DNA of 56,352 bases, from the NCBI GenBank assembly GCA_029862185.1, contig JAOTXX010000018.1, forward strand, positions 1 through 56,352. Reading direction: 5' to 3'. The position numbers were made by a program, and so were the translations under genes. Below the pieces are notes generated by a model. That model had not been told where the DNA came from, ran no database searches, and was given only the letters and a program-made list of their open reading frames with translations. The DNA is from Myxococcales bacterium (GTDB lineage: Bacteria; Myxococcota_A; Polyangia; Polyangiales; Houyiibacteriaceae). Below are positions 1 through 56,352 of this stretch, one piece after another (position 1 is the first letter of the stretch; each line of letters opens with the position of its first letter).

Positions 1-276
1 CCTGGGCATCCGGATCCCGAAACCGATTTGGCCTTCTACCTGAACGAACCGCTCCCTCGATCGCCCGAAGAGCCCGGCGTCGTTCTCCGCGAATACGGCT
101 TCGGCGCACAGGTGCTCTCGGACCTCGGGCTCGAGCAGCTGCGTCTACTAACCAACCGGCCGCGGCGGATCCCGAGCCTCGACGCCTACGGGCTCAATGT
201 GGGCGAACAGCTTCTCGTTGCACCGGGCGGTCAGCTCACTCCCGTGGCTTCGAAAAAGGTAGCGGCTTCCAAATGA
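1..276 (+). CDS. ribA: GTP cyclohydrolase II (RibA or RibBA), C-terminal end only
   Basis: Reading frame open from the first base of the window, so the start lies upstream. The visible 91 residues contain [16 protein letters not shown] followed by [10 protein letters not shown] and a YGLNV segment, which is the typical end of GTP cyclohydrolase II. That enzyme opens GTP to the pyrimidine precursor of riboflavin. In many bacteria this domain is fused behind DHBP synthase (RibB), but that half cannot be seen here. The stop codon overlaps the ribH start (ATGA), so the two are almost certainly co-transcribed and translationally coupled. The identity rests on the LREYG and LLTN-P motifs and on the ribH neighbour. 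Confidence 0.9.
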
Positions 277-779
277 GCGAGGACCGCAACCCGCCACTGC
301 GAGAGGTCGCCGCGCCAGCGGATGCGCGCTTTGCCATCGTCTGGTCTCGCTTCAACCGTGCGGTCGTAAGCAAGCTGCTCGAGGGTGCCCAAGAATGCCT
401 CTCCGAGCGCGGTCTGCCCGACGAATCGGTCTATGTAGTCGAGGTGCCAGGCGCCTGGGAGCTCCCGTACGCAGCTCAACAGCTCGCGCAGAGCCGGCGC
501 TTCGACGCCGTCATAGCGCTCGGTGCGGTGATTCGGGGAGGCACGCCGCACTTCGACTTCGTCTCGCAGGGCACCGCGATTGGCCTCGGCCGGGTCGCAC
601 TCGACGCCGGGGTCCCGGTGATCTTCGGCCTCCTCACGACCGACGACGAAGCCCAAGCGCTCGAGCGCGCCGGCGGGGCGCACGGCAACAAGGGCCGCGA
701 CGCAGCGCTGACCGCGATCGAAATGGTCATTTTGGATCGAAAGCTTGCGGACGATGGGATCACGACGAAAAGGCCGTGA
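273..779 (+). CDS. ribH: 6,7-dimethyl-8-ribityllumazine synthase
   Basis: 168 residues, the usual length for lumazine synthase, which condenses 5-amino-6-ribitylaminouracil with dihydroxybutanone phosphate in the penultimate step of riboflavin synthesis. Visible motifs are FAIVWSRFN (20-28), VPGAWELP (58-65) and [14 protein letters not shown] (84-97), whose His93 matches the family's catalytic histidine, then GLLTTDD and a GNKG phosphate-binding segment near 138-141. The ATG overlaps the ribA stop by four bases. The 3' end overlaps nusB by 26 bases, the widespread ribH-nusB arrangement. Confidence 0.97.
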
Positions 780-1173
780 GGCGGCGCTTCGCATCCTGTA
801 CTTCATGGATGTGTCGAACGTGAGCGGAACGCAGGCGATTCGGTCGTACTGGGGGCACCTCTCGAACGAGGACGCGCCGGTCGAAGACATCGATTTCGCC
901 AATCGATTGGTCCGCGCGTACGCCGATCACAAAGACGACGTCAATGAGATCATTCGTTCGTCGAGCCACCACTGGCGCATCGAACGCATGCCGATCGTCG
1001 ATCGAAACGTCCTCCGCGTCGCAATCGTGGAGCTTCGCGAGATGGTCGATATTCCGAAACGTGTGACACTCAACGAGGCGGTCGAGCTCGCCAAACGCTT
1101 CGGCTCCGAGGGGAGCGGCGCCTTCGTCAATGGCGTTCTCGATCGGATCGCGACTGAGCTGGGAAAATCGTGA
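754..1173 (+). CDS. nusB: Transcription antitermination factor NusB
   Basis: 139 residues beginning [17 protein letters not shown], the family's arginine-rich first helix, and ending with the NAFVNGVLD-like segment here read as GAFVNGVLDRIATELGK. NusB binds boxA RNA with S10 (NusE) and supports antitermination of rRNA operons. An in-frame TTG nine bases upstream (745) is possible, but the ATG at 754 gives the normal N terminus. The gene starts inside ribH and its stop overlaps the next start, so ribA, ribH, nusB and the following gene form one coupled operon. Confidence 0.95.
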   Translation: MGSRRKGREAALRILYFMDVSNVSGTQAIRSYWGHLSNEDAPVEDIDFANRLVRAYADHKDDVNEIIRSSSHHWRIERMPIVDRNVLRVAIVELREMVDIPKRVTLNEAVELAKRFGSEGSGAFVNGVLDRIATELGKS

Positions 1174-1700
1174 TCGCCTACGATTTCATCTCCGCTGCGC
1201 CAGAAAGCTTGGACGAGCTCCAAACCGAAGTCATCGTCCTGCCCTTTTTCTCCGACGAACGTCCGCTGCGGGGCGCGGCCGGGCTCATCGACTGGCGCCT
1301 CTGTGGGGCGCTCTCGAGAAAGCTCATGGCCGGCTACCTACAGGGAACACTCGGGGAAAAGGCCATGCTGGCGAACCCAGGCACGCTCAAATCCGAACGC
1401 GTTCTGCTGATCGGTCTAGGAGACAGCGCCTCGTTTGACCAAGGCGTTGCCCAAAAGGCCTGCCAGCTGATCGCAGAGGCTCTGCGCGAGGCGAAGGTGT
1501 CGACCGCTGCGCTGGCATTGCCCGGACGAAGCGTCGGTCTGGTGACCGCCCTCGAAGCCATGCAGGTCTGGCTCGCCGCGAGCCCGGTCGACAGCGCGCT
1601 CGAAGAGCTTAGCATCATCGAGCTCGCCCAAGAGCATCGCGCCCTCGACACCCTCTTTGACGGACTGCGGCGCCAGGCCGAGTCCCCGCTCGACTCATAG
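1170..1700 (+). CDS. Stand-alone leucyl aminopeptidase (M17) N-terminal domain protein
   Basis: 176 residues with a GTG start overlapping the nusB stop. The order VIVLPFFSDERPLRGAAGLID, then GEKAMLANPG, then VLLIGLGD and the helix AEALREAKVSTAALALPG match the non-catalytic N-terminal domain of M17 leucyl aminopeptidases (a macro-like fold). There is no trace of the C-terminal catalytic domain with its zinc ligands and NTDAEGR motif. The frame stops cleanly at 1700 and the next gene is convergent, so this is a complete short protein rather than a frameshifted peptidase. The role is unknown; a binding or regulatory domain is the conservative reading. Confidence 0.75.
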   Translation: MIAYDFISAAPESLDELQTEVIVLPFFSDERPLRGAAGLIDWRLCGALSRKLMAGYLQGTLGEKAMLANPGTLKSERVLLIGLGDSASFDQGVAQKACQLIAEALREAKVSTAALALPGRSVGLVTALEAMQVWLAASPVDSALEELSIIELAQEHRALDTLFDGLRRQAESPLDS

Positions 1701-1701
1701 G

Positions 1702-3024
1702 CTAGCGTCGCGACGTACGACGCTTGGCCTTCTTTGCTGGTGACTTGGCGCGCTTCTTCGTGCTTCCCCGCTTCTTCGGAGCAGCGCGCCTCTTGGTCAC
1801 CTTGCGGCGCTTCTTCGGAGCAGCCTTTTTCTTCGTGCTTCTCCGCTTCTTCGGAGCTGCGCGCCTCTTGGTCACCTTGCGGCGCTTCTTCGGAGCAGCC
1901 TTTTTCTTCGTGCTTCTCCGCTTCTTCGGAGCTGCGCGCTTCTTGCTGCTTCCCCGCTTCTTGGTGGCGACGCGCTTCTTCGTCGCACCCCGCTTCTTCG
2001 ACGCGGGACGCCTCTTGACAGCCGCCTTCTTCTTGGCAGCCGCCTTCTTCTTGGCAGCCGCCTTCTTCTTCGCGGCCATCTTCTTCTTGGCCGCCGCCTT
2101 CTTCTGCGCCACAGCCTTCTTCTTCGCGTCGGCCTTCTTCTTCGCTTCCGCCTTCTTGCGCTTGATCGCGTCGGCCTTTGCCTTCGCCTCCGCCTTCTTG
2201 CGGGCTAGCTCGGCCTTCTTTTCTGCCGCGGCCCTTTTCTTTTCGGCCGCGATTCGCCTGGCCTCGGCCTGCTTGAGCTTCAGCGCTTCGGCCTTCTTCT
2301 TGGCCTCCAGCTTTCGTTGAGCGGCTTCCGCCTGTTTGCGCGCCGCTTCGGCCTTCTTCTTAGATTCGGCCTTTTTGCGAGCGGCCAGCTTACGTGCTTC
2401 AGCCTGGGCCTGCGCGAGCTCCCGAAGGTCGATCGGCTTGGTCTCGACCCGCTTGCGGGTCTTCTTCGGCCGCTCCTCGTCCTCGTCCTCGTCTTCGCCC
2501 GGCTCCTCGACCGGAAGCTGCGGTGCGGGAACGAAGGGACGCCTCGGCCCCGGGCGGCTCGCCTTGATTCCGGAGAGGGGCAGGTGCCCTGCCTTCTTGG
2601 CTGCCGCGTAGGCTGCGCGCATCGCGTCCGGCTCACCGAAGTACTTCGCCATCGGGCCGAGATAGAGCGATTTCCAGATCTTCTCGCAGGCCTTTCCGAG
2701 CCCGGCGGGGACCTTGCTGTGGGTCACCTCGACTTTGGTGCCGCCGGCGACCGGAGAAAACGAGATGTCGACCTGCGAGTCGTTGGCCCCCTTGGGGAAA
2801 TCCCGGGTACGCCAAGTCATGGCGATACGGCTACCGGTCACCAAATAGACATGGGTAGCGTCGATGAAACCATCGTCTGCAACCACTCGACCGCCCACCC
2901 AGGGGTCCACCGTAGCCCGCGCTCCCGTGAAAGCGGAATGATGACGCTCATCCATCCACGCGGAATAAATACGATTTGGACTCGCAGGTATCACGGACGA
3001 GACAGTAAATTCTTCCGCGTCCAT
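1702..3024 (-). CDS. SRPBCC (AHSA1-like) domain fused to lysine-rich histone H1-like tail
   Basis: 440 residues from the ATG at 3024 (MDAEEFTVSSVIPASPNRIY). Residues 1 to about 145 look like an AHSA1/START-type SRPBCC fold: IPASPNRIYSAWMD, a WVGGRVV segment, the strand TWRTRDFP and a FSPVAGGTKVEVTH strand, with a long last helix. A Pro/acidic linker with EDEDEDEER follows. From roughly residue 200 to the end the chain is almost only Lys, Ala and Arg in AAKKK, AEAKKKA and APKKR units like a histone H1 C-terminal tail. Such tails bind DNA. The SRPBCC half normally binds hydrophobic ligands or proteins. The joining of the two is the odd point. Longer starts exist upstream but do not extend the fold. 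Confidence 0.72.
   Translation of the reverse strand: MDAEEFTVSSVIPASPNRIYSAWMDERHHSAFTGARATVDPWVGGRVVADDGFIDATHVYLVTGSRIAMTWRTRDFPKGANDSQVDISFSPVAGGTKVEVTHSKVPAGLGKACEKIWKSLYLGPMAKYFGEPDAMRAAYAAAKKAGHLPLSGIKASRPGPRRPFVPAPQLPVEEPGEDEDEDEERPKKTRKRVETKPIDLRELAQAQAEARKLAARKKAESKKKAEAARKQAEAAQRKLEAKKKAEALKLKQAEARRIAAEKKRAAAEKKAELARKKAEAKAKADAIKRKKAEAKKKADAKKKAVAQKKAAAKKKMAAKKKAAAKKKAAAKKKAAVKRRPASKKRGATKKRVATKKRGSSKKRAAPKKRRSTKKKAAPKKRRKVTKRRAAPKKRRSTKKKAAPKKRRKVTKRRAAPKKRGSTKKRAKSPAKKAKRRTSRR
1771..1956. repeat. 75-bp tandem repeat inside the H1-like tail
   Basis: Bases 1771-1845 and 1846-1920 are two copies of a 75-base unit that differ at one base (GCAGCG versus GCTGCG). A third, partial copy runs to about 1956. 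Each unit encodes 25 residues of the basic tail with the segments APKKRRKVTKRR and APKKRRSTKKK. Near identity at the DNA level points to recent duplication by slippage or recombination. Shorter repeats of about 18 bases with CTTCTTCTTGGCAGCCGC follow near 2025-2070. Confidence 0.9.
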
Positions 3025-3209
3025 CGTCCTTGGTTTCCTTGACTTGCTGGCCTGTATAAGTCCAGGAAACTCGTTTGAAAACCAGAAAAATTCTCGACTC
3101 TGCGCCGACGCCATCAATTATCGACCTAGCATAGCTCTTTTGGCTTGTTTTCCGGCGTACTGTCACAGATCGCAGCGCCGCTCTTGACCCCAGGGGGCAG
3201 CGTGCTTCG

Positions 3210-6200
3210 ATGCAGGGCTGGATGGCACCGCCGAACCCCCGGCACCAGTTCTGGATCGACCGCGGAGGCACCTTCACGGACTGCATCCATCGAGATCGGC
3301 TCACCGGCGCCATCGGGGTGACCAAGGTGCTCTCCTCGGACCAGGCGCCGCTCCTGGGCATCCGGGCGCTCCTGGGGCTCAAAGCCGGCGAGCCGATTCC
3401 CCCGGCCGAGGTCCGAATGGGAACGACCTTGGCCACCAACGCGCTTCTCGAGCGCGGTGGCTGCCGGACAGTGCTGATCGCCGACGAAGGCCTCGGGGAG
3501 CTGAGTTGGATCGGTGATCAGACCCGGCCCGAGCTCTTCGCGCTCGAGATCGAGAAGCCCGAGCCGCTTGCCGAGGAGGTCTTCGAAATCGGTGCGCGGA
3601 TGGCCGCCGATGGCTCCGTGCTGCGGGCGCTCGACCTGACTTCGCTCCGCCAGGCGCTCGAAGAAGCCCGTCAGCATGGCGCCAAATCGGTCGCGGTCTC
3701 GCTGATGCACGCGTACCGCGACGGGACGCTCGAGGGGCAAGTCGCTGCGATCGCAGAGGAGGTCGGTTTCGCCCATGTCTCGCTGTCGCACCAAATCTCG
3801 AACGAGCTCGGTCTTCTCGGCCGCACCGACACCACCACCGCCAACGCGTACCTGACCCCGCTGCTGACGCAGTACATGCAGAAGCTCGAAGAAGAGCTCG
3901 GGCAAGGGCGGCTTCGCATGATGCAGAGCAACGGTGGCCTGGTCGACGCATCCGCGTTCATCGGACGCAACGCCGTTGTGTCTGGCCCGGCCGCCGGGGT
4001 GGTAGCGACCGGCGCAGTTGCCGACGAGCTGGGCCTGGCCGAAGCCATCGGCTTCGACATGGGCGGCACTTCGACGGACGTGTCGCGCTACGCGGGCCAG
4101 GTCTCACGGGTCTTCGAAAGCCAGATCGGAGGCATTCGAATCCGAGCGCCGATGATCGAGCTTCACACCGTCGCTGCGGGCGGCGGTTCGATCTGCAGGC
4201 TGGAAGCGAACCGAATGACCGTCGGCCCGCAAAGCGCCGGCGCCGACCCGGGACCGATTTCTTATGGGAAACCGGGCGCCGAGGAGCTGACCCTGACCGA
4301 CGTTTCGCTCTGCCTCGGAAGGCTCGCAGCAGACCGGTTTCCATTCGCATTGAACGAAGAACGAGCTCGAAAGAAGCTCGAACAAATCGCTTCCGCGCTT
4401 CGAGCGAATGGCATCGAACGCGACGCGGACGAGGTCGCACACGGCTTCCTGCGGGTTGCGACGGAGAACATGGCGGCCGCCATTCAAAAAGTGTCCGTCG
4501 GCCGCGGCCACGACGTGCGCACACATGCGATGGTGGTCTTTGGCGGCGCAGGCGGTCAGTATGCCTGTCTCATCGCGCGACGCCTTGGAATTCAACGCTT
4601 GGTTTTCCACCCGTACGCCGGCGCGCTCTCGGCCTTTGGCATGGGAGTGGCCAACTTCGAGTGGCACGGTGAGCGTGACGCGGGGCGCGTGAGCCTCGAT
4701 GCCACCTTGCCCAAGCGATGGGAGCACGCCTTCTCTTTGCTCGAGAGGTCGGGCCGCGCGGCGCTCGAACGTGATGCGGGGCCCGCGGCGAACTGGAACA
4801 TCCGGCGCCAGGTCGCGCTTCGCTACCGAGGAACCGAGGCGACGCTGTCGGTCGACTGGGCGGACGCAAGGCGCATGCGCTCGGCGTTCGACGCGCTCCA
4901 TCAGCGAGAGTTCGGATACACGCGGCCCGGTCACTCGGTCGAAGCGGCCACGCTGCGCCTTGCGGTGGAGTTGAGCAGCAAGAGGCCGGAGCTTCCCGAG
5001 GTAGAGGCGGGGGCCGGCGAGCCGGTCCGCCGCATCCAGCTCTGGTCGGACGGGGCCCTGGTCGAAGCGCCGGTCTACCTCCGGGAGAGCCTTCCCATCG
5101 ATGCGGAGATCCCGGGCCCCGCGCTCGTGCTGGACGCCACCGGAACTGTCGTCGTGGATGTCGGCTTCGTCGCGATTCGAAACGAGCGCGACTACCTAAT
5201 TCTGCGCGACACCCAAATTGGGGACACCCGCGAGCTTGCCGAGACGGAGGTCGACCCGGTGCTCCTCGAGGTTTTCCACAACCAGTTCAAGTCGATCGCA
5301 GAACAGATGGGGGTCGTCCTGCAGCGCACCGCGATGAGCACGAACATCCGCGACCGGCTCGACTTCTCCTGCGCGGTCTTTGATGCGCGAGGCGGCCTGG
5401 TGGCCAACGCACCGCACATCCCCGTTCACCTCGGTGCCATGAGCGAATCGATTCGCGCCGTCCTCACCGCGCATCCCGACTTGAAGCCCGGCCAGGTGTT
5501 CGCGACCAACGATCCGGCCGCCGGTGGGTCGCACCTGCCCGACATCACGGTCGTCACTCCCGTGCACGACGCCGGCGGGACACTCCGTTTCGTGGTCGCG
5601 TCGCGCGGACATCACGCCGACGTGGGTGGGCTCACGCCCGGATCCATGCCGCCGTCCTCGACCCACCTCGAACAAGAGGGCGTCGTCTTGCGGAACCTCG
5701 CGATCGTCGAACACGGCGCCTTTCGAGAGCAGCTCCTGCGCGATGCGCTGAACGCTGGCCGTCATCCCGCCCGCAATCCCGACGAAAACCTGGCGGACAT
5801 CCAGGCACAGATCGCGGCCAATGAGAAGGGCATGCAGCTGCTCGACGGGCTTCTCGCCCGCTACGGCATCGACGTGGTCAGCGCGTACATGCAACACATC
5901 CAGGACAACGCGGCCGATTTGACGACCCGAGCGATCGAAGACCTGCCCGACGGAGAGCACGAGTTCGAAGATCAATTGGACGATGGGGCGCGCATCGCGG
6001 TGCGAGTCACCGTTCGCGGCGGCGCCATGGAGATCGACTTCGAAGGGACGGACCGCGCGCTCGATAACAATCTGAACGCGCCGCGCGCGGTCACGATGGC
6101 GGCGATCCTCTACGTGCTACGGGTACTGGTCGGCACACCCATTCCGCTCAACAGCGGCTGCATGCGCCCCGTCCACGTTCGCATCCCGGAAGGCTCCTTG

Positions 6201-6761
6201 CTGAGCCCAGAGCCCGAACGCGCGGTCGCCGCGGGCAATGTGGAGACCTCGCAGCGGATCGTTGACGTCCTGTTCGGCGCCCTCGGACTGGCCGCCGCGA
6301 GCCAAGGGACCATGAACAACATCACCTTTGGCGATGATCGCTTTGCATACTACGAAACCCTCGGCGGCGGAGCGGGCGCGACGAAGGATCGGGCTGGAGC
6401 TTCCGGGGTGCATACGCACATGACCAACTCGAAGTGCACCGATGCCGAGGTTCTCGAAACCAAGTTCCCGATTCGGGTTCGCCGCTTCGAGCTGCGGCAT
6501 GGGTCCGGCGGGGCAGGGGCGCAGCGGGGCGGTGATGGCCTGGTCCGTGAGCTCGAATTCCTGTCGCCCATGCGCGTTTCGGTGCTCTCCGAGCGGCGCA
6601 GGGTCCCGCCCTATGGTATGCGCGGCGGCGATCCAGGGACTCCGGGCATGAATTTACTCAACGGCAAGCAGCTCGCTCACCGCGCCAGCATGGAAGTCTC
6701 GCCCGGCGACGTCTTGCGTGTCGAAACGCCCGGAGGTGGTGGTTGGGGTGATCCACGATGA
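3210..6761 (+). CDS. Fused hydantoinase/5-oxoprolinase-type protein (HyuA-HyuB)
   Basis: 1183 residues. The N-terminal half is HyuA/ATP-binding: [13 protein letters not shown] near the start, [16 protein letters not shown], and the phosphate loop [11 protein letters not shown] near residue 285. The HyuB half begins near 675 with the [20 protein letters not shown] segment and carries [14 protein letters not shown] and [10 protein letters not shown], ending in a C-terminal GGGGWGDP. Eukaryotic and many bacterial 5-oxoprolinases have this single-chain order and hydrolyse 5-oxoproline to glutamate with ATP. Hydantoinases and acetone carboxylase relatives look similar, so the substrate is not certain. 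It overlaps the DUF2062 gene by ATGA. The gene before it is divergent. Confidence 0.88.
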
Positions 6762-7342
6762 ACCTCCGAGACCTTTGGCGACGGTTCCAGCAGATCGTCT
6801 TCCACAACGTTCTTCACCTCGACGACACTCCGCACCGAATCGCCTGGGGCGTCTTCATCGGCACGATGATCGCGTTCACGCCGACCCTCGGTCTTCAGAT
6901 CGTCTTGTACATCCCGATTGCAGCGCTACTTCGCGCCAACAAGATTTCTGGAATTCCGATCTTGTTCATCAGCAACCCGTTCACCGCGGTGCCTCTCTAC
7001 TACACGACCTGGTCGGTCGGAGCGGCGGTCTTGCATCCCGAGAAAGAGGTTACTCGCGCTACGATCAAAACCTGGCTCGGCAACACGGGGCGCGCGCTCA
7101 AAGGCGGCAACCTCGATCGATTGCTCCAGGGCGAGTTCTGGGCAGACGTCGGACGGCTCTTGGCGAACACCGGTGGGGAGCTTTGGATGGGCGCGCTGGT
7201 CTGCGGGCTGCTCGTCGCGCCTCCCCTTTATTTCCTAACCCGTTGGGGCATCAACGCCTTTCGGCACCTGCGCGAAGTGCGGCACCTCCCCCACGGGCCC
7301 ATGGACCGGAAAACCACGCCGGGCTCGCCAAAAACCCCGTAA
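6758..7342 (+). CDS. DUF2062 membrane protein
   Basis: 194 residues. The segment HRIAWGVFIGTMIAFTPTLG followed by hydrophobic IVLYIPIAALL, then ISGIPILFISNPFTAVPLYY, is the DUF2062 signature with its G-x-F-x-G-x-x and NP-T-P-LY motifs. A last hydrophobic segment around 145-165 suggests three or four membrane helices in the inner membrane. The biochemical role of DUF2062 is unknown. The start overlaps the stop of the HyuA-HyuB gene, so it is translationally coupled to it, but nothing else links the two functions. Confidence 0.85.
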   Translation: MNLRDLWRRFQQIVFHNVLHLDDTPHRIAWGVFIGTMIAFTPTLGLQIVLYIPIAALLRANKISGIPILFISNPFTAVPLYYTTWSVGAAVLHPEKEVTRATIKTWLGNTGRALKGGNLDRLLQGEFWADVGRLLANTGGELWMGALVCGLLVAPPLYFLTRWGINAFRHLREVRHLPHGPMDRKTTPGSPKTP

Positions 7343-7352
7343 CCGACGGGCC

Positions 7353-7383
7353 GGCGGAGCGGCGTGGGAACGCCGCTGCCGCC
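7353..7383. terminator. Hairpin in convergent junction
   Basis: GGCGG-A-GCGGCGT / GGGA loop / ACGCCGC-TG-CCGCC: a GC-rich stem of 12 pairs between two converging genes (DUF2062 and the 83-residue protein). No T tract follows, so intrinsic termination is plausible but not proven. Confidence 0.5.
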
Positions 7384-7419
7384 GACCCTTGGTCAGCGCT
7401 GCGGTCCGGCGGCTTGTGA

Positions 7420-7671
7420 TCAGGCCTTCTTCGTGGTGCCTTGGAGGCGGTCCGAAAGCTCGCCCATGGACTCCGCGATCGCACTAACGACCTCGGAGGT
7501 GGACGTGAGGGTGTTTGCCGCGGCTTCGATTGCGGTGCGTGTCACCCCCAGCCACAGCCCGGCGACCCTGCGGCCCAACGTCACGACGCCTTCCGCGGTC
7601 TTGCCAACCTGACCGGCGGCTGCGTTGACGTTGTCTTCGATGGTGGATTGGATCTTCTGTTGTTCAGTCAT
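7420..7671 (-). CDS. Small helical protein, phasin-like in composition
   Basis: 83 residues, no Cys or Trp-rich core, predicted to be almost all alpha helix. It has the amphipathic stretches IQSTIEDNVNAAAGQVGKTAEG and AAANTLTSTSEVVSAIAESM and ends with a basic KKA. The composition (Ala, Thr, Ser, Val, no Pro) recalls phasins and other granule- or DNA-associated small proteins, but no family motif can be named. Its start overlaps the end of the ribbon-helix-helix gene by eight bases, so the two are an operon and probably act together. I treat it as a real gene because of the overlap, an ATG start and normal codon use. Confidence 0.6.
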   Translation of the reverse strand: MTEQQKIQSTIEDNVNAAAGQVGKTAEGVVTLGRRVAGLWLGVTRTAIEAAANTLTSTSEVVSAIAESMGELSDRLQGTTKKA

Positions 7672-8215
7672 CGGCTTTCTCCTCGTTGGGTGTCGATGCT
7701 CGGGGCAGGACGTCCCTGCCCGTGATCAGTTGTCGGCCCGGCTCCTCGAAAAGGACCATGCAGGCCTCGGAGCCGGCGGCGAGCGTTGCGCCCGTGACGC
7801 CACACACGGCATCGTGAACCAGGATGATGGGGGTAACCCCAACCGCGCCCGCAAGCGGGTCCGAGCCTGGGTCCGACCCACGCTCCGGCGCATGCGCCAC
7901 CTCGGCCACATCGGCCAGCGGTTCACGGGTCCCCGGAATCTTGCTCAGCTGCTCGGAAGACTTCTGGCGAAACCGGTGGCGCTCGGAGGCAAGCAGCTCG
8001 GCCACTTCGCGAAGCTCACCCTCTGCCTTGGCGCCAACTACGTCGATGGTGTTGAGCGCATCCTCGAGCAGCGCCCGTACGACGTTGGAAACCGGGACGC
8101 GCCAGGCGTTGGCAACCCGCTTCAGCTCCTGCTCGAGAACCGCCGGCACACGGGTGTGGAGCACCCGCTCTTTTCGGCCACCCTTGCGGCTCTTCTTCTC
8201 GTCTTCGTCGCCCAT
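7664..8215 (-). CDS. Ribbon-helix-helix DNA-binding protein
   Basis: 183 residues. After a charged start (MGDEDEKKSRKGGRKER), residues 18-58 read VLHTRVPAVLEQELKRVANA then WRVPVSNVVRALLEDALN. This is a ribbon-helix-helix pattern: a short strand, helix, turn with P-V-S-N and second helix. The middle (60-105) is a charged helix. The C-terminal 70 residues, with GVTPIILVHDAVCGVTGATL, form a second domain of unknown fold. It is followed by the 83-residue helical protein. Upstream, 20 bases before its start, lies a 30-bp palindrome that would suit a dimeric regulator acting on its own promoter and perhaps on divergent lspA. Confidence 0.7.
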   Translation of the reverse strand: MGDEDEKKSRKGGRKERVLHTRVPAVLEQELKRVANAWRVPVSNVVRALLEDALNTIDVVGAKAEGELREVAELLASERHRFRQKSSEQLSKIPGTREPLADVAEVAHAPERGSDPGSDPLAGAVGVTPIILVHDAVCGVTGATLAAGSEACMVLFEEPGRQLITGRDVLPRASTPNEEKADD

Positions 8216-8234
8216 GCGTCACTTGTAACACAAC

Positions 8235-8264
8235 GTGATACAGCCGCAATTGCAATTGTATCAC
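8235..8264. promoter_or_regulatory. Nested palindrome, candidate operator
   Basis: GTGATACA (8235-8242) and TGTATCAC (8257-8264) form a perfect inverted repeat. Exactly at its centre sits the palindrome GCAATTGC (8246-8253), with the same axis at 8249/8250. The stretch is markedly A+T-rich compared with its surroundings. It lies between the divergent ribbon-helix-helix gene and lspA, as expected for an autoregulatory operator. A second, weaker repeat GGGTC-gattt-GACCC lies at 8307-8321, nearer to lspA. Confidence 0.6.
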
Positions 8265-8350
8265 ATTCTTGTAAAAGTCTGTAAATGTGTCGTTTTAGCG
8301 CAAAATGGGTCGATTTGACCCCATGAGCCCAACTGTTAGAGTCGCCGGCC

Positions 8351-8962
8351 GTGACTCGCACACCGCGCTCCCGAAAGGCACTGGTCTTGTGTCTCGCCGC
8401 CATCGGTGTCCTGACCGCCATGGACCTCGGCACCAAGCAGTGGGCGCTCGAGCGGCTTTCGCAGCCGTCCTCTCGGGCCTCGGACCCGGCCTGCGAGCCC
8501 AATGAATACGGGCGGACCGAGGCCCAGCGAAGTCAGCGCCCGCCCGTCGTCCTGATCGACGGCCTGCTCGAGTTTCGCTACGCCGAGAACTGCGGTGCCG
8601 CGTTTGGGTTCATGCGAGACATGCCGAGCGCAGTGCGCAAGGGCGTCTTCTACGTCGCCGCTGCGGGCGCCGTCGTTCTCCTCCTCTGGATGTTCGTCAC
8701 CGGACGCGGGGGCATGCTCTTCGCCATCAGCGTTCCGCTGATTGTCGCCGGAGCGATCGGGAACTTCGTCGACCGAGTCAACCTGGGCTATGTCGTCGAC
8801 TTCGTCCGGTTCCACCTCAATGACCGCTGGGCGTACCCCACGTTCAACGTTGCTGACGCTTGGATCACGATCGGTGTCGCCCTGATCCTCATCGAAGGCT
8901 TCATGGACGGGCGTCGCGAGAAGCAACTAGCCGCCAACCGCGCTGAGGCGCCGGCAAGCTGA
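8351..8962 (+). CDS. lspA: Lipoprotein signal peptidase II
   Basis: 203 residues with a GTG start. LspA removes signal peptides from diacylglyceryl prolipoproteins in the inner membrane. The family residues are present: N80 in YAENCGAAFG, GN138xxDR142, the first catalytic aspartate at D150 in GYVVD, and N166-D169 in FNVADA. Four hydrophobic segments fit the family. The protein is longer than the usual 150-170 residues because of a polar insert of about 25 residues (roughly 38-64) between the first helix and the conserved DGLLEFRYAEN strand. lgt follows after 24 bases, so the two lipoprotein-maturation enzymes are together. Confidence 0.95.
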   Translation: MTRTPRSRKALVLCLAAIGVLTAMDLGTKQWALERLSQPSSRASDPACEPNEYGRTEAQRSQRPPVVLIDGLLEFRYAENCGAAFGFMRDMPSAVRKGVFYVAAAGAVVLLLWMFVTGRGGMLFAISVPLIVAGAIGNFVDRVNLGYVVDFVRFHLNDRWAYPTFNVADAWITIGVALILIEGFMDGRREKQLAANRAEAPAS

Positions 8963-8986
8963 GCGCGCGTGTTAGAGTCCGGCTGA

Positions 8987-9892
8987 ATGCTTCCGACGCT
9001 CGCGGAGATCTTCGGGGAGCCGATCCCAGCGTACTTCACACTCCTTCTGATTGGCTTCGCCTTCGCGACCTGGCTGGCCGCCCGACTCGCGAGGAACGAC
9101 GGGCTCAACCCGGACAGCTTCATCGACCTGGGGCTTTTCTCGGTGATCCTCGGCGTCCTCGGCGCTCGCCTCTTGCATGTGTTGGTCGATGGCTACTTCT
9201 GGGACTACGTGCATCTGTGCACCGACCCGAGCAAGGTCGCCTGGGAGATCACCGCCGCGCAGTGCGCGCGTGCCGAGGGGATTTGGGACGCCGCCCGTGA
9301 GTTGTGCCAGCCGTCCGGGCGCGACTGCTTCGCCTGGGCTGCATTCTGGAGGGGTGGTCTGACCTATTATGGCGGCCTGATCGCCGCGGCGGCGTTCGGC
9401 ATTTGGTTCTTGAAACGGGAAGGCGTTCCGCTCTACCCGGGGATGGACATCGCTGCGATCGGCATCTCTCTTGGCTTGGTGTTCGGCCGACTGGGCTGCT
9501 TTTTGGGCGGCTGCTGCTTCGGTGTGCATACCGACGGACCGGCAGGCGTGAGCTTTCCCCCGTTCTCGCCCGCAAGCGAGTCGCAGTGGCGCGCCGGATT
9601 GCTGGAGGCGCCACATTGGCCGTCGCTCCCCGTCCATCCGACCCAGCTCTACGAAGCCGTCGGCTGCTTGGCGATCACGGGCTTTCTGCTCTTCTGGCTG
9701 CGCCCGAGGAAACGTTTCGAAGGCCAGCTCATGCTGGCGTTCATCGGGCTCTACGCGATCCTCCGATTCCTCCTGGAGTTCTTGCGGGCCGATGAACGCG
9801 GAGAGCTACTCGGCCTCAGCACCTCACAGCTCCTCGCCATCCCCGCATTGCTGCTAGTCGCCACTCTCTGGCCCCGCTGGCAACGGCGCTGA
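8987..9892 (+). CDS. lgt: Phosphatidylglycerol-prolipoprotein diacylglyceryl transferase
   Basis: 301 residues, an inner-membrane enzyme that puts diacylglycerol on the lipobox cysteine before LspA acts. Recognisable blocks are FWRGGLTYYGGL, the Lgt signature GRLGCFLGGCCFG, VHPTQLYEA and the C-terminal FLLEFLRADERGE. At least six hydrophobic helices are visible. A Cys-containing insert (about 65-110, with HLCTDPSK and CQPSGRDCF) lies between the second helix and the GGLTYYGG block and is longer than in E. coli Lgt. Start ATG at 8987, 24 bases after lspA. The convergent neighbour ileS is separated by a type 1 repeat. Confidence 0.96.
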   Translation: MLPTLAEIFGEPIPAYFTLLLIGFAFATWLAARLARNDGLNPDSFIDLGLFSVILGVLGARLLHVLVDGYFWDYVHLCTDPSKVAWEITAAQCARAEGIWDAARELCQPSGRDCFAWAAFWRGGLTYYGGLIAAAAFGIWFLKREGVPLYPGMDIAAIGISLGLVFGRLGCFLGGCCFGVHTDGPAGVSFPPFSPASESQWRAGLLEAPHWPSLPVHPTQLYEAVGCLAITGFLLFWLRPRKRFEGQLMLAFIGLYAILRFLLEFLRADERGELLGLSTSQLLAIPALLLVATLWPRWQRR

Positions 9893-9913
9893 CGCTGCCG
9901 CGGATGTGGTGGA

Positions 9914-10104
9914 GGGGCGCGGAAAAAAGCGCGATGTGGGTCGGAGTCGACGTCGCAAGTGCCAATCTGCAAGACAGCAACCACCCCAGATTGGCGCGCG
10001 CGCCGAGGCGAGGCTTGCCTGGTCCCCGCCCCCAAGTCCAACCGACCAGATTTGCAGGCCGAGCCGTTCGACGCAGGCCCGCGTCGCGCTTTTTTCCGCG
10101 CCCC
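9914..10104 (+). repeat. Type 1 intergenic repeat, copy A
   Basis: Best-preserved copy. The two ends are perfect 21-base inverted repeats: 9914-9934 (GGGGCGCGG, six A, GCGCGA) and 10084-10104 (TCGCGC, six T, CCGCGCCCC in reverse order). Inside are stem 1, GCCAATCTG (9961-9969) with CAGATTGGC (9987-9995), and stem 2, GGCTTGC-CTGGTC (10012-10024) with GACCAG (10044-10049), an ATTT bulge and GCAGGCC (10054-10060). Beyond a tandem G-A mismatch, three more pairs extend stem 2. It fills the junction of converging lgt and ileS. No credible reading frame. Confidence 0.85.
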
Positions 10105-10172
10105 GTCCATAAAACCGTCCGCCCAGCTGCGGCCCCTGTGTCGCCTTCCGCAGCGCCCCGATGGCCCTCGCT

Positions 10173-13100
10173 TTACACCGCCGAGATAGATAGGCTCAAT
10201 GTGCTTCCGTCGATTTCTGCGTCGTGCGCGCTCCCGGGCGCGCTTTCGCGCGAGAACCCCGTGGCGAGTGTTTCGCCGGCGATGCGCGCTGCGTGTTCTT
10301 CGATTGCTTCGGCCAGTTCGCCATCGGCGTTCCATTTCACCTCGATGCGGGCTTCGTACGCGAGGTCCATGGTCTTGCGGGCCCGTTGGATGCGGTTGAT
10401 CACCTCGCGGGCCAGACCTTCGCGGCGAAGGCTGTCGTCGACCCTGGTGTCGAGCACCACCACCTGCCCCGAGCCTGACGAGGCAGCGAAATCCTCCCGA
10501 GCGCTCAGCCGCACCTCGACTTCGCTAGGCGTGAGCTCAATCGGGCCGTTGGGCAGCTGAACCACGATTTTTTCGTTGGCCTCCATCTCGGCGTAGAGCG
10601 CCGACCCGTCGGCCTCCGCGAGTGCCTTCTTGCACGCAGGCACCTGCTTGCCGAGCTTCGGCCCGAGGACGCGGAAGTTCGGAACCAGCTCGAACTCGAC
10701 GTACTTGTGCGGCTCTTGCGTGAAACCGAGCGCTCGCACGTTCAGCTCCTCTCGAATGGCACTCGCAAACCGGTCAATCCCGCGACGCTCTTCGTCGTCC
10801 GCCACGACGACGATCGCCTCGGCCAAGGGCTGGCGCACCTTGAGCTTGTTCTCGTTGCGCACACGCTGCCCGAGCGTCACGACGTTGCGAACGCGCTCCA
10901 CCGTTTTTCGAAGCTCCTCGTCGATACGCGCCGCGTCCGGCTCCGGGAAGGACGCCAGGTGCACCGACTCCGGCGCGGCCGGATCGTCCTTGTGAACGAG
11001 ATTCTGGAACAGCGTCTCGGTCATGAACGGAACGAAGGGCGCCGCCAGCTTCGCGAGATCGATCAGGACCTCGTAAAGCGTGCTGAACGCTGCACGCTTG
11101 TCGTCGCTATCGTCAGAAGCCCAGAACCGGGCACGGCTTCGGCGGACATACCAATTCGAAAGCCCATCGACGAAACCGAGAAGGTGCCGCACCGCCATGT
11201 GGCTCTTGTAATCGTCGAGCTCCCGGCGCACCGCGCGCACCGTAGCGTCGAGCTCGGCGAGCACCCAGCGGTCCATGTCGGGGCGGTCCGCGAGCGCGGG
11301 TCGCGCTGTGGCAGCCGTCCAGCCGTCGATGTTCGCATAGGTTACGAAGAAGCTGTACACGTTCCAGATCTTGAGCAGAAATTCGCGGACCGCGTCGGTC
11401 GCCGCATCGTCGAAAAAGCGAGTGCTCTGCCCGGGAACGGTGCCCGCGTAGAGCGCCCATCGCACCGCATCGGCGCCGACCCGATCCATGAGCACGAGCG
11501 GGTCGGTGTAGTTCTTGTCCCGCTTGCTGAGCTTCTTGCCCTTTTCGTCGGTCATCAAGCCGAGGACGACGCAGTTCTTGAACGGATGGGGAAGGGCGCG
11601 CTGCGGGAACATGAGCGAGCTGATCGTCATCAGCGAATAGAACCAACCGCGCGTCTGATCGACCGCTTCGGTGATGAAATCGGCGGGGAAGTTTCGCTCG
11701 AAAGCGTCCGCGTTCTGATGCGGAAAGCCCCACTGCGCGAACGGCATGCAGCCGGAATCGAACCAGCAATCGATGACCTCGGGCACGCGACGGTACACCC
11801 CGGGCTCGCCGTCCTTGGTCCAGCTGACCGCGTCGATCCAAGGCTTGTGGACCATCAGATGGTCTTGCAGCGTCGGATCGGCGGCCTTGGCTTTTTCGAA
11901 ATGCGCAAAGGCTTCGGGGTTTCGTTCGAGAATCTCGGCGACCGAGCCGACGGACTCCACCGCGCCGGTCTCGTCGTTCTTCCAAATCGGCAGCGGCGTC
12001 CCCCAAAAGCGCTCGCGCGACAGCGCCCAATCGACATTGCCCTCGAGGAACTGCCCCATGCGGCCGCTCTTGATGTGGTCGGGCTCCCAATGGACGGCTT
12101 GGTTGTTCTCTTTGACGCGATCGATCTCCTGCGTGGTCCGGATGAACCAGGATCGGCGGGCGTATTGGATGAGCGGGTCGTCCATCGCGCGCCAACAGAA
12201 CGGGTAGTCGTGGCGATAGACTTCCTCTTTGAAGAGCACCCCGCGCGCGCTCAGGTTGCGGATGATGTCGCGGTCGGCGTCTTTGCAGAATCGGCCGGCG
12301 AAGTCGGTGACTTCGTCTGGAAAGGTGCCGTCGGGCTTCATGAGCTGCAGAAAGCCCATTCCCTTCTCCTTGCAGACCCGGAAGTCGTCCTCGCCAAACG
12401 CCGGTGCCAGATGGACCAGCCCCGAGCCGCTGTCGAGCGAGACGAAATCCGCATCGACGACCTGCCAGGCAGGGCCACCTTGGGGTTCGGCGTAGCGGAA
12501 CGGAGGCTCATAGCTCACGCCCACGAGCTCGGAGCCCTTGCGCGTCGCTACGACGTTTGCCTCTTCGCCCAGGACTTTCCCCACGAGCGCCGCTGCGAGA
12601 ACCAGGCGTTCTCCATCTTCGAGCTCGACCGTCGCGTAGTCCGTCTTCGCACCCACCGCGAGCGCGACGTTCGACGGAAGCGTCCAAGGCGTCGTCGTCC
12701 AGGCAAGAAACGAAGTCCGTTCCTCGCCGACGACCGGAAACCGGATCATCACGGAAGGGTCGTCGATGGTCCGGTACCCTTGGCCGACCTCGCCGGCGGA
12801 GAGCGCGGTCCCGCCTTGCGGCCACCACCAGACCACCTTGTAGCCCTGGTAGAGCAGCCCCTTGTTGAACATCTCCGAAAGCGCCCACCAGACGCTCTCG
12901 ACGTACGATTTGTGAAACGTCACGTACGCGGAATCGAAATCGACCCAGAAACCGATCCGCTCCGTCATCTTCTGCCACTCGCCGATGTATTTGAACACCG
13001 AGTCGATGCACCTGCGGCTAAACGCTTCGACGCCGTACTCCTGAATCGCCTCGCGTCCGCTGATGCCGAGCTCTTTTTCGACTTCGACTTCGACCGGTAA

Positions 13101-13367
13101 GCCGTGCGTGTCCCACCCCGCACGCCTCGGCACGTAGTAGCCGCACATCGTTCGGTAACGAAGGAAAACGTCCTTCATGACCCGGGTGAGCACGTGGCCG
13201 GGGTGCGGCATGCCGTTCGCTGTCGGCGGCCCTTCGTAGAAGATGAAGGGCTGCTTCTCCTCGCCGCCTTCGAGGGTCTTTTCGAAAATGCGGGTGTTCT
13301 CCCAGAAAGCGAGCTGGGTTGCATCGAGCTCGGGAAACGAAACCTGCGGCGAGACGGGGTCGAACAT
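10173..13367 (-). CDS. ileS: Isoleucyl-tRNA synthetase, class 2 (IleS2-like)
   Basis: 1064 residues. The ATG at 13367 gives MFDPVSPQVSFPELDATQLA, the normal IleRS start. Longer in-frame starts run into the divergent folD promoter region and are unlikely. The HIGH motif is HPGH at 55-58, and the KMSKS loop is KLSKRDKNY near residue 612. The editing domain carries LAWTTTPWTLPSN. The length, the WWWPQGGTALSAGEV segment and the KRDKNYTDP form after the loop match the eukaryote-like second class of bacterial IleRS. Charges tRNA-Ile with isoleucine in the cytoplasm. It is divergent from folD. Confidence 0.94.
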   Translation of the reverse strand: MFDPVSPQVSFPELDATQLAFWENTRIFEKTLEGGEEKQPFIFYEGPPTANGMPHPGHVLTRVMKDVFLRYRTMCGYYVPRRAGWDTHGLPVEVEVEKELGISGREAIQEYGVEAFSRRCIDSVFKYIGEWQKMTERIGFWVDFDSAYVTFHKSYVESVWWALSEMFNKGLLYQGYKVVWWWPQGGTALSAGEVGQGYRTIDDPSVMIRFPVVGEERTSFLAWTTTPWTLPSNVALAVGAKTDYATVELEDGERLVLAAALVGKVLGEEANVVATRKGSELVGVSYEPPFRYAEPQGGPAWQVVDADFVSLDSGSGLVHLAPAFGEDDFRVCKEKGMGFLQLMKPDGTFPDEVTDFAGRFCKDADRDIIRNLSARGVLFKEEVYRHDYPFCWRAMDDPLIQYARRSWFIRTTQEIDRVKENNQAVHWEPDHIKSGRMGQFLEGNVDWALSRERFWGTPLPIWKNDETGAVESVGSVAEILERNPEAFAHFEKAKAADPTLQDHLMVHKPWIDAVSWTKDGEPGVYRRVPEVIDCWFDSGCMPFAQWGFPHQNADAFERNFPADFITEAVDQTRGWFYSLMTISSLMFPQRALPHPFKNCVVLGLMTDEKGKKLSKRDKNYTDPLVLMDRVGADAVRWALYAGTVPGQSTRFFDDAATDAVREFLLKIWNVYSFFVTYANIDGWTAATARPALADRPDMDRWVLAELDATVRAVRRELDDYKSHMAVRHLLGFVDGLSNWYVRRSRARFWASDDSDDKRAAFSTLYEVLIDLAKLAAPFVPFMTETLFQNLVHKDDPAAPESVHLASFPEPDAARIDEELRKTVERVRNVVTLGQRVRNENKLKVRQPLAEAIVVVADDEERRGIDRFASAIREELNVRALGFTQEPHKYVEFELVPNFRVLGPKLGKQVPACKKALAEADGSALYAEMEANEKIVVQLPNGPIELTPSEVEVRLSAREDFAASSGSGQVVVLDTRVDDSLRREGLAREVINRIQRARKTMDLAYEARIEVKWNADGELAEAIEEHAARIAGETLATGFSRESAPGSAHDAEIDGSTLSLSISAV

Positions 13368-13454
13368 GGCCCCGCGGCATACCACGCCAAGCCGTGATTT
13401 CCACCGGGACCTGCTGGTTTGAGAATGGGCGGTGCTCCTGATAGACCCCCGCCC

Positions 13455-14306
13455 ATGGCTGAGTTGATCGACGGGAAGGCGCTTGCCAAAGAAGTGCGGG
13501 CAGAGGTCAAAACCAGGGCGGATGCCTTTCGGGCAACGCACAACCGATCGCCGGGGTTGCACGTGGTGCTCGTCGGGGACGACCCGGCGTCACAGATCTA
13601 CGTCCGCAACAAGGAGCGGGCCGCCGCGAAGGCCGGGATCGAAGGTCGCGTCCACCGACTCCCGGCCGAAACCTCCGAAGCGGACCTCCTCGCGCTCATT
13701 TTCGAGCTCAACGGGGACGACGACATCGATGGCATCCTCGTCCAACTCCCGCTCCCCGATCATCTTCACGATCAAACCATCGTCGACGCGATCGATCCGG
13801 CGAAGGATGTCGACGGCCTGCACCCGTTCAATTCCGGGCTCCTCGTCGTCGGCCGCAAGGGGCTTCGCCCCTGCACGCCGAGCGGCTGCATGCGGATGCT
13901 CGAACACGTGGGATGCGACCCGAAGGGCCAGCGCGCCTTGGTCCTCGGCCGCAGCACCCTCGTCGGAAAGCCAATCGCATTGATGCTTCTCGAGAAGCAC
14001 GCGACGGTCACCATCGCCCACTCGCGCACCGAAGACCTCGCCGAACGAGTCCGCGAGTCCGATATCGTGGTGGCCGCGGTCGGCCGGGCGAATCTAGTCC
14101 AGGGCGACTGGATCAGAGACGGCGCCGTCGTCATCGATGTCGGCATCAACCGCGTAGACGACGGCACCCTCACCGGCGACGTCGACTTCGAAGGCGCCAA
14201 AGACAGAGCGGCCTACATCACGCCGGTCCCCGGCGGCGTCGGCCCTATGACGATAGCCATGCTGCTGAGCAACACCGTCGACGCGGCTGAAGCGCGGATC
14301 ATGTGA
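13455..14306 (+). CDS. folD: Methylenetetrahydrofolate dehydrogenase/methenyltetrahydrofolate cyclohydrolase
   Basis: 283 residues from ATG 13455 ([14 protein letters not shown]). Interconverts methylene-, methenyl- and 10-formyl-tetrahydrofolate with NADP. Motifs visible: [14 protein letters not shown] with the catalytic Lys of the YVxxKxKxxxxxGI pattern, [10 protein letters not shown], the signature [11 protein letters not shown], the dinucleotide-binding [14 protein letters not shown], and [15 protein letters not shown] at the end. The in-frame start 36 bases upstream adds nothing conserved. It runs convergently towards parB, with a type 1 repeat in between. Confidence 0.97.
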
Positions 14307-14312
14307 TTCACA

Positions 14313-14357
14313 GGCGCTTGCGCTGGCACCGGCGCTGACGCTGGCACTGGCATTGAC
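14313..14357 (+). repeat. Degenerate hexanucleotide repeat (GCTGGC/ACTGGC/GCTGAC)
   Basis: Directly after the folD stop, a run of six-base units of the form nCTGnC (CGCTGGCACC, GGCGCTGACG, CTGGCACTGG). It forms the left flank of type 1 copy B. The same unit recurs at 45779-45828 and, on the other strand, inside the gene at 43608. Confidence 0.7.
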
Positions 14358-14370
14358 GGAGACGTACGAA

Positions 14371-14551
14371 GGGGCGGGGGATGGGGGGTGGAGTCGACGT
14401 CGCAAGTGACAATCCGCAAGACCGCAACCACCCCGGATTGGCGCGCGCGCCGAGGCGAGGCTTGCCTGGTCAAAGCCCTCAAGTGCAACCGACCACAATT
14501 GCAAGCCGAGCCGTTCGACGGAACCCCGCTTCGCGCTTTTTTCCGCGCCCC
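14371..14551 (+). repeat. Type 1 intergenic repeat, copy B (left arm decayed)
   Basis: The right arm (14531-14551) is identical to that of copy A. The left arm has lost the A tract (GGGGCGGGGGATGGGG). From GAGTCGACGTCGCAAGTG onward it follows copy A closely. Stem 1 is CAATCCG (14410-14416) with CGGATTG (14434-14440); copy A has AATCTG/CAGATT here, so both sides changed together. Stem 2 is CTTGC...TGGTC (14461-14471) with GACCA and GCAAG (14491-14505). It sits between converging folD and parB and ends 16 bases before the parB stop. Confidence 0.85.
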
Positions 14552-14567
14552 GTCCATGCATGCGACT

Positions 14568-15422
14568 CTAGCGGGTCAGCTTCTCGATGATCCGGTCGAG
14601 CTCGTCAAAGCTCGCGTAGTTGATTCGAACCTGTCCGCGCTCTTGGCCGCTTTCGTGAATCTTGGTCGTCGAGCCCAGCGCGCGGGACAAACGAAGCTCG
14701 AGGTCTCGCACGTTGGTGCTCTTGCCTGCTTTCTTCGGCGCCGCGCGATCGCCATCGCCCCGCGCCACGCGCCGGGCCTGGCGCTCGGCTTCGCGGACGC
14801 TCCAGCCCTTGGACACCGCGCTTCGCGCAAGCTTCTTCATGCTCGACACGCTGGGTGCCGAGAGTAGGGCGCGGCCGTGACCTTCGCTCAGTTGGCCGTC
14901 TTCGACGAGGTCCATCACCTCCTTTGGAAGCTTCAAGAGGCGCAGGGCGTTGGCCACCGTGGACCGTTCCTTGCCCACCTTGGTCGCAATGATCTCCTGA
15001 GTATGCCCGTAGTCATCGACCAATCGCTGAAACGCGCGCGCCGTCTCCATCGGGTTCAGGTCTTCGCGCTGCAAGTTCTCCACCAGGGCGGCCTCGAACG
15101 CCGCTTCATCTCCGAGGTCGTGTTGAAAGATGGGCACAGCTTTCAAGCCCGCTTGCTGGGCGGCGCGCCAACGGCGTTCCCCCGCGATGATCTCGAAACC
15201 GCCCAACGCCCGTTTGCGCACGAGGATCGGCTCGAGGACACCGTGCTCTCGAATGGACGCCGCGAGCTCGGCCAGCCCCTCTGCGCCCATCCGCCCGCGC
15301 GGCTGCATCCGGCCCGGGTGAAGGTCCTCTATGGCGGCGGTGTTCTTCGCCGAGCGTTCCGAAGCCGGCGGCGCCGCAGGAAGCAAGCCGTCCAAGCCAC
15401 GCCCCAGACGTCTGCGAGCCAC
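14568..15422 (-). CDS. parB: Chromosome-partitioning protein ParB
   Basis: 284 residues. The N-terminal MARRRLGRGLDGLLP is the ParA-stimulating peptide. GVLEPILVRKR and the CTP-binding GERRWRAAQQAGLKAVP with ENLQREDLNPME follow at about 60-125. The helix-turn-helix for parS is around TQEIIATKVGKERSTVANALRLLKLP (about 140-165), and a C-terminal dimerisation helix closes the chain. The GTG start overlaps the parA stop by one base, so it is translationally coupled. No canonical parS palindrome was noticed nearby. Confidence 0.96.
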   Translation of the reverse strand: MARRRLGRGLDGLLPAAPPASERSAKNTAAIEDLHPGRMQPRGRMGAEGLAELAASIREHGVLEPILVRKRALGGFEIIAGERRWRAAQQAGLKAVPIFQHDLGDEAAFEAALVENLQREDLNPMETARAFQRLVDDYGHTQEIIATKVGKERSTVANALRLLKLPKEVMDLVEDGQLSEGHGRALLSAPSVSSMKKLARSAVSKGWSVREAERQARRVARGDGDRAAPKKAGKSTNVRDLELRLSRALGSTTKIHESGQERGQVRINYASFDELDRIIEKLTR

Positions 15423-16192
15423 TAGGCAGCTACCTCCAGATCATCGAGCAGCTCGCGCGCCAGGTTCAAATAGGTGTACGAGCCGCGCGAAGAGGCGTCA
15501 TACAAGATCACCGGCTTGCCGTGCGAAGGAGCCTCCGCGAGGCGCACGTTGCGCGGGATGATCGTCTCGTAGACGTGAAAGTGGCGCCGAACCTCGGCGG
15601 CCACTTCGTTGGCGAGGTTGTTGCGCGAATCAAACATCGTGAGCACCACACCGTGAATCTCCAGATGCTCGTTCACCGACGCGCGGACGCGCTCGATCGT
15701 CCCCACCAACTGCGACAATCCTTCGAGTGCGTAGTACTCGCACTGAAGTGGAACCATCACGATGTCGGCCGCGGTCAAGGCGTTGATCGTCAACATGCCC
15801 AGTGAGGGTGGGCAATCGATGACGATGAAATCGTAGTCGTCGCGAACCGGGTCGAGCGCCTTGCGCAAACGCACCGCGCTGTCGTCGGCCTGGAGCAGAT
15901 CTCGCTCGGCGCCGACCAGGTCTTGCGTCGCGGCGATGACGTGCATGTAGGGCATGTCGGTTTCGTAGATCACGTCCGCGGTCTCGACTTCGCCGAGCAA
16001 CAGCTCGTAGGAGCCCTCCAGATCTTCATCACCGGGGCTCATGCCGACACCGGTGGACGCGTTGCCCTGCGGATCGAGATCGACCAAAAGGACCCGCTGC
16101 TCAGCCACGGCCAGACTGGCGCCCAGATTGACCGCCGTGGTCGTCTTCCCGACGCCGCCCTTCTGATTGGCGATCGCTACCACCCGACTCAT
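15422..16192 (-). CDS. parA: Chromosome-partitioning ATPase ParA (Soj)
   Basis: 256 residues, a chromosomal-type short ParA without an N-terminal HTH. The deviant Walker A is KGGVGKTT at 11-18. Then come VLLVDLDPQGNAS, the Walker B stretch DYDFIVIDCPPSLG, and EYYALEGLSQL. ParA forms ATP-dependent dimers on the nucleoid and moves ParB-parS complexes. The first gene of parA-parB; 151 bases of intergenic sequence with repeated TTTGCCA motifs separate it from a divergent small gene. Confidence 0.96.
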   Translation of the reverse strand: MSRVVAIANQKGGVGKTTTAVNLGASLAVAEQRVLLVDLDPQGNASTGVGMSPGDEDLEGSYELLLGEVETADVIYETDMPYMHVIAATQDLVGAERDLLQADDSAVRLRKALDPVRDDYDFIVIDCPPSLGMLTINALTAADIVMVPLQCEYYALEGLSQLVGTIERVRASVNEHLEIHGVVLTMFDSRNNLANEVAAEVRRHFHVYETIIPRNVRLAEAPSHGKPVILYDASSRGSYTYLNLARELLDDLEVAA

Positions 16193-16240
16193 GGAGTGCG
16201 TCTACCAGCGCAGGTCCATGGTTTCAATCTCGTCTGTTTT

Positions 16241-16331
16241 TTTGCCATCTCGATCCTCCTGGGTAGGGTGTGCCGAGATGTAGGACAAAGTAGTCATTTG
16301 CCATACCACTTCAGGATGCTGAGTTGGCAAA
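16241..16331. promoter_or_regulatory. Three TTTGCCA motifs in the parA upstream region
   Basis: TTTGCCAT occurs at 16241-16248 and 16297-16304 in the same direction, and its complement TGGCAAA at 16325-16331. The last two form a 7-bp inverted repeat around a 21-base spacer, just before the ribosome-binding site of the small gene at 16344. They may be operator sites shared by two divergent genes, or a 5' hairpin. Confidence 0.35.
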
Positions 16332-16343
16332 AAGGGAGGGGAC

Positions 16344-16523
16344 ATGCGCCCTAGAGGACCGAAGAACTATCAGAACATGGCCGAGTTCGAGCGCGAAGAG
16401 TTGCGCCGCCATCACAAGGCCGGATGGTCTCTGGACGATCTCTACTCCGAAGCCACGTTCGAACCCGGGGAAGACGACTCACTGAAGAACGACGAGCCGA
16501 AAGAGCTCGATTTCGACTTCTAG
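16344..16523 (+). CDS. Small charged protein of unknown function (59 aa)
   Basis: 59 residues starting MRPRGPKNYQNMAEFEREEL and ending in an acidic KELDFDF tail. Strong ribosome-binding site: AGGGAGGGG ends just before the ATG. Codon use is like its neighbours, with G or C favoured in third positions. The N-terminal half is basic and helical with RRHHKAGWSLDDLYSE, and the C-terminal half acidic. No family is recognised. It is divergent from parA and nearly abuts a convergent membrane-protein gene. The strong SD and the polarised charge argue that it is translated. Confidence 0.62.
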   Translation: MRPRGPKNYQNMAEFEREELRRHHKAGWSLDDLYSEATFEPGEDDSLKNDEPKELDFDF

Positions 16524-16533
16524 CTAAGCAGGC

Positions 16534-16767
16534 TCAGTCGAGCGGGCCGCCGCCCGGCTGAAGGAGATGCCGCTCGTGGCCGTAATCGGCGTCGTGCTGT
16601 GTCGGCCCGATGATGCCTTCGGCCATCGACCAGAGAAGCGCGAAAGCGACCGCAAGGGTCACGAAGCTCAAGACGATGAGCTTGGGGCCGGTCCAATACG
16701 CGTCTTCTCTCACGGTGCGTTCGGCCATCGAGTCGCTCATCGGGACGTTGTTGTACGAATCTGGCAT
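16534..16767 (-). CDS. Small single-pass membrane protein
   Basis: 77 residues from the ATG at 16767; a TTG one codon upstream is also open. Residues about 28-48 form one hydrophobic helix (LIVLSFVTLAVAFALLWSM) preceded by a polar, probably cytoplasmic, N terminus (MPDSYNNVPMSDSMAERTVRE). The tail after the helix is His- and Pro-rich (HERHLLQPGGG). Function unknown. A good promoter lies 30-60 bases upstream, which supports its being a real, separately transcribed gene. Confidence 0.6.
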   Translation of the reverse strand: MPDSYNNVPMSDSMAERTVREDAYWTGPKLIVLSFVTLAVAFALLWSMAEGIIGPTQHDADYGHERHLLQPGGGPLD

Positions 16768-16797
16768 CAAAAAAGCCTAAAACCCTCTCGAAGTGGC

Positions 16798-16826
16798 TAT
16801 CTAGTGCCATCACAGCGAAGGGTCAA
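16798..16826 (-). promoter_or_regulatory. Sigma-70-type promoter for the small membrane protein
   Basis: Read on the minus strand: TTGACC (16826-16821), a 17-base spacer, then TAGATA (16803-16798). The start point would fall near 16791, about 24 bases before the ATG at 16767. Confidence 0.6.
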
Positions 16827-16906
16827 ACCATCGGTAAACAGCGCCTTCGCTAGACAATTTGCGGCCCTGTCCTACAAGCGGTACGTCCGTTCGCTTGAGG
16901 AACCCA

Positions 16907-17764
16907 TTGTCTGCCATCGAGCTCATGACGCCGCGCATGCTTCAAGACATGCGGCGGTCCTGCCAACTCGCGGCTGATTGCCTGACGGCGGTGGGCGACA
17001 TGATACGCCCGGGCATCGCGACGGACGATATCGACCGCTTCGTCCATGAATACATCGTCTCTCGCGACGCGTATCCGTCTCCGCTCGACTACAAGGGTTT
17101 TCCGAAAAGCGTTTGCACCAGCGTCAACGACTGCGTCTGCCATGGGATCCCGGGGGACCATGTCCTCACGGACGGCGACATCGTCAATGTCGATGTCACC
17201 ACCTATCTTCCAAAGGAGCACGGCTACCACGGTGACACGAGCGTCACTTTCTACGTGGGCGAGCCGACCGACGAAGCGATCCTCGTCGTGGAGACGGCAC
17301 GCCGCTGCCTCGAGCTCGGCATCGCGGAGGTCAAACACGGCAATCGCATCGGCGACATCGGCGCCGCGATTCAGGAGCATGCCGAAGGCAAGGGCTGCTC
17401 GGTCGTTCGCGACTATGTCGGGCACGGCGTCGGCCGCGAATTCCACATGCCTCCTCAGATCCCGCACTTCGGCCGACGGGGCAAAGACAAGCGCATGAAG
17501 GCCGGCATGGTCTTCACCATCGAACCGATGATCAACATCGGCGGCTACCAGACCGAGGTGATGGACGACGAGTGGACGGTGCTCACGATGGACCGGTCAC
17601 TCTCCGCCCAGTTTGAGCACACCGTCTTGGTGACGCGGGACGGTGTCGAGGTGCTCACGGCTCGCAAAAACATCGTTCGCCACTCAGAGGACAAGCCCTG
17701 GGCCGACATCGGTCCGCTTTCCTCGCCCGCCGCCTGGAGCGCCCGGCAAGAAAAAACGGGCTGA
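16907..17764 (+). CDS. map: Methionine aminopeptidase, type I
   Basis: 285 residues if it starts at TTG 16907, which has GAGG six bases upstream; ATG 16925 is the alternative. It removes N-terminal Met from new proteins. The five metal ligands can be placed: D in VNVDVTTY, D in GYHGDTSVTF, H in GHGVGREFH, E in FTIEPMI and E in QFEHTVLV. CHGIPGDHVLTDGDIVN is the family motif. The stop codon lies within a terminator hairpin shared with the convergent lipoprotein gene. Confidence 0.95.
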   Translation: MSAIELMTPRMLQDMRRSCQLAADCLTAVGDMIRPGIATDDIDRFVHEYIVSRDAYPSPLDYKGFPKSVCTSVNDCVCHGIPGDHVLTDGDIVNVDVTTYLPKEHGYHGDTSVTFYVGEPTDEAILVVETARRCLELGIAEVKHGNRIGDIGAAIQEHAEGKGCSVVRDYVGHGVGREFHMPPQIPHFGRRGKDKRMKAGMVFTIEPMINIGGYQTEVMDDEWTVLTMDRSLSAQFEHTVLVTRDGVEVLTARKNIVRHSEDKPWADIGPLSSPAAWSARQEKTG

Positions 17765-17789
17765 CGACATCGTCGCCAGCCCGCTGTTT
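17750..17789. terminator. Bidirectional intrinsic terminator
   Basis: Stem CGGGCTG (17757-17763) with CAGCCCG (17777-17783), continued by CGAC/GTCG around an ATC loop with one A-C mismatch. Six A precede it (17751-17756) and four T follow (17786-17789), so transcripts of either strand leave the hairpin into a U tract. It serves map (plus) and the lipoprotein gene (minus). Confidence 0.8.
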
Positions 17790-17804
17790 TCGTCATTGCC
17801 GCCG

Positions 17805-18551
17805 TTAGGGCGCAGGGCAGAACACGTCGATCTCGGTGAGCACCTTCGCCTGAACGGTGTAGGTCGCGCTCGGGAACTCAAGCGGGCACGGCTGAAAAGC
17901 TGAGCTCGTGGCGGTCGCGCTCACAGAACCAGCGAGATCGACGTTGAAAAAGATCACCTCGCTGCCGCCGCCAGCTACCAGCGTGTCGCCTTCAACTGGC
18001 TCATCCAGGTCGTCGAAGACGAACGAAGTCTCACTGGCGGCGCTGATGCTGGCGGTTTCGCCACCCACCGTCGTGGTTTCGTCAAAGGTCACCGCGACGA
18101 GCCCTCTTGATGTGTCGGCCGTCGTCACGAGCGCGTCTGAAATGGCATCGACCAGCGCATCCGGGATCACTTCGACATCGAGCCCAGCGAGACCTCCCGC
18201 AGGCACGTTCTCCGCAAACAGCGAGCCCCAGTTGCCAGCCGCGGTGTTCAAGAACATCACGGTGCCGGTCGGCGCCATGACCGAGAAGTTGCCGCCCGCG
18301 TCCGTCGTCGCGGTGTTGGAGGTGCCAACCACACTGACCGTTGCACCTTCCACGGGCGTGGAGTTTCCATCGAGCGCAGCAGCCGAGACCGTTCCGGTCA
18401 CGGTCACCATGGAGCTTCCGCCCGAGCCACCGGCGCCACCACTGCCGCCGCTGCCAGCGGTTCCACCGCTGCCACCCGATTCCGAATCACCACAGCCGAC
18501 GAGGCTCAAGGTCAACCCAACGCTCAAAAACAACCTGACAAAAATCCGCAT
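17805..18551 (-). CDS. Secreted lipoprotein with carboxypeptidase-regulatory-like domain
   Basis: 248 residues. Signal peptide MRIFVRLFLSVGLTLSLVGC with the lipobox LVGC; Cys20 would be lipidated by Lgt and LspA. A flexible linker of Gly and Ser repeats (about 22-46) is typical of myxococcal lipoproteins. Residues about 47-100 (VTVTGTVSAAALDG, VEGATVSVVGTSNTATTDAGGNFSV) resemble a CarboxypepD-regulatory or Ig-like beta domain. The rest is beta-rich and acidic. Probably on the outer membrane. Function unknown. Confidence 0.7.
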   Translation of the reverse strand: MRIFVRLFLSVGLTLSLVGCGDSESGGSGGTAGSGGSGGAGGSGGSSMVTVTGTVSAAALDGNSTPVEGATVSVVGTSNTATTDAGGNFSVMAPTGTVMFLNTAAGNWGSLFAENVPAGGLAGLDVEVIPDALVDAISDALVTTADTSRGLVAVTFDETTTVGGETASISAASETSFVFDDLDEPVEGDTLVAGGGSEVIFFNVDLAGSVSATATSSAFQPCPLEFPSATYTVQAKVLTEIDVFCPAP

Positions 18552-18633
18552 AGTTCCCCCAACGAAAAGCTAAGCCTAGCGATTGGAGCGGCGCCTTGCC
18601 AAGTACGCTCCATAAGGTCGCCTTCTTCGGGGC

Positions 18634-18990
18634 TCAGCGAGGTTCCGAGGTGTCCGACACGTAGAGGTCACCGGCTTCTTCCCGAACGTAGAGCTGCTGA
18701 AGGGCGAGGCCTTCACACGGGCCCTCGACGCAGTAGCCATCGTGCAGACGATACGTCGCTCCGTGTGTCCCACAGATCAGATGCGCTCCGTCGTCGCTGA
18801 GGAGCTCTCCGGTCCCGCCGTCGAGCGGCACCGGGAGATGTCGGCACAGGTTCCGGTACGCGACGATCGCTCCGTTTTCGCCGCGAAGCAGCAGCGCCAT
18901 GATTGGAATCCCGTCGTCGTCGACGCCGAGCCTCGTGGTACGCACGACCCCATCCCGCAGCTCCTCTTCCCGGCAGACCCAGACTTCCAT
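18634..18990 (-). CDS. Rieske [2Fe-2S] ferredoxin-like protein
   Basis: 118 residues from ATG 18990. A GTG at 19026 would add 12 residues overlapping the upstream gene. Cluster ligands are visible as C-R-H in YRNLCRHLPVPLDGG and C-G-T-H in LICGTHGATYRLHDGYC, spaced as in soluble Rieske ferredoxins. CVEGPCEGLALQQLYV closes the fold. No signal peptide or membrane anchor, so probably cytoplasmic. Four bases separate it from the phosphatase gene upstream. The electron partner cannot be inferred from context. Confidence 0.88.
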   Translation of the reverse strand: MEVWVCREEELRDGVVRTTRLGVDDDGIPIMALLLRGENGAIVAYRNLCRHLPVPLDGGTGELLSDDGAHLICGTHGATYRLHDGYCVEGPCEGLALQQLYVREEAGDLYVSDTSEPR

Positions 18991-18994
18991 CCCC

Positions 18995-19672
18995 TCAATC
19001 TTTCCCGGGCTGGGCGTAGGCTGCACGCGCAGGCACGGCGACGAGGTCTCGGCTGGGCAGCCAGAGGCCGGTCAGCCAGCCGCCGTAAACGCAGCCGGTG
19101 TCGAGACCGACCGCATGAGGGTGGTTCTGAAGGCCGCGGACCGCATCGTGCCCAAACACGACCAGCCTGGGACCCGGCCAGAGCGTGGCCCAGGGCGTGC
19201 CCTCCTCGTAGCTTCTCGATGCGCTCCCGTCCTCGAGGATGCTCCGCATGTTCATGAGGTCGTAGGGGTCCTGCTCCTCCAGAGGCAGATCGACCAGGAG
19301 CCCCGCGTGCACGACGAGGGCGTCGAGCTCGGGCAGCTCGAGCCAGAGCGGAAGGCCAGCAAGCCAGCGCCAATCCTCCTCTTCGAGCTCCTCGGTCACC
19401 CGCTGATGGGCCGGCCGGAGCTTCGGAGGATCCTCGCCCGCCTCTTGCGCATCCCACCATTTCAGGCAGTGCTGGTCGTGATTGCCGCGAACCGCCCGCC
19501 CACCGAGCTTGCGAACGAGCTTAACAACCCCGAGCGAATCCGGTCCTTTGGCGACCAAATCTCCGACCAGCACCAAATCATCGCCTTCCTCCCAGCCCGA
19601 TTCCTCGAGCAGGTCTTCGAGCTCTTCGCGGCAGCCGTGGACATCTCCCACGATCAGGGTTCGGGCGGTCAT
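18995..19672 (-). CDS. PPP-family metallophosphatase (ApaH/Ser-Thr phosphatase type)
   Basis: 225 residues from ATG 19672 (MTARTLIVGDVHGCREELED). The three metal-binding PPP motifs are present: GDVHG (9-13), GDLVAKGP (37-44) and GNHD (63-66). VVHAG near 120 and VFGHD further on supply the remaining His ligands. Members dephosphorylate Ser/Thr in proteins or cleave diadenosine tetraphosphate. The short length fits either, and the substrate is not decided here. Divergent from bcp across 93 bases; followed closely by the Rieske gene. Confidence 0.88.
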   Translation of the reverse strand: MTARTLIVGDVHGCREELEDLLEESGWEEGDDLVLVGDLVAKGPDSLGVVKLVRKLGGRAVRGNHDQHCLKWWDAQEAGEDPPKLRPAHQRVTEELEEEDWRWLAGLPLWLELPELDALVVHAGLLVDLPLEEQDPYDLMNMRSILEDGSASRSYEEGTPWATLWPGPRLVVFGHDAVRGLQNHPHAVGLDTGCVYGGWLTGLWLPSRDLVAVPARAAYAQPGKD

Positions 19673-19765
19673 GTCTCGATCTTGGGCGCGTCTCGCCAGG
19701 TTTCCAAGTTCGTGAGTCCCGTGGGGCGTTGACAGCAGGCGCAAACCGGCAATACAGCCGTCTCC

Positions 19766-20236
19766 ATGATCAAAGAAGGCCACAAGGCTCCTGCGTTCAA
19801 TCTGCCCTCGTCCACCGGGGGCAAGCTGGCCCTCAGGGACCTCGCGGGCAAGTACGTCATCCTCTACTTCTACCCGCGCGACAACACACCGGGCTGCACC
19901 ACCGAGGCCAACGACTTCAACGCGGCGCTGCGCAAAATCAAGGCGCGGGATGCGGTCGTCGTCGGCGTCAGTAAAGATTCGATCGACTCGCACTGTAAGT
20001 TCGCTGACAAATTCAAGCTGAAGTTCCCGCTGCTCAGCGACCCCGACGGGACGATGCTCGAGAAGTACGGAGCCTGGGGCGAGAAGAACATGTACGGCAA
20101 GAAGTCGATGGGGATCATCCGCTCGACCGTGCTGATCGGACCCGATGGGAAAGTCATCAAGCACTACCCCAAAGTCAAAGTGACGGGGCACGTCGAAGCG
20201 GTAATCGAAGCCCTCGACGAAGCCCGTAGCGATTGA
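19766..20236 (+). CDS. bcp: Thiol peroxidase, Bcp/PrxQ-type peroxiredoxin
   Basis: 156 residues. Reduces hydrogen peroxide and organic hydroperoxides. The peroxidatic cysteine is C44 in YPRDNTPGCTTEANDF. The resolving cysteine usual five residues later in E. coli Bcp is replaced by Asn49, and the next Cys is in DSHCKFADKF near 76. So this is a 1-Cys-like or atypically resolved member. The remaining fold (VVVGVSKDSIDSH, STVLIGPDGKV) is standard. It is followed after 35 bases by scpA. Confidence 0.93.
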   Translation: MIKEGHKAPAFNLPSSTGGKLALRDLAGKYVILYFYPRDNTPGCTTEANDFNAALRKIKARDAVVVGVSKDSIDSHCKFADKFKLKFPLLSDPDGTMLEKYGAWGEKNMYGKKSMGIIRSTVLIGPDGKVIKHYPKVKVTGHVEAVIEALDEARSD

Positions 20237-20271
20237 CACCTGGGAGCCTAGCAGCGCATGGTTGCACTGCG

Positions 20272-21225
20272 ATGAGTGAGCCCAGCCCCATGCCGGTGCC
20301 CGAGCCCCAAGAAGCGCCCGAGGCACTGGACCCGAACTTCCGGATCGAGCTGCCCAACTTCGAGGGGCCGTTGGACCTGCTCCTGCATTTGATCCGGAAG
20401 CACGAGCTCGACATCCTCGACCTGCCGATCTCGTTCATCACCGACAAATACCTGGAGTATCTGAGCTTGATGGGGGCATTGAACCTCGACATCGCCTCGG
20501 AGTACCTGCTGATGGCGGCGACGCTGGCGCACATCAAGAGCAAGATGCTCTTGCCGCGTCCGCCCGACGACCAGGACGACGACGAGGTCGACGAGCTCGA
20601 CCCCCGGGCCGAGCTGATCCGGCGTTTGCTCGAGTATCAGAAGTACAAGACCGTCGCGGCAGATCTGGGCGAACGCGCGATCGTGGGCCGGGATGTGTTC
20701 TCGGCTGGCACCCCTCCACCGGCCAGTCGGGAGCTGCCACCCCTCGCGCAGGTGAGCGTCTTCAAGCTCCTCGACGCGCTCAAAAGGATCGCCGAGCGCG
20801 TCAACGCATCCGTTTCGCTCGAAGTCGATGCCGAACGGATGTCGATTCAGGAACGCATCGGGAGCCTGGTCGATTTGCTTCGCGAGCGCCGCCGGTGCCG
20901 CTTCGATGAGCTTTTCGAAGACGTGAGCACTTCGTACGATCTGGTGGTCACCTTCCTCGCCCTGCTCGAGATGGCCAAGATGCGCCTGGCGAGCATCTAT
21001 CAGACCGACCATGAAGAGCCGATCTACCTCGAGTACACGTTGCTCGACGCGTCGGGGGAGGCGATGGTGCCCGCCGACGTGGCACAACCGAGCAGCGACC
21101 GGGTAGAGGAGCCGATCGGCCATGACCTGCCCGTCGAGACAGGCGAGGAACGAAGGGAGTCCGTCGTCGTGCCGGCTGGCACCTCGGGCGCGTACGCATG
21201 GAATGAGGACGAGCAAGAGCCATGA
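20272..21225 (+). CDS. scpA: Segregation and condensation protein A
   Basis: 317 residues from ATG 20272 (MSEPSPMPVPEPQ). The kleisin N-terminal domain reads FEGPLDLLLHLIRKHELDILDLPI followed by ITDKYLEYL and AATLAHIKSKMLLPRP. An acidic stretch, DDQDDDEVDELDP, follows. The C-terminal winged helix is around FDELFEDVSTSYDLVVTFLALLEMAKM. ScpA bridges the SMC heads and recruits ScpB. The start 39 bases upstream gives no conserved sequence. Overlaps scpB by ATGA. Confidence 0.96.
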   Translation: MSEPSPMPVPEPQEAPEALDPNFRIELPNFEGPLDLLLHLIRKHELDILDLPISFITDKYLEYLSLMGALNLDIASEYLLMAATLAHIKSKMLLPRPPDDQDDDEVDELDPRAELIRRLLEYQKYKTVAADLGERAIVGRDVFSAGTPPPASRELPPLAQVSVFKLLDALKRIAERVNASVSLEVDAERMSIQERIGSLVDLLRERRRCRFDELFEDVSTSYDLVVTFLALLEMAKMRLASIYQTDHEEPIYLEYTLLDASGEAMVPADVAQPSSDRVEEPIGHDLPVETGEERRESVVVPAGTSGAYAWNEDEQEP

Positions 21226-22013
21226 CCCAGACAGACCTGCAGGCCGACAGCGGTGCTTCTGAAAACGGCGCGGGGGCACCCATCGCGCAGAGCCCGGAGT
21301 CCCTCAAAAATGTGCTCGAGAGCCTGATCTTCGTCTCGAGCAGCCCGGTGACGGCGAAGCGACTGGCCCGGGCCGCGCGGGCCACCCTCGCAGAGGTCCA
21401 ACCGCTGCTCGATGAGCTCGTGGCGGACTACGCACACCGCGGCGTGCACCTCTATTTCGTGGCCGGCGGCTACCAGTTTCGTTCGGCGCGCGAGAGCGCC
21501 GATTTCGTCAAAACGCTCGTCGCACCGAAGCCCATTCGGCTCAGCCGCGCACAGCTCGAAACGCTCGCCATCGTCGCCTATCGCCAACCGCTCACCCGTC
21601 CCGAGGTCGATGATGTGCGCGGTGTCGACTCCGGCTCGTCGCTCAAGATGCTGGCCGAGCGCGGGCTGGTGAAAATCCTCGGCCGCAAAGACGAGCCGGG
21701 CAGGCCGCTCGTCTACGGGACGAGCCCGCGCTTCCTCGAGTTCTTCGGTCTGAGCGGCCTCCAAGACCTTCCGACCCTTCAAGAGTTCAGCGACCTCAGC
21801 GACGAGCACCGGGCCCTGTTCGAAGAGAAGACCGGCGAGTCGATCGACATCGCTGCGGCAGAGCTCGCGGCGGCAGCGGCCATGGAGGAGGCGGAAGAAG
21901 AGCTCCTGGCCCAGGAAGAGGCCGCCATCGCCGCCGCGGAAGCGGAAGCCGCCGCCGAGGACGAAGACGACGAAGGCGACGAGGACGACGGGGACGACGA
22001 GGACGAGGAATGA
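21222..22013 (+). CDS. scpB: Segregation and condensation protein B
   Basis: 263 residues. Two winged-helix domains: [20 protein letters not shown] in the first and [31 protein letters not shown], with GRPLVYGTS, in the second. After about residue 200 comes a long Ala/Glu helix and an extremely acidic tail of Asp and Glu, an extension compared with the roughly 190-residue family norm. ScpB dimers bind ScpA in the SMC complex. Overlaps both neighbours by ATGA. Confidence 0.95.
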
Positions 22014-22948
22014 CCTTTCAGGAGCTCATCCTCGCGCTCGAACGCTTTTGGGCGGAGCACGGTTGCCTCATCGTCCAGCCCTACAACTCCGAGGTCGGCG
22101 CGGGCACGTTCAACCCGCACACCTTCTTGCGCGCCATCGGGCCCGAGCCGTGGAATGTCGCTTACGTCGAGCCGAGCCGCCGCCCGACCGACGGCCGCTA
22201 CGGGGAGAACCCCAACCGTCTGCAGCAGTTTCACCAGTACCAGGTCATCCTCAAACCTTCGCCGCTCGACATCCAGGAGCTCTATCTCGAGTCGCTGCGC
22301 GCGCTTGGCACCGACCCGCGGCGCCATGACATTCGCTTCATCGAGGACGACTGGGAATCGCCGACGCTCGGCGCCTGGGGCCTGGGATGGCAGGTCTGGC
22401 TCGACGGACTCGAGATCAGCCAGTTCACCTACTTCCAGCAGTGCGGCGGCATCGATTGCAAACCGATCAGCGGAGAGCTCACCTACGGGCTCGAGCGCAT
22501 CGCCATGTACCTTCAAGACGTCGACGACGTCTACCAGCTCCAATGGGCGCCAGGCATCCGCTACGGGGACCTCTACAAGCGCGCCGAGTGGGAGTGGAGC
22601 ACCTACAACTTCGAGCAGGCGGATCCCGAGCTCCAGAAGAAGCTCTTCGAGGAGTACGAGAAGCAGGTCGCTGTCTTGCTCGGTCTCAGCGACAAGAAGG
22701 GGAAGGGCGGCGCCCTACAATTCGACCGCGAGCCCCTCGAAAGACTGGCGCTCCCCGCCTATGACGCGGTCATCAAATGCAGCCACTACTTCAACGTCCT
22801 CGACGCCCGGGGCGCGATCAGCGTGACCGAACGCCAGCGCTACATCGGCCGCGTGAGGATCCTGGCGAGAGCCGTGGCGGAATCTTGGTACGCGCAGCGC
22901 GAGGCGCTCGGATTCCCGCTTCTCGAGACGGCCGCGGCGGCGCAATAG
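22010..22948 (+). CDS. glyQ: Glycyl-tRNA synthetase alpha subunit
   Basis: 312 residues, standard for the alpha chain of the heterotetrameric bacterial GlyRS. Key blocks are [56 protein letters not shown]-like text (here [20 protein letters not shown]) and [15 protein letters not shown], the class II motif 3 region. Acts with GlyS to charge tRNA-Gly. Its ATG overlaps the scpB stop. glyS follows after 59 bases. Confidence 0.98.
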
Positions 22949-23007
22949 TACGATCGAGGGGACGCCCCATTGCGCCCGTGGATCCCGTCTGGTAGCAACG
23001 CCACTCC

Positions 23008-25116
23008 ATGTCATCCGAGTTTTTGCTGGAGATCGGGACCGAGGAGCTGCCGGCGTCGTTCGTGAGGCACGCGCTGCGCTCGATGAAGTCGAGCGCGACT
23101 GAGCTGCTAGGCCAGGCCCGGCTCGGCACCGACTCGCTCGAGGTGAATACACTCGGTACGCCGCGGCGCCTCGCGCTCCGAATTCGGGGGCTGGCCGAGC
23201 GTCAGCCGGACCGCGACGAGACGATCCTGGGTCCGCCTTGGGGGGCTGCGTTCGAGGCGGACGGCTCGCCCAAAAAGGCCGCGACCGGCTTCGCGAAGAA
23301 GCACGGCCTCCGCATCGAGGATCTGCACAAGCAAACCACCGACAAGGGCAATTACGTCAGCGTACGCCTCCTCGAAACCGGCGCGGCGACGAGCGACGTG
23401 CTTACCGGGATCCTCCCGCGGCTCTGTCAACAGATCAGCTTCCCCAAGTCCATGCGCTGGGGTCCGGGCGAAGTAGCGTTCGGCAGACCGATTCACTGGA
23501 TCGTCTCCTTGCTCGGCAGCGAAATCGTCGGTTTCGAATTCGCCAACGTCCAGGCGGGGCGGGCGACGCGCGGGCATCGCTTCCTCGCTCCCGAGAGCTT
23601 CGACCTCGACGACGCGGCGCAATACGAGAAGGCGCTCGAAGGCGCGCACGTGATCGTCGACCTCGAGGTCCGCAAGGCTCGCATGATGGAGGGACTGCTC
23701 GCTTCAGCGAAGTCCCTCGGCGGTGTCCTCGAGCCGGACGCCTTCCTCGCCGACGAATGCGTTTCACTCGTCGAAGAGCCGTTCACCGTGCCGGGGCGCT
23801 TCGACGAATCGTTCCTCGAGCTTCCTGACAGGGTCGTGATTTCGGTGATGCGCGATCATCAACGCTACTTCGCCGTCCGGGGGTCCGAGGGCGGCGCGCT
23901 GCTCCCTGCCTATCTGAACGTGGTCAACACCGCCGAGGATCCGGACACGATTGCCAAAGGCAACGACCGCGTCCTTCGCGCGCGCCTGGCCGACGGGCGG
24001 TTCTTCGTCGAAGAAGACCGCAAGGCCCCGCTCGCCAATCGGCTCACGAAGCTCGAATCTGTCGTGTTCCAATCCAAGCTCGGCACGATGGGCGCCAAGG
24101 TTCGTCGACTCCAGGCCAATGCCGCCGCGCTCGCCGCCGCGTCCGGCGCAGATGCCGATGCCTGCGACGCAGCGGCGCGCCTTTGCAAGGCCGACCTCGA
24201 AACCCTGATCGTCTACGAGTTCCCCGAGCTCCAGGGCGAGATGGGTCGCTGGTACGCCTTGCGTGAGGGCATCGACCCGGCGATCGCAGACGCCATCCGC
24301 GACCACTACCGGCCGCAAGGCGCCGACGACGTCGTGCCGGACCAAGTCGTCGGCGCCGTCGTTGCCGTCGCCGACCGGATCGACACCCTCGTCGGCTGCT
24401 TCGGGATCGGCCTGGTGCCAAGCGGCTCGGCGGACCCCTTTGCGCTCCGCCGCGCTGCGCTAGGCATCATCCGCATCGCCCTCGAAGGGCCGCTCGACGT
24501 CGACCTTCGGGCGCTCATCGCGCAGGCGTACGGCGCGTACGCGGGCGACACCAAGCTAGCGAACGCCGACGAGGTCCACGCGGCGCTCGACGGTTTCTTC
24601 CGTGGACGCATCCGCGCGATGCTCAAAGACCCGTTCGGCGGCGATGTCGTGGACGCCTGCCTCGGCGCTTGGGACGGCACGTCGCTTCGCGATCTACGAA
24701 GCCGGATCGAAGCGGTGTCGGAGCTGCGCGCCGCACCGGAGTTCGAAGCACTGGCGATTGCATTCAAGCGTGCGTTCAACATCACCAAGGAGAGCGCGCG
24801 TGGCCCCGTCGACTCGAGCCTTCTCGAAGTCGGCGCCGAGGCCGCACTGGCCGAGCGCTTTGGCACCGTTCGCGACCAGATCCGCGAAGCGACCGGCGAG
24901 CGCCGCTACACCGACGCCTTGAAGCTCGTCGCCAAGGAGCTTGGCGTCCCGATCGATCGCTTCTTCGACGAGGTGTTCGTGATGGTCGACGATGCGAGGA
25001 TTCGGGACAATCGCCTGCGTTTGCTGGGAGAAATCGCAGACACCGTCAACGATATTGCGCACTTCCACCAGCTTGGGACAAAGTTGCAACGCCGTGACCC
25101 TTCTGTATCCGCTTGA
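23008..25116 (+). CDS. glyS: Glycyl-tRNA synthetase beta subunit
   Basis: 702 residues, beginning with the family signature FLLEIGTEELPASFVRHAL. Other blocks are NTLGTPRRLALRI, FPKSMRWG, RPIHWIVSLLG, VISVMRDHQRYFAV, NGNDRVLRARLADGRFFVEED-like text (KGNDRVLRARLADG) and a C-terminal DALR-type anticodon domain ending FVMVDDARIRDNRLRLLGEI. It provides tRNA recognition for the alpha2beta2 enzyme. The 3' end overlaps the start of ppdK by 23 bases. Confidence 0.98.
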   Translation: MSSEFLLEIGTEELPASFVRHALRSMKSSATELLGQARLGTDSLEVNTLGTPRRLALRIRGLAERQPDRDETILGPPWGAAFEADGSPKKAATGFAKKHGLRIEDLHKQTTDKGNYVSVRLLETGAATSDVLTGILPRLCQQISFPKSMRWGPGEVAFGRPIHWIVSLLGSEIVGFEFANVQAGRATRGHRFLAPESFDLDDAAQYEKALEGAHVIVDLEVRKARMMEGLLASAKSLGGVLEPDAFLADECVSLVEEPFTVPGRFDESFLELPDRVVISVMRDHQRYFAVRGSEGGALLPAYLNVVNTAEDPDTIAKGNDRVLRARLADGRFFVEEDRKAPLANRLTKLESVVFQSKLGTMGAKVRRLQANAAALAAASGADADACDAAARLCKADLETLIVYEFPELQGEMGRWYALREGIDPAIADAIRDHYRPQGADDVVPDQVVGAVVAVADRIDTLVGCFGIGLVPSGSADPFALRRAALGIIRIALEGPLDVDLRALIAQAYGAYAGDTKLANADEVHAALDGFFRGRIRAMLKDPFGGDVVDACLGAWDGTSLRDLRSRIEAVSELRAAPEFEALAIAFKRAFNITKESARGPVDSSLLEVGAEAALAERFGTVRDQIREATGERRYTDALKLVAKELGVPIDRFFDEVFVMVDDARIRDNRLRLLGEIADTVNDIAHFHQLGTKLQRRDPSVSA

Positions 25117-27766
25117 CGCAGAGCTGGACTCGGACGTCCGCCTGCAGCTTCTCGGAAGGAAGGCGGCCGGCCTCAGCGAGATGACTGCGCTCGGGATCCC
25201 CGTCCCTCCCGGGTTCACGATCACGAGCGAAGTCGGCCGGGAGTACCGAGCGAGCGGGGCGTTTCCCGATGGCCTCGACGCGGCTGTCGCGTCCGCGCTG
25301 CAGACCGTCGAGAAGCGCCTTGGCAAACGCTTTGGTGACGCGAATCAACCGCTCCTTCTTTCGATCCGCTCGGGGGCCGAGGTCTCGATGCCGGGCATGA
25401 TGGACACCGTCCTCAACATCGGCCTCACCGAGCGCACCCTCAAAGGGCTCGCGGCGGAGCGCGGGGACGAACGCTTTGCACTCGATGCCTACCGGCGCTT
25501 GTTGCAGATGTACGGTTCGGTCGTCCGCGGCATCGGAGCCGACCGCTTCCAGCACCTATTGAGCGATCTCAAGCATGAGCTCGGGCGCCCCCGAATGCTC
25601 GACTCCGAGCTATCCGTCCCGGCCCTCGAGGGGTTGGTCGCCTCGTACCTTTCGGTCATCGAGGAGACCTCGGGGGCGCAGTTCCCACAAGACGCCGAGA
25701 CGCAACTCTGGGACGCGATCGCAGCGGTCTTCGAATCCTGGGAGAACCCGCGCGCGCTTCGATACCGGCGCATGCAAGGGATCGACGACGCCATCGGTAC
25801 CGCATGCACCGTGCAAGCCATGGTCTTCGGCAACACGGGCCCGCGAAGCGGTTCGGGGGTGGCGTTCACCCGCAACCCTTCGAGTGGAGAGCCGCAGCTC
25901 TACGGCGAATTCCTCCCGAACGCCCAGGGCGAGGACGTGGTCGCCGGCATTCGAACGCCCGTGGCGCTCACCGCGACGGCATCGGCGCCGGGCAAAGAGG
26001 CGTCCAGCCTCGAGCTCTCGCTCCCAGACGCCTTCGAATCGATTTCGACATACTGCGCGTCGCTCGAGAGCCACTTCGGCGACATGCAAGACATCGAGTT
26101 CACCATCGAGGATGGTCAGCCGTACTTGCTGCAAACACGTTCGGCGAAGCGAACCGCGCATGCAGCGGTCCGGGTCGCTGTCGACATGGTGAGGGAAGGG
26201 GTGCTCAGCAAGAACGACGCCTTGCTCCGGGTGGATGCGCGTTCGCTCGAACAGCTGCTCCGGGCGCGCCTTCCAGTCGAAGCCGAATTGACTTCCCGGG
26301 GAATCGAACCGCTCGCCATGGGGCTGCCCGCAGGCCCGGGGGCGGCATCGGGCCGCATCGTATTCGACGCCGACGACGCCGTCCGGTGGGCCTCTGAAGG
26401 CCAGGAGGTGATCCTGATTCGGCAGGAGACGAGCGCCGACGACATCCACGGAATGAGGGCCGCCAAGGGCGTCGTCACCGCAGCTGGCGGGATGACTTCG
26501 CACGCTGCGGTCGTCGCCCGTGGGCTTGGGAAGTGTTGCGTGGTGGGCTGCGGAGGGCTGCAGATCAACCTTCGGGATCGAACCGTGAGCCTGGACGGCC
26601 TCGAGACCACCGAGCTGCTGCGCGAAGGCGACATGCTCACCCTCGATGGCTCGACCGGAAGGGTTTTCGTCGGCGCGCTCGACCTCGAGGCGTCGACCAC
26701 CGTCGAAGAGCTCCGCGAGCTGATGGCCTGGGCCGACCAGGTACGCCGCATGCGCGTGTACGCCGAAGCGGACACCCCGCAGGCAGCCCGCGCCGCCCTG
26801 AGCTATGGGGCCGAAGGGGTCGGACTGTGCCGAACCGAGCGCATGTTCTTCGCCAAGGATCGATTGTTTGCGATGCGATGCGCATTGCTAGCGGTCGACA
26901 ACACGCAGCGGAGCGAGTGGCTCTCCAAGCTCGAGCGCGCACAGCGAGAAGACTTCGTCGAGATTTTTCTCGCGATGGACGGGCGACAGGTCACGATTCG
27001 GCTGCTCGACCGGGCGCTCGAAGAGTTTCTTCCGCAAGACGAGCCTTCGCTACAGGCGATTGCCGAGTCGCTCGACATCGAGGTCGAAGAAGCGACCAAG
27101 GCAGCCGCTCGGTATCGAGAGACGAATCCGGGGTTTGGTCACCGCGGGGTGCGTTCAGGGCTGATCGTCCCGGGTCTCTACGACATGCAGCTTCGCGCGA
27201 TGCTTTTCGCCGCACGCGATTGCGTGGAGCAGGGGTTCGCGGTCGACCTCGAGGTTCTGATTCCAATGATCGCGTTCACGTCGGAGGTCGAAGCGCTCCG
27301 CGCGGCCGTCGACCGTGCGCACGGGGAGGTCTTCACCGAGTCGACCGGCGCGTTCCAATGCCGCCTTGGCGCCATGATCGAGGTGCCGCGCGCCTGCCTG
27401 ATCGCTGGAGAGCTCGCGGAGCGCGTTCACTTCTTTTCCTTCGGCGGGAACGACCTGACGCAGACCGCGCTCGGCATCAGCCGGGACGACGCCAGCCGAT
27501 TCCTTCCCGCGTACCGCAACGAGCTCGGCCTCATCGCGGGCGACCCGTTCACTCATCTCGACGAGGAAGTCGCGGCACTCATCCGAATCGCTCTCGAGCG
27601 GGCCAGGGCCGTCCGTCCGGACCTCCGCGCTGGCCTCTGCGGCGACCAGGGTGGCAGCCCCGCCTCCATCGAAATCTGCGAGAAGCTCGGGCTCGACTTC
27701 GTGTCGGCCCCTCTTTCCCAGCTCCCCGGAGCCCGTTTAGCGGCCGCGCAGGCTCGCCTCCGCTAG
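25094..27766 (+). CDS. ppdK: Pyruvate, phosphate dikinase
   Basis: 890 residues from GTG 25094 (VTLLYPLDAELDSD), typical for PPDK, which interconverts pyruvate, ATP and phosphate with PEP, AMP and pyrophosphate. Nucleotide domain: LLLSIRSGAEVSMPGMMDTV and VFGNTGPRSGSGVAFTRNP. The phospho-carrier histidine is H470 in GGMTSHAAVVARG. The PEP domain includes GLCRTERMFF and the C-terminal GGNDLTQTALGISRDD and GLCGDQGGSP with the catalytic Cys. Upstream starts lie within glyS and add nothing conserved. Last gene of the bcp to ppdK run. Confidence 0.96.
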   Translation: MTLLYPLDAELDSDVRLQLLGRKAAGLSEMTALGIPVPPGFTITSEVGREYRASGAFPDGLDAAVASALQTVEKRLGKRFGDANQPLLLSIRSGAEVSMPGMMDTVLNIGLTERTLKGLAAERGDERFALDAYRRLLQMYGSVVRGIGADRFQHLLSDLKHELGRPRMLDSELSVPALEGLVASYLSVIEETSGAQFPQDAETQLWDAIAAVFESWENPRALRYRRMQGIDDAIGTACTVQAMVFGNTGPRSGSGVAFTRNPSSGEPQLYGEFLPNAQGEDVVAGIRTPVALTATASAPGKEASSLELSLPDAFESISTYCASLESHFGDMQDIEFTIEDGQPYLLQTRSAKRTAHAAVRVAVDMVREGVLSKNDALLRVDARSLEQLLRARLPVEAELTSRGIEPLAMGLPAGPGAASGRIVFDADDAVRWASEGQEVILIRQETSADDIHGMRAAKGVVTAAGGMTSHAAVVARGLGKCCVVGCGGLQINLRDRTVSLDGLETTELLREGDMLTLDGSTGRVFVGALDLEASTTVEELRELMAWADQVRRMRVYAEADTPQAARAALSYGAEGVGLCRTERMFFAKDRLFAMRCALLAVDNTQRSEWLSKLERAQREDFVEIFLAMDGRQVTIRLLDRALEEFLPQDEPSLQAIAESLDIEVEEATKAAARYRETNPGFGHRGVRSGLIVPGLYDMQLRAMLFAARDCVEQGFAVDLEVLIPMIAFTSEVEALRAAVDRAHGEVFTESTGAFQCRLGAMIEVPRACLIAGELAERVHFFSFGGNDLTQTALGISRDDASRFLPAYRNELGLIAGDPFTHLDEEVAALIRIALERARAVRPDLRAGLCGDQGGSPASIEICEKLGLDFVSAPLSQLPGARLAAAQARLR

Positions 27767-27806
27767 AAATCCGCCTTAATCTGGGGTTTCCGGCCGAGAG
27801 GGCTTG

Positions 27807-29216
27807 ATGGAAAGGCCAGACCGTGTTGCAATGAACACGGCTGGAATATTACGGCATAGCTGTATGGGCGATAGCACGAGAACCATAGCGGGCCCGATTG
27901 GGGGCGTGAGCGCTTCGGGGCCGACTCGAGTGGCCGAACGGCTGCTCGGTCAGACGATCGACCAGCGCTACCGCGTCGACGCCCTGCTCGGCGAAGGGGG
28001 CATGGGCCTCGTGTACCGGGTCACCCATGCGCGCCTGAACAAGACGCTCGCGATGAAGGTCGTTCGCCAGGAGAACACGCGCGACCCTGAGGTATTGGCG
28101 AGATTCCGGCGCGAAGCCGAAAGCGCCTCCAACATCGGGAACCAACACATCATCGACGTCAGCGACTTCGGCGAGCTCACGGACGGTTCGACCTATTTCA
28201 TCATGGAGTTCCTCGATGGGCTCGACCTCATCGAGGCAATCAACCGCGTCGACCGCATGCCCGAGGAGCGTGCGCTTCACATCGCGATCCAGGTCTGCCG
28301 CGCTCTCGGTGCAGCCCACGAGGCGGGAATTACTCATCGCGATCTCAAACCAGAGAATGTATTTCTGATTCGTCGCGACGACGAGGAAGACTTCGTCAAG
28401 GTCCTCGACTTTGGCATCGCGAAGGTCGGCCACGGCCCCAATCGGCTCACCCGCGCCGGCGAGGTGCTCGGCACGCCGCACTACATGTCGCCCGAGCAAT
28501 GTGAAGGCGAGGGCGTGGATCACCGAACCGACATCTACGCGCTTGGGGTCTTGCTCTACGAGATGTTGACGGGTCACGTTCCACACGACGCGGACACGAT
28601 GATGGGCATTCTTACTAAGCACATCTACGAAGAACCCATCCCGCCGAGGGTGCGGGTGCCCCATGTCTCCGAGGAGCTGGAGACGCTGGTCATGCGCTGC
28701 CTCGAGAAACAACCTGAGCGTCGCTATCAAACGATGCACGAGGTGCTGAGTGACCTCGAGCTCGTCAAGGCGGGCCTCCAACCCGTGGGTCCGGATACCT
28801 GGACGCTTCCGCCAACCCGGCCGCCGCGTCCCTGGCGCCGTACCGCATCTCCGGTTTACCTTGGCGGCCTTGCCATCGCGTTCCTGGTTCTCCTCGGGAC
28901 AATTGCCGCAGGAACGTTTCGCAAGCCCGAGCCCGAAGCGGCGGAGACCGGAACGAACCAAGCTGCACCGGAGCCAGGCGGGTCGGCCGTCAGCGCGACC
29001 CAACCGGCGCCACTGCTCCCGCCGCCCTTGCTCTCTCCCTTGATCGGGGAGGATGCGGGTCCCGAGCCGCGCGGAACGGACGCACTCGCCTCGGCGTCCG
29101 ATGCAGGCGCGGCCCAAGCGCCGAAAGCCCGCAACAAGCCCGTTCGTCGCAAACCGCGACGCCGGCCCAAACCAGCGCCCGAGCGCGATCGGTCCATCCT
29201 CGATCCGTGGAACTGA
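27807..29216 (+). CDS. Transmembrane serine/threonine protein kinase (Hanks type)
   Basis: 469 residues from ATG 27807, which has GAGAGG six bases upstream; ATG 27864 is an alternative. Kinase domain about 54-320: Gly loop LGEGGMGLVY (61-70), catalytic Lys84, HRDLKPEN (177-184), DFG (201-203) and GTPHYMSPEQ. A membrane helix lies at about 348-370 (YLGGLAIAFLVLLGTIAAGTF). The remaining 100 residues are Pro/Ala-rich and end in a very basic segment. The architecture is cytoplasmic kinase with a short outside tail. Two large exported lipoproteins follow downstream. Confidence 0.92.
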   Translation: MERPDRVAMNTAGILRHSCMGDSTRTIAGPIGGVSASGPTRVAERLLGQTIDQRYRVDALLGEGGMGLVYRVTHARLNKTLAMKVVRQENTRDPEVLARFRREAESASNIGNQHIIDVSDFGELTDGSTYFIMEFLDGLDLIEAINRVDRMPEERALHIAIQVCRALGAAHEAGITHRDLKPENVFLIRRDDEEDFVKVLDFGIAKVGHGPNRLTRAGEVLGTPHYMSPEQCEGEGVDHRTDIYALGVLLYEMLTGHVPHDADTMMGILTKHIYEEPIPPRVRVPHVSEELETLVMRCLEKQPERRYQTMHEVLSDLELVKAGLQPVGPDTWTLPPTRPPRPWRRTASPVYLGGLAIAFLVLLGTIAAGTFRKPEPEAAETGTNQAAPEPGGSAVSATQPAPLLPPPLLSPLIGEDAGPEPRGTDALASASDAGAAQAPKARNKPVRRKPRRRPKPAPERDRSILDPWN

Positions 29217-29269
29217 GCGCCTCCGCTGCCAGTTGCCACGGCTAGGGCGAACGGCTAGGGTGCCGCCGC

Positions 29270-30835
29270 ATGCGGCCCGGATTCGGCCCATGGAGCGAGT
29301 TTGTCGGGTTCGCTCTGGGGTTCTTGCTTATGTTTGGATCGGTCTCGACCGGCTGTGCCAGGACAACGGGCGAGGATTTGCCCGCGGGCTTGATGTCCTT
29401 TCCCATCGCGATCGAGCTCTCGGTCGACGAGGACGCCGAGGGAAACCCCAAGTACCTCTACGTCACGAGCTCGAATTTCGCGCTTCAATGGAACTCCGGG
29501 AACGTCCAATCCTACGACCTCGATAAGGCGGTCGAGGCCATTCAAACGGGCTGCATGGGCGCCGGGGTTGCCAACGCCTGCTTGCAAGCCGATTTCGAAG
29601 GCAACATCAACGAGCCAGCCTGCGTCTGCGACCCGGTAAACGACGACGACTGCACGCCGATTCCGCCGGACCGCTGCTCGGTCGTGCCCGCGAATCTCCG
29701 ATTCCGCGACCCTGGGGCGGCGCTGAGGCTCATCCCCGTCGAAGGGCTGATTCGAGGCGAGGTGTCGATCGGCTCCTTCTCCGACGGCATGGGGCTTTCG
29801 ACCGATGGGAGGCGCATCTACGTTCCCGTGCGAAGCGATGCCAACTTGACCTTCATCGATGTGGATGAGGAAGGGCAGCTCCGCTGCGGTGGTGAGTTCG
29901 GCCAGCTGCATACCTGCTCGAGCACGTACCGGACGGGAAGCGCGGAGCTGGTGAATCCTACGCTCGATCTCAGCCTGCCCGCGGACCCGGTCGATGTCTA
30001 CGTCGGCGACCTGGCAGCGGACTTTGCGACCGAACCGGATGATCCGGTCTTCCGTGGCGATTACATCCTGATGGCGCACCGCGAGGGCCGGGCAAGCATG
30101 TTCTTCGACCAGTTCCGCCCCGGCGGCCCCGAGCCACAGAAACGCCCCCGCCTCGCCGCGACCATTGACGACCTGGCACCCGAGCAGGTGACCATTACCT
30201 ATGAGCCTGGCGCCAAGCGAGCCTGGATTCCGAGCGCCGAAGTCCCAGCGATCATCCGCCTCGGCATCGGCATCGACGGGGACCCGACGCAAAGCTATCT
30301 ATTCGACGCTGGCCTGCTCTTCGTGTCCGGGCTCGATACGGGCACGAGCAATCGGGACATCCGATTCGATCCGCGCCCGGGGCGAAACCTCGCCTACATC
30401 GTCTCGCGATCGCCGGAAGCCCTGGTCGTTGCCCGAAGCGATGTCGCCGGCGGAGACCTCAACATGATCGCTCAAATCCCGACCTGCGGGGATCCTTCGC
30501 GCGTTCAAATCGCCGAGGTCCCGGCGCGGGGCGACACCGTAGTCCTCGCGTTTGTGAGCTGTTTCCTTTCGCGCAACGTCCAAGTCATCGATACCGACTT
30601 GTTTCAGGGGCTCACGATCTTGACCAACATCAGCGGCGCCTTCGAGTTCGTCATCGATGCGCCGCGCCGTCTCATGTACGTCGCCGACTTCAGCACCTCG
30701 GTGATCCGTGTGGCCGATCTGCAGCCCATCCTCGACTGTTTGGAGTCGACGAGCGCCGATCAGTCCAAGGAGTGTGCGCCGAAGCTCATTGGCCTGGTCG
30801 GCCTGCCTCAACCGGTATCGGAGCTGCCGCGATGA
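29270..30835 (+). CDS. Exported lipoprotein, beta-propeller-like
   Basis: 521 residues. N-terminal signal with lipobox-like VSTGC (Cys29). The body has repeating strands of the form SxDGRRIYVPVRSDANLTFIDV, RYPxx-like turns and NLAYIVSRSPEALVVARSD, which recall YncE/YVTN-type beta-propeller proteins. Several Cys pairs (CVCDPVNDDDC) suggest disulphides outside the cytoplasm. Its stop overlaps the ATG of the next lipoprotein, so the pair is translationally coupled and probably forms a complex at the outer membrane. No enzymatic motif was found. Confidence 0.7.
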   Translation: MRPGFGPWSEFVGFALGFLLMFGSVSTGCARTTGEDLPAGLMSFPIAIELSVDEDAEGNPKYLYVTSSNFALQWNSGNVQSYDLDKAVEAIQTGCMGAGVANACLQADFEGNINEPACVCDPVNDDDCTPIPPDRCSVVPANLRFRDPGAALRLIPVEGLIRGEVSIGSFSDGMGLSTDGRRIYVPVRSDANLTFIDVDEEGQLRCGGEFGQLHTCSSTYRTGSAELVNPTLDLSLPADPVDVYVGDLAADFATEPDDPVFRGDYILMAHREGRASMFFDQFRPGGPEPQKRPRLAATIDDLAPEQVTITYEPGAKRAWIPSAEVPAIIRLGIGIDGDPTQSYLFDAGLLFVSGLDTGTSNRDIRFDPRPGRNLAYIVSRSPEALVVARSDVAGGDLNMIAQIPTCGDPSRVQIAEVPARGDTVVLAFVSCFLSRNVQVIDTDLFQGLTILTNISGAFEFVIDAPRRLMYVADFSTSVIRVADLQPILDCLESTSADQSKECAPKLIGLVGLPQPVSELPR

Positions 30836-33576
30836 CACGCATTTTCGTGACTTCGCTCGCGGCCTGCGCGCTCCTCGTCTCATCGTGCAGGAGCGGGGCG
30901 ACTAACGTCGTCCTCTCGTCCTTGAATCGCTCCGCAAAGCTCCAGTTTCTGTGCGCCGACATCGAGGTGATCAGCGGAAACAAGTTCGTTTTGAAAGCGC
31001 TGCTGCCATCCGGGCTCTGCGACGGGGAGACCGTCGTAGCTCCCGAGATCGTCCCTCAGTTCCTCGGCGCAGTGACCCAGATCCAAAGTGGGGAGGTCGC
31101 CGTCGTCAACTTCACGCGAGGGATCATCGCCAACACGAGCCCCACGATACCCGGGGTGACCGCGGTCACTGTGGACGAGCAACCGACGGGCATCCAAATC
31201 TCGCCCTTCCAGCCCGACTACACCTTTGTGACCAGCTTCAGCGCGAAGAGCCTTCAAGCCATACCAACCGAGGCGCTCATCCAGGGGAGCACGGACCTAC
31301 CGACGCCCGAGCCGCAGCGCTTCGACGCAGGGCCCACCGACCTGGTCTTGCATGAGCGCGCGCTGAGCGTTCTCAAAACGAACGAGGCCGGCCAGGTCAC
31401 CGGCGCCGAATCGGCCGTGTTCTACCGCTACCTCTACGCGGCCATCCCGGAGCTCGGTGCGGTGGCTCAGGTCCAAGTGATCATCAACCCGGTCTCAGGC
31501 GCGCAGTTCCTCTTGCCGCCCGTTCTGCTGCCACTCGACACCATGGGTTGCCCGGTCGACCAAATCCTACCACCGGACTCCGACGGCAACGACTACAACC
31601 GGATTTGCCCACAGGACGTCATGGACCCCAACAACCCGGAGTCTCGGGTCATCAAGACCGTCACCACGACGCGACCTTGCTCCGAGGGCCCGTACACCGG
31701 CCCGCGCCCCGTCGCGCTGACCATCGATCGCGGCGTGGAACCGGGCACCGGGTTTCCGTCGGGCACAGGCGACGATAGCGACGATGTCTTGCTCGTCGCG
31801 GACGCCAATCAGCCGTTGATCCATCGCTTCGCGCTCGGCTCAGACGGCGCGACGCGCTTGGATCCGATCATCACCGGAACACCGACGTCCGAAATCGACG
31901 TGACCCCGTTGGTGCCGGCCAGCTCCGCACGCGACGACCAAGCAGCGACCCAACGCTACCTCTACGCCGTGAGCGCCATCGACAGCAGCCTCCTGGTGGT
32001 CAACTACACCGAGGACCCTGCGGGAACGCCTGAGGAAGAAAAGACCTTTGGCGCCGTGCTCCCGGTCCTCGCCGGAGTCTCGGCGCGGGCAAACGAAGAG
32101 AACGTCGAATCCCGCGATCGCGTTCGCTTTGCGTTTTCAAACGTCCGCGCGATCGAAGTGGTCACACCGTCTTACGATCTCGAGGACGACCCGAACGGAA
32201 CCGGCATGCAAGTGCCCCTCGCCGACATCTGCGACCCTGGGGGGAGCGAGTCAGCCCAGGGCCAGAGCGCGAACAACATGCGAGGGGTCTTTTTGGCGGT
32301 GAGCCTCTCGGACGGGACCATGTTTTTCCTCGACATCTACGATTTGAACGCGCCGTGCAGGGGCGGGTCGGGTCCCACCGCCTGCACGCCTTTTGAAACG
32401 GGCGCGGACCGTCTGGCGAGTATCCGTCGGCACCGGGAGCGATTCCGGTTCACGCCCTCGACGGCCACCGTCGTTACCATCGACGGCAGCCCATCGTTTC
32501 AGTTCAATTCGGCGCCCGGGAGGCTAGATGAAACGACAGGAACCGCGCAGAGCTCGGACGGCCCAGGGCTAGAGTTCATCAGCTGCCCGCCCGAGACGAG
32601 CATCGACACCGAGGGCATGACCCGCGTCGGGTCTTCGATGATCAACGTCTTCGGCGCGCCCTCGACTGGGTCTGCGGCCGATGGGCTGATCTGCGCATCG
32701 TCGCAGGTTTGGAGCAGCTTCCCGCAGGGTTGGGATGCACGCTGGCAAGGCCTGATCCCCAATTCCGAGGGGGGTCTCGGGCTCTTTGCAGACGAGAATC
32801 TCAGCGGCACCGAACAGGGCAACTGGTTCCAAGCAGGCGACGTGCCCTTCTGCCGGGTCGGCGTGCTGGGCCCACAGCCGGCCGACGCCGCGCTCGTCGA
32901 ATCCTATGTTGGAGACCGGCTCGTCATTACGGGCGAGCTGCCACCGAGCACCCGCGACGACACCGATTGCGAGGACTTCCAAGACCTGGTGGACGACCTC
33001 AACGAACGTCAGGTCTGGTTCCCGATCCTCCGGGCGTTCAACGATGAGCTCGAGATTGGGGAGTCGACAAACACCAACAGGTACACCCTCGCCGAAGTGC
33101 GAGCCTGCTTCCCGGAGTTCACGCAATACCAAATCCACACGCAGCAGGCGTACACCGTGACCGGTACGGTATCGGGTTTCATCAACCGGGTCATTCCCGC
33201 CCAGAACGATGAGTGCGTCCTAGACCCGAGTCGACCGGTCGACCTACCAACGGACGACGACGAATTCGTGGATGTGGACACCTATCTCTCGGGGCGTGCC
33301 TTCGCGAACAAACAGTACATCAATCCCCTGGTGAGCTTTGAGATCGGCCCATTTCCGCCCGATGCAGGTGATCCGATCCCGGATGCCACCGTTCTAAATT
33401 TCAGCATCAGCAATCAGTTCGGGAGGCTGGCCCTCGACACCAGCGCAGGGCTCATTTCGCTGCCCGCCTCGATGCTCTTTGCCCCGCAGCAAGACCAGCT
33501 CTACTTCGTGGACTTGGAAGCCGGGATTCGGCGCATCGTCTTTTCTCCGCTTAACATCGTCCAGACTTTTGAGTAG
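30832..33576 (+). CDS. Large exported lipoprotein of unknown function
   Basis: 914 residues from ATG 30832 (MTRIFVTSLAACALLVSSC), lipobox VSSC with Cys19. The mature part is acidic, Pro/Thr/Asp-rich and beta-like, with segments such as VLLVADANQPLIHRFALGSD and RYLYAVSAIDSSLLVVNYTE that resemble propeller blades, like the gene before it. Many Cys residues occur in pairs (CPVDQILPP...CPQDVMD). ATGA overlap with the upstream lipoprotein. mutS starts nine bases after its stop. No catalytic motif was recognised; a structural or binding role at the cell surface is the best guess. Confidence 0.68.
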   Translation: MTRIFVTSLAACALLVSSCRSGATNVVLSSLNRSAKLQFLCADIEVISGNKFVLKALLPSGLCDGETVVAPEIVPQFLGAVTQIQSGEVAVVNFTRGIIANTSPTIPGVTAVTVDEQPTGIQISPFQPDYTFVTSFSAKSLQAIPTEALIQGSTDLPTPEPQRFDAGPTDLVLHERALSVLKTNEAGQVTGAESAVFYRYLYAAIPELGAVAQVQVIINPVSGAQFLLPPVLLPLDTMGCPVDQILPPDSDGNDYNRICPQDVMDPNNPESRVIKTVTTTRPCSEGPYTGPRPVALTIDRGVEPGTGFPSGTGDDSDDVLLVADANQPLIHRFALGSDGATRLDPIITGTPTSEIDVTPLVPASSARDDQAATQRYLYAVSAIDSSLLVVNYTEDPAGTPEEEKTFGAVLPVLAGVSARANEENVESRDRVRFAFSNVRAIEVVTPSYDLEDDPNGTGMQVPLADICDPGGSESAQGQSANNMRGVFLAVSLSDGTMFFLDIYDLNAPCRGGSGPTACTPFETGADRLASIRRHRERFRFTPSTATVVTIDGSPSFQFNSAPGRLDETTGTAQSSDGPGLEFISCPPETSIDTEGMTRVGSSMINVFGAPSTGSAADGLICASSQVWSSFPQGWDARWQGLIPNSEGGLGLFADENLSGTEQGNWFQAGDVPFCRVGVLGPQPADAALVESYVGDRLVITGELPPSTRDDTDCEDFQDLVDDLNERQVWFPILRAFNDELEIGESTNTNRYTLAEVRACFPEFTQYQIHTQQAYTVTGTVSGFINRVIPAQNDECVLDPSRPVDLPTDDDEFVDVDTYLSGRAFANKQYINPLVSFEIGPFPPDAGDPIPDATVLNFSISNQFGRLALDTSAGLISLPASMLFAPQQDQLYFVDLEAGIRRIVFSPLNIVQTFE

Positions 33577-33585
33577 ACCCGATTC

Positions 33586-36159
33586 ATGGGGGTAGCTGGG
33601 ACGGCGCGAAAGAAAGACCACAGCCCGGTCATGCGCCAGTTTCTGCGCGCCAAAGGGCAGCATCCCGACGCGATCGTTTTCTTTCGGCTCGGAGACTTCT
33701 ACGAGATGTTCTACGAGGACGCGGTCCGGGCCGCCGGCATCCTCGACATCGCGCTGACCTCCCGGGGGACCGACCCTGACGGCAACAAGATCCCCATGGC
33801 GGGCGTGCCGCACCACGCCGCGGCCGGGTACCTCGCCGGACTGCTCCGGCACGGGGAGAAGGTGGCGATTTGTGAACAGATGGCCGAGCCTTCCGGCGCT
33901 CGTGGCGTCGTGCCGCGCGAAGTGGTTCGGGTGGTCACGCCGGGGCTCTGCCTCGAGCCCGACGCCCTCGACGCGCGCGCGGAGAACTTTCTGGTCGCCG
34001 CGACGCAGGACGGTGGCGTGGCGGCGCTCGAGCTGTCGACCGGCACGCTCAGAGCCTGTGTGCTCGAGCTCGGCCCGCAATGGGTGGGCGAGCTCGTACG
34101 CCTCGATCCCGCCGAAGTGCTCCTCGAATCGGGCGCGCGCGAGCTTCAAGCGCTCTGCAAGCAATGCCTGCCCAAGTCCGCCCTGCGAAGCGTGGAGCTA
34201 CGGCCTGACGCCGGACGTTTGCATGAATGGCTGAGCGCCGAGCAGGCCGCCGAGCTCTCGGGCGAAGCGCCCGCGGCCCGGGCCGCGTCGCTGGTGCTCG
34301 ACTACGCGAAGAAGCACAAGGCCGATTCACCGATCCACACGGCCACGCTGTACGCCGCGGGCGACCGCCTGGTCCTCGACGATGCGGCGGTCCGCAATTT
34401 GGAGCTCGTACGCACCTTGGACGGCGAGCGTCGGGGCTCGCTCCTTCATCTGCTCGACGAAACCAAGACGGCGATGGGCGCACGGGCGCTCCGGTCGCGA
34501 CTGCTCGAACCGCTGACCGACCTCGAGCGCATCCGGCGGCGCCATGACGCTGTGGAGCTCTTTTTCGCGGACGCGCGCAGCCGCGATCAGGCCAGGGCGC
34601 GACTCGCGGAAATCGGTGACATCGAGAGGCTTGCGGTGCGAACCGCGGTGGGGCTTGCGACGCCGCGAGACCTGGGCGTGATTCGAAACAGCCTCGCCAG
34701 CGCCGCGACGCTCCACCGAGACCTGTCCGCGCGCCCCGGCAGCGAGCTCGACGACTCGATGGCATCGCTCGAGGGGGTGGACCTTTGCACGGACGTGCTC
34801 GCCCTATTGCAGACTGCATTGGTCGACGAGCCGCCGGCGATCGAAAGGCAGGGCGGCATTTTCGCCGACGGTCACCTCGCCGAGCTCGACGAGCTTCGAA
34901 CACTGTCGACGACCGCCAAAGACATCCTCCTCGACCTCGAGCGGCGCGAACGAAAGCGCACTGGCATCGGTTCGCTCAAGATCAAGTTCACCCGAGTCTT
35001 TGGGTACTACATCGAGATCAGCAAATCCAAGCTCGACGCCGTCCCCGACGACTACGTTCGCAAGCAGACCATCGCCAACGGCGAGCGATTCATCACGGCG
35101 GAGCTCGCAGAGCTTCAAGACCGCATCCTGCACGCCGACGAACGTTCCCGCGCCCTCGAGTCCGCGGCGTTCCTGGACTTGCGCAAAAAGATTGGCGAGG
35201 AAGCGCCGCGGGTTCACCGGCTGGCCCGGGTCATTGCCGCCATCGACACGAGCGCGACGCTGGCGGAGGTCGCCCAGCGCCGCGGCTATGTCCGTCCCGA
35301 CATCAATTCCGGCCGAGCGCTCTTCCTCGAAGACAGTCGCCACCCCACCGTCGAATGCTACGCGGCCAAGGACGGCTTCGTGCCCAATACGATCGAGCTA
35401 GACCCCGAGGCGACGCGATTCATGCTGCTGACCGGGCCGAACATGTCGGGGAAGTCGACCGCCATGCGTCAAGCGGCGCTGGCGGTGATCATGGCCCAGG
35501 CGGGGGGGTTCGTCGCCGCCAAGAGCGCCCGGATCGGCATTGTCGATCGCGTCTACACGCGGGTCGGGGCGAGCGATCACCTCGCTCGCGGTCAGAGCAC
35601 CTTCATGGTCGAAATGATGGAAGCGTCCGCTATCCTGCGTGGCGCGACCGAGCGATCGTTTGTGATTCTAGACGAGGTCGGGCGCGGCACGAGCACCTAC
35701 GACGGGCTCGCGATCGCCTGGGCGGTGGCCGAGCACCTGCACGACGCAACGCGTTGCCGTACGATCTTTGCGACGCACTACCACGAGCTGTGCGAGCTTG
35801 CCGATCGCCTCCATAGTGCCGCCAACTACAACGTTGCCGCAAAAGAGCACGATGACAGCATGGTTCTGCTCCATCAGCTCGTTCCGGGCGGCTCGAATCG
35901 AAGCTATGGCCTGGCTGTTGCTAGGCTCGCAGGCGTTCCTCCGGTCGTGCTTGCCCGCGCGAAGGCGAAGTTGAAGGAGCTCGAGGCGCGAGCCGAGGCC
36001 AGCACAGCGCCTCAGATGCCCTTGTTCGACGCAGCGCCGCCACCTCGGTCTGAGCTCGAAGCCACTTTGGAAGCGCTCGACATCGAGCGGATGACCCCGG
36101 TCGATGCGCTGGTGACTCTGGCTCGCCTCCGCGACCTCGCGCGCCGCGACGAAGGGTAG
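33586..36159 (+). CDS. mutS: DNA mismatch repair protein MutS
   Basis: 857 residues, full length. The mismatch-reading F-x-E is F38-Y-E40 in RLGDFYEMFYEDA. The ATPase domain has Walker A GPNMSGKST (617-625), FMVEMMEASAILRGATERS with the family's STFMVEM motif, and DEVGRGTSTYDG. Recognises base mismatches and small loops and recruits MutL. It starts nine bases behind a lipoprotein gene, an unexpected place, and may also be transcribed from within that gene. Confidence 0.98.
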   Translation: MGVAGTARKKDHSPVMRQFLRAKGQHPDAIVFFRLGDFYEMFYEDAVRAAGILDIALTSRGTDPDGNKIPMAGVPHHAAAGYLAGLLRHGEKVAICEQMAEPSGARGVVPREVVRVVTPGLCLEPDALDARAENFLVAATQDGGVAALELSTGTLRACVLELGPQWVGELVRLDPAEVLLESGARELQALCKQCLPKSALRSVELRPDAGRLHEWLSAEQAAELSGEAPAARAASLVLDYAKKHKADSPIHTATLYAAGDRLVLDDAAVRNLELVRTLDGERRGSLLHLLDETKTAMGARALRSRLLEPLTDLERIRRRHDAVELFFADARSRDQARARLAEIGDIERLAVRTAVGLATPRDLGVIRNSLASAATLHRDLSARPGSELDDSMASLEGVDLCTDVLALLQTALVDEPPAIERQGGIFADGHLAELDELRTLSTTAKDILLDLERRERKRTGIGSLKIKFTRVFGYYIEISKSKLDAVPDDYVRKQTIANGERFITAELAELQDRILHADERSRALESAAFLDLRKKIGEEAPRVHRLARVIAAIDTSATLAEVAQRRGYVRPDINSGRALFLEDSRHPTVECYAAKDGFVPNTIELDPEATRFMLLTGPNMSGKSTAMRQAALAVIMAQAGGFVAAKSARIGIVDRVYTRVGASDHLARGQSTFMVEMMEASAILRGATERSFVILDEVGRGTSTYDGLAIAWAVAEHLHDATRCRTIFATHYHELCELADRLHSAANYNVAAKEHDDSMVLLHQLVPGGSNRSYGLAVARLAGVPPVVLARAKAKLKELEARAEASTAPQMPLFDAAPPPRSELEATLEALDIERMTPVDALVTLARLRDLARRDEG

Positions 36160-36212
36160 CGAAGCGCCGCGGACGGTGTACCTCCGGTGAAGCGGCTGTT
36201 ACCATTCGCGCC

Positions 36213-37280
36213 ATGGACGATCGTCTTGGCCGGATCACCGCAGCGCTCGAAGAGGCGGACCGGCAGCTCGTGAGCGCTCTCAATGCGCGCGCGCGAGCGA
36301 TTCGCGAGTACACCGCGCTCCGCGAAGACGCCGGAGACGAACCACTTCGACTGCCGAAGAAAGCGACGGTCATCAACAGCGCGCGCGCACTCGCAGACGA
36401 GTTCCCGGAGTCGAGCATCGAGCCCGTGTTTCGCGAAGTCCTGTCCGCCTGCACCGAGCTGATCACACCCGACGTGGTCGCGTACTTCGGCACACCGGGC
36501 GATCTCGCGCATGCCGCCGCCCGCGACTACTTCGGTCACGCCCCGAGCTTTCGCCCGACCGAGACAGTCTCGGCCGTCCTCGAAGCGGTACTGCACGGCC
36601 ATGCGACGTTTGGTGTGGTTCCGCTCGAAACGTCGACCGACGGGGCAATTACCGCGACGCTCACGGGCCTGGTGGACACCGACGCCAAGCTCTGCGCGGA
36701 GCGCGTCGCTCCGCTTCGCTACCAGCTGCTGTCGCAGTCCGGCGACCCCGCTCAGGTGATCAAGATCTACGGCTCTGCGCCAGCCATCGCAGCGTGCGAG
36801 CGGCAGCTGCGCTCGCGTTACCCGGACGCGATCCTCGTCGACGTGCAGTCCGGCGAGGCCGCAGCGCTCTTTGCGAGCGGCGACCATCGATCCGCAGCCC
36901 TCGGCTCCCCGCTTCTCAAAGAGCTGCACGGCCTCGAGCTCATCGAGGATCGACTCGAAGACGACTCCAATGTGGTCACGCGCTTCGGCATCGTGGGTAA
37001 TCGCCTTCCATCCCGTACCGGGAAAGACCGCACCTTCGTCGCCGTGGCGCCCGGTGACGAGCCCGGCGCGCTCCACCGGGCTCTCAAGCCCCTGGCGGAC
37101 CGCGAGATCAACCTGACCCGTATCGAGTCGCGCGCCTCGACCGGAACCCAATGGCGACACGTGTTCTTCCTCGAGATGGACGGTCACATCACCGACCGCA
37201 AGATCCTCACCGCGGTCGAGGAGCTGCGCCGCATCTCCCGTTATGCCAAGGTCATCGGAAGCTATCCTCGTTTGAGCTGA
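36213..37280 (+). CDS. pheA: Prephenate dehydratase with N-terminal chorismate-mutase-like and C-terminal ACT domains
   Basis: 355 residues in the P-protein order. 1-80: AroQ-like helix LGRITAALEEADRQLVSALN. About 88-265: dehydratase with AYFGTPGDLAHAAA, VVPLETSTDGA and TRF at 256-258. About 270-350: ACT domain with PGALHRALKPLADREINLTR. The dehydratase makes phenylpyruvate, and the ACT domain usually senses Phe. The AroQ half lacks the usual Arg-Glu pair before the second helix (LPKKATVINSAR instead) and may be inactive as a mutase. It heads pheA-hisC-aroA-cmk. Confidence 0.88.
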   Translation: MDDRLGRITAALEEADRQLVSALNARARAIREYTALREDAGDEPLRLPKKATVINSARALADEFPESSIEPVFREVLSACTELITPDVVAYFGTPGDLAHAAARDYFGHAPSFRPTETVSAVLEAVLHGHATFGVVPLETSTDGAITATLTGLVDTDAKLCAERVAPLRYQLLSQSGDPAQVIKIYGSAPAIAACERQLRSRYPDAILVDVQSGEAAALFASGDHRSAALGSPLLKELHGLELIEDRLEDDSNVVTRFGIVGNRLPSRTGKDRTFVAVAPGDEPGALHRALKPLADREINLTRIESRASTGTQWRHVFFLEMDGHITDRKILTAVEELRRISRYAKVIGSYPRLS

Positions 37281-37289
37281 CCGATCCCC

Positions 37290-38390
37290 ATGAGCGACCT
37301 CGCGGCACCCCACATTCTCGCGCTGACGGCGTACGAGCCCGGCAAACCCGAAGACGAGCTCCGGCGCGAGCTCGGCATCGACGACGTGGTGAAGCTCGGC
37401 TCGAACGAGAACCCGTACGGCCCTTCGCCGAAGGCCGTCGAGGCCTCGAGAGCCGAAGGCATCCCACTCGAGCGTTACCCCGACCCCAGAGGCTACGAGC
37501 TCAGGGAGGCGCTTGCGGCCCATCACGGCGTGCCTTCGGACCAACTCTGTCTCGGGAACGGCTCGAACGAGCTCATCGACTTGATCTGCCGCGTCGTTGC
37601 AAGCCGCGGCGATCACGCTGTCTTCGGGCACCCGTCGTTTCCCTGCTATCGAATCGGATCGGTTGCCCAGGAGCTGCGCTTCACCGCCGTCCCGCTTCGC
37701 GACGACCTGCATTGGAACGTCGATGATCTGCTCGACGCCGTGACTCCCGAAACCAAGCTTCTCTTCGTCTCGAACCCGAACAACCCGACCGGCGGCTACA
37801 TCGCCAAGCCAGAGCTCGAGCGGCTCCTGCGTTCGCTGCCAAAGCGCGTCCTCGCGGTCATCGACGAAGCCTATGTCGAGTACGCGGACGCCGAGGATTT
37901 CGCCCCGGCAACCGAGCTGCGCGACACGCGCGAGCGGCTGGCGATTCTTCGAACCTTTTCGAAAGCCTATGGGCTTGCTGCGCTCCGCGTGGGCTACGTG
38001 CTTGGAACGACGGAGCTCGTCTTCGATCTCAACCGTCTGCGCGCACCGTTCAACGTCGGCACGCTGGGCCAGGTCGCCGCCAAGGCCGCTCTCGGCGACC
38101 AGGCGCATCTGCGCAGGAGCGTCGCGGCCACGGTCCGCGAACGCCGCAGGCTCGGCGAAGCGTTGGAGGCAGCGGGCCTCCGCATCGCGCCAAGCCAGGG
38201 CAATTTCGTCTTGCTCAACGTCCAAAAGGCGGGCAGGGCGGTCTACGAAGACCTGCTCCACGAAGGGGTGATCGTGCGCGCCATGGGCCCGCCTCTTCAA
38301 TCCTGGATTCGCGTCACCGTGGGCAAGCCCGAGGAGAACGAGCGCTTTCTCCATTCGCTCGAGCGCGTGCTACAGGGGTCGCGTGTCTAG
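37290..38390 (+). CDS. hisC: Histidinol-phosphate/aromatic aminotransferase
   Basis: 366 residues, fold type I PLP aminotransferase of the HisC group: KLGSNENPYGPSP, GNGSNELIDLICR, NPNNPTGGYI, IDEAYVEYA, and the PLP lysine K225 in TFSKAYGLAALRVGY. HisC enzymes convert imidazole acetol phosphate to histidinol phosphate, and many also transaminate phenylpyruvate and prephenate. The position between pheA and aroA, away from other his genes, suggests the aromatic role here, but the sequence alone does not decide. Nine bases follow pheA; its end overlaps aroA by eight. Confidence 0.9.
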   Translation: MSDLAAPHILALTAYEPGKPEDELRRELGIDDVVKLGSNENPYGPSPKAVEASRAEGIPLERYPDPRGYELREALAAHHGVPSDQLCLGNGSNELIDLICRVVASRGDHAVFGHPSFPCYRIGSVAQELRFTAVPLRDDLHWNVDDLLDAVTPETKLLFVSNPNNPTGGYIAKPELERLLRSLPKRVLAVIDEAYVEYADAEDFAPATELRDTRERLAILRTFSKAYGLAALRVGYVLGTTELVFDLNRLRAPFNVGTLGQVAAKAALGDQAHLRRSVAATVRERRRLGEALEAAGLRIAPSQGNFVLLNVQKAGRAVYEDLLHEGVIVRAMGPPLQSWIRVTVGKPEENERFLHSLERVLQGSRV

Positions 38391-39756
38391 TCACCCGTCG
38401 AGCGGAGAAAGAAAGCGCTACCGGGTCCGCCGTTCCGGGCCGCTTCGCGGCAGCGTCCAGGTGCCCGGCGACAAATCGATCGGCCATCGCAGCCTCATCT
38501 TCGGCGCGTTGGGCCGCGGCCGCTCCCGCATCACCGGCCTGTCCGAAGGCCTGGACAACGCGGCGACACGCCAGGCGTTCCGCTCGATGGGCGTTGCAGT
38601 CGACAGCACGAGCGAAGCCACCACGGTGCATGGCGTGGGCCTCCACGGACTCCGAATGCCCGGCGACGTGATCGACTGCGGCAACTCAGGCACGACGATG
38701 CGGCTGCTGGCCGGCCTCCTGAGCGGCCAACGTTTCGGCACGCGCATGGTCGGCGACGAGTCGCTCACGCGCCGCCCGATGGGCCGCGTCATCAAGCCAC
38801 TACGCGCCAGGGGCGCCCATATCGCAGGCAGCGCAGGGGCCAAGCCCGACGAGCTTTACCCACCGATCTCAATCGCGCCCTTGGTCGAGGGCGAGGCCCT
38901 AAAGGGCATCGAATACGCCATGCCCATCGCCAGCGCCCAGGTGAAGAGCGCGCTCCTTCTCAGCGGTCTCTACGCGGGTGCGCCGACGGCGATCGAGGAG
39001 CCCGTGCTCTCCCGCGATCACACCGAGCGCATGATGCTTGCCCTCGGCGTCCCCCTCCAAACCGCCGGCGCTTCCGTCGTTCTGGACCCGAACCTCGAAT
39101 GGGCCGGAGGTTGGGAGCCGTTCGACTGGCATGTGCCTGGGGATCCATCGAGCGCCGCATTTCCGCTGCTCGCTGCCGCGATGGTGCCGGGCAGCCAGGT
39201 GAGCGTGGGCGACGTGTGCGTGAACCCGACACGCACCGGCCTCTTCGATTGGTTGCGTTTGCTCGGTGCGAACGTATCGCACCGATCGAGCGGACACGGC
39301 GCAGGCGATGAGCCGATCGCGGAAATCAGCGTCGCGCACCGCGCGGTTCGTGGCTCGGTCGCCGCCGGCGAGCTGATCGTCCGCATGATTGACGAGATCC
39401 CGGCGGTCTGCGCGTTGGCCGCCGTGTCCAAGGGCCAAACCGAGATTCGGGATGCCGGCGAGCTGCGGGTCAAAGAGAGCGACCGCATCGCCACGATGGC
39501 GCGCGTCCTCCAAGCCTTCGGCGTCCCATGCGAAGAGCTTCCCGATGGCATGATCATCACCGGGGGCGCTCCGCTCCGCGGCGCAACGATCGAAAGCCGG
39601 GGCGACCACCGCATCGCCATGTCCGCGGCGTTGCTCGGGCTCTTGGCCGAGGGCGAGTCGGTGATCGAAGGCGCCGAGGCGGTCGACACCAGCTTCCCGG
39701 GCTTCGTGGCGCTCATGGGATCGCTCGGAGCGAACATCACGGAGGAAACACAATGA
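38383..39756 (+). CDS. aroA: 3-phosphoshikimate 1-carboxyvinyltransferase (EPSP synthase)
   Basis: 457 residues with a GTG start overlapping hisC. Joins PEP to shikimate 3-phosphate, the sixth step of the shikimate pathway. Motifs: GSVQVPGDKSIGHRSLIFGAL, DCGNSGTTMRLLAGLL, GDESLTRRPMGRVI, ASAQVKSALLLSGLYA and RVKESDRI (here LRVKESDRIATMARV). The last part, GDHRIAMSAALLGL, is also intact. The motif pattern around NSGTT with DKSI-H resembles class II as much as class I enzymes, so glyphosate sensitivity is not predicted. ATGA overlap with cmk. Confidence 0.97.
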   Translation: MSSHPSSGERKRYRVRRSGPLRGSVQVPGDKSIGHRSLIFGALGRGRSRITGLSEGLDNAATRQAFRSMGVAVDSTSEATTVHGVGLHGLRMPGDVIDCGNSGTTMRLLAGLLSGQRFGTRMVGDESLTRRPMGRVIKPLRARGAHIAGSAGAKPDELYPPISIAPLVEGEALKGIEYAMPIASAQVKSALLLSGLYAGAPTAIEEPVLSRDHTERMMLALGVPLQTAGASVVLDPNLEWAGGWEPFDWHVPGDPSSAAFPLLAAAMVPGSQVSVGDVCVNPTRTGLFDWLRLLGANVSHRSSGHGAGDEPIAEISVAHRAVRGSVAAGELIVRMIDEIPAVCALAAVSKGQTEIRDAGELRVKESDRIATMARVLQAFGVPCEELPDGMIITGGAPLRGATIESRGDHRIAMSAALLGLLAEGESVIEGAEAVDTSFPGFVALMGSLGANITEETQ

Positions 39757-40430
39757 CCCGGCCGCGCCCAGTCATCGCCATCGACGGCCCAGCCGGCGTG
39801 GGAAAGAGCACCACCGCTCGCGTTCTCGCGCAGCGCCTCGGCTACACCCTGGTCGACACCGGCGCCCTCTATCGCGGCGTTGCACTCGCTGCCCGCGACC
39901 GGGGCATCGCTTGGGACGACGAAGCCGCCGTCGCCGCCGTCGCCGTTGAGGCGGACCTTGGCTTTGCGCCACAAGATGACGGAACCCCTCGACTTTTGAT
40001 CGATGGCAGAGATCGGGCGGACGAGATTCGGACCCCGGAGATGTCCGCCGGAGCAAGCCAGGTGAGCGCCTATCCGGGCGTCCGCCGCGCATTGCTCGAG
40101 ATGCAGCGCGATCTGGGCCGCGAGGGCGGCGTGGTGCTTGAGGGCCGCGACATCGGCACCGTGGTCTTCCCGGATGCCGAGGTGAAGCTCTTTCTGACCG
40201 CCTCCGCCGAAGAGCGAGCCCGGCGACGGGTCGAGGACCTGCAAAACCGCGGGACGGACGCCGACTACGACCAGATCCTGGCCAAAATCCGGTCCCGCGA
40301 CGAGGCGGACTCCACCCGGGCCATCGCTCCCCTGCGCCCCGCCGAGGACGCCGTCATCCTCGACAGCACCAGCCTCGACCTCGAATCGGTGGTCCAACAC
40401 GTGCTCGAGCTCGTCCACGCCTGCAATTGA
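39753..40430 (+). CDS. cmk: Cytidylate kinase
   Basis: 225 residues from ATG 39753, overlapping the aroA stop. Phosphorylates CMP and dCMP. Walker A GPAGVGKST at 12-20, then YTLVDTGALYRGVALAARD, VSAYPGVRRALLEMQRDL, the CMP-binding VVLEGRDIGTVVFPDAEVK and LTASAEERARRRVEDL with DSTRAIAPLRPAEDAV. A longer in-frame start lies inside aroA and is not credible. The order aroA-cmk-rpsA is widely conserved in proteobacteria. Confidence 0.96.
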   Translation: MTRPRPVIAIDGPAGVGKSTTARVLAQRLGYTLVDTGALYRGVALAARDRGIAWDDEAAVAAVAVEADLGFAPQDDGTPRLLIDGRDRADEIRTPEMSAGASQVSAYPGVRRALLEMQRDLGREGGVVLEGRDIGTVVFPDAEVKLFLTASAEERARRRVEDLQNRGTDADYDQILAKIRSRDEADSTRAIAPLRPAEDAVILDSTSLDLESVVQHVLELVHACN

Positions 40431-40472
40431 CACCCCCAAACTCCCCTGCTACCCAGGCACTCCCCTGCATTT

Positions 40473-40494
40473 CCGGGGGTCTTCGGAGGCCCGG
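40473..40494 (+). promoter_or_regulatory. Leader hairpin between cmk and rpsA
   Basis: CCGGG (40473-40477) pairs with CCCGG (40490-40494) around two G-G mismatches and a C-TTCG-G tetraloop (81-86 of the 404xx block). Two direct copies of ACTCCCCTGC (40440-40449, 40459-40468) precede it. The rpsA start has only a weak, distant GGAAG (40525-40529), as in E. coli where S1 controls its own leader. Regulatory role inferred. Confidence 0.4.
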
Positions 40495-40542
40495 CCAGGT
40501 GTGCCGCGCCCTGACGAACGCACCGGAAGCAGCGAATATTAC

Positions 40543-42384
<1,842 letters not shown>

Positions 42385-42418
42385 GGGTTTGGTCCTAGAG
42401 GCCAACCACATACAGACG

Positions 42419-42450
42419 CGGGCCCGCTGCTCTTCGATGAGCCGGGCCCG
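42419..42450 (+). terminator. rpsA terminator hairpin
   Basis: CGGGCCCG (42419-42426) pairs with CGGGCCCG (42443-42450), extended inside by GCTC/GAGC around TTCGAT. It lies 35 bases after the rpsA stop. The following T tract is weak (AAGTCGCTTGTGG), so termination strength is uncertain. Confidence 0.6.
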
Positions 42451-42490
42451 AAGTCGCTTGTGGGGGGGGTGGTTGATGGGCTTGGGGCCT

Positions 42491-42693
42491 GGTTTGGTTT
42501 AATTACATCGCCCCCCCCCCCCCACCCGTAATCCTCCCTGGCGCGGCATTCGCTTTGCTCTGCCTTGCCGGCGCATTCGCGCCGGGCTTCGCCCGTTGGG
42601 CTCGCGCTGCCGCCTGCTGTCTTATGGGGGTTGCTCCTGTGCCGCGCTTCTACACAAATGGATATGAATGGAGGGGCGCGGAAAAAGCGCCCC
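42491..42693 (+). repeat. Type 2 intergenic repeat, copy D, ending in a type 1 left arm
   Basis: Starts GGTTTGGTTTAATTACATCG, then a run of C, CACCCGTAATCCTCCCTGG, and three hairpins. These are GGCA/TGCC near 42545-42564, CCGGCGC-ATTC-GCGCCGG (42568-42585) and GCCC-GTT-GGGC (42591-42601). It ends with ATGGA and GGGGCGCGGAAAAAGCGC (42673-42690), the left arm of a type 1 repeat. The rest of type 1 is missing; GGGGCGC/GCGCCCC (42673-42693) now forms a solo hairpin. It fills the junction of converging rpsA and the PP2C gene, five bases from the PP2C stop. Confidence 0.8.
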
Positions 42694-42698
42694 GGTCG

Positions 42699-43454
42699 CT
42701 ACCGCACGCTAACCACAATAGCGGTAATATTATCCCGCCCGCCGCGCGAGTTCGCCACGTGGATGAATCGTTCGGCGGCGCCCTTGGGCCCCATGTCGAT
42801 CACGTCGGGTATCTCGCCTTCTTGCAGGTAGCCGTGGAGCCCGTCCGAGCAGAGCAGGTACGCGTCCGATGGCTGGACCTCGAAGAAGCCGGTGTCGACT
42901 TGAACGTATTCGCGACTTCCAACCGCGCGGGTGATCACATTGCGGTGTGGTGATCGGGCGGCTTCCGCCTCGGTGATGATCCCCTGCTGCAGCTGCCAGG
43001 CAACGAGGGTGTGATCCTCGGTGAGCGGTTGGGCGCTGCGGTTGCGGATCAAATAGATTCGACTGTCCCCGACCTGCGCGGTGATGCCGTAGTCGCCGCA
43101 CATCGCGAGCACCGACAGGGTCGTCCCCATGCCTTGCTGCTGGGGGTCGTGCTGCGCCAAACCGAACACCATGTACGTCGCGGCTTGCACCGCGCTTTCG
43201 ACGATCCGGATGGCTTGGCGGAGCGACTCCTCGCTGGTGTCGCCCTGAGCGACGCGATCGAGCGGTTCGTGGCCGCGGCGGACCATGCCATACACCGTGT
43301 CGACGGCTTCCTGGCTTGCGATCTCGCCGGCCGCGTGGCCGCCCATCCCGTCCGCGACGACGTACAAGCCGAGCTCGTCGTCGACCATGAACGCATCCTC
43401 GTTCAACTTCCGGCGCTGTCCGACGTCGGTCAGTCCCGCACTGTGATATTGCAA
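42699..43454 (-). CDS. PP2C-family protein phosphatase (Stp1/PrpC type)
   Basis: 251 residues. Removes phosphate from Ser and Thr of proteins, the counterpart of Hanks kinases. Metal-binding motifs are complete: KLNEDAF with E19-D20, VADGMGGHAAGE (D35-G-M-G-G), GMGTTLSVLAM, GDSRIYLIR, CSDGLHGYL and the C-terminal GGRDNITAIVV. No membrane segment, so cytoplasmic. Divergent from the TPR-like gene over 153 bases. It could act on substrates of the kinase at 27807, though nothing links them directly. Confidence 0.95.
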   Translation of the reverse strand: MQYHSAGLTDVGQRRKLNEDAFMVDDELGLYVVADGMGGHAAGEIASQEAVDTVYGMVRRGHEPLDRVAQGDTSEESLRQAIRIVESAVQAATYMVFGLAQHDPQQQGMGTTLSVLAMCGDYGITAQVGDSRIYLIRNRSAQPLTEDHTLVAWQLQQGIITEAEAARSPHRNVITRAVGSREYVQVDTGFFEVQPSDAYLLCSDGLHGYLQEGEIPDVIDMGPKGAAERFIHVANSRGGRDNITAIVVSVR

Positions 43455-43607
43455 CCCATCCCCGTTCGTCCGTGGCGGCCGCCGAGCGACGCGCGCGTTC
43501 CCAGGTTAGCGAAAAAGGGCTGCCTCCACCAAGAAGAGCGTCGAAATCGGGCTTTGCGTGCCGCTACGGCGCTGACAAGCAAGTGCCGGCTGCTAAGCTC
43601 GGCCCGC

Positions 43608-44984
43608 ATGAGCGCGTCCGAATCGACCCAAGACCTGGAATCTGCCTGGAAGGCGCTCGTCGGAAGGCGGAGCCAGCTGAGCTCCGACCAAGAGCTCGCC
43701 GAGCTGGCCCTAGGCCTGATTCGTGAAATGGGTAATGGCGTCGCCCAACGCGAGCTGCTTCGAGAACTGACCGGCGCCTGGACGACCGATTGGCGCCTGA
43801 CCCTCGGCACGGCTTCCCTTCTGCTCGAACAGGCCGGCCGGCGGGCCATGGACGAGCCGCCGCTCCGCGAAGATGGGCCTGCGGCCTGGGCCGCCGAAGC
43901 CCTGCAACGAAGCTTGGACGCGCTCGACGACGCCGACCGCAAGGACCCCGAAGTGGCGGGCAATCTGAACGCGATGCTCGGAAACGCCCTTCGGTTCTGC
44001 GGCCCGGGTAAGGATGCCGAAGCGCAGGATGCCTTCACCCGCGCGATCGAGCTCGACCCCGAGCGGGGCGAGTGGTGGTATGACGCAGGCCTGCTCGACA
44101 AGTGGCGTGGCCGTTTCGACGAGGGCTACGCCGCCAACGAGCAAGCGCGAATGCGCCTCGGCGATCAGCGGCCGGTGCTCTGGAATCTCGCCATTTGCGC
44201 GACGGCTCTGGGCAAGGCGGAAGAAGCGGTGGACACCTGGGACCAACTCGGTGTTCCTGCACGCATCGATCGATCCCGCGGCATGCCCTTCGTCGCCAAT
44301 CTTCCGCCGATGCTCTTGCGCGTGCTGTCGCGAACGCCGGCCACGGACGCGACCTCCCAACTCCCCGACAAGGCGGTCGGCTTCGAGCTGGTGTGGATTG
44401 CGCCGCTCAGCCCGTGTCACGGAGTGGTTCAATCGCCCACGTTTCGCGACGCGCCGATCGACTATGGAGACCTCGTGCTTTGGGATGGCGCGCCCGTCGC
44501 GGCACACCAGACGTCCGCCGGCGATGCCGTCCCGGTGTTCCCGCTGCTCGAGATTCTACGCCCGGGCGACGAGCGCCGCTGGCCCTTCGTCGCGCTCGAA
44601 CGAGAGCAGGGGGCCGTTCGCAGCCTCGAAGAGGCGCTCCCTGAGGGCGTCCGCGTGTTCATTCAACAAGAACGCGTCGAGCATCATTGCGCGGCCTGCG
44701 AAGCGGGAGAGCCACACGAGCACGGGGCGGAGTCGGGGGCAGTGTCAGCGCCAGTGTCAGCGCCAGTGTCAGGGTCTTTGGTTCGGGGGAAGCTGATCGT
44801 TCCTTTTGCGCTGAAGCTCGACGAGCTTCGCGAGGCCTGGGAACGTGCGGTGCAGGATCGGGCCCTCTCGGTCGCGCTTCCCGAGCTCTATGAAGCGGTC
44901 GGTGACGCGAAGCAGGCCGGCCAAGAGCATCAGGCCTGGCGCGGGATTGAAGGGAAGGCCCTGCGCCAAAAGGCGCGACCGTGA
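43608..44984 (+). CDS. TPR-like protein of unknown function
   Basis: 458 residues from ATG 43608. A longer open frame upstream is the shadow of the PP2C gene. Helical N-terminal half with TPR-like units, for example AQDAFTRAIELDPERGEWWYDAGLLDKWRGRFDEGYAANE and a following LWNLAICATALGKAEEAVDTW. The C-terminal half is mixed and contains HHCAACEAG with possible metal-binding Cys/His residues near 363-370. Residues about 379-389 (VSAPVSAPVS) come from a 12-base DNA repeat that looks inserted. Overlaps the transporter gene by four bases. Confidence 0.72.
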   Translation: MSASESTQDLESAWKALVGRRSQLSSDQELAELALGLIREMGNGVAQRELLRELTGAWTTDWRLTLGTASLLLEQAGRRAMDEPPLREDGPAAWAAEALQRSLDALDDADRKDPEVAGNLNAMLGNALRFCGPGKDAEAQDAFTRAIELDPERGEWWYDAGLLDKWRGRFDEGYAANEQARMRLGDQRPVLWNLAICATALGKAEEAVDTWDQLGVPARIDRSRGMPFVANLPPMLLRVLSRTPATDATSQLPDKAVGFELVWIAPLSPCHGVVQSPTFRDAPIDYGDLVLWDGAPVAAHQTSAGDAVPVFPLLEILRPGDERRWPFVALEREQGAVRSLEEALPEGVRVFIQQERVEHHCAACEAGEPHEHGAESGAVSAPVSAPVSGSLVRGKLIVPFALKLDELREAWERAVQDRALSVALPELYEAVGDAKQAGQEHQAWRGIEGKALRQKARP

Positions 44985-45781
44985 GCGAAGGCAGTCGCGG
45001 GCTTCTGCCCTCGGAGCAGTATGCGTTTGAAGGGATTCCGCGACTCGATGAAGCGACCCTGCATGAGCGGCGCCAGCTGGTGTTCTTGATCCTTTCCGGG
45101 TTGTTCTTGGGAACGCTGGCCATGCTCAACATCCTGGGCGTCACCCGATTCATCGACCTGAGCTTTCAGCTCCCGGGGACGGGCCTCACCATCCCCATGC
45201 CGCTCGCCGTCGGCGTCCTGCCGTACCCGATCACGTTCCTGTGCACCGACTTCATCTCGGAGCTCTACGGCCGCCACCGCGCCAACCAGGTCGTCTGGAT
45301 GGGCCTCGCCTTGAATCTCTGGGTGATGTTCATCCTTTGGATCGGCGGCGCACTGCCCGGCTTCGAGCCCGCCGACCAACCGCAGTCGGGGATCTTCTTC
45401 GAGCTGCGCCGCCTCGCTTTCAGCGCAGTCACCGCTTCGATGATCGCCTACCTCGCGGCTCAGTTCATCGACGTTCAGATCTTTCACTTCTGGAAGCGCC
45501 TCACCGACGGACGCCACCTTTGGCTCCGCAACAACGGCTCGACGCTGGTCAGCCAACTGGTCGACACCGTGTCGGTGATCCTGATCACCCACTTCCTGGC
45601 GCAAGGCATTCCCATCGACGAAGCCGCGCCCCTGTGGCCGCAGCTCCTCACCTTCATCGCCGCGGGCTACACCTTTAAGCTCACCGTCGCGCTATTGGAC
45701 ACGATGCCTTTCTACCTAGGCGCCAAGCACCTGGGCCGATACCTCCGGATTCACCCCGTCCACGGCACTGACGCCCCCTGA
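44981..45781 (+). CDS. Queuosine precursor transporter (YhhQ/VUT family)
   Basis: 266 residues, GTG start overlapping the preceding gene. Six or so hydrophobic helices, with the family block LPYPITFLCTDFISELYGRHRANQVVW and later DTVSVILITHFLA with PLWPQLLTFIAAGYTFKL. YhhQ-type proteins import preQ0/preQ1 for queuosine tRNA modification. An N-terminal cytoplasmic tail of about 30 residues is unusual. It ends at a convergent junction with secG filled by repeats. Confidence 0.9.
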   Translation: MSEGSRGLLPSEQYAFEGIPRLDEATLHERRQLVFLILSGLFLGTLAMLNILGVTRFIDLSFQLPGTGLTIPMPLAVGVLPYPITFLCTDFISELYGRHRANQVVWMGLALNLWVMFILWIGGALPGFEPADQPQSGIFFELRRLAFSAVTASMIAYLAAQFIDVQIFHFWKRLTDGRHLWLRNNGSTLVSQLVDTVSVILITHFLAQGIPIDEAAPLWPQLLTFIAAGYTFKLTVALLDTMPFYLGAKHLGRYLRIHPVHGTDAP

Positions 45782-45828
45782 CGCTGGCGCTGGCACTGGC
45801 ACTGGCACTGGCGCTGGCGCTGGCACTG
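45779..45828 (+). repeat. Hexanucleotide repeat (GCTGGC/ACTGGC)
   Basis: About eight six-base units, GCTGGC and ACTGGC in mixed order, start right at the transporter stop codon and lead into GCTGCCGCGGATGTG. The same leader precedes copy A of the type 1 repeat (GCTGCCGCGGATGTGG at 9894-9909). So it looks like the normal left flank of the repeat family. Confidence 0.75.
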
Positions 45829-45874
45829 AGGCTGCCGCGGATGTGCTGGGGGGTGCTTGCGGAAATTGAGAGCT

Positions 45875-46055
45875 GGTTTGGTTTAGTTACACCGCCCGCC
45901 CACCCCCACCCGTAATCCTCCCTGGCGCGGCATTCGCTTCGCTCTGCCTTGCCGGCGCATTCGCGCCGGGCTTCGCCGTTCCGGCTCGCGCTGCCGCGTG
46001 CTGTCTTGTGGATGGTTGCTGGTGCCACGCTTTTACACACCTGGATATAAATGGG
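45875..46055 (+). repeat. Type 2 intergenic repeat, copy E
   Basis: GGTTTGGTTTAGTTACACCG, then a C-rich stretch, CACCCGTAATCCTCCCTGG, and hairpins GGCA/TGCC, CCGGCGC-ATTC-GCGCCGG (45952-45969) and GCCG-TTC-CGGC (45975-45985). In the last hairpin copy D has GCCC/GGGC: both sides changed, so pairing is kept. It runs directly into type 1 copy C with no gap, and D shows the same fusion point. Confidence 0.82.
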
Positions 46056-46244
46056 GGGGCGCGGAAAAAGCGCGATGTGGGGGTTCGGCGGCGTGTGAGT
46101 GACAATCCGCAAGACAGCAACCACCACGGATTGGCGCGAGCTCCGAGGCCCGGCTTGCGTGGCCTCAGGCCCCAAGCCCCTCCGGCCACCTTTGCAAGCC
46201 GGGCCGTCCGTTGCACCCCCGCGTCGTGCTTTTTTCCGCGCCCC
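46056..46244 (+). repeat. Type 1 intergenic repeat, copy C
   Basis: Left arm GGGGCGCGG, five A, GCGCGA (46056-46075); right arm TCGTGC, six T, CCGCGCCCC (46224-46244), still pairing through one G-T wobble. Stem 1 is CAATCCG (46103-46109) with CGGATTG (46127-46133). Stem 2 is the best of all copies: GGCCCGGCTTGC (46147-46158) with GCAAGCCGGGCC (46194-46205), and GTGGCC with GGCCAC inside, an 18-pair stem with a CTTT bulge. The right arm ends seven bases before the secG stop. Confidence 0.88.
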
Positions 46245-46251
46245 GGTGGTG

Positions 46252-46656
46252 CTACTCGGGCGCAGCCTCTTCGACCTCAACCTCAACCTCGACCTCTGCC
46301 TCAGCCTCCGCCTCGGCAGCTTCTTCCGCGACGGCCGCAGCCTCCTCGGCCTCTTCGAGCTCGATCTCCGCGGCCACTTCCTTCGCAGCTGCCTGCTCGC
46401 GAACCGCGCGGTCGAGCGCCTGCTCGCCCGAAGACGAAAGGAACGCTAGCCAGACCGAAAGCGCCATGAACGCGAACGCGAACCCGGCGGTCAGTCGCGT
46501 GAGCAGGTTGCCCGCGCCGGCGCCGCCGAAAATCTGCTGGCTTGCGCCGCCGCCAAAGGCCGAACCAAGCCCGCCACCTTTGCCCGACTGCAGAAGCACG
46601 ACGAGGATGAGGAACAGACACACGAAGACATAAACGATCGAAATGAAGGTGTACAT
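46252..46656 (-). CDS. secG: Preprotein translocase subunit SecG
   Basis: 134 residues from ATG 46656 (MYTFISIVYVFVCLF); an earlier frame opening lies inside tpiA. Two membrane helices (about 3-21 and 51-72) flank the family loop LLQSGKGGGLGSAFGGGASQQIFGGAGAG. After residue 80 comes a long Ala/Glu/Val tail, far more acidic and longer than in E. coli SecG (110 residues). SecG supports SecYE-dependent export. Last gene of the gap-pgk-tpiA-secG run, an order common in several bacterial phyla. Confidence 0.94.
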   Translation of the reverse strand: MYTFISIVYVFVCLFLILVVLLQSGKGGGLGSAFGGGASQQIFGGAGAGNLLTRLTAGFAFAFMALSVWLAFLSSSGEQALDRAVREQAAAKEVAAEIELEEAEEAAAVAEEAAEAEAEAEVEVEVEVEEAAPE

Positions 46657-46660
46657 AGAC

Positions 46661-47437
46661 TCAGCTCTCTGCCCGGCGGACCCCGGCATCGATAATCGGA
46701 ATGAAATTGTCGGCAGTGAGCGACGCGCCACCGACGAGGGCACCGTCCAAATCGGCCTGGGAGAGAAGCTCGTCCGCGTTGCTGGGCTTCACGCTCCCAC
46801 CATAGAGAATGCGAACCGAATCCGCCCAGGACTGGCCCTTGAGCTCGGCCAGGCGGCTGCGAATCGCGGCGTGGACCTCTTGCGCGTCCTCGGCCTTCGC
46901 GGTGCGGCCGGTGCCAATCGCCCAAACCGGCTCGTAGGCCACCACGAGGGGCGCCAAGGCCACGGCGTCGTACCCATCGGTCGCGGCATCGATTTGGCCC
47001 AGCACGACCTCGAGCGTCTTGCCTGCCTCACGCTGTTCGAGGCTCTCGCCGACGCAGAGGATCGGCACGACCTTGTGCACCAGCAGCGCGCCCACCTTCT
47101 TGCGGACGCCCTCATCGGTTTCACCGAAGAACTGACGCCGCTCAGAGTGACCGATGATGCAGTAGCCGCATCCTGCGTCGACCAGCAGTGTGGGGCTGAG
47201 CTCGCCGGTCCAGGCGCCGGAATCTTCCCAGTGCGTGTTCTGCGCCGCGAGGCCGACGGCAGACCCTTCGAGGCTCTGCTTCACCGCCGCGAACGAGGTC
47301 GCGACCGGACCGACGACCACTTCGCAGCCGAGCCCGGCGCCGACGTGCGCGGCGATCGCGCCGGCGAGCGCACTTGACTCTGCGATGGTGTTGTTCAGCT
47401 TCCAGTTGCCCGCGATGAGCGGCGTGCGTTTCGTCAT
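46661..47437 (-). CDS. tpiA: Triosephosphate isomerase
   Basis: 258 residues. Interconverts dihydroxyacetone phosphate and glyceraldehyde 3-phosphate. Catalytic residues: K13 in AGNWKLN, His in [13 protein letters not shown] and Glu in [12 protein letters not shown]; phosphate loop [11 protein letters not shown] and GALVGGASL. The ATG at 47437 overlaps the pgk stop by four bases; the longer frame upstream is antisense-type noise within pgk. Four bases separate it from secG. Confidence 0.97.
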
Positions 47438-48621
47438 GGCTGAAGCGCCTCCACGCCCGGAAGTGGGCGGCCCTCTAGATACTCCAACGACGCGCCGCCG
47501 CCAGTGGACACGTGATCGAAGCGGCTCGCCAGATCGGCCTGCTTCACCGCGGCAACGCTGTCGCCGCCACCGACCACGCTGAACCCAGGGCAATCGGCCG
47601 CGGCGCGTGCGACGGCGAGGGTGCCCTCCGCAAAGGCCGCGTTCTCGAAGAGGCCCATCGGCCCGTTCCAAAACACCGCCATCGCCCGACGGAGTCGTTC
47701 CCGGTAGAGCCGTTCGGTCGCCGGGCCGATGTCGAGCGCCATCGCATCGGCTGGGATCGCGTCGACGCCGACGACCTGCGCGTCCGTCGACTCGATCGAA
47801 TCACCGACCCGAAGGTCGACCGGAAGAAGGAGGTCGACTTTGCTCTCCCCGGCGGCGGCCATCAGGCTTCGCGCCAAGGCGAGCTTGTCGGTTTCACAGA
47901 GGCTCTTCCCCACGCTCAGGCCGCGCGCCGCCAAGAAGGTATTTGCCATCGCGCCACCGACCAGAAGCGCATCGACTTTGCCGAGCAGCGCTTCCATGAC
48001 GCCAATCTTGTCGCTGACCTTCGCGCCGCCGAGGATCGCGATGTACGGACGCGGCGTGTCGGTGCGAAGCTTGTCGAGCACCTCTAGCTCCCGCTGAAGC
48101 AAGAAGCCCGCCGCGCGATCCTCGATCAGGCGGGGAAGGGCGCTCACCGATGCATGCGCCCGGTGTGCGGCCCCGAAGGCGTCGTTTACGTACGCCGTGC
48201 AAGAGCCGCCGAGCTCGCGCGCGAAGTCCACGTCGTTGTTCTTTTCCTCTTCGTGGAATCGCAGGTTCTCGAGCAGCGCCACCTGGCCGTCGCGAAGGTC
48301 TTGGACGACCTTGCGCGCCCCGTCTCCGATGCAGTCGTCGGTGAGGCGTACCTCGCCGGCGTCGAGAAGCTCGGCCAAGCGAGCGGCCACCGGTTCGAGC
48401 GAAAGCTCGGGAACGACCTTGCCCTTGGGACGGCCGAGGTGCGAAGCCAAAACCACGCGCGCGCCTTGCTCGAGCGCGTAGCGAATCGTCGGAAGGGCGG
48501 CACGGATTCGGGTGTCGTCGGTCACTTCACCGTTCTTCAGCGGTACGTTGAAGTCGACGCGAATGAACGTAGCGACGCTTTCGAGGTTCAGGTCCTCGAT
48601 CGAACGAATGGACGCCGCCAC
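47434..48621 (-). CDS. pgk: Phosphoglycerate kinase
   Basis: 395 residues from a GTG at 48621, four bases after the gap stop. Transfers phosphate from 1,3-bisphosphoglycerate to ADP. Visible blocks: [77 protein letters not shown] and at the end [13 protein letters not shown] with [15 protein letters not shown]. The GTG start without a strong SD suggests translational coupling to gap. Confidence 0.97.
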
Positions 48622-48625
48622 GCAA

Positions 48626-49636
48626 TCAGCTCGCGCTCGATACGATCCGCACCAGATCGAGCATGCGGTTCGAGAAGCCCCACTCGTTGTCGTACCAGCT
48701 CTGCACCTCGACGAGGTCACCGCCGACCACCTCGGTCTGCGCCGCGTCGCAGATCGACGAATGTGGGTTGCCCATGAAATCGACCGAGACGAGCGGCGTC
48801 TCCTGGAATTGGAGGATGCCCTTGAGCGGGCCCTCTGCCGCCGCCTTGAGCGACGCGTTGACCGCGTCCCGATCGGTGCTCTTGGCGAGCTGCGCGGTGA
48901 GGCAGGTGAGGGATACGTTTGGAGTCGGCACGCGAATCGCCGTACCAGCAAGCTTGCCTTGAAGCTCGGGAATCACGAGCCCAATCGCCGTCGCAGCGCC
49001 AGTCGAGGTCGGGATCATCGAAAGGGCAGCGGCTCGCGCCCGGCGCTTGTCCGAGTGCGGCTGGTCGAGAAGACCCTGGTCGTTGGTGTACGCGTGCACG
49101 GTGACCATGTGGCCCTTCACGATCCCGTAGGTGTCGTGGAGCACCTTGACGAGCGGGGCTAAGCAGTTGGTCGTGCAGGATGCGCAGCTGATGACACGGT
49201 CGGTCTTCGGGTTGAACTCGTCGCTGTTGATGCCGACGACGAATGTACCGTCGATCTCACCCTTACCGGGCGCGCTGATGATCACGCGCTCTGCGCCGGC
49301 CTTCAAATGCGCCGACGCGGCTTCCTTGGTTCGAAAGAAGCCCGTGCACTCGAGTACGACTTCGGCGCCGAGCTCTTTCCACTTCAGCTTCGACGGGTCT
49401 CGCTCGGCCGAGACCGGAATGCGCCTGTCCCCGATCCGAATCGCGCCATCCTCGGCCCTGACCGGGTGCGAGAAGTGCCGGTGCACCGAGTCCCACTCGA
49501 GGAGATGGGCGAGCATGTCGGCGCTGGTCAGGTCGTTGATGCCAACGATCTCGATGTCTCCTCCGCGCTCCGCGATGATTCGAGCGACGCAGCGCCCAAT
49601 CCGTCCAAAACCATTGATTCCGATTTTCGTAGCCAT
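48626..49636 (-). CDS. gap: Glyceraldehyde-3-phosphate dehydrogenase, type I
   Basis: 336 residues from ATG 49636 ([20 protein letters not shown]). The NAD-binding N terminus has the GxGRIGR pattern. The catalytic nucleophile is Cys154 in [14 protein letters not shown], then [25 protein letters not shown] and [12 protein letters not shown] at the end. Oxidises glyceraldehyde 3-phosphate with NAD in glycolysis. First gene of gap-pgk-tpiA-secG, behind a good sigma-70-type promoter and a GGGAGGGAG ribosome-binding site. An earlier in-frame start at 49723 is ruled out by the promoter. Confidence 0.97.
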
Positions 49637-49695
49637 CGTTCGTTCGACTCCCTCCCGACTGCAGCCCAGTGAGACTGGATCAGCACCGAGCGCGG

Positions 49696-49723
49696 AACCT
49701 AGCGCGCACGGCGAATCGGTCAA
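49696..49723 (-). promoter_or_regulatory. Sigma-70-type promoter of the gap-pgk-tpiA-secG operon
   Basis: On the minus strand TTGACC (49723-49718), 16-base spacer, TAGGTT (49701-49696). The expected start point near 49689 leaves a leader of about 53 bases with the GGGAGGGAG site before the gap ATG at 49636. Confidence 0.6.
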
Positions 49724-49781
49724 GGAGCCAAATACCCGAATCGTTTGCGCTTTTGACCGAAATCAGCGCGACTCGCGATTG

Positions 49782-49970
49782 CTACTCGGCCGCCTCTTGG
49801 GCGTCACGAAGCTCGGTGGTCACCAGCTCGAGCACGGCATTGGTGAATGCGACGACGTCCGAACGGCTGTGGCCGCTATTGCGGAGCTCACGGTAGACCG
49901 ACTTCGCGATAATCCGGACGCCGCGGTTGTCGGGCGCCGCGTTCGGGTCTGGTGTTCTCGTAGCCCCCAT
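49782..49970 (-). CDS. Small helical protein of unknown function (62 aa)
   Basis: 62 residues, ATG start. After a Pro/Asn-rich N terminus, residues 18-58 form a clean helical unit: VRIIAKSVYRELRNSGHSRS, then DVVAFTNAVLELVTTELRDA. The periodic hydrophobic pattern suggests a helical hairpin that dimerises or docks on a partner. No family is named with confidence. It lies between a sigma factor gene and gap on the same strand, so it may be read from the sigma gene promoter through a structured spacer. Confidence 0.5.
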   Translation of the reverse strand: MGATRTPDPNAAPDNRGVRIIAKSVYRELRNSGHSRSDVVAFTNAVLELVTTELRDAQEAAE

Positions 49971-50080
49971 GCTGCCCGAGGATGATGCAGATTACGTGCC
50001 ACATGTAGAAAACCGCAAAACCGGGGAAATCCGGCTTCGTTTTACACCGGAATTTACAAGGCAGGGCCGCGATTGCCACA

Positions 50081-50144
50081 CCTGAGCCCAAAAAGCTCAC
50101 ACCCCGAGTCAAGTGCGCAACTCGGTTCGCATTTGGGGCTCAGG
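50081..50144. other. Structured intergenic element with nested hairpins
   Basis: Outer arms CCTGAGCCCAAA (50081-50092) and TTTGGGGCTCAGG (50132-50144) pair over 12 positions with one extra G. Inside, CCGAGT (50104-50109) pairs with ACTCGG (50120-50125). It lies 68 bases after the sigma factor stop in the 241-base gap 49971-50211. Either a terminator or a structured leader of the 62-residue gene; nothing else is seen in the gap. Confidence 0.5.
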
Positions 50145-50211
50145 CGCGTACCCGCATGCGCACGTAACCTCCCGGGAAGAGCTAGATTTCGGCTGATTGG
50201 CCGGGTTTCGC

Positions 50212-50808
50212 TCAAGGCGTTTCGAGCGCGTCGCGAAGCTCGCCGAGCGCGTGACGATGAAGACGGCTCGCCCAGGACTTCGAGATGCCGAGCTCCCTTG
50301 CCATCGCGTCGATGGAACGGCCCTCGAAGTAGAACCCGCGCACGAGCACCCTCTGCCTCGGCGAGAGCCTCGGGAGCGCCTGAAGAAGTCGCGTGACGCT
50401 CTCATTCTTGAGCAGCGCGGCTTCCGGGCTCTCGTCTCCAAAGCTGCCCTGGAGCACTGTCGCGGTGCTGAGCGACGCGCTCATGCGGGTGAAGGCCCGG
50501 TCGAGCGCGCTCGGCAGCGCGGTCGGCGTGACGTCGTCCGGCGCCTGCAGGCGCTCGTGCGCGCGGCGGGGCAGGTCGGCCATCTTTCGGACGCCGTCCA
50601 GCATGGCGCCACGGACGCGGTGATAGGCGAACGTCTGGAACTGCACCCCCCGACTTGGGTCGAATCGACGCTGGGCTTCCAGCAGGCCGCCAAAGCCGAA
50701 GGCGATCAAGTCGTCGAGCTCCCCGCGGAGCGAGAGCTCGCGGCGAAGGCGGTAGGCGAGGCCATGAACCATCTTCTGGTGCTGCATGATGAGCTTGGTT
50801 CCCCGCAT
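50212..50808 (-). CDS. Alternative sigma factor, sigma-70 family (FliA/SigF-like)
   Basis: 198 residues. Region 2: MVHGLAYRLRRELSLRGELDDLIAFGFGGLLEAQRRFDPSRGVQFQTFAYHRVRGAMLDG, with the core-binding and -10 recognition pattern. Region 4: LSPRQRVLVRGFYFEGRSIDAMARELGISKSWASRLHRHAL with its helix-turn-helix. Region 3 is very short or missing, and region 1 absent. That architecture fits small alternative sigma factors such as FliA or SigF relatives. No anti-sigma factor gene is adjacent. The regulon cannot be inferred. Confidence 0.9.
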   Translation of the reverse strand: MRGTKLIMQHQKMVHGLAYRLRRELSLRGELDDLIAFGFGGLLEAQRRFDPSRGVQFQTFAYHRVRGAMLDGVRKMADLPRRAHERLQAPDDVTPTALPSALDRAFTRMSASLSTATVLQGSFGDESPEAALLKNESVTRLLQALPRLSPRQRVLVRGFYFEGRSIDAMARELGISKSWASRLHRHALGELRDALETP

Positions 50809-50828
50809 GCCAACTCCCGAACGGAAGG

Positions 50829-50857
50829 CCCTTAGCCAAGTGGGTAAATGAAGTCAA
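50829..50857 (-). promoter_or_regulatory. Possible promoter of the sigma factor gene
   Basis: On the minus strand TTGACT (50857-50852), 17-base spacer, TAAGGG (50834-50829). The -10 match is weak. The predicted start is about 14 bases before the ATG at 50808, where GGGAG serves as ribosome-binding site. Confidence 0.35.
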
Positions 50858-50923
50858 ATAGAATACGTTTCACTACATCAAGGGAAGCTGGTCGAATGGG
50901 GGGCTCTGAGGTATATCCGCCCT

Positions 50924-51496
50924 GTGAGGCCCACACGCCCCGGCATTGCGAGCGCAGATCGGCCGCGCAGGGGTCCGTTTGCAAGCCTACTCGACCAAAT
51001 CCTGCACGACCGGACGGCCCTGGACGGCCTGGCCTTTGCCTATGCAGAGCTGGCCCTCCCTGAGCGCCATGCGCTGGTTCGTGCGGTGCTCCAGGACGCA
51101 GCTGACCCGACTCGCGCTCTCGCTGCGCTGCTCGCCGTCGAAGAGGAGCCCAGCGCCCAGCAACGCCTCGCAAGACTCATCCAGCGACATGGCCGCGTCG
51201 AGCAATCCGCGTTCCTCACGGGCACGGAGGCCCAGGGGGAAGCCCGCCTCCTTCAGTCGCTCCCGAGCCTCGACCCCGAGTCGCTGTGCATCGCTTGGAA
51301 AGAGAGCAAAATCAAGAGCATCGAGATTGAATCTCGGCGCGACTTCAAGATCGATGACGCCGCGCTGGCGGTCACCGTGTCCGAGGCGGCAGAAACGCTG
51401 GCGCCGCTGCTGTGGCAGCACATCCGTTCCGGTGGCCAGTTGCCCGAGGGCGTCGAGCGTTTCGCCGGCTTCTTTTCGGGGGCGTCTTCGCCGTAA
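50924..51496 (+). CDS. Protein of unknown function (190 aa)
   Basis: 190 residues with a GTG start, divergent from the sigma factor gene. The N-terminal two thirds are helical, with FASLLDQILHDRTALDGLAFAYAELALPERHALVRAVL and LAALLAVEEEPSAQQRLARLIQR resembling HEAT-like repeats. The last third has the strand-like ESKIKSIEIESRRDFKIDDAAL. No catalytic motif or membrane segment. A longer open frame in phase +2 (50946-51695) runs into the next gene and looks like a shadow. This frame has the better GC bias at third positions. Confidence 0.6.
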   Translation: MRPTRPGIASADRPRRGPFASLLDQILHDRTALDGLAFAYAELALPERHALVRAVLQDAADPTRALAALLAVEEEPSAQQRLARLIQRHGRVEQSAFLTGTEAQGEARLLQSLPSLDPESLCIAWKESKIKSIEIESRRDFKIDDAALAVTVSEAAETLAPLLWQHIRSGGQLPEGVERFAGFFSGASSP

Positions 51497-51510
51497 CCGC
51501 CACCAGGCCT

Positions 51511-51538
51511 CACTCAGCCACAGGCGCGTGGCTCAGTG
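51511..51538. terminator. Hairpin at convergent junction
   Basis: CACTCAGCCAC (51511-51521) pairs with GTGGCTCAGTG (51528-51538) with one C-C mismatch around an AGGCGC loop. The stop codon of the minus-strand peptidase lies in the stem. No T tract follows on either side. Confidence 0.5.
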
Positions 51539-54500
51539 GGGGCCGCCGTTGCCGTTGCTGAGCAGGGCGCCCTCGAACTTCGTGGTCTCCATGAGCGAGC
51601 CGTCCTCAGCGTCACGCCGGACCGTCAAGAACCGGCGGGTGACCGAGTTGTTGTCCTCACGGGCGACCACCATGATGGAGTTCGTCCCCGGGTGAACGGG
51701 AATCTCTGCGTCGAACGCGAGCTCTCTCGGATTGGAGCTACCCTGGTTCGATTCGTAGTAGACCTTGTGTCCGCCCGTGGAAATGTAGAGGTCTCGCACC
51801 CGCTGCGCGTCGATGGCCTTGCCTTGCAGTCTGAAAACTTCGCCGCGCGTGACGTAGCTCTCCGGCGGCAGGAGGTCGATTTCGGGGGGCGCGTTGCCTG
51901 CGAGCCAGGCGACGGGCGGCTCTTTGGAGACCTGGCCCTGGGACGGCAGGACACCGGTGGCCGCCACCCAACCCGGCCGGCCCGCGCCGAGGTTCACGCG
52001 CTCGAACACGCCGCTGGTCGCGGTGTGCAGCGCTCGGAACGAGCCCTTCACGACCCCGATGAGCGCTGCGTTGACGTCGGGCCGCTCTCGGATCTCGACG
52101 CCCGGACTCAAGCTCACCACGCCCTTGGCGGGCAAGGCCTTCACCGGACCGGGTTCGTCGTAAATCGGCACATCGAGCTTCTGACCCACGGTGGCGCCGA
52201 GCTCCGTATCGGAGACGGCGAACAGAAGGGTGGCCTTGTCTTCCTGGAAGTCGGGAAGCACCTGGAAGGTGAAAGGCACGACCCATTCCGCGCCCGCGGG
52301 GATCGAGTCGTGACGGAAGCGGCCGTCGTAGAGCAGCACACCCGCGCCACTCTTGTTCTGCAGATTGGCTTGAACTTCGAAGCTGTCGACGTCGCTGATG
52401 TTCTTGACGGTGACGTACAGGCTCACCTGCTCGCCGCGCTGCACCCGGCCGTCCCCGTTGCCGCTGATGTTGTCCGCGACCTGCAAGCCATAGGCGAACC
52501 GCGGCTGGGGGAGCGCGCGAATCACCGACCGAACCTCGACCGGATCGGGGATGTGCCCGTGCGCCTCTTCGAACTCGACCAGCGTGGCATCCGCACGGTC
52601 GTTCATGCTCCGTGGGATGCGGCACACACGTTTTTCGTCTTCGGTCGTGCAACCGCCGAGAGTGGTGGCCCATGAGCGGGTCTCGCCGGGTAGGAGCTTG
52701 CCAAACACCATCTCACGACTGGCAAACCATGGATTGTCGCTACGGGTCGTCGCGCGCAGTTGATAGAGCGGCCGCTCGCCCTGGTTGGTCACTTCTACGG
52801 TGAGCGTCAGCGGATCGCCCGCGCGCACGGGCTTGTCGCCCGCGCTCGTCTTCGCGGTGACCCGAATCTCGCTCGGCCCCTGGTCTGGACCCACGCTCCA
52901 GTCGATGCCGAGCTTCTTCAGGTCACGGACGACCTTCTCGGTTTCCTGCCTCTGGACCCGCTCGATGATCGGCGCGGCTGAGCGCAGCATCTGCTGGCGC
53001 TTGGGCGACTTGGCGTTGACGACGAGGCTCCGCGAGAAGCGAATCAGGAAGGCTTCCTGGTCCTCGTTCTCCTCCTCGCCGGGCTCGGCCTCCATCAGGC
53101 GTTGGCGCAGCGCCGCGTTGAGGTAGTAGCCCATGACCACCGCGGGGCGCTGTGAATCGGTCGCGCTCACATGGGTGAGATGGGACTCTAGATCCGATTC
53201 GCGGAAGGTCTCGTCGACCTTGAGATCCATGTTCTCTCGGTCGACGGTCATCGGGTTGATCGCGATGTCGGGCACGATGCCCACGCCCTGAATCGAAACG
53301 TCCCCGGGCGTCAGGTACTGGGCCACGGTGAGCTTCAACGCCGAACGGTCTTGCAGCTGGTAGAGCACCTGAACCGAACCCTTGCCGAAGCTCTGCTCGC
53401 CGATGATGAGCGCGCGGTCGTGGTTCTTCAGGGCGCCGGCGACAATTTCGCTGGCCGATGCGCTGTGGCCGTTGATGAGGACGACGATCGGGTAGCGCGG
53501 CTCGGTGCCACTCGCGTCGGCAAACTCTTCCGTCCGTTCCCGCGGGTCCTGCGAAGAGGTCGTGACGATCGGGCCTTCCTCGAGAAACGTGTCGGCCACC
53601 TGGACGGCCTGATCGAGCAGACCGCCGGGGTTGTTACGCAGATCTAGCACCAGGCCGACCATTCGCTTTTTGTGAAGCGTCGCGAGCGCCCGACGCAGAT
53701 GCGACTCGGTGTTTCCTTGGAAGTTCTTGATTTGGATGTAGCCGACGTTGTCGCGCAGCATTCGGTGGTCGACGGAGGCGATTTCGATGACCGCGCGGGT
53801 GAGCTCGACGCGCCGCGGTGCAGACCAAATGCCTGCCTTGTTCTCGCGGCGAATGAAGATTGTGACCTTGGAACCCGGTCGGCCGCGAAGACGCGTGACC
53901 GCGCCGTTCAAAGGCATGTTCAGCGTCGACTCGTCATTGATCTTCACGATCCGGTCGCCACGCTGCAGCCCAGCCTTGGACGCAGGGGTGGATTCGATCG
54001 GCCTGATGACCGTGAGGTGGCCGTCGCGAACGGAGATGACGATACCCAGCCCGCCAAACTCGCCGCGTGTGCTGGTTTGCATCTCGGCGAACATCTCCGG
54101 GGGCATCAGCACCGTGTGCGGGTCCAGCGTTTTTAGCATCCCGTTGACGGCGCTGTACTCGATCTCACTGAGCTCGATGTCGTCTTCGTTTTTGAGCTCT
54201 TCCTGCAGGAAGGCGAAGACCTCTCGGAACCGCCCGGCGAGCTCCCATGGGCTCGACACGTCCTGAATGGCGAACTCGCTCTGACGGCTGTTGACCTGGA
54301 CCTGGAGCGTCTCGGCGCCGTCTTCGTAGTGGACGAGGACAGGCGCCACATCCTTTTGGATGGCATCGAGGCCGGCGAGCATCATTCGCTGATGGTCGAT
54401 TCGTTTGGGATCGACATAGTCGTCGTTCACCTGATGAATCACCCGATTCATCACCTGAAGCTTGGTCAGGTCCCAGGGCGTCTTCTGACGCGCGGCTTGG

Positions 54501-54619
54501 GCCCTCGGCGAGGTGTCGATGTCGATTTGGAGGCCGTTTTGAATCGGCCAGCCAAAGGAAACGGTGAACGCCGCGAGGACGACCACCAAACCAAGCAAGG
54601 GCTTCCAAAGTCTATTCAT
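51533..54619 (-). CDS. S41-family carboxyl-terminal processing peptidase with large C-terminal extension
   Basis: 1028 residues from ATG 54619. A membrane anchor at about 7-24 (LLGLVVVLAAFTVSFGWPI) puts the rest outside the cytoplasm. PDZ domain about 170-245 (GEFGGLGIVISVRDGHLTVI). S41 domain about 300-460 with LVLDLRNNPGGLLDQAV, the serine in GHSASASEI (Ser388 by spacing) and Lys413 in GEQSFGKGSVQ. After it come two CARDB/Ig-like domains (LTLTVEVTNQGERPLYQL and SLYVTVKNISD), an SH3b-like segment (VEIRERPDVNAALIGVV) and a final beta domain. Ordinary CtpA ends near residue 450. The extension may bind envelope partners. Divergent from the CCA gene. Confidence 0.9.
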   Translation of the reverse strand: MNRLWKPLLGLVVVLAAFTVSFGWPIQNGLQIDIDTSPRAQAARQKTPWDLTKLQVMNRVIHQVNDDYVDPKRIDHQRMMLAGLDAIQKDVAPVLVHYEDGAETLQVQVNSRQSEFAIQDVSSPWELAGRFREVFAFLQEELKNEDDIELSEIEYSAVNGMLKTLDPHTVLMPPEMFAEMQTSTRGEFGGLGIVISVRDGHLTVIRPIESTPASKAGLQRGDRIVKINDESTLNMPLNGAVTRLRGRPGSKVTIFIRRENKAGIWSAPRRVELTRAVIEIASVDHRMLRDNVGYIQIKNFQGNTESHLRRALATLHKKRMVGLVLDLRNNPGGLLDQAVQVADTFLEEGPIVTTSSQDPRERTEEFADASGTEPRYPIVVLINGHSASASEIVAGALKNHDRALIIGEQSFGKGSVQVLYQLQDRSALKLTVAQYLTPGDVSIQGVGIVPDIAINPMTVDRENMDLKVDETFRESDLESHLTHVSATDSQRPAVVMGYYLNAALRQRLMEAEPGEEENEDQEAFLIRFSRSLVVNAKSPKRQQMLRSAAPIIERVQRQETEKVVRDLKKLGIDWSVGPDQGPSEIRVTAKTSAGDKPVRAGDPLTLTVEVTNQGERPLYQLRATTRSDNPWFASREMVFGKLLPGETRSWATTLGGCTTEDEKRVCRIPRSMNDRADATLVEFEEAHGHIPDPVEVRSVIRALPQPRFAYGLQVADNISGNGDGRVQRGEQVSLYVTVKNISDVDSFEVQANLQNKSGAGVLLYDGRFRHDSIPAGAEWVVPFTFQVLPDFQEDKATLLFAVSDTELGATVGQKLDVPIYDEPGPVKALPAKGVVSLSPGVEIRERPDVNAALIGVVKGSFRALHTATSGVFERVNLGAGRPGWVAATGVLPSQGQVSKEPPVAWLAGNAPPEIDLLPPESYVTRGEVFRLQGKAIDAQRVRDLYISTGGHKVYYESNQGSSNPRELAFDAEIPVHPGTNSIMVVAREDNNSVTRRFLTVRRDAEDGSLMETTKFEGALLSNGNGGPH

Positions 54620-54716
54620 TCGATTGTCGGGGGGGCAGGGGGCAAGCACTCGAGTGTACCCCTGTTGGGCTTCCAAGCCAATTGCGTTGGTTCCTTCCTA
54701 AGGTTATCGAAGCGAG

Positions 54717-56081
54717 GTGCCACACCGAATTCTCCGCCAGCAGATCGCCAGGCCGGTGCTCGACATTTGTAAGGAGCTTCGCAGTGCCGGGGAGCGGGCC
54801 TGGGTGGTTGGCGGCTGCGTCCGCGACACCCTGCGTGGGGAGCGGGTCAACGACTGGGACGTCGCCACGACGGCGCGGCCGGAAAAGGTCCAAAAAGTCT
54901 TCGGCAAGGTCATCCCGACCGGCATCGACCACGGCACCGTGACCGTCCTTTGGAAGGGTCAGCCCTTCGAGGTGACGACGCTTCGCGGGGAGGGCGCCTA
55001 TTCGGACGGCAGGCGCCCGGACCACGTGGTGTTTGTAGAAGACATCGATCGCGATCTGGCGCGCCGGGACTTCACGGTGAATGCCCTCGCCTACGACCCG
55101 GTCGACGGGCAGCTGGTCGATCCCTTCGGTGGGCTGGCCGACATGCGGGACAAAGTCCTTCGCGCCGTGGGCGAGCCGAGCGAGCGCTTCCAAGAGGATG
55201 GGCTTCGGATTCTTCGGGGCGCGCGCTTCGTGGCTACGCTCGACTTTGAGCTCGATCCGGGCACCGAAGCGGCCTTTCGCGGCGCGCTCGACACGTTTCG
55301 AAAGGTGAGCCCGGAGCGCGTTCGAGAAGAGTGGATGAAGGCGATGAGTGCGGCGGTGCCATCGCGCGCATTCGAGGTGATGCGGCGCACCGGCATTCTC
55401 GAGGTGACCTATCCCGAGCTGTTGGAGCAAGTCGGCTGCGAGCAAAACCAATGGCACGCCTACGATGTTTGGAATCATACGATGCGTGTGCTCGACGAGT
55501 CGGCCGCGGACCCCGTCGAACGAATCGCCGCGCTCCTTCACGACGTCGCCAAGCCGCGCACCCGCGCCAAGTCCGACAAGACCGGCGACTGGACGTTCTA
55601 CCATCATGAAAAGGTCGGCGCCGACATGGCGGAGCGCTGGCTCCGCAGCTACCGCTTTTCGAACCAGGAACGCGAGCTCGTGGTGGAGCTCATTCGGCAC
55701 CACTTGATTTGCTACAGCAACGAGTGGACCGACGCGGCCGTGCGCAGGTTCATCAAACGGGTGGGGCCCGAGCGCGTCGACCCCTTGCTGCGACTGGGCA
55801 ACGCAGACGCCCTCGGCAAGGGGCGCAACGTCGAAGAAGAGCTTGCGGCGTTGAAGGAATTGCGAGGCCGAATCGACAAAAGCATCGAAGAGGGCAATGC
55901 CCTCGCCACCCAGGACCTCGCGATTGGAGGCAAGGACGTGATCGAGCATCTAGAGGGCGGCGCAGGGCCGATCGTCGGCGAGATCCTCCGGACGCTGCTC
56001 GACCGGGTGATCGAGGATCCCTCGCTGAACACGCGGGACAAGTTGATGCCGATGGTGGAGGAGCTGGCGAGGCAGGGGTAG
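54717..56081 (+). CDS. CCA-adding tRNA nucleotidyltransferase/poly(A) polymerase family, with HD domain
   Basis: 454 residues, GTG start. Nucleotidyltransferase head: AWVVGGCVRDTLRGERVND with the DWD metal pair in NDWDVATTA, RRDFTVNALAYDP, and the neck QEDGLRILRGARFVATL. The HD phosphohydrolase domain has HTMRVLDESA, ALLHDVAKP and HHEKVGADMAERWLRSYRFS. CCA enzymes add or repair the 3' CCA of tRNA. PcnB-type poly(A) polymerases share the head but lack an HD domain of this kind, so CCA addition is the better reading. Confidence 0.9.
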   Translation: MPHRILRQQIARPVLDICKELRSAGERAWVVGGCVRDTLRGERVNDWDVATTARPEKVQKVFGKVIPTGIDHGTVTVLWKGQPFEVTTLRGEGAYSDGRRPDHVVFVEDIDRDLARRDFTVNALAYDPVDGQLVDPFGGLADMRDKVLRAVGEPSERFQEDGLRILRGARFVATLDFELDPGTEAAFRGALDTFRKVSPERVREEWMKAMSAAVPSRAFEVMRRTGILEVTYPELLEQVGCEQNQWHAYDVWNHTMRVLDESAADPVERIAALLHDVAKPRTRAKSDKTGDWTFYHHEKVGADMAERWLRSYRFSNQERELVVELIRHHLICYSNEWTDAAVRRFIKRVGPERVDPLLRLGNADALGKGRNVEEELAALKELRGRIDKSIEEGNALATQDLAIGGKDVIEHLEGGAGPIVGEILRTLLDRVIEDPSLNTRDKLMPMVEELARQG

Positions 56082-56096
56082 ACCTAGTTCGACTTC

Positions 56097-56243
56097 CAGC
56101 GCCAGCCTGCAGACAGCAGGCGGCAGCGCGAGCCCGAAGGGCGAAGCCCGGCGCCAAAGGCGCCGCCAAGCGCGAGCGTAGCGAAGCGCGCGGCAGGGAG
56201 GACTACGGGTGGGGGTGGGTGGGCGGTGTAATTAAACCAAACC
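56097..56243 (-). repeat. Type 2 intergenic repeat, copy F
   Basis: Reverse orientation. On the minus strand it begins GGTTTGGTTTAATTACACC at 56243 and carries CCACCCGTAGTCCTCCCTG, then hairpins CGGCGCC-TTT-GGCGCCG (56049-type register 56149-56165) and GCCC-TTC-GGGC (56132-56142). Upstream on that strand, AAAAAAGCGCGGATGTTGGG recalls the left arm of type 1. It lies after the CCA gene and before the gene that starts at 56324, the only copy not at a convergent junction. Confidence 0.78.
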
Positions 56244-56323
56244 ACCCAACCCGCCCACCCCCCGGCTACCCAACATCCGCGCTTTTTTGGACCGGGCCGG
56301 GGGCTTCGGTAGCGTGGGCTCCC

Positions 56324-56352
56324 ATGAAGCTCTGGGCTCCCATCGTGATGAC
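56324..56352 (+). CDS. Start of a gene cut by the window end
   Basis: ATG followed by eight further codons, MKLWAPIVM, to the last base. The Lys-then-hydrophobic start could be a signal peptide or membrane segment. Too short to identify. Confidence 0.3.

What the first reader, a model, noticed from the sequence alone, without database searches (positions are those of the whole stretch)
9914..10104. Type 1 repeat: a 190-bp element with terminal inverted repeats and covarying hairpins
Seen in the sequence: three copies (9914-10104, 14371-14551, 46056-46244) share terminal inverted repeats and two internal stems. Stem 1 is AATCTG/CAGATT in copy A but AATCCG/CGGATT in B and C. Stem 2 is CTGGTC/GACCAG in A and GTGGCC/GGCCAC in C. 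A tandem G-A mismatch in A and B is replaced by CC/GG pairs in C. Changes that keep pairing on both sides argue for selection on structure, as in a structured RNA or a cruciform-dependent mobile element. I know no named family with this layout.
Basis: partly seen in the sequence, partly recalled or inferred. Interest (0 to 1): 0.78.

Follow-up and report, generated by a model that had tools for sequence, protein, structure and literature searches.

The report
Y-shaped mobile hairpin repeat
A roughly 190-base DNA repeat is scattered in 29 copies through this bacterium's genome and occurs in seven genera in all; its sequence drifts, but nearly every change on one side of its Y-shaped fold is matched on the other, so the fold itself seems to be what is kept, and how it spreads is unknown.

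Summary
The three window copies belong to a family with 29 copies in this genome and 326 in 18 of 19 genomes of the genus. The same fold occurs in six further genera of the order, with unrelated outer-stem sequence. It is a long outer helix, a three-way junction and two arms, the second with a four-base bulge. Covariation is very strong: 97% of cells paired, 37 of 63 pairs with changes on both sides, no shuffle as high, slid controls near 40%. Orthologous sites with and without copies show that copies come and go. Copies prefer gaps between convergent genes (15 of 23 here, against 9 of 49 window gaps). No Rfam match; none in plasmids, phages or viral contigs. Retron, RAYT/REPIN and ordinary TIR-MITE readings fail tests. 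In two other lineages the element lies inside an ISAs1-like insertion sequence, between terminal repeat and transposase start. Most likely it is a small non-autonomous mobile element kept for its folded strand. The mobilising enzyme, and whether RNA or single-stranded DNA is read, remain open.

The parts
9914..10104 (+). Copy A of the Y-shaped element (full length)
   Evidence: BLAST and CM hit, fold z -9.2
9914..9942 (+). outer helix, 5' arm of copy A
   Evidence: fold; 23 of 27 outer pairs have double changes in the genus
10076..10104 (+). outer helix, 3' arm of copy A
   Evidence: fold
9959..9969 (+). stem 1, 5' strand (loop 9970-9986 holds the conserved CAAGACAGCAACCACC)
9987..9997 (+). 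stem 1, 3' strand
10010..10011 (+). tandem G-A mismatch, 5' side (partner 10061-10062); replaced by C-C/G-G pairs in copy C
10012..10024 (+). stem 2, 5' strand
10044..10060 (+). stem 2, 3' strand with the four-base bulge at 10050-10053
14371..14551 (+). Copy B; left arm degraded, core intact
46056..46244 (+). Copy C (full length)
42673..42693 (+). solo mini-hairpin GGGGCGCGGAAAAAGCGCCCC, apparently an internally deleted copy
   Evidence: direct reading; same flanks as full copies
45848..46055 (+). 'type 2' repeat often found directly upstream of the element; associated, not unusually structured (z 0.06)

Best explanation
The feature is a small, non-autonomous mobile element of about 190-235 bases whose conserved entity is a folded single strand: a long outer helix closing a three-way junction with two arms. 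Shown: dispersed multi-copy occurrence, gain or loss at orthologous sites, strong covariation, sharp unit ends at the ends of the helix, and a preference for gaps at gene 3' ends. Inferred: an enzyme acting in trans recognises the fold rather than an end sequence and inserts the element; copies that survive are those between gene ends, where they do little harm and may, once transcribed, act as very stable 3'-end hairpins that hold off exonucleases or read-through. The mobilising enzyme was not found.
For: 29 copies here, 326 in 18 of 19 genus genomes. Orthologous gaps of 21-35 bases without the element where this genome has 200-500 extra bases. Repeated unit ends at the helix ends in G021 and G047. 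Same fold with different outer sequence in six other genera. Covariation: genus MAFFT alignment 97.0% paired against 83.6 +/- 0.4 shuffled, 316 double-change cells against 93 +/- 10; seven-genus alignment 97.4% against 77.5 +/- 0.6, 261 against 65 +/- 7; slid controls near 40%. Outer helix sequence is poorly conserved while its pairing is kept. 15 of 23 copies in this genome lie between convergent genes, against 9 of 49 gaps in the window, Fisher p 1.5e-4. Carried inside an ISAs1-like IS in G024 and G063.
Against: No mobilising enzyme is linked to the element in the copy-rich genus. No target-site duplication could be seen; the nearest empty site is in DNA 85-88% identical, and that insertion also contains the type 2 repeat. 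Compensatory changes can also arise by template switching. Covariation counts are not corrected for relatedness. No transcription data.
Confidence: 0.55

Rival explanations
1. A structured RNA family (a small RNA or 3'-UTR element) whose copies function as RNA; dispersal is secondary.
For: Conserved loop 1 sequence within the genus, four-base bulge and a U.G wobble kept in 35 of 43 sequences across genera. In the genus the + strand folds better, by 9.7 kcal/mol on average, in 37 of 39 copies, with 180 G.U against 9 A.C cells.
Against: The strand preference is absent in the other genera (12 of 22 copies) and in the core alone, so it may be one inherited feature. Copies come and go between species. 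No promoter-like sequence is shared across genera.
Confidence: 0.2
2. A palindromic DNA repeat whose arms are kept alike by template switching during replication, without selection on a fold.
For: Template switching is reported to create and maintain hairpins (PMC8794818). Outer stems in other genera are almost perfectly Watson-Crick.
Against: Internal mismatches, internal loops and the four-base bulge persist across families, although such repair would erase them. In close copies 52 compensatory changes are isolated and 3 are clusters, where multi-base blocks are the usual footprint; isolated changes do not exclude it. Inner stems are conserved in sequence too.
Confidence: 0.1
3. An ordinary MITE: a deleted insertion sequence moved by a DDE transposase through its terminal inverted repeats.
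For: Terminal inverted repeats, size, copy number, intergenic position; an ISAs1-like IS carries the element in two lineages.
Against: End sequences differ between copies and genera while the interior is conserved, the reverse of a TIR-MITE. The IS has its own different TIR (CAGRCCTGATYGG), whose exact form was found only at IS copies. No such transposase in the genus. A tree nests G024's IS-borne copies among G031's standalone ones, with modest support.
Confidence: 0.07
4. A bidirectional transcription terminator or insulator placed between convergent genes.
For: Convergent bias. A terminator-like stem with T-tract in the 3' arm of copy A, stem 10069-10086. In the IS it sits where read-through into the transposase would be blocked.
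Against: The T-tract is missing in about half of the genus copies and in the other genera. The branched core would be unnecessary for termination. Convergent bias is also expected from selection against promoter disruption.
Confidence: 0.08

Closest known systems
REP / REPIN elements with RAYT (TnpA-REP) transposases
   Same: Dispersed palindromes downstream of genes and between convergent genes; single units and opposed pairs; folded single strand as substrate (PMC3116915, PMC3733652, PMC8266576)
   Different: REPs are 20-40 bases with a GTAG or CGTC tag; this is 190-235 bases with a three-way junction and no constant tag. No copy lies near the RAYT genes examined; this genome's RAYT gene has other repeats (GGGACACTCTC / GAGAGTGTCCC) beside it. 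G047 has many copies and no Y1 transposase found.
ERIC and Correia elements (bacterial MITE-like repeats)
   Same: 100-200 bases, intergenic, transcripts predicted to form long hairpins; RNase processing reported (PMC10969869)
   Different: Here the terminal sequence is free and the branched core is conserved across families; no direct sequence test against ERIC or Correia was made.
ISAs1-family insertion sequences
   Same: In G024 and G063 the element is inside such an IS, upstream of and divergent from the transposase (PF01609 + PF13808)
   Different: Most copies, and all in this genus, stand alone with no such transposase and without the IS's terminal repeats.
Retron msr-msd RNAs
   Same: Long closing helix with arms inside; retrons are known in myxobacteria (own knowledge)
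   Different: No reverse transcriptase found in the copy-rich genomes G000, G001, G003, G009, G012.

Membership tests
MITE of a DDE insertion sequence | conserved terminal inverted repeat shared with an autonomous IS | tested here: not met
   End sequence varies, interior conserved; exact IS TIR found only at the IS copies; no PF13808 in 11 genus genomes, no match to the IS transposase in any of 19
MITE of a DDE insertion sequence | target-site duplication | tested here: inconclusive
   Empty sites found, but too diverged to read a duplication
MITE-like mobile repeat (general) | non-coding, dispersed, present or absent at orthologous sites | tested here: met
REP/REPIN-RAYT | Y1 (RAYT) transposase gene flanked by the repeat | tested here: not met
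   R1 finds no element in the RAYT loci, up to about 3 kb each side where contigs allow
REP/REPIN-RAYT | 20-40 base palindrome with GTAG or CGTC tag | tested here: not met
   190-235 bases; GGAG in part of the genus, GTAG in G021, neither in G047
Retron | reverse transcriptase with the RNA | tested here: not met
   PF00078 absent in five copy-rich genomes; no element within about 1.5 kb of the reverse transcriptases found elsewhere
Known Rfam family | match to one of 4227 covariance models | tested here: not met
   No gathering-level match in the window; no meaningful match with relaxed threshold
Structured RNA | covarying helices | tested here: met
   phylogeny-aware test (R-scape) not available
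Structured RNA | transcription of the folded strand | not testable with these tools
   No RNA-seq
ERIC or Correia | sequence homology | not tested
   Only general literature compared

The most novel reading that the evidence does not exclude
A class of mobile element recognised only through a branched, Y-shaped folded strand: end sequence is free to change as long as it pairs, and an unknown enzyme, or a host recombinase, moves it; insertion sequences have picked it up at least twice at the same internal position.
Probability: 0.3. Interest if true: 0.82.

Novelty: new variant of a known kind. Interest (0 to 1): 0.62.

Why it matters
Small palindromic repeats are usually defined by end sequence or a short tag. 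Here a branched fold is conserved across genera and families while the closing helix changes freely in sequence. That makes a clear, testable case of a mobile repeat kept for structure, gives an RNA or ssDNA family with dozens of copies per genome for covariation studies, and points to an unidentified mobilising activity in an uncultured myxobacterial lineage. It also offers a natural test of selection against template-switch repair as the source of compensatory change.

Tried and rejected
Retron: no reverse transcriptase in the copy-rich genomes. RAYT/REPIN: RAYT genes exist but carry no copy nearby. An autonomous IS with the same ends in this genus: none seen; the one pair of ends 1.3 kb apart (L037) encloses no transposase by reading of its ORFs. 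ISAs1 as the general mover: transposase absent from the genus, its exact TIR absent from standalone copies. Strand asymmetry as proof of RNA: strong in the genus (180 G.U against 9 A.C) but not in other genera, so not used as decisive. Intrinsic terminator: T-tract not conserved. Phage or plasmid origin: no hits by DNA pattern or BLAST.

Full report
The window is one contig (C69) of a 4.29 Mb genome in 169 contigs. The genus has 19 genomes on hand; named records with the same element are 'Myxococcales bacterium SG8_38' and MAGs labelled uncultured Polyangiaceae or Deltaproteobacteria. The genome itself is unnamed here, so the taxon is inferred from those records.

Observation. Copies A and C fold far better than shuffled sequence (z -9.2 and -8.6), as DNA also (A, z -7.1). 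Copy B has lost most of its left arm and is unremarkable (z -1.3). The adjoining type 2 repeat, of similar length, gives z 0.06.

Copy number and range. BLAST finds about 25 copies in the genome. A covariance model of the core (R1, 125 positions) finds 29 here and 326 in 18 of 19 genus genomes, from 1 to 41 each. G016 and G018, both listed as 100% complete, have a single copy each, at different loci but nearly identical to each other. BLAST sees nothing outside the genus, but R1 finds weaker hits in eight genomes of six other genera, which with this one make four families of the order. The intact ones fold into the same shape, with an outer helix of 20-30 pairs and unrelated sequence. A broader model (R2) run on 379 genomes of the phylum found nothing outside that order at E 0.01 and added one weak hit in a further genus of the family, G022; that search used stricter filters. 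No exact pattern hit in viral contigs and no BLAST match in plasmids or phages.

Structure. In a plain MAFFT alignment of 39 genus copies, 63 pairs are predicted and 37 show changes on both sides. Counted against controls, 97.0% of cells pair (shuffled 83.6, sd 0.4), 316 cells carry double changes (93, sd 10), and sliding the partners by 1-3 columns drops pairing to 37-44%. The outer helix carries most of it: 23 of 27 pairs have double changes. In the seven-genus alignment, where the inner stems also vary, 26 of 35 pairs have double changes, 97.4% of cells pair (shuffled 77.5, sd 0.6), and slides give 36-43%. That alignment was fitted to the model, which favours the structure; the genus alignment was not. 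Neither count corrects for relatedness.

Which strand. In the genus, G.U cells outnumber A.C cells 180 to 9, and the + strand folds better in 37 of 39 copies. The other genera show no such bias (12 of 22). One U.G wobble in stem 1 is kept in 35 of 43 sequences across genera. The evidence leans to the + strand but does not settle it, nor separate RNA from single-stranded DNA.

Mobility. For the three window loci, orthologous regions were found in the genus. Copy A is shared with G005 and G010; locus B is empty in G003, G009 and G015, with only 21-35 bases between the convergent genes; locus C is empty in G012 (21 bases against 522). By their coordinates, G011 and G012 hold a copy in the opposite orientation beside loci B and A. 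Aligned junctions show presence or absence but no readable duplication. In G021 the repeated unit is about 210 bases and ends with the helix; in G047 about 234. Close divergent pairs of elements occur in G001, G013, G047 and G000, and in G001 and G047 the pair itself is a repeated unit.

Context. Genes were called with a codon-usage script trained on the window. Of 45 copies with a gene on both sides, 27 lie between convergent genes, 15 in tandem, 3 between divergent genes. For this genome alone it is 15 of 23, against 9 of 49 gaps in the window (p 1.5e-4); the baseline includes the gaps with the element, so the contrast is understated. Some copies in different genomes are orthologous, so the larger count is not independent. 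In the window the neighbours are lgt and a class I tRNA synthetase (A), folD-type and parB (B), a Vut_1 transporter and secG (C); names rest on Pfam.

Association with an insertion sequence. In G024 all three ISAs1-like transposase genes (PF01609 with PF13808), and in G063 two of three (the third lacks its 5' part), have the element about 190-220 bases upstream, divergently oriented. Both IS types share the terminal repeat CAGRCCTGATYGG, and the element lies inside it. A core tree places the G024 copies among standalone copies of the same genus and the G063 copy apart from them, which suggests two captures at the same position; support values are modest. This genus has no such transposase.

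What it is not. No reverse transcriptase in five copy-rich genomes. Single RAYT genes exist in G000, G001 and G003 and none in the single-copy genomes G016 and G018, a suggestive correlation, but none was found in copy-rich G047 or in G042, and no element is near any RAYT locus read. The RAYT gene of G000 has another repeat on both sides. Rfam has no match.

Interpretation. A freely changing but always paired outer helix around a conserved branched core is the reverse of a transposon defined by end sequence. The reading I favour is a small non-autonomous mobile element whose folded strand is the substrate or the product under selection. Template switching, which can by itself keep stems paired (PMC8794818), is the main rival for the covariation; the retained mismatches and bulge speak against it as the whole explanation, while isolated single-pair changes (52 against 3 clusters) do not exclude it. 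Any effect on neighbouring genes, such as 3'-end protection or insulation, is inference from position only. Literature searches found no description of this element; the library holds open-access papers only.

Noticed in passing
window 42464-42627, 45848-46011, 56102-56275 (-): A second dispersed repeat ('type 2'), often directly upstream of the Y element and also alone; no unusual fold (z 0.06). It contains TGCTGTCTTG, the reverse complement of part of the element's loop 1 (CAAGACAGCA).
   Followed up: partly
L254 (G000:C146:90000-96500); also L138, L139, L142: A RAYT-like Y1 transposase gene with GGGACACTCTC / GAGAGTGTCCC repeats on its two sides; the same palindrome occupies the locus-B gap in G007 and G013, and one arm of it in G015.
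   Followed up: partly
L141 (G013); flanks in L054 and L070: AAAAAGGGGACTGTCCCC-type palindromes at other gaps, one at the orthologue of locus A.
   Followed up: no
L261, L262 (G001), L264, L265 (G047): Divergent pairs of the element, 150-280 bases apart, repeated as a unit in two families, resembling a BIME/REPIN arrangement.
   Followed up: partly
L032 (G000:C107:4261-4314) and L038 (G000:C68, 114 bases): Shortened forms: a roughly 52-base hairpin and a 114-base variant with the same outer helix.
   Followed up: no
window 45778-45840 and flanks of several copies: GCTGGCACTGGC-type minisatellite next to copies.
   Followed up: no
many MAG contig ends, e.g. G012:C118, C16, C17: Contigs often begin or end inside the element, so short-read assemblies break there and copy counts are minimum values.
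   Followed up: no
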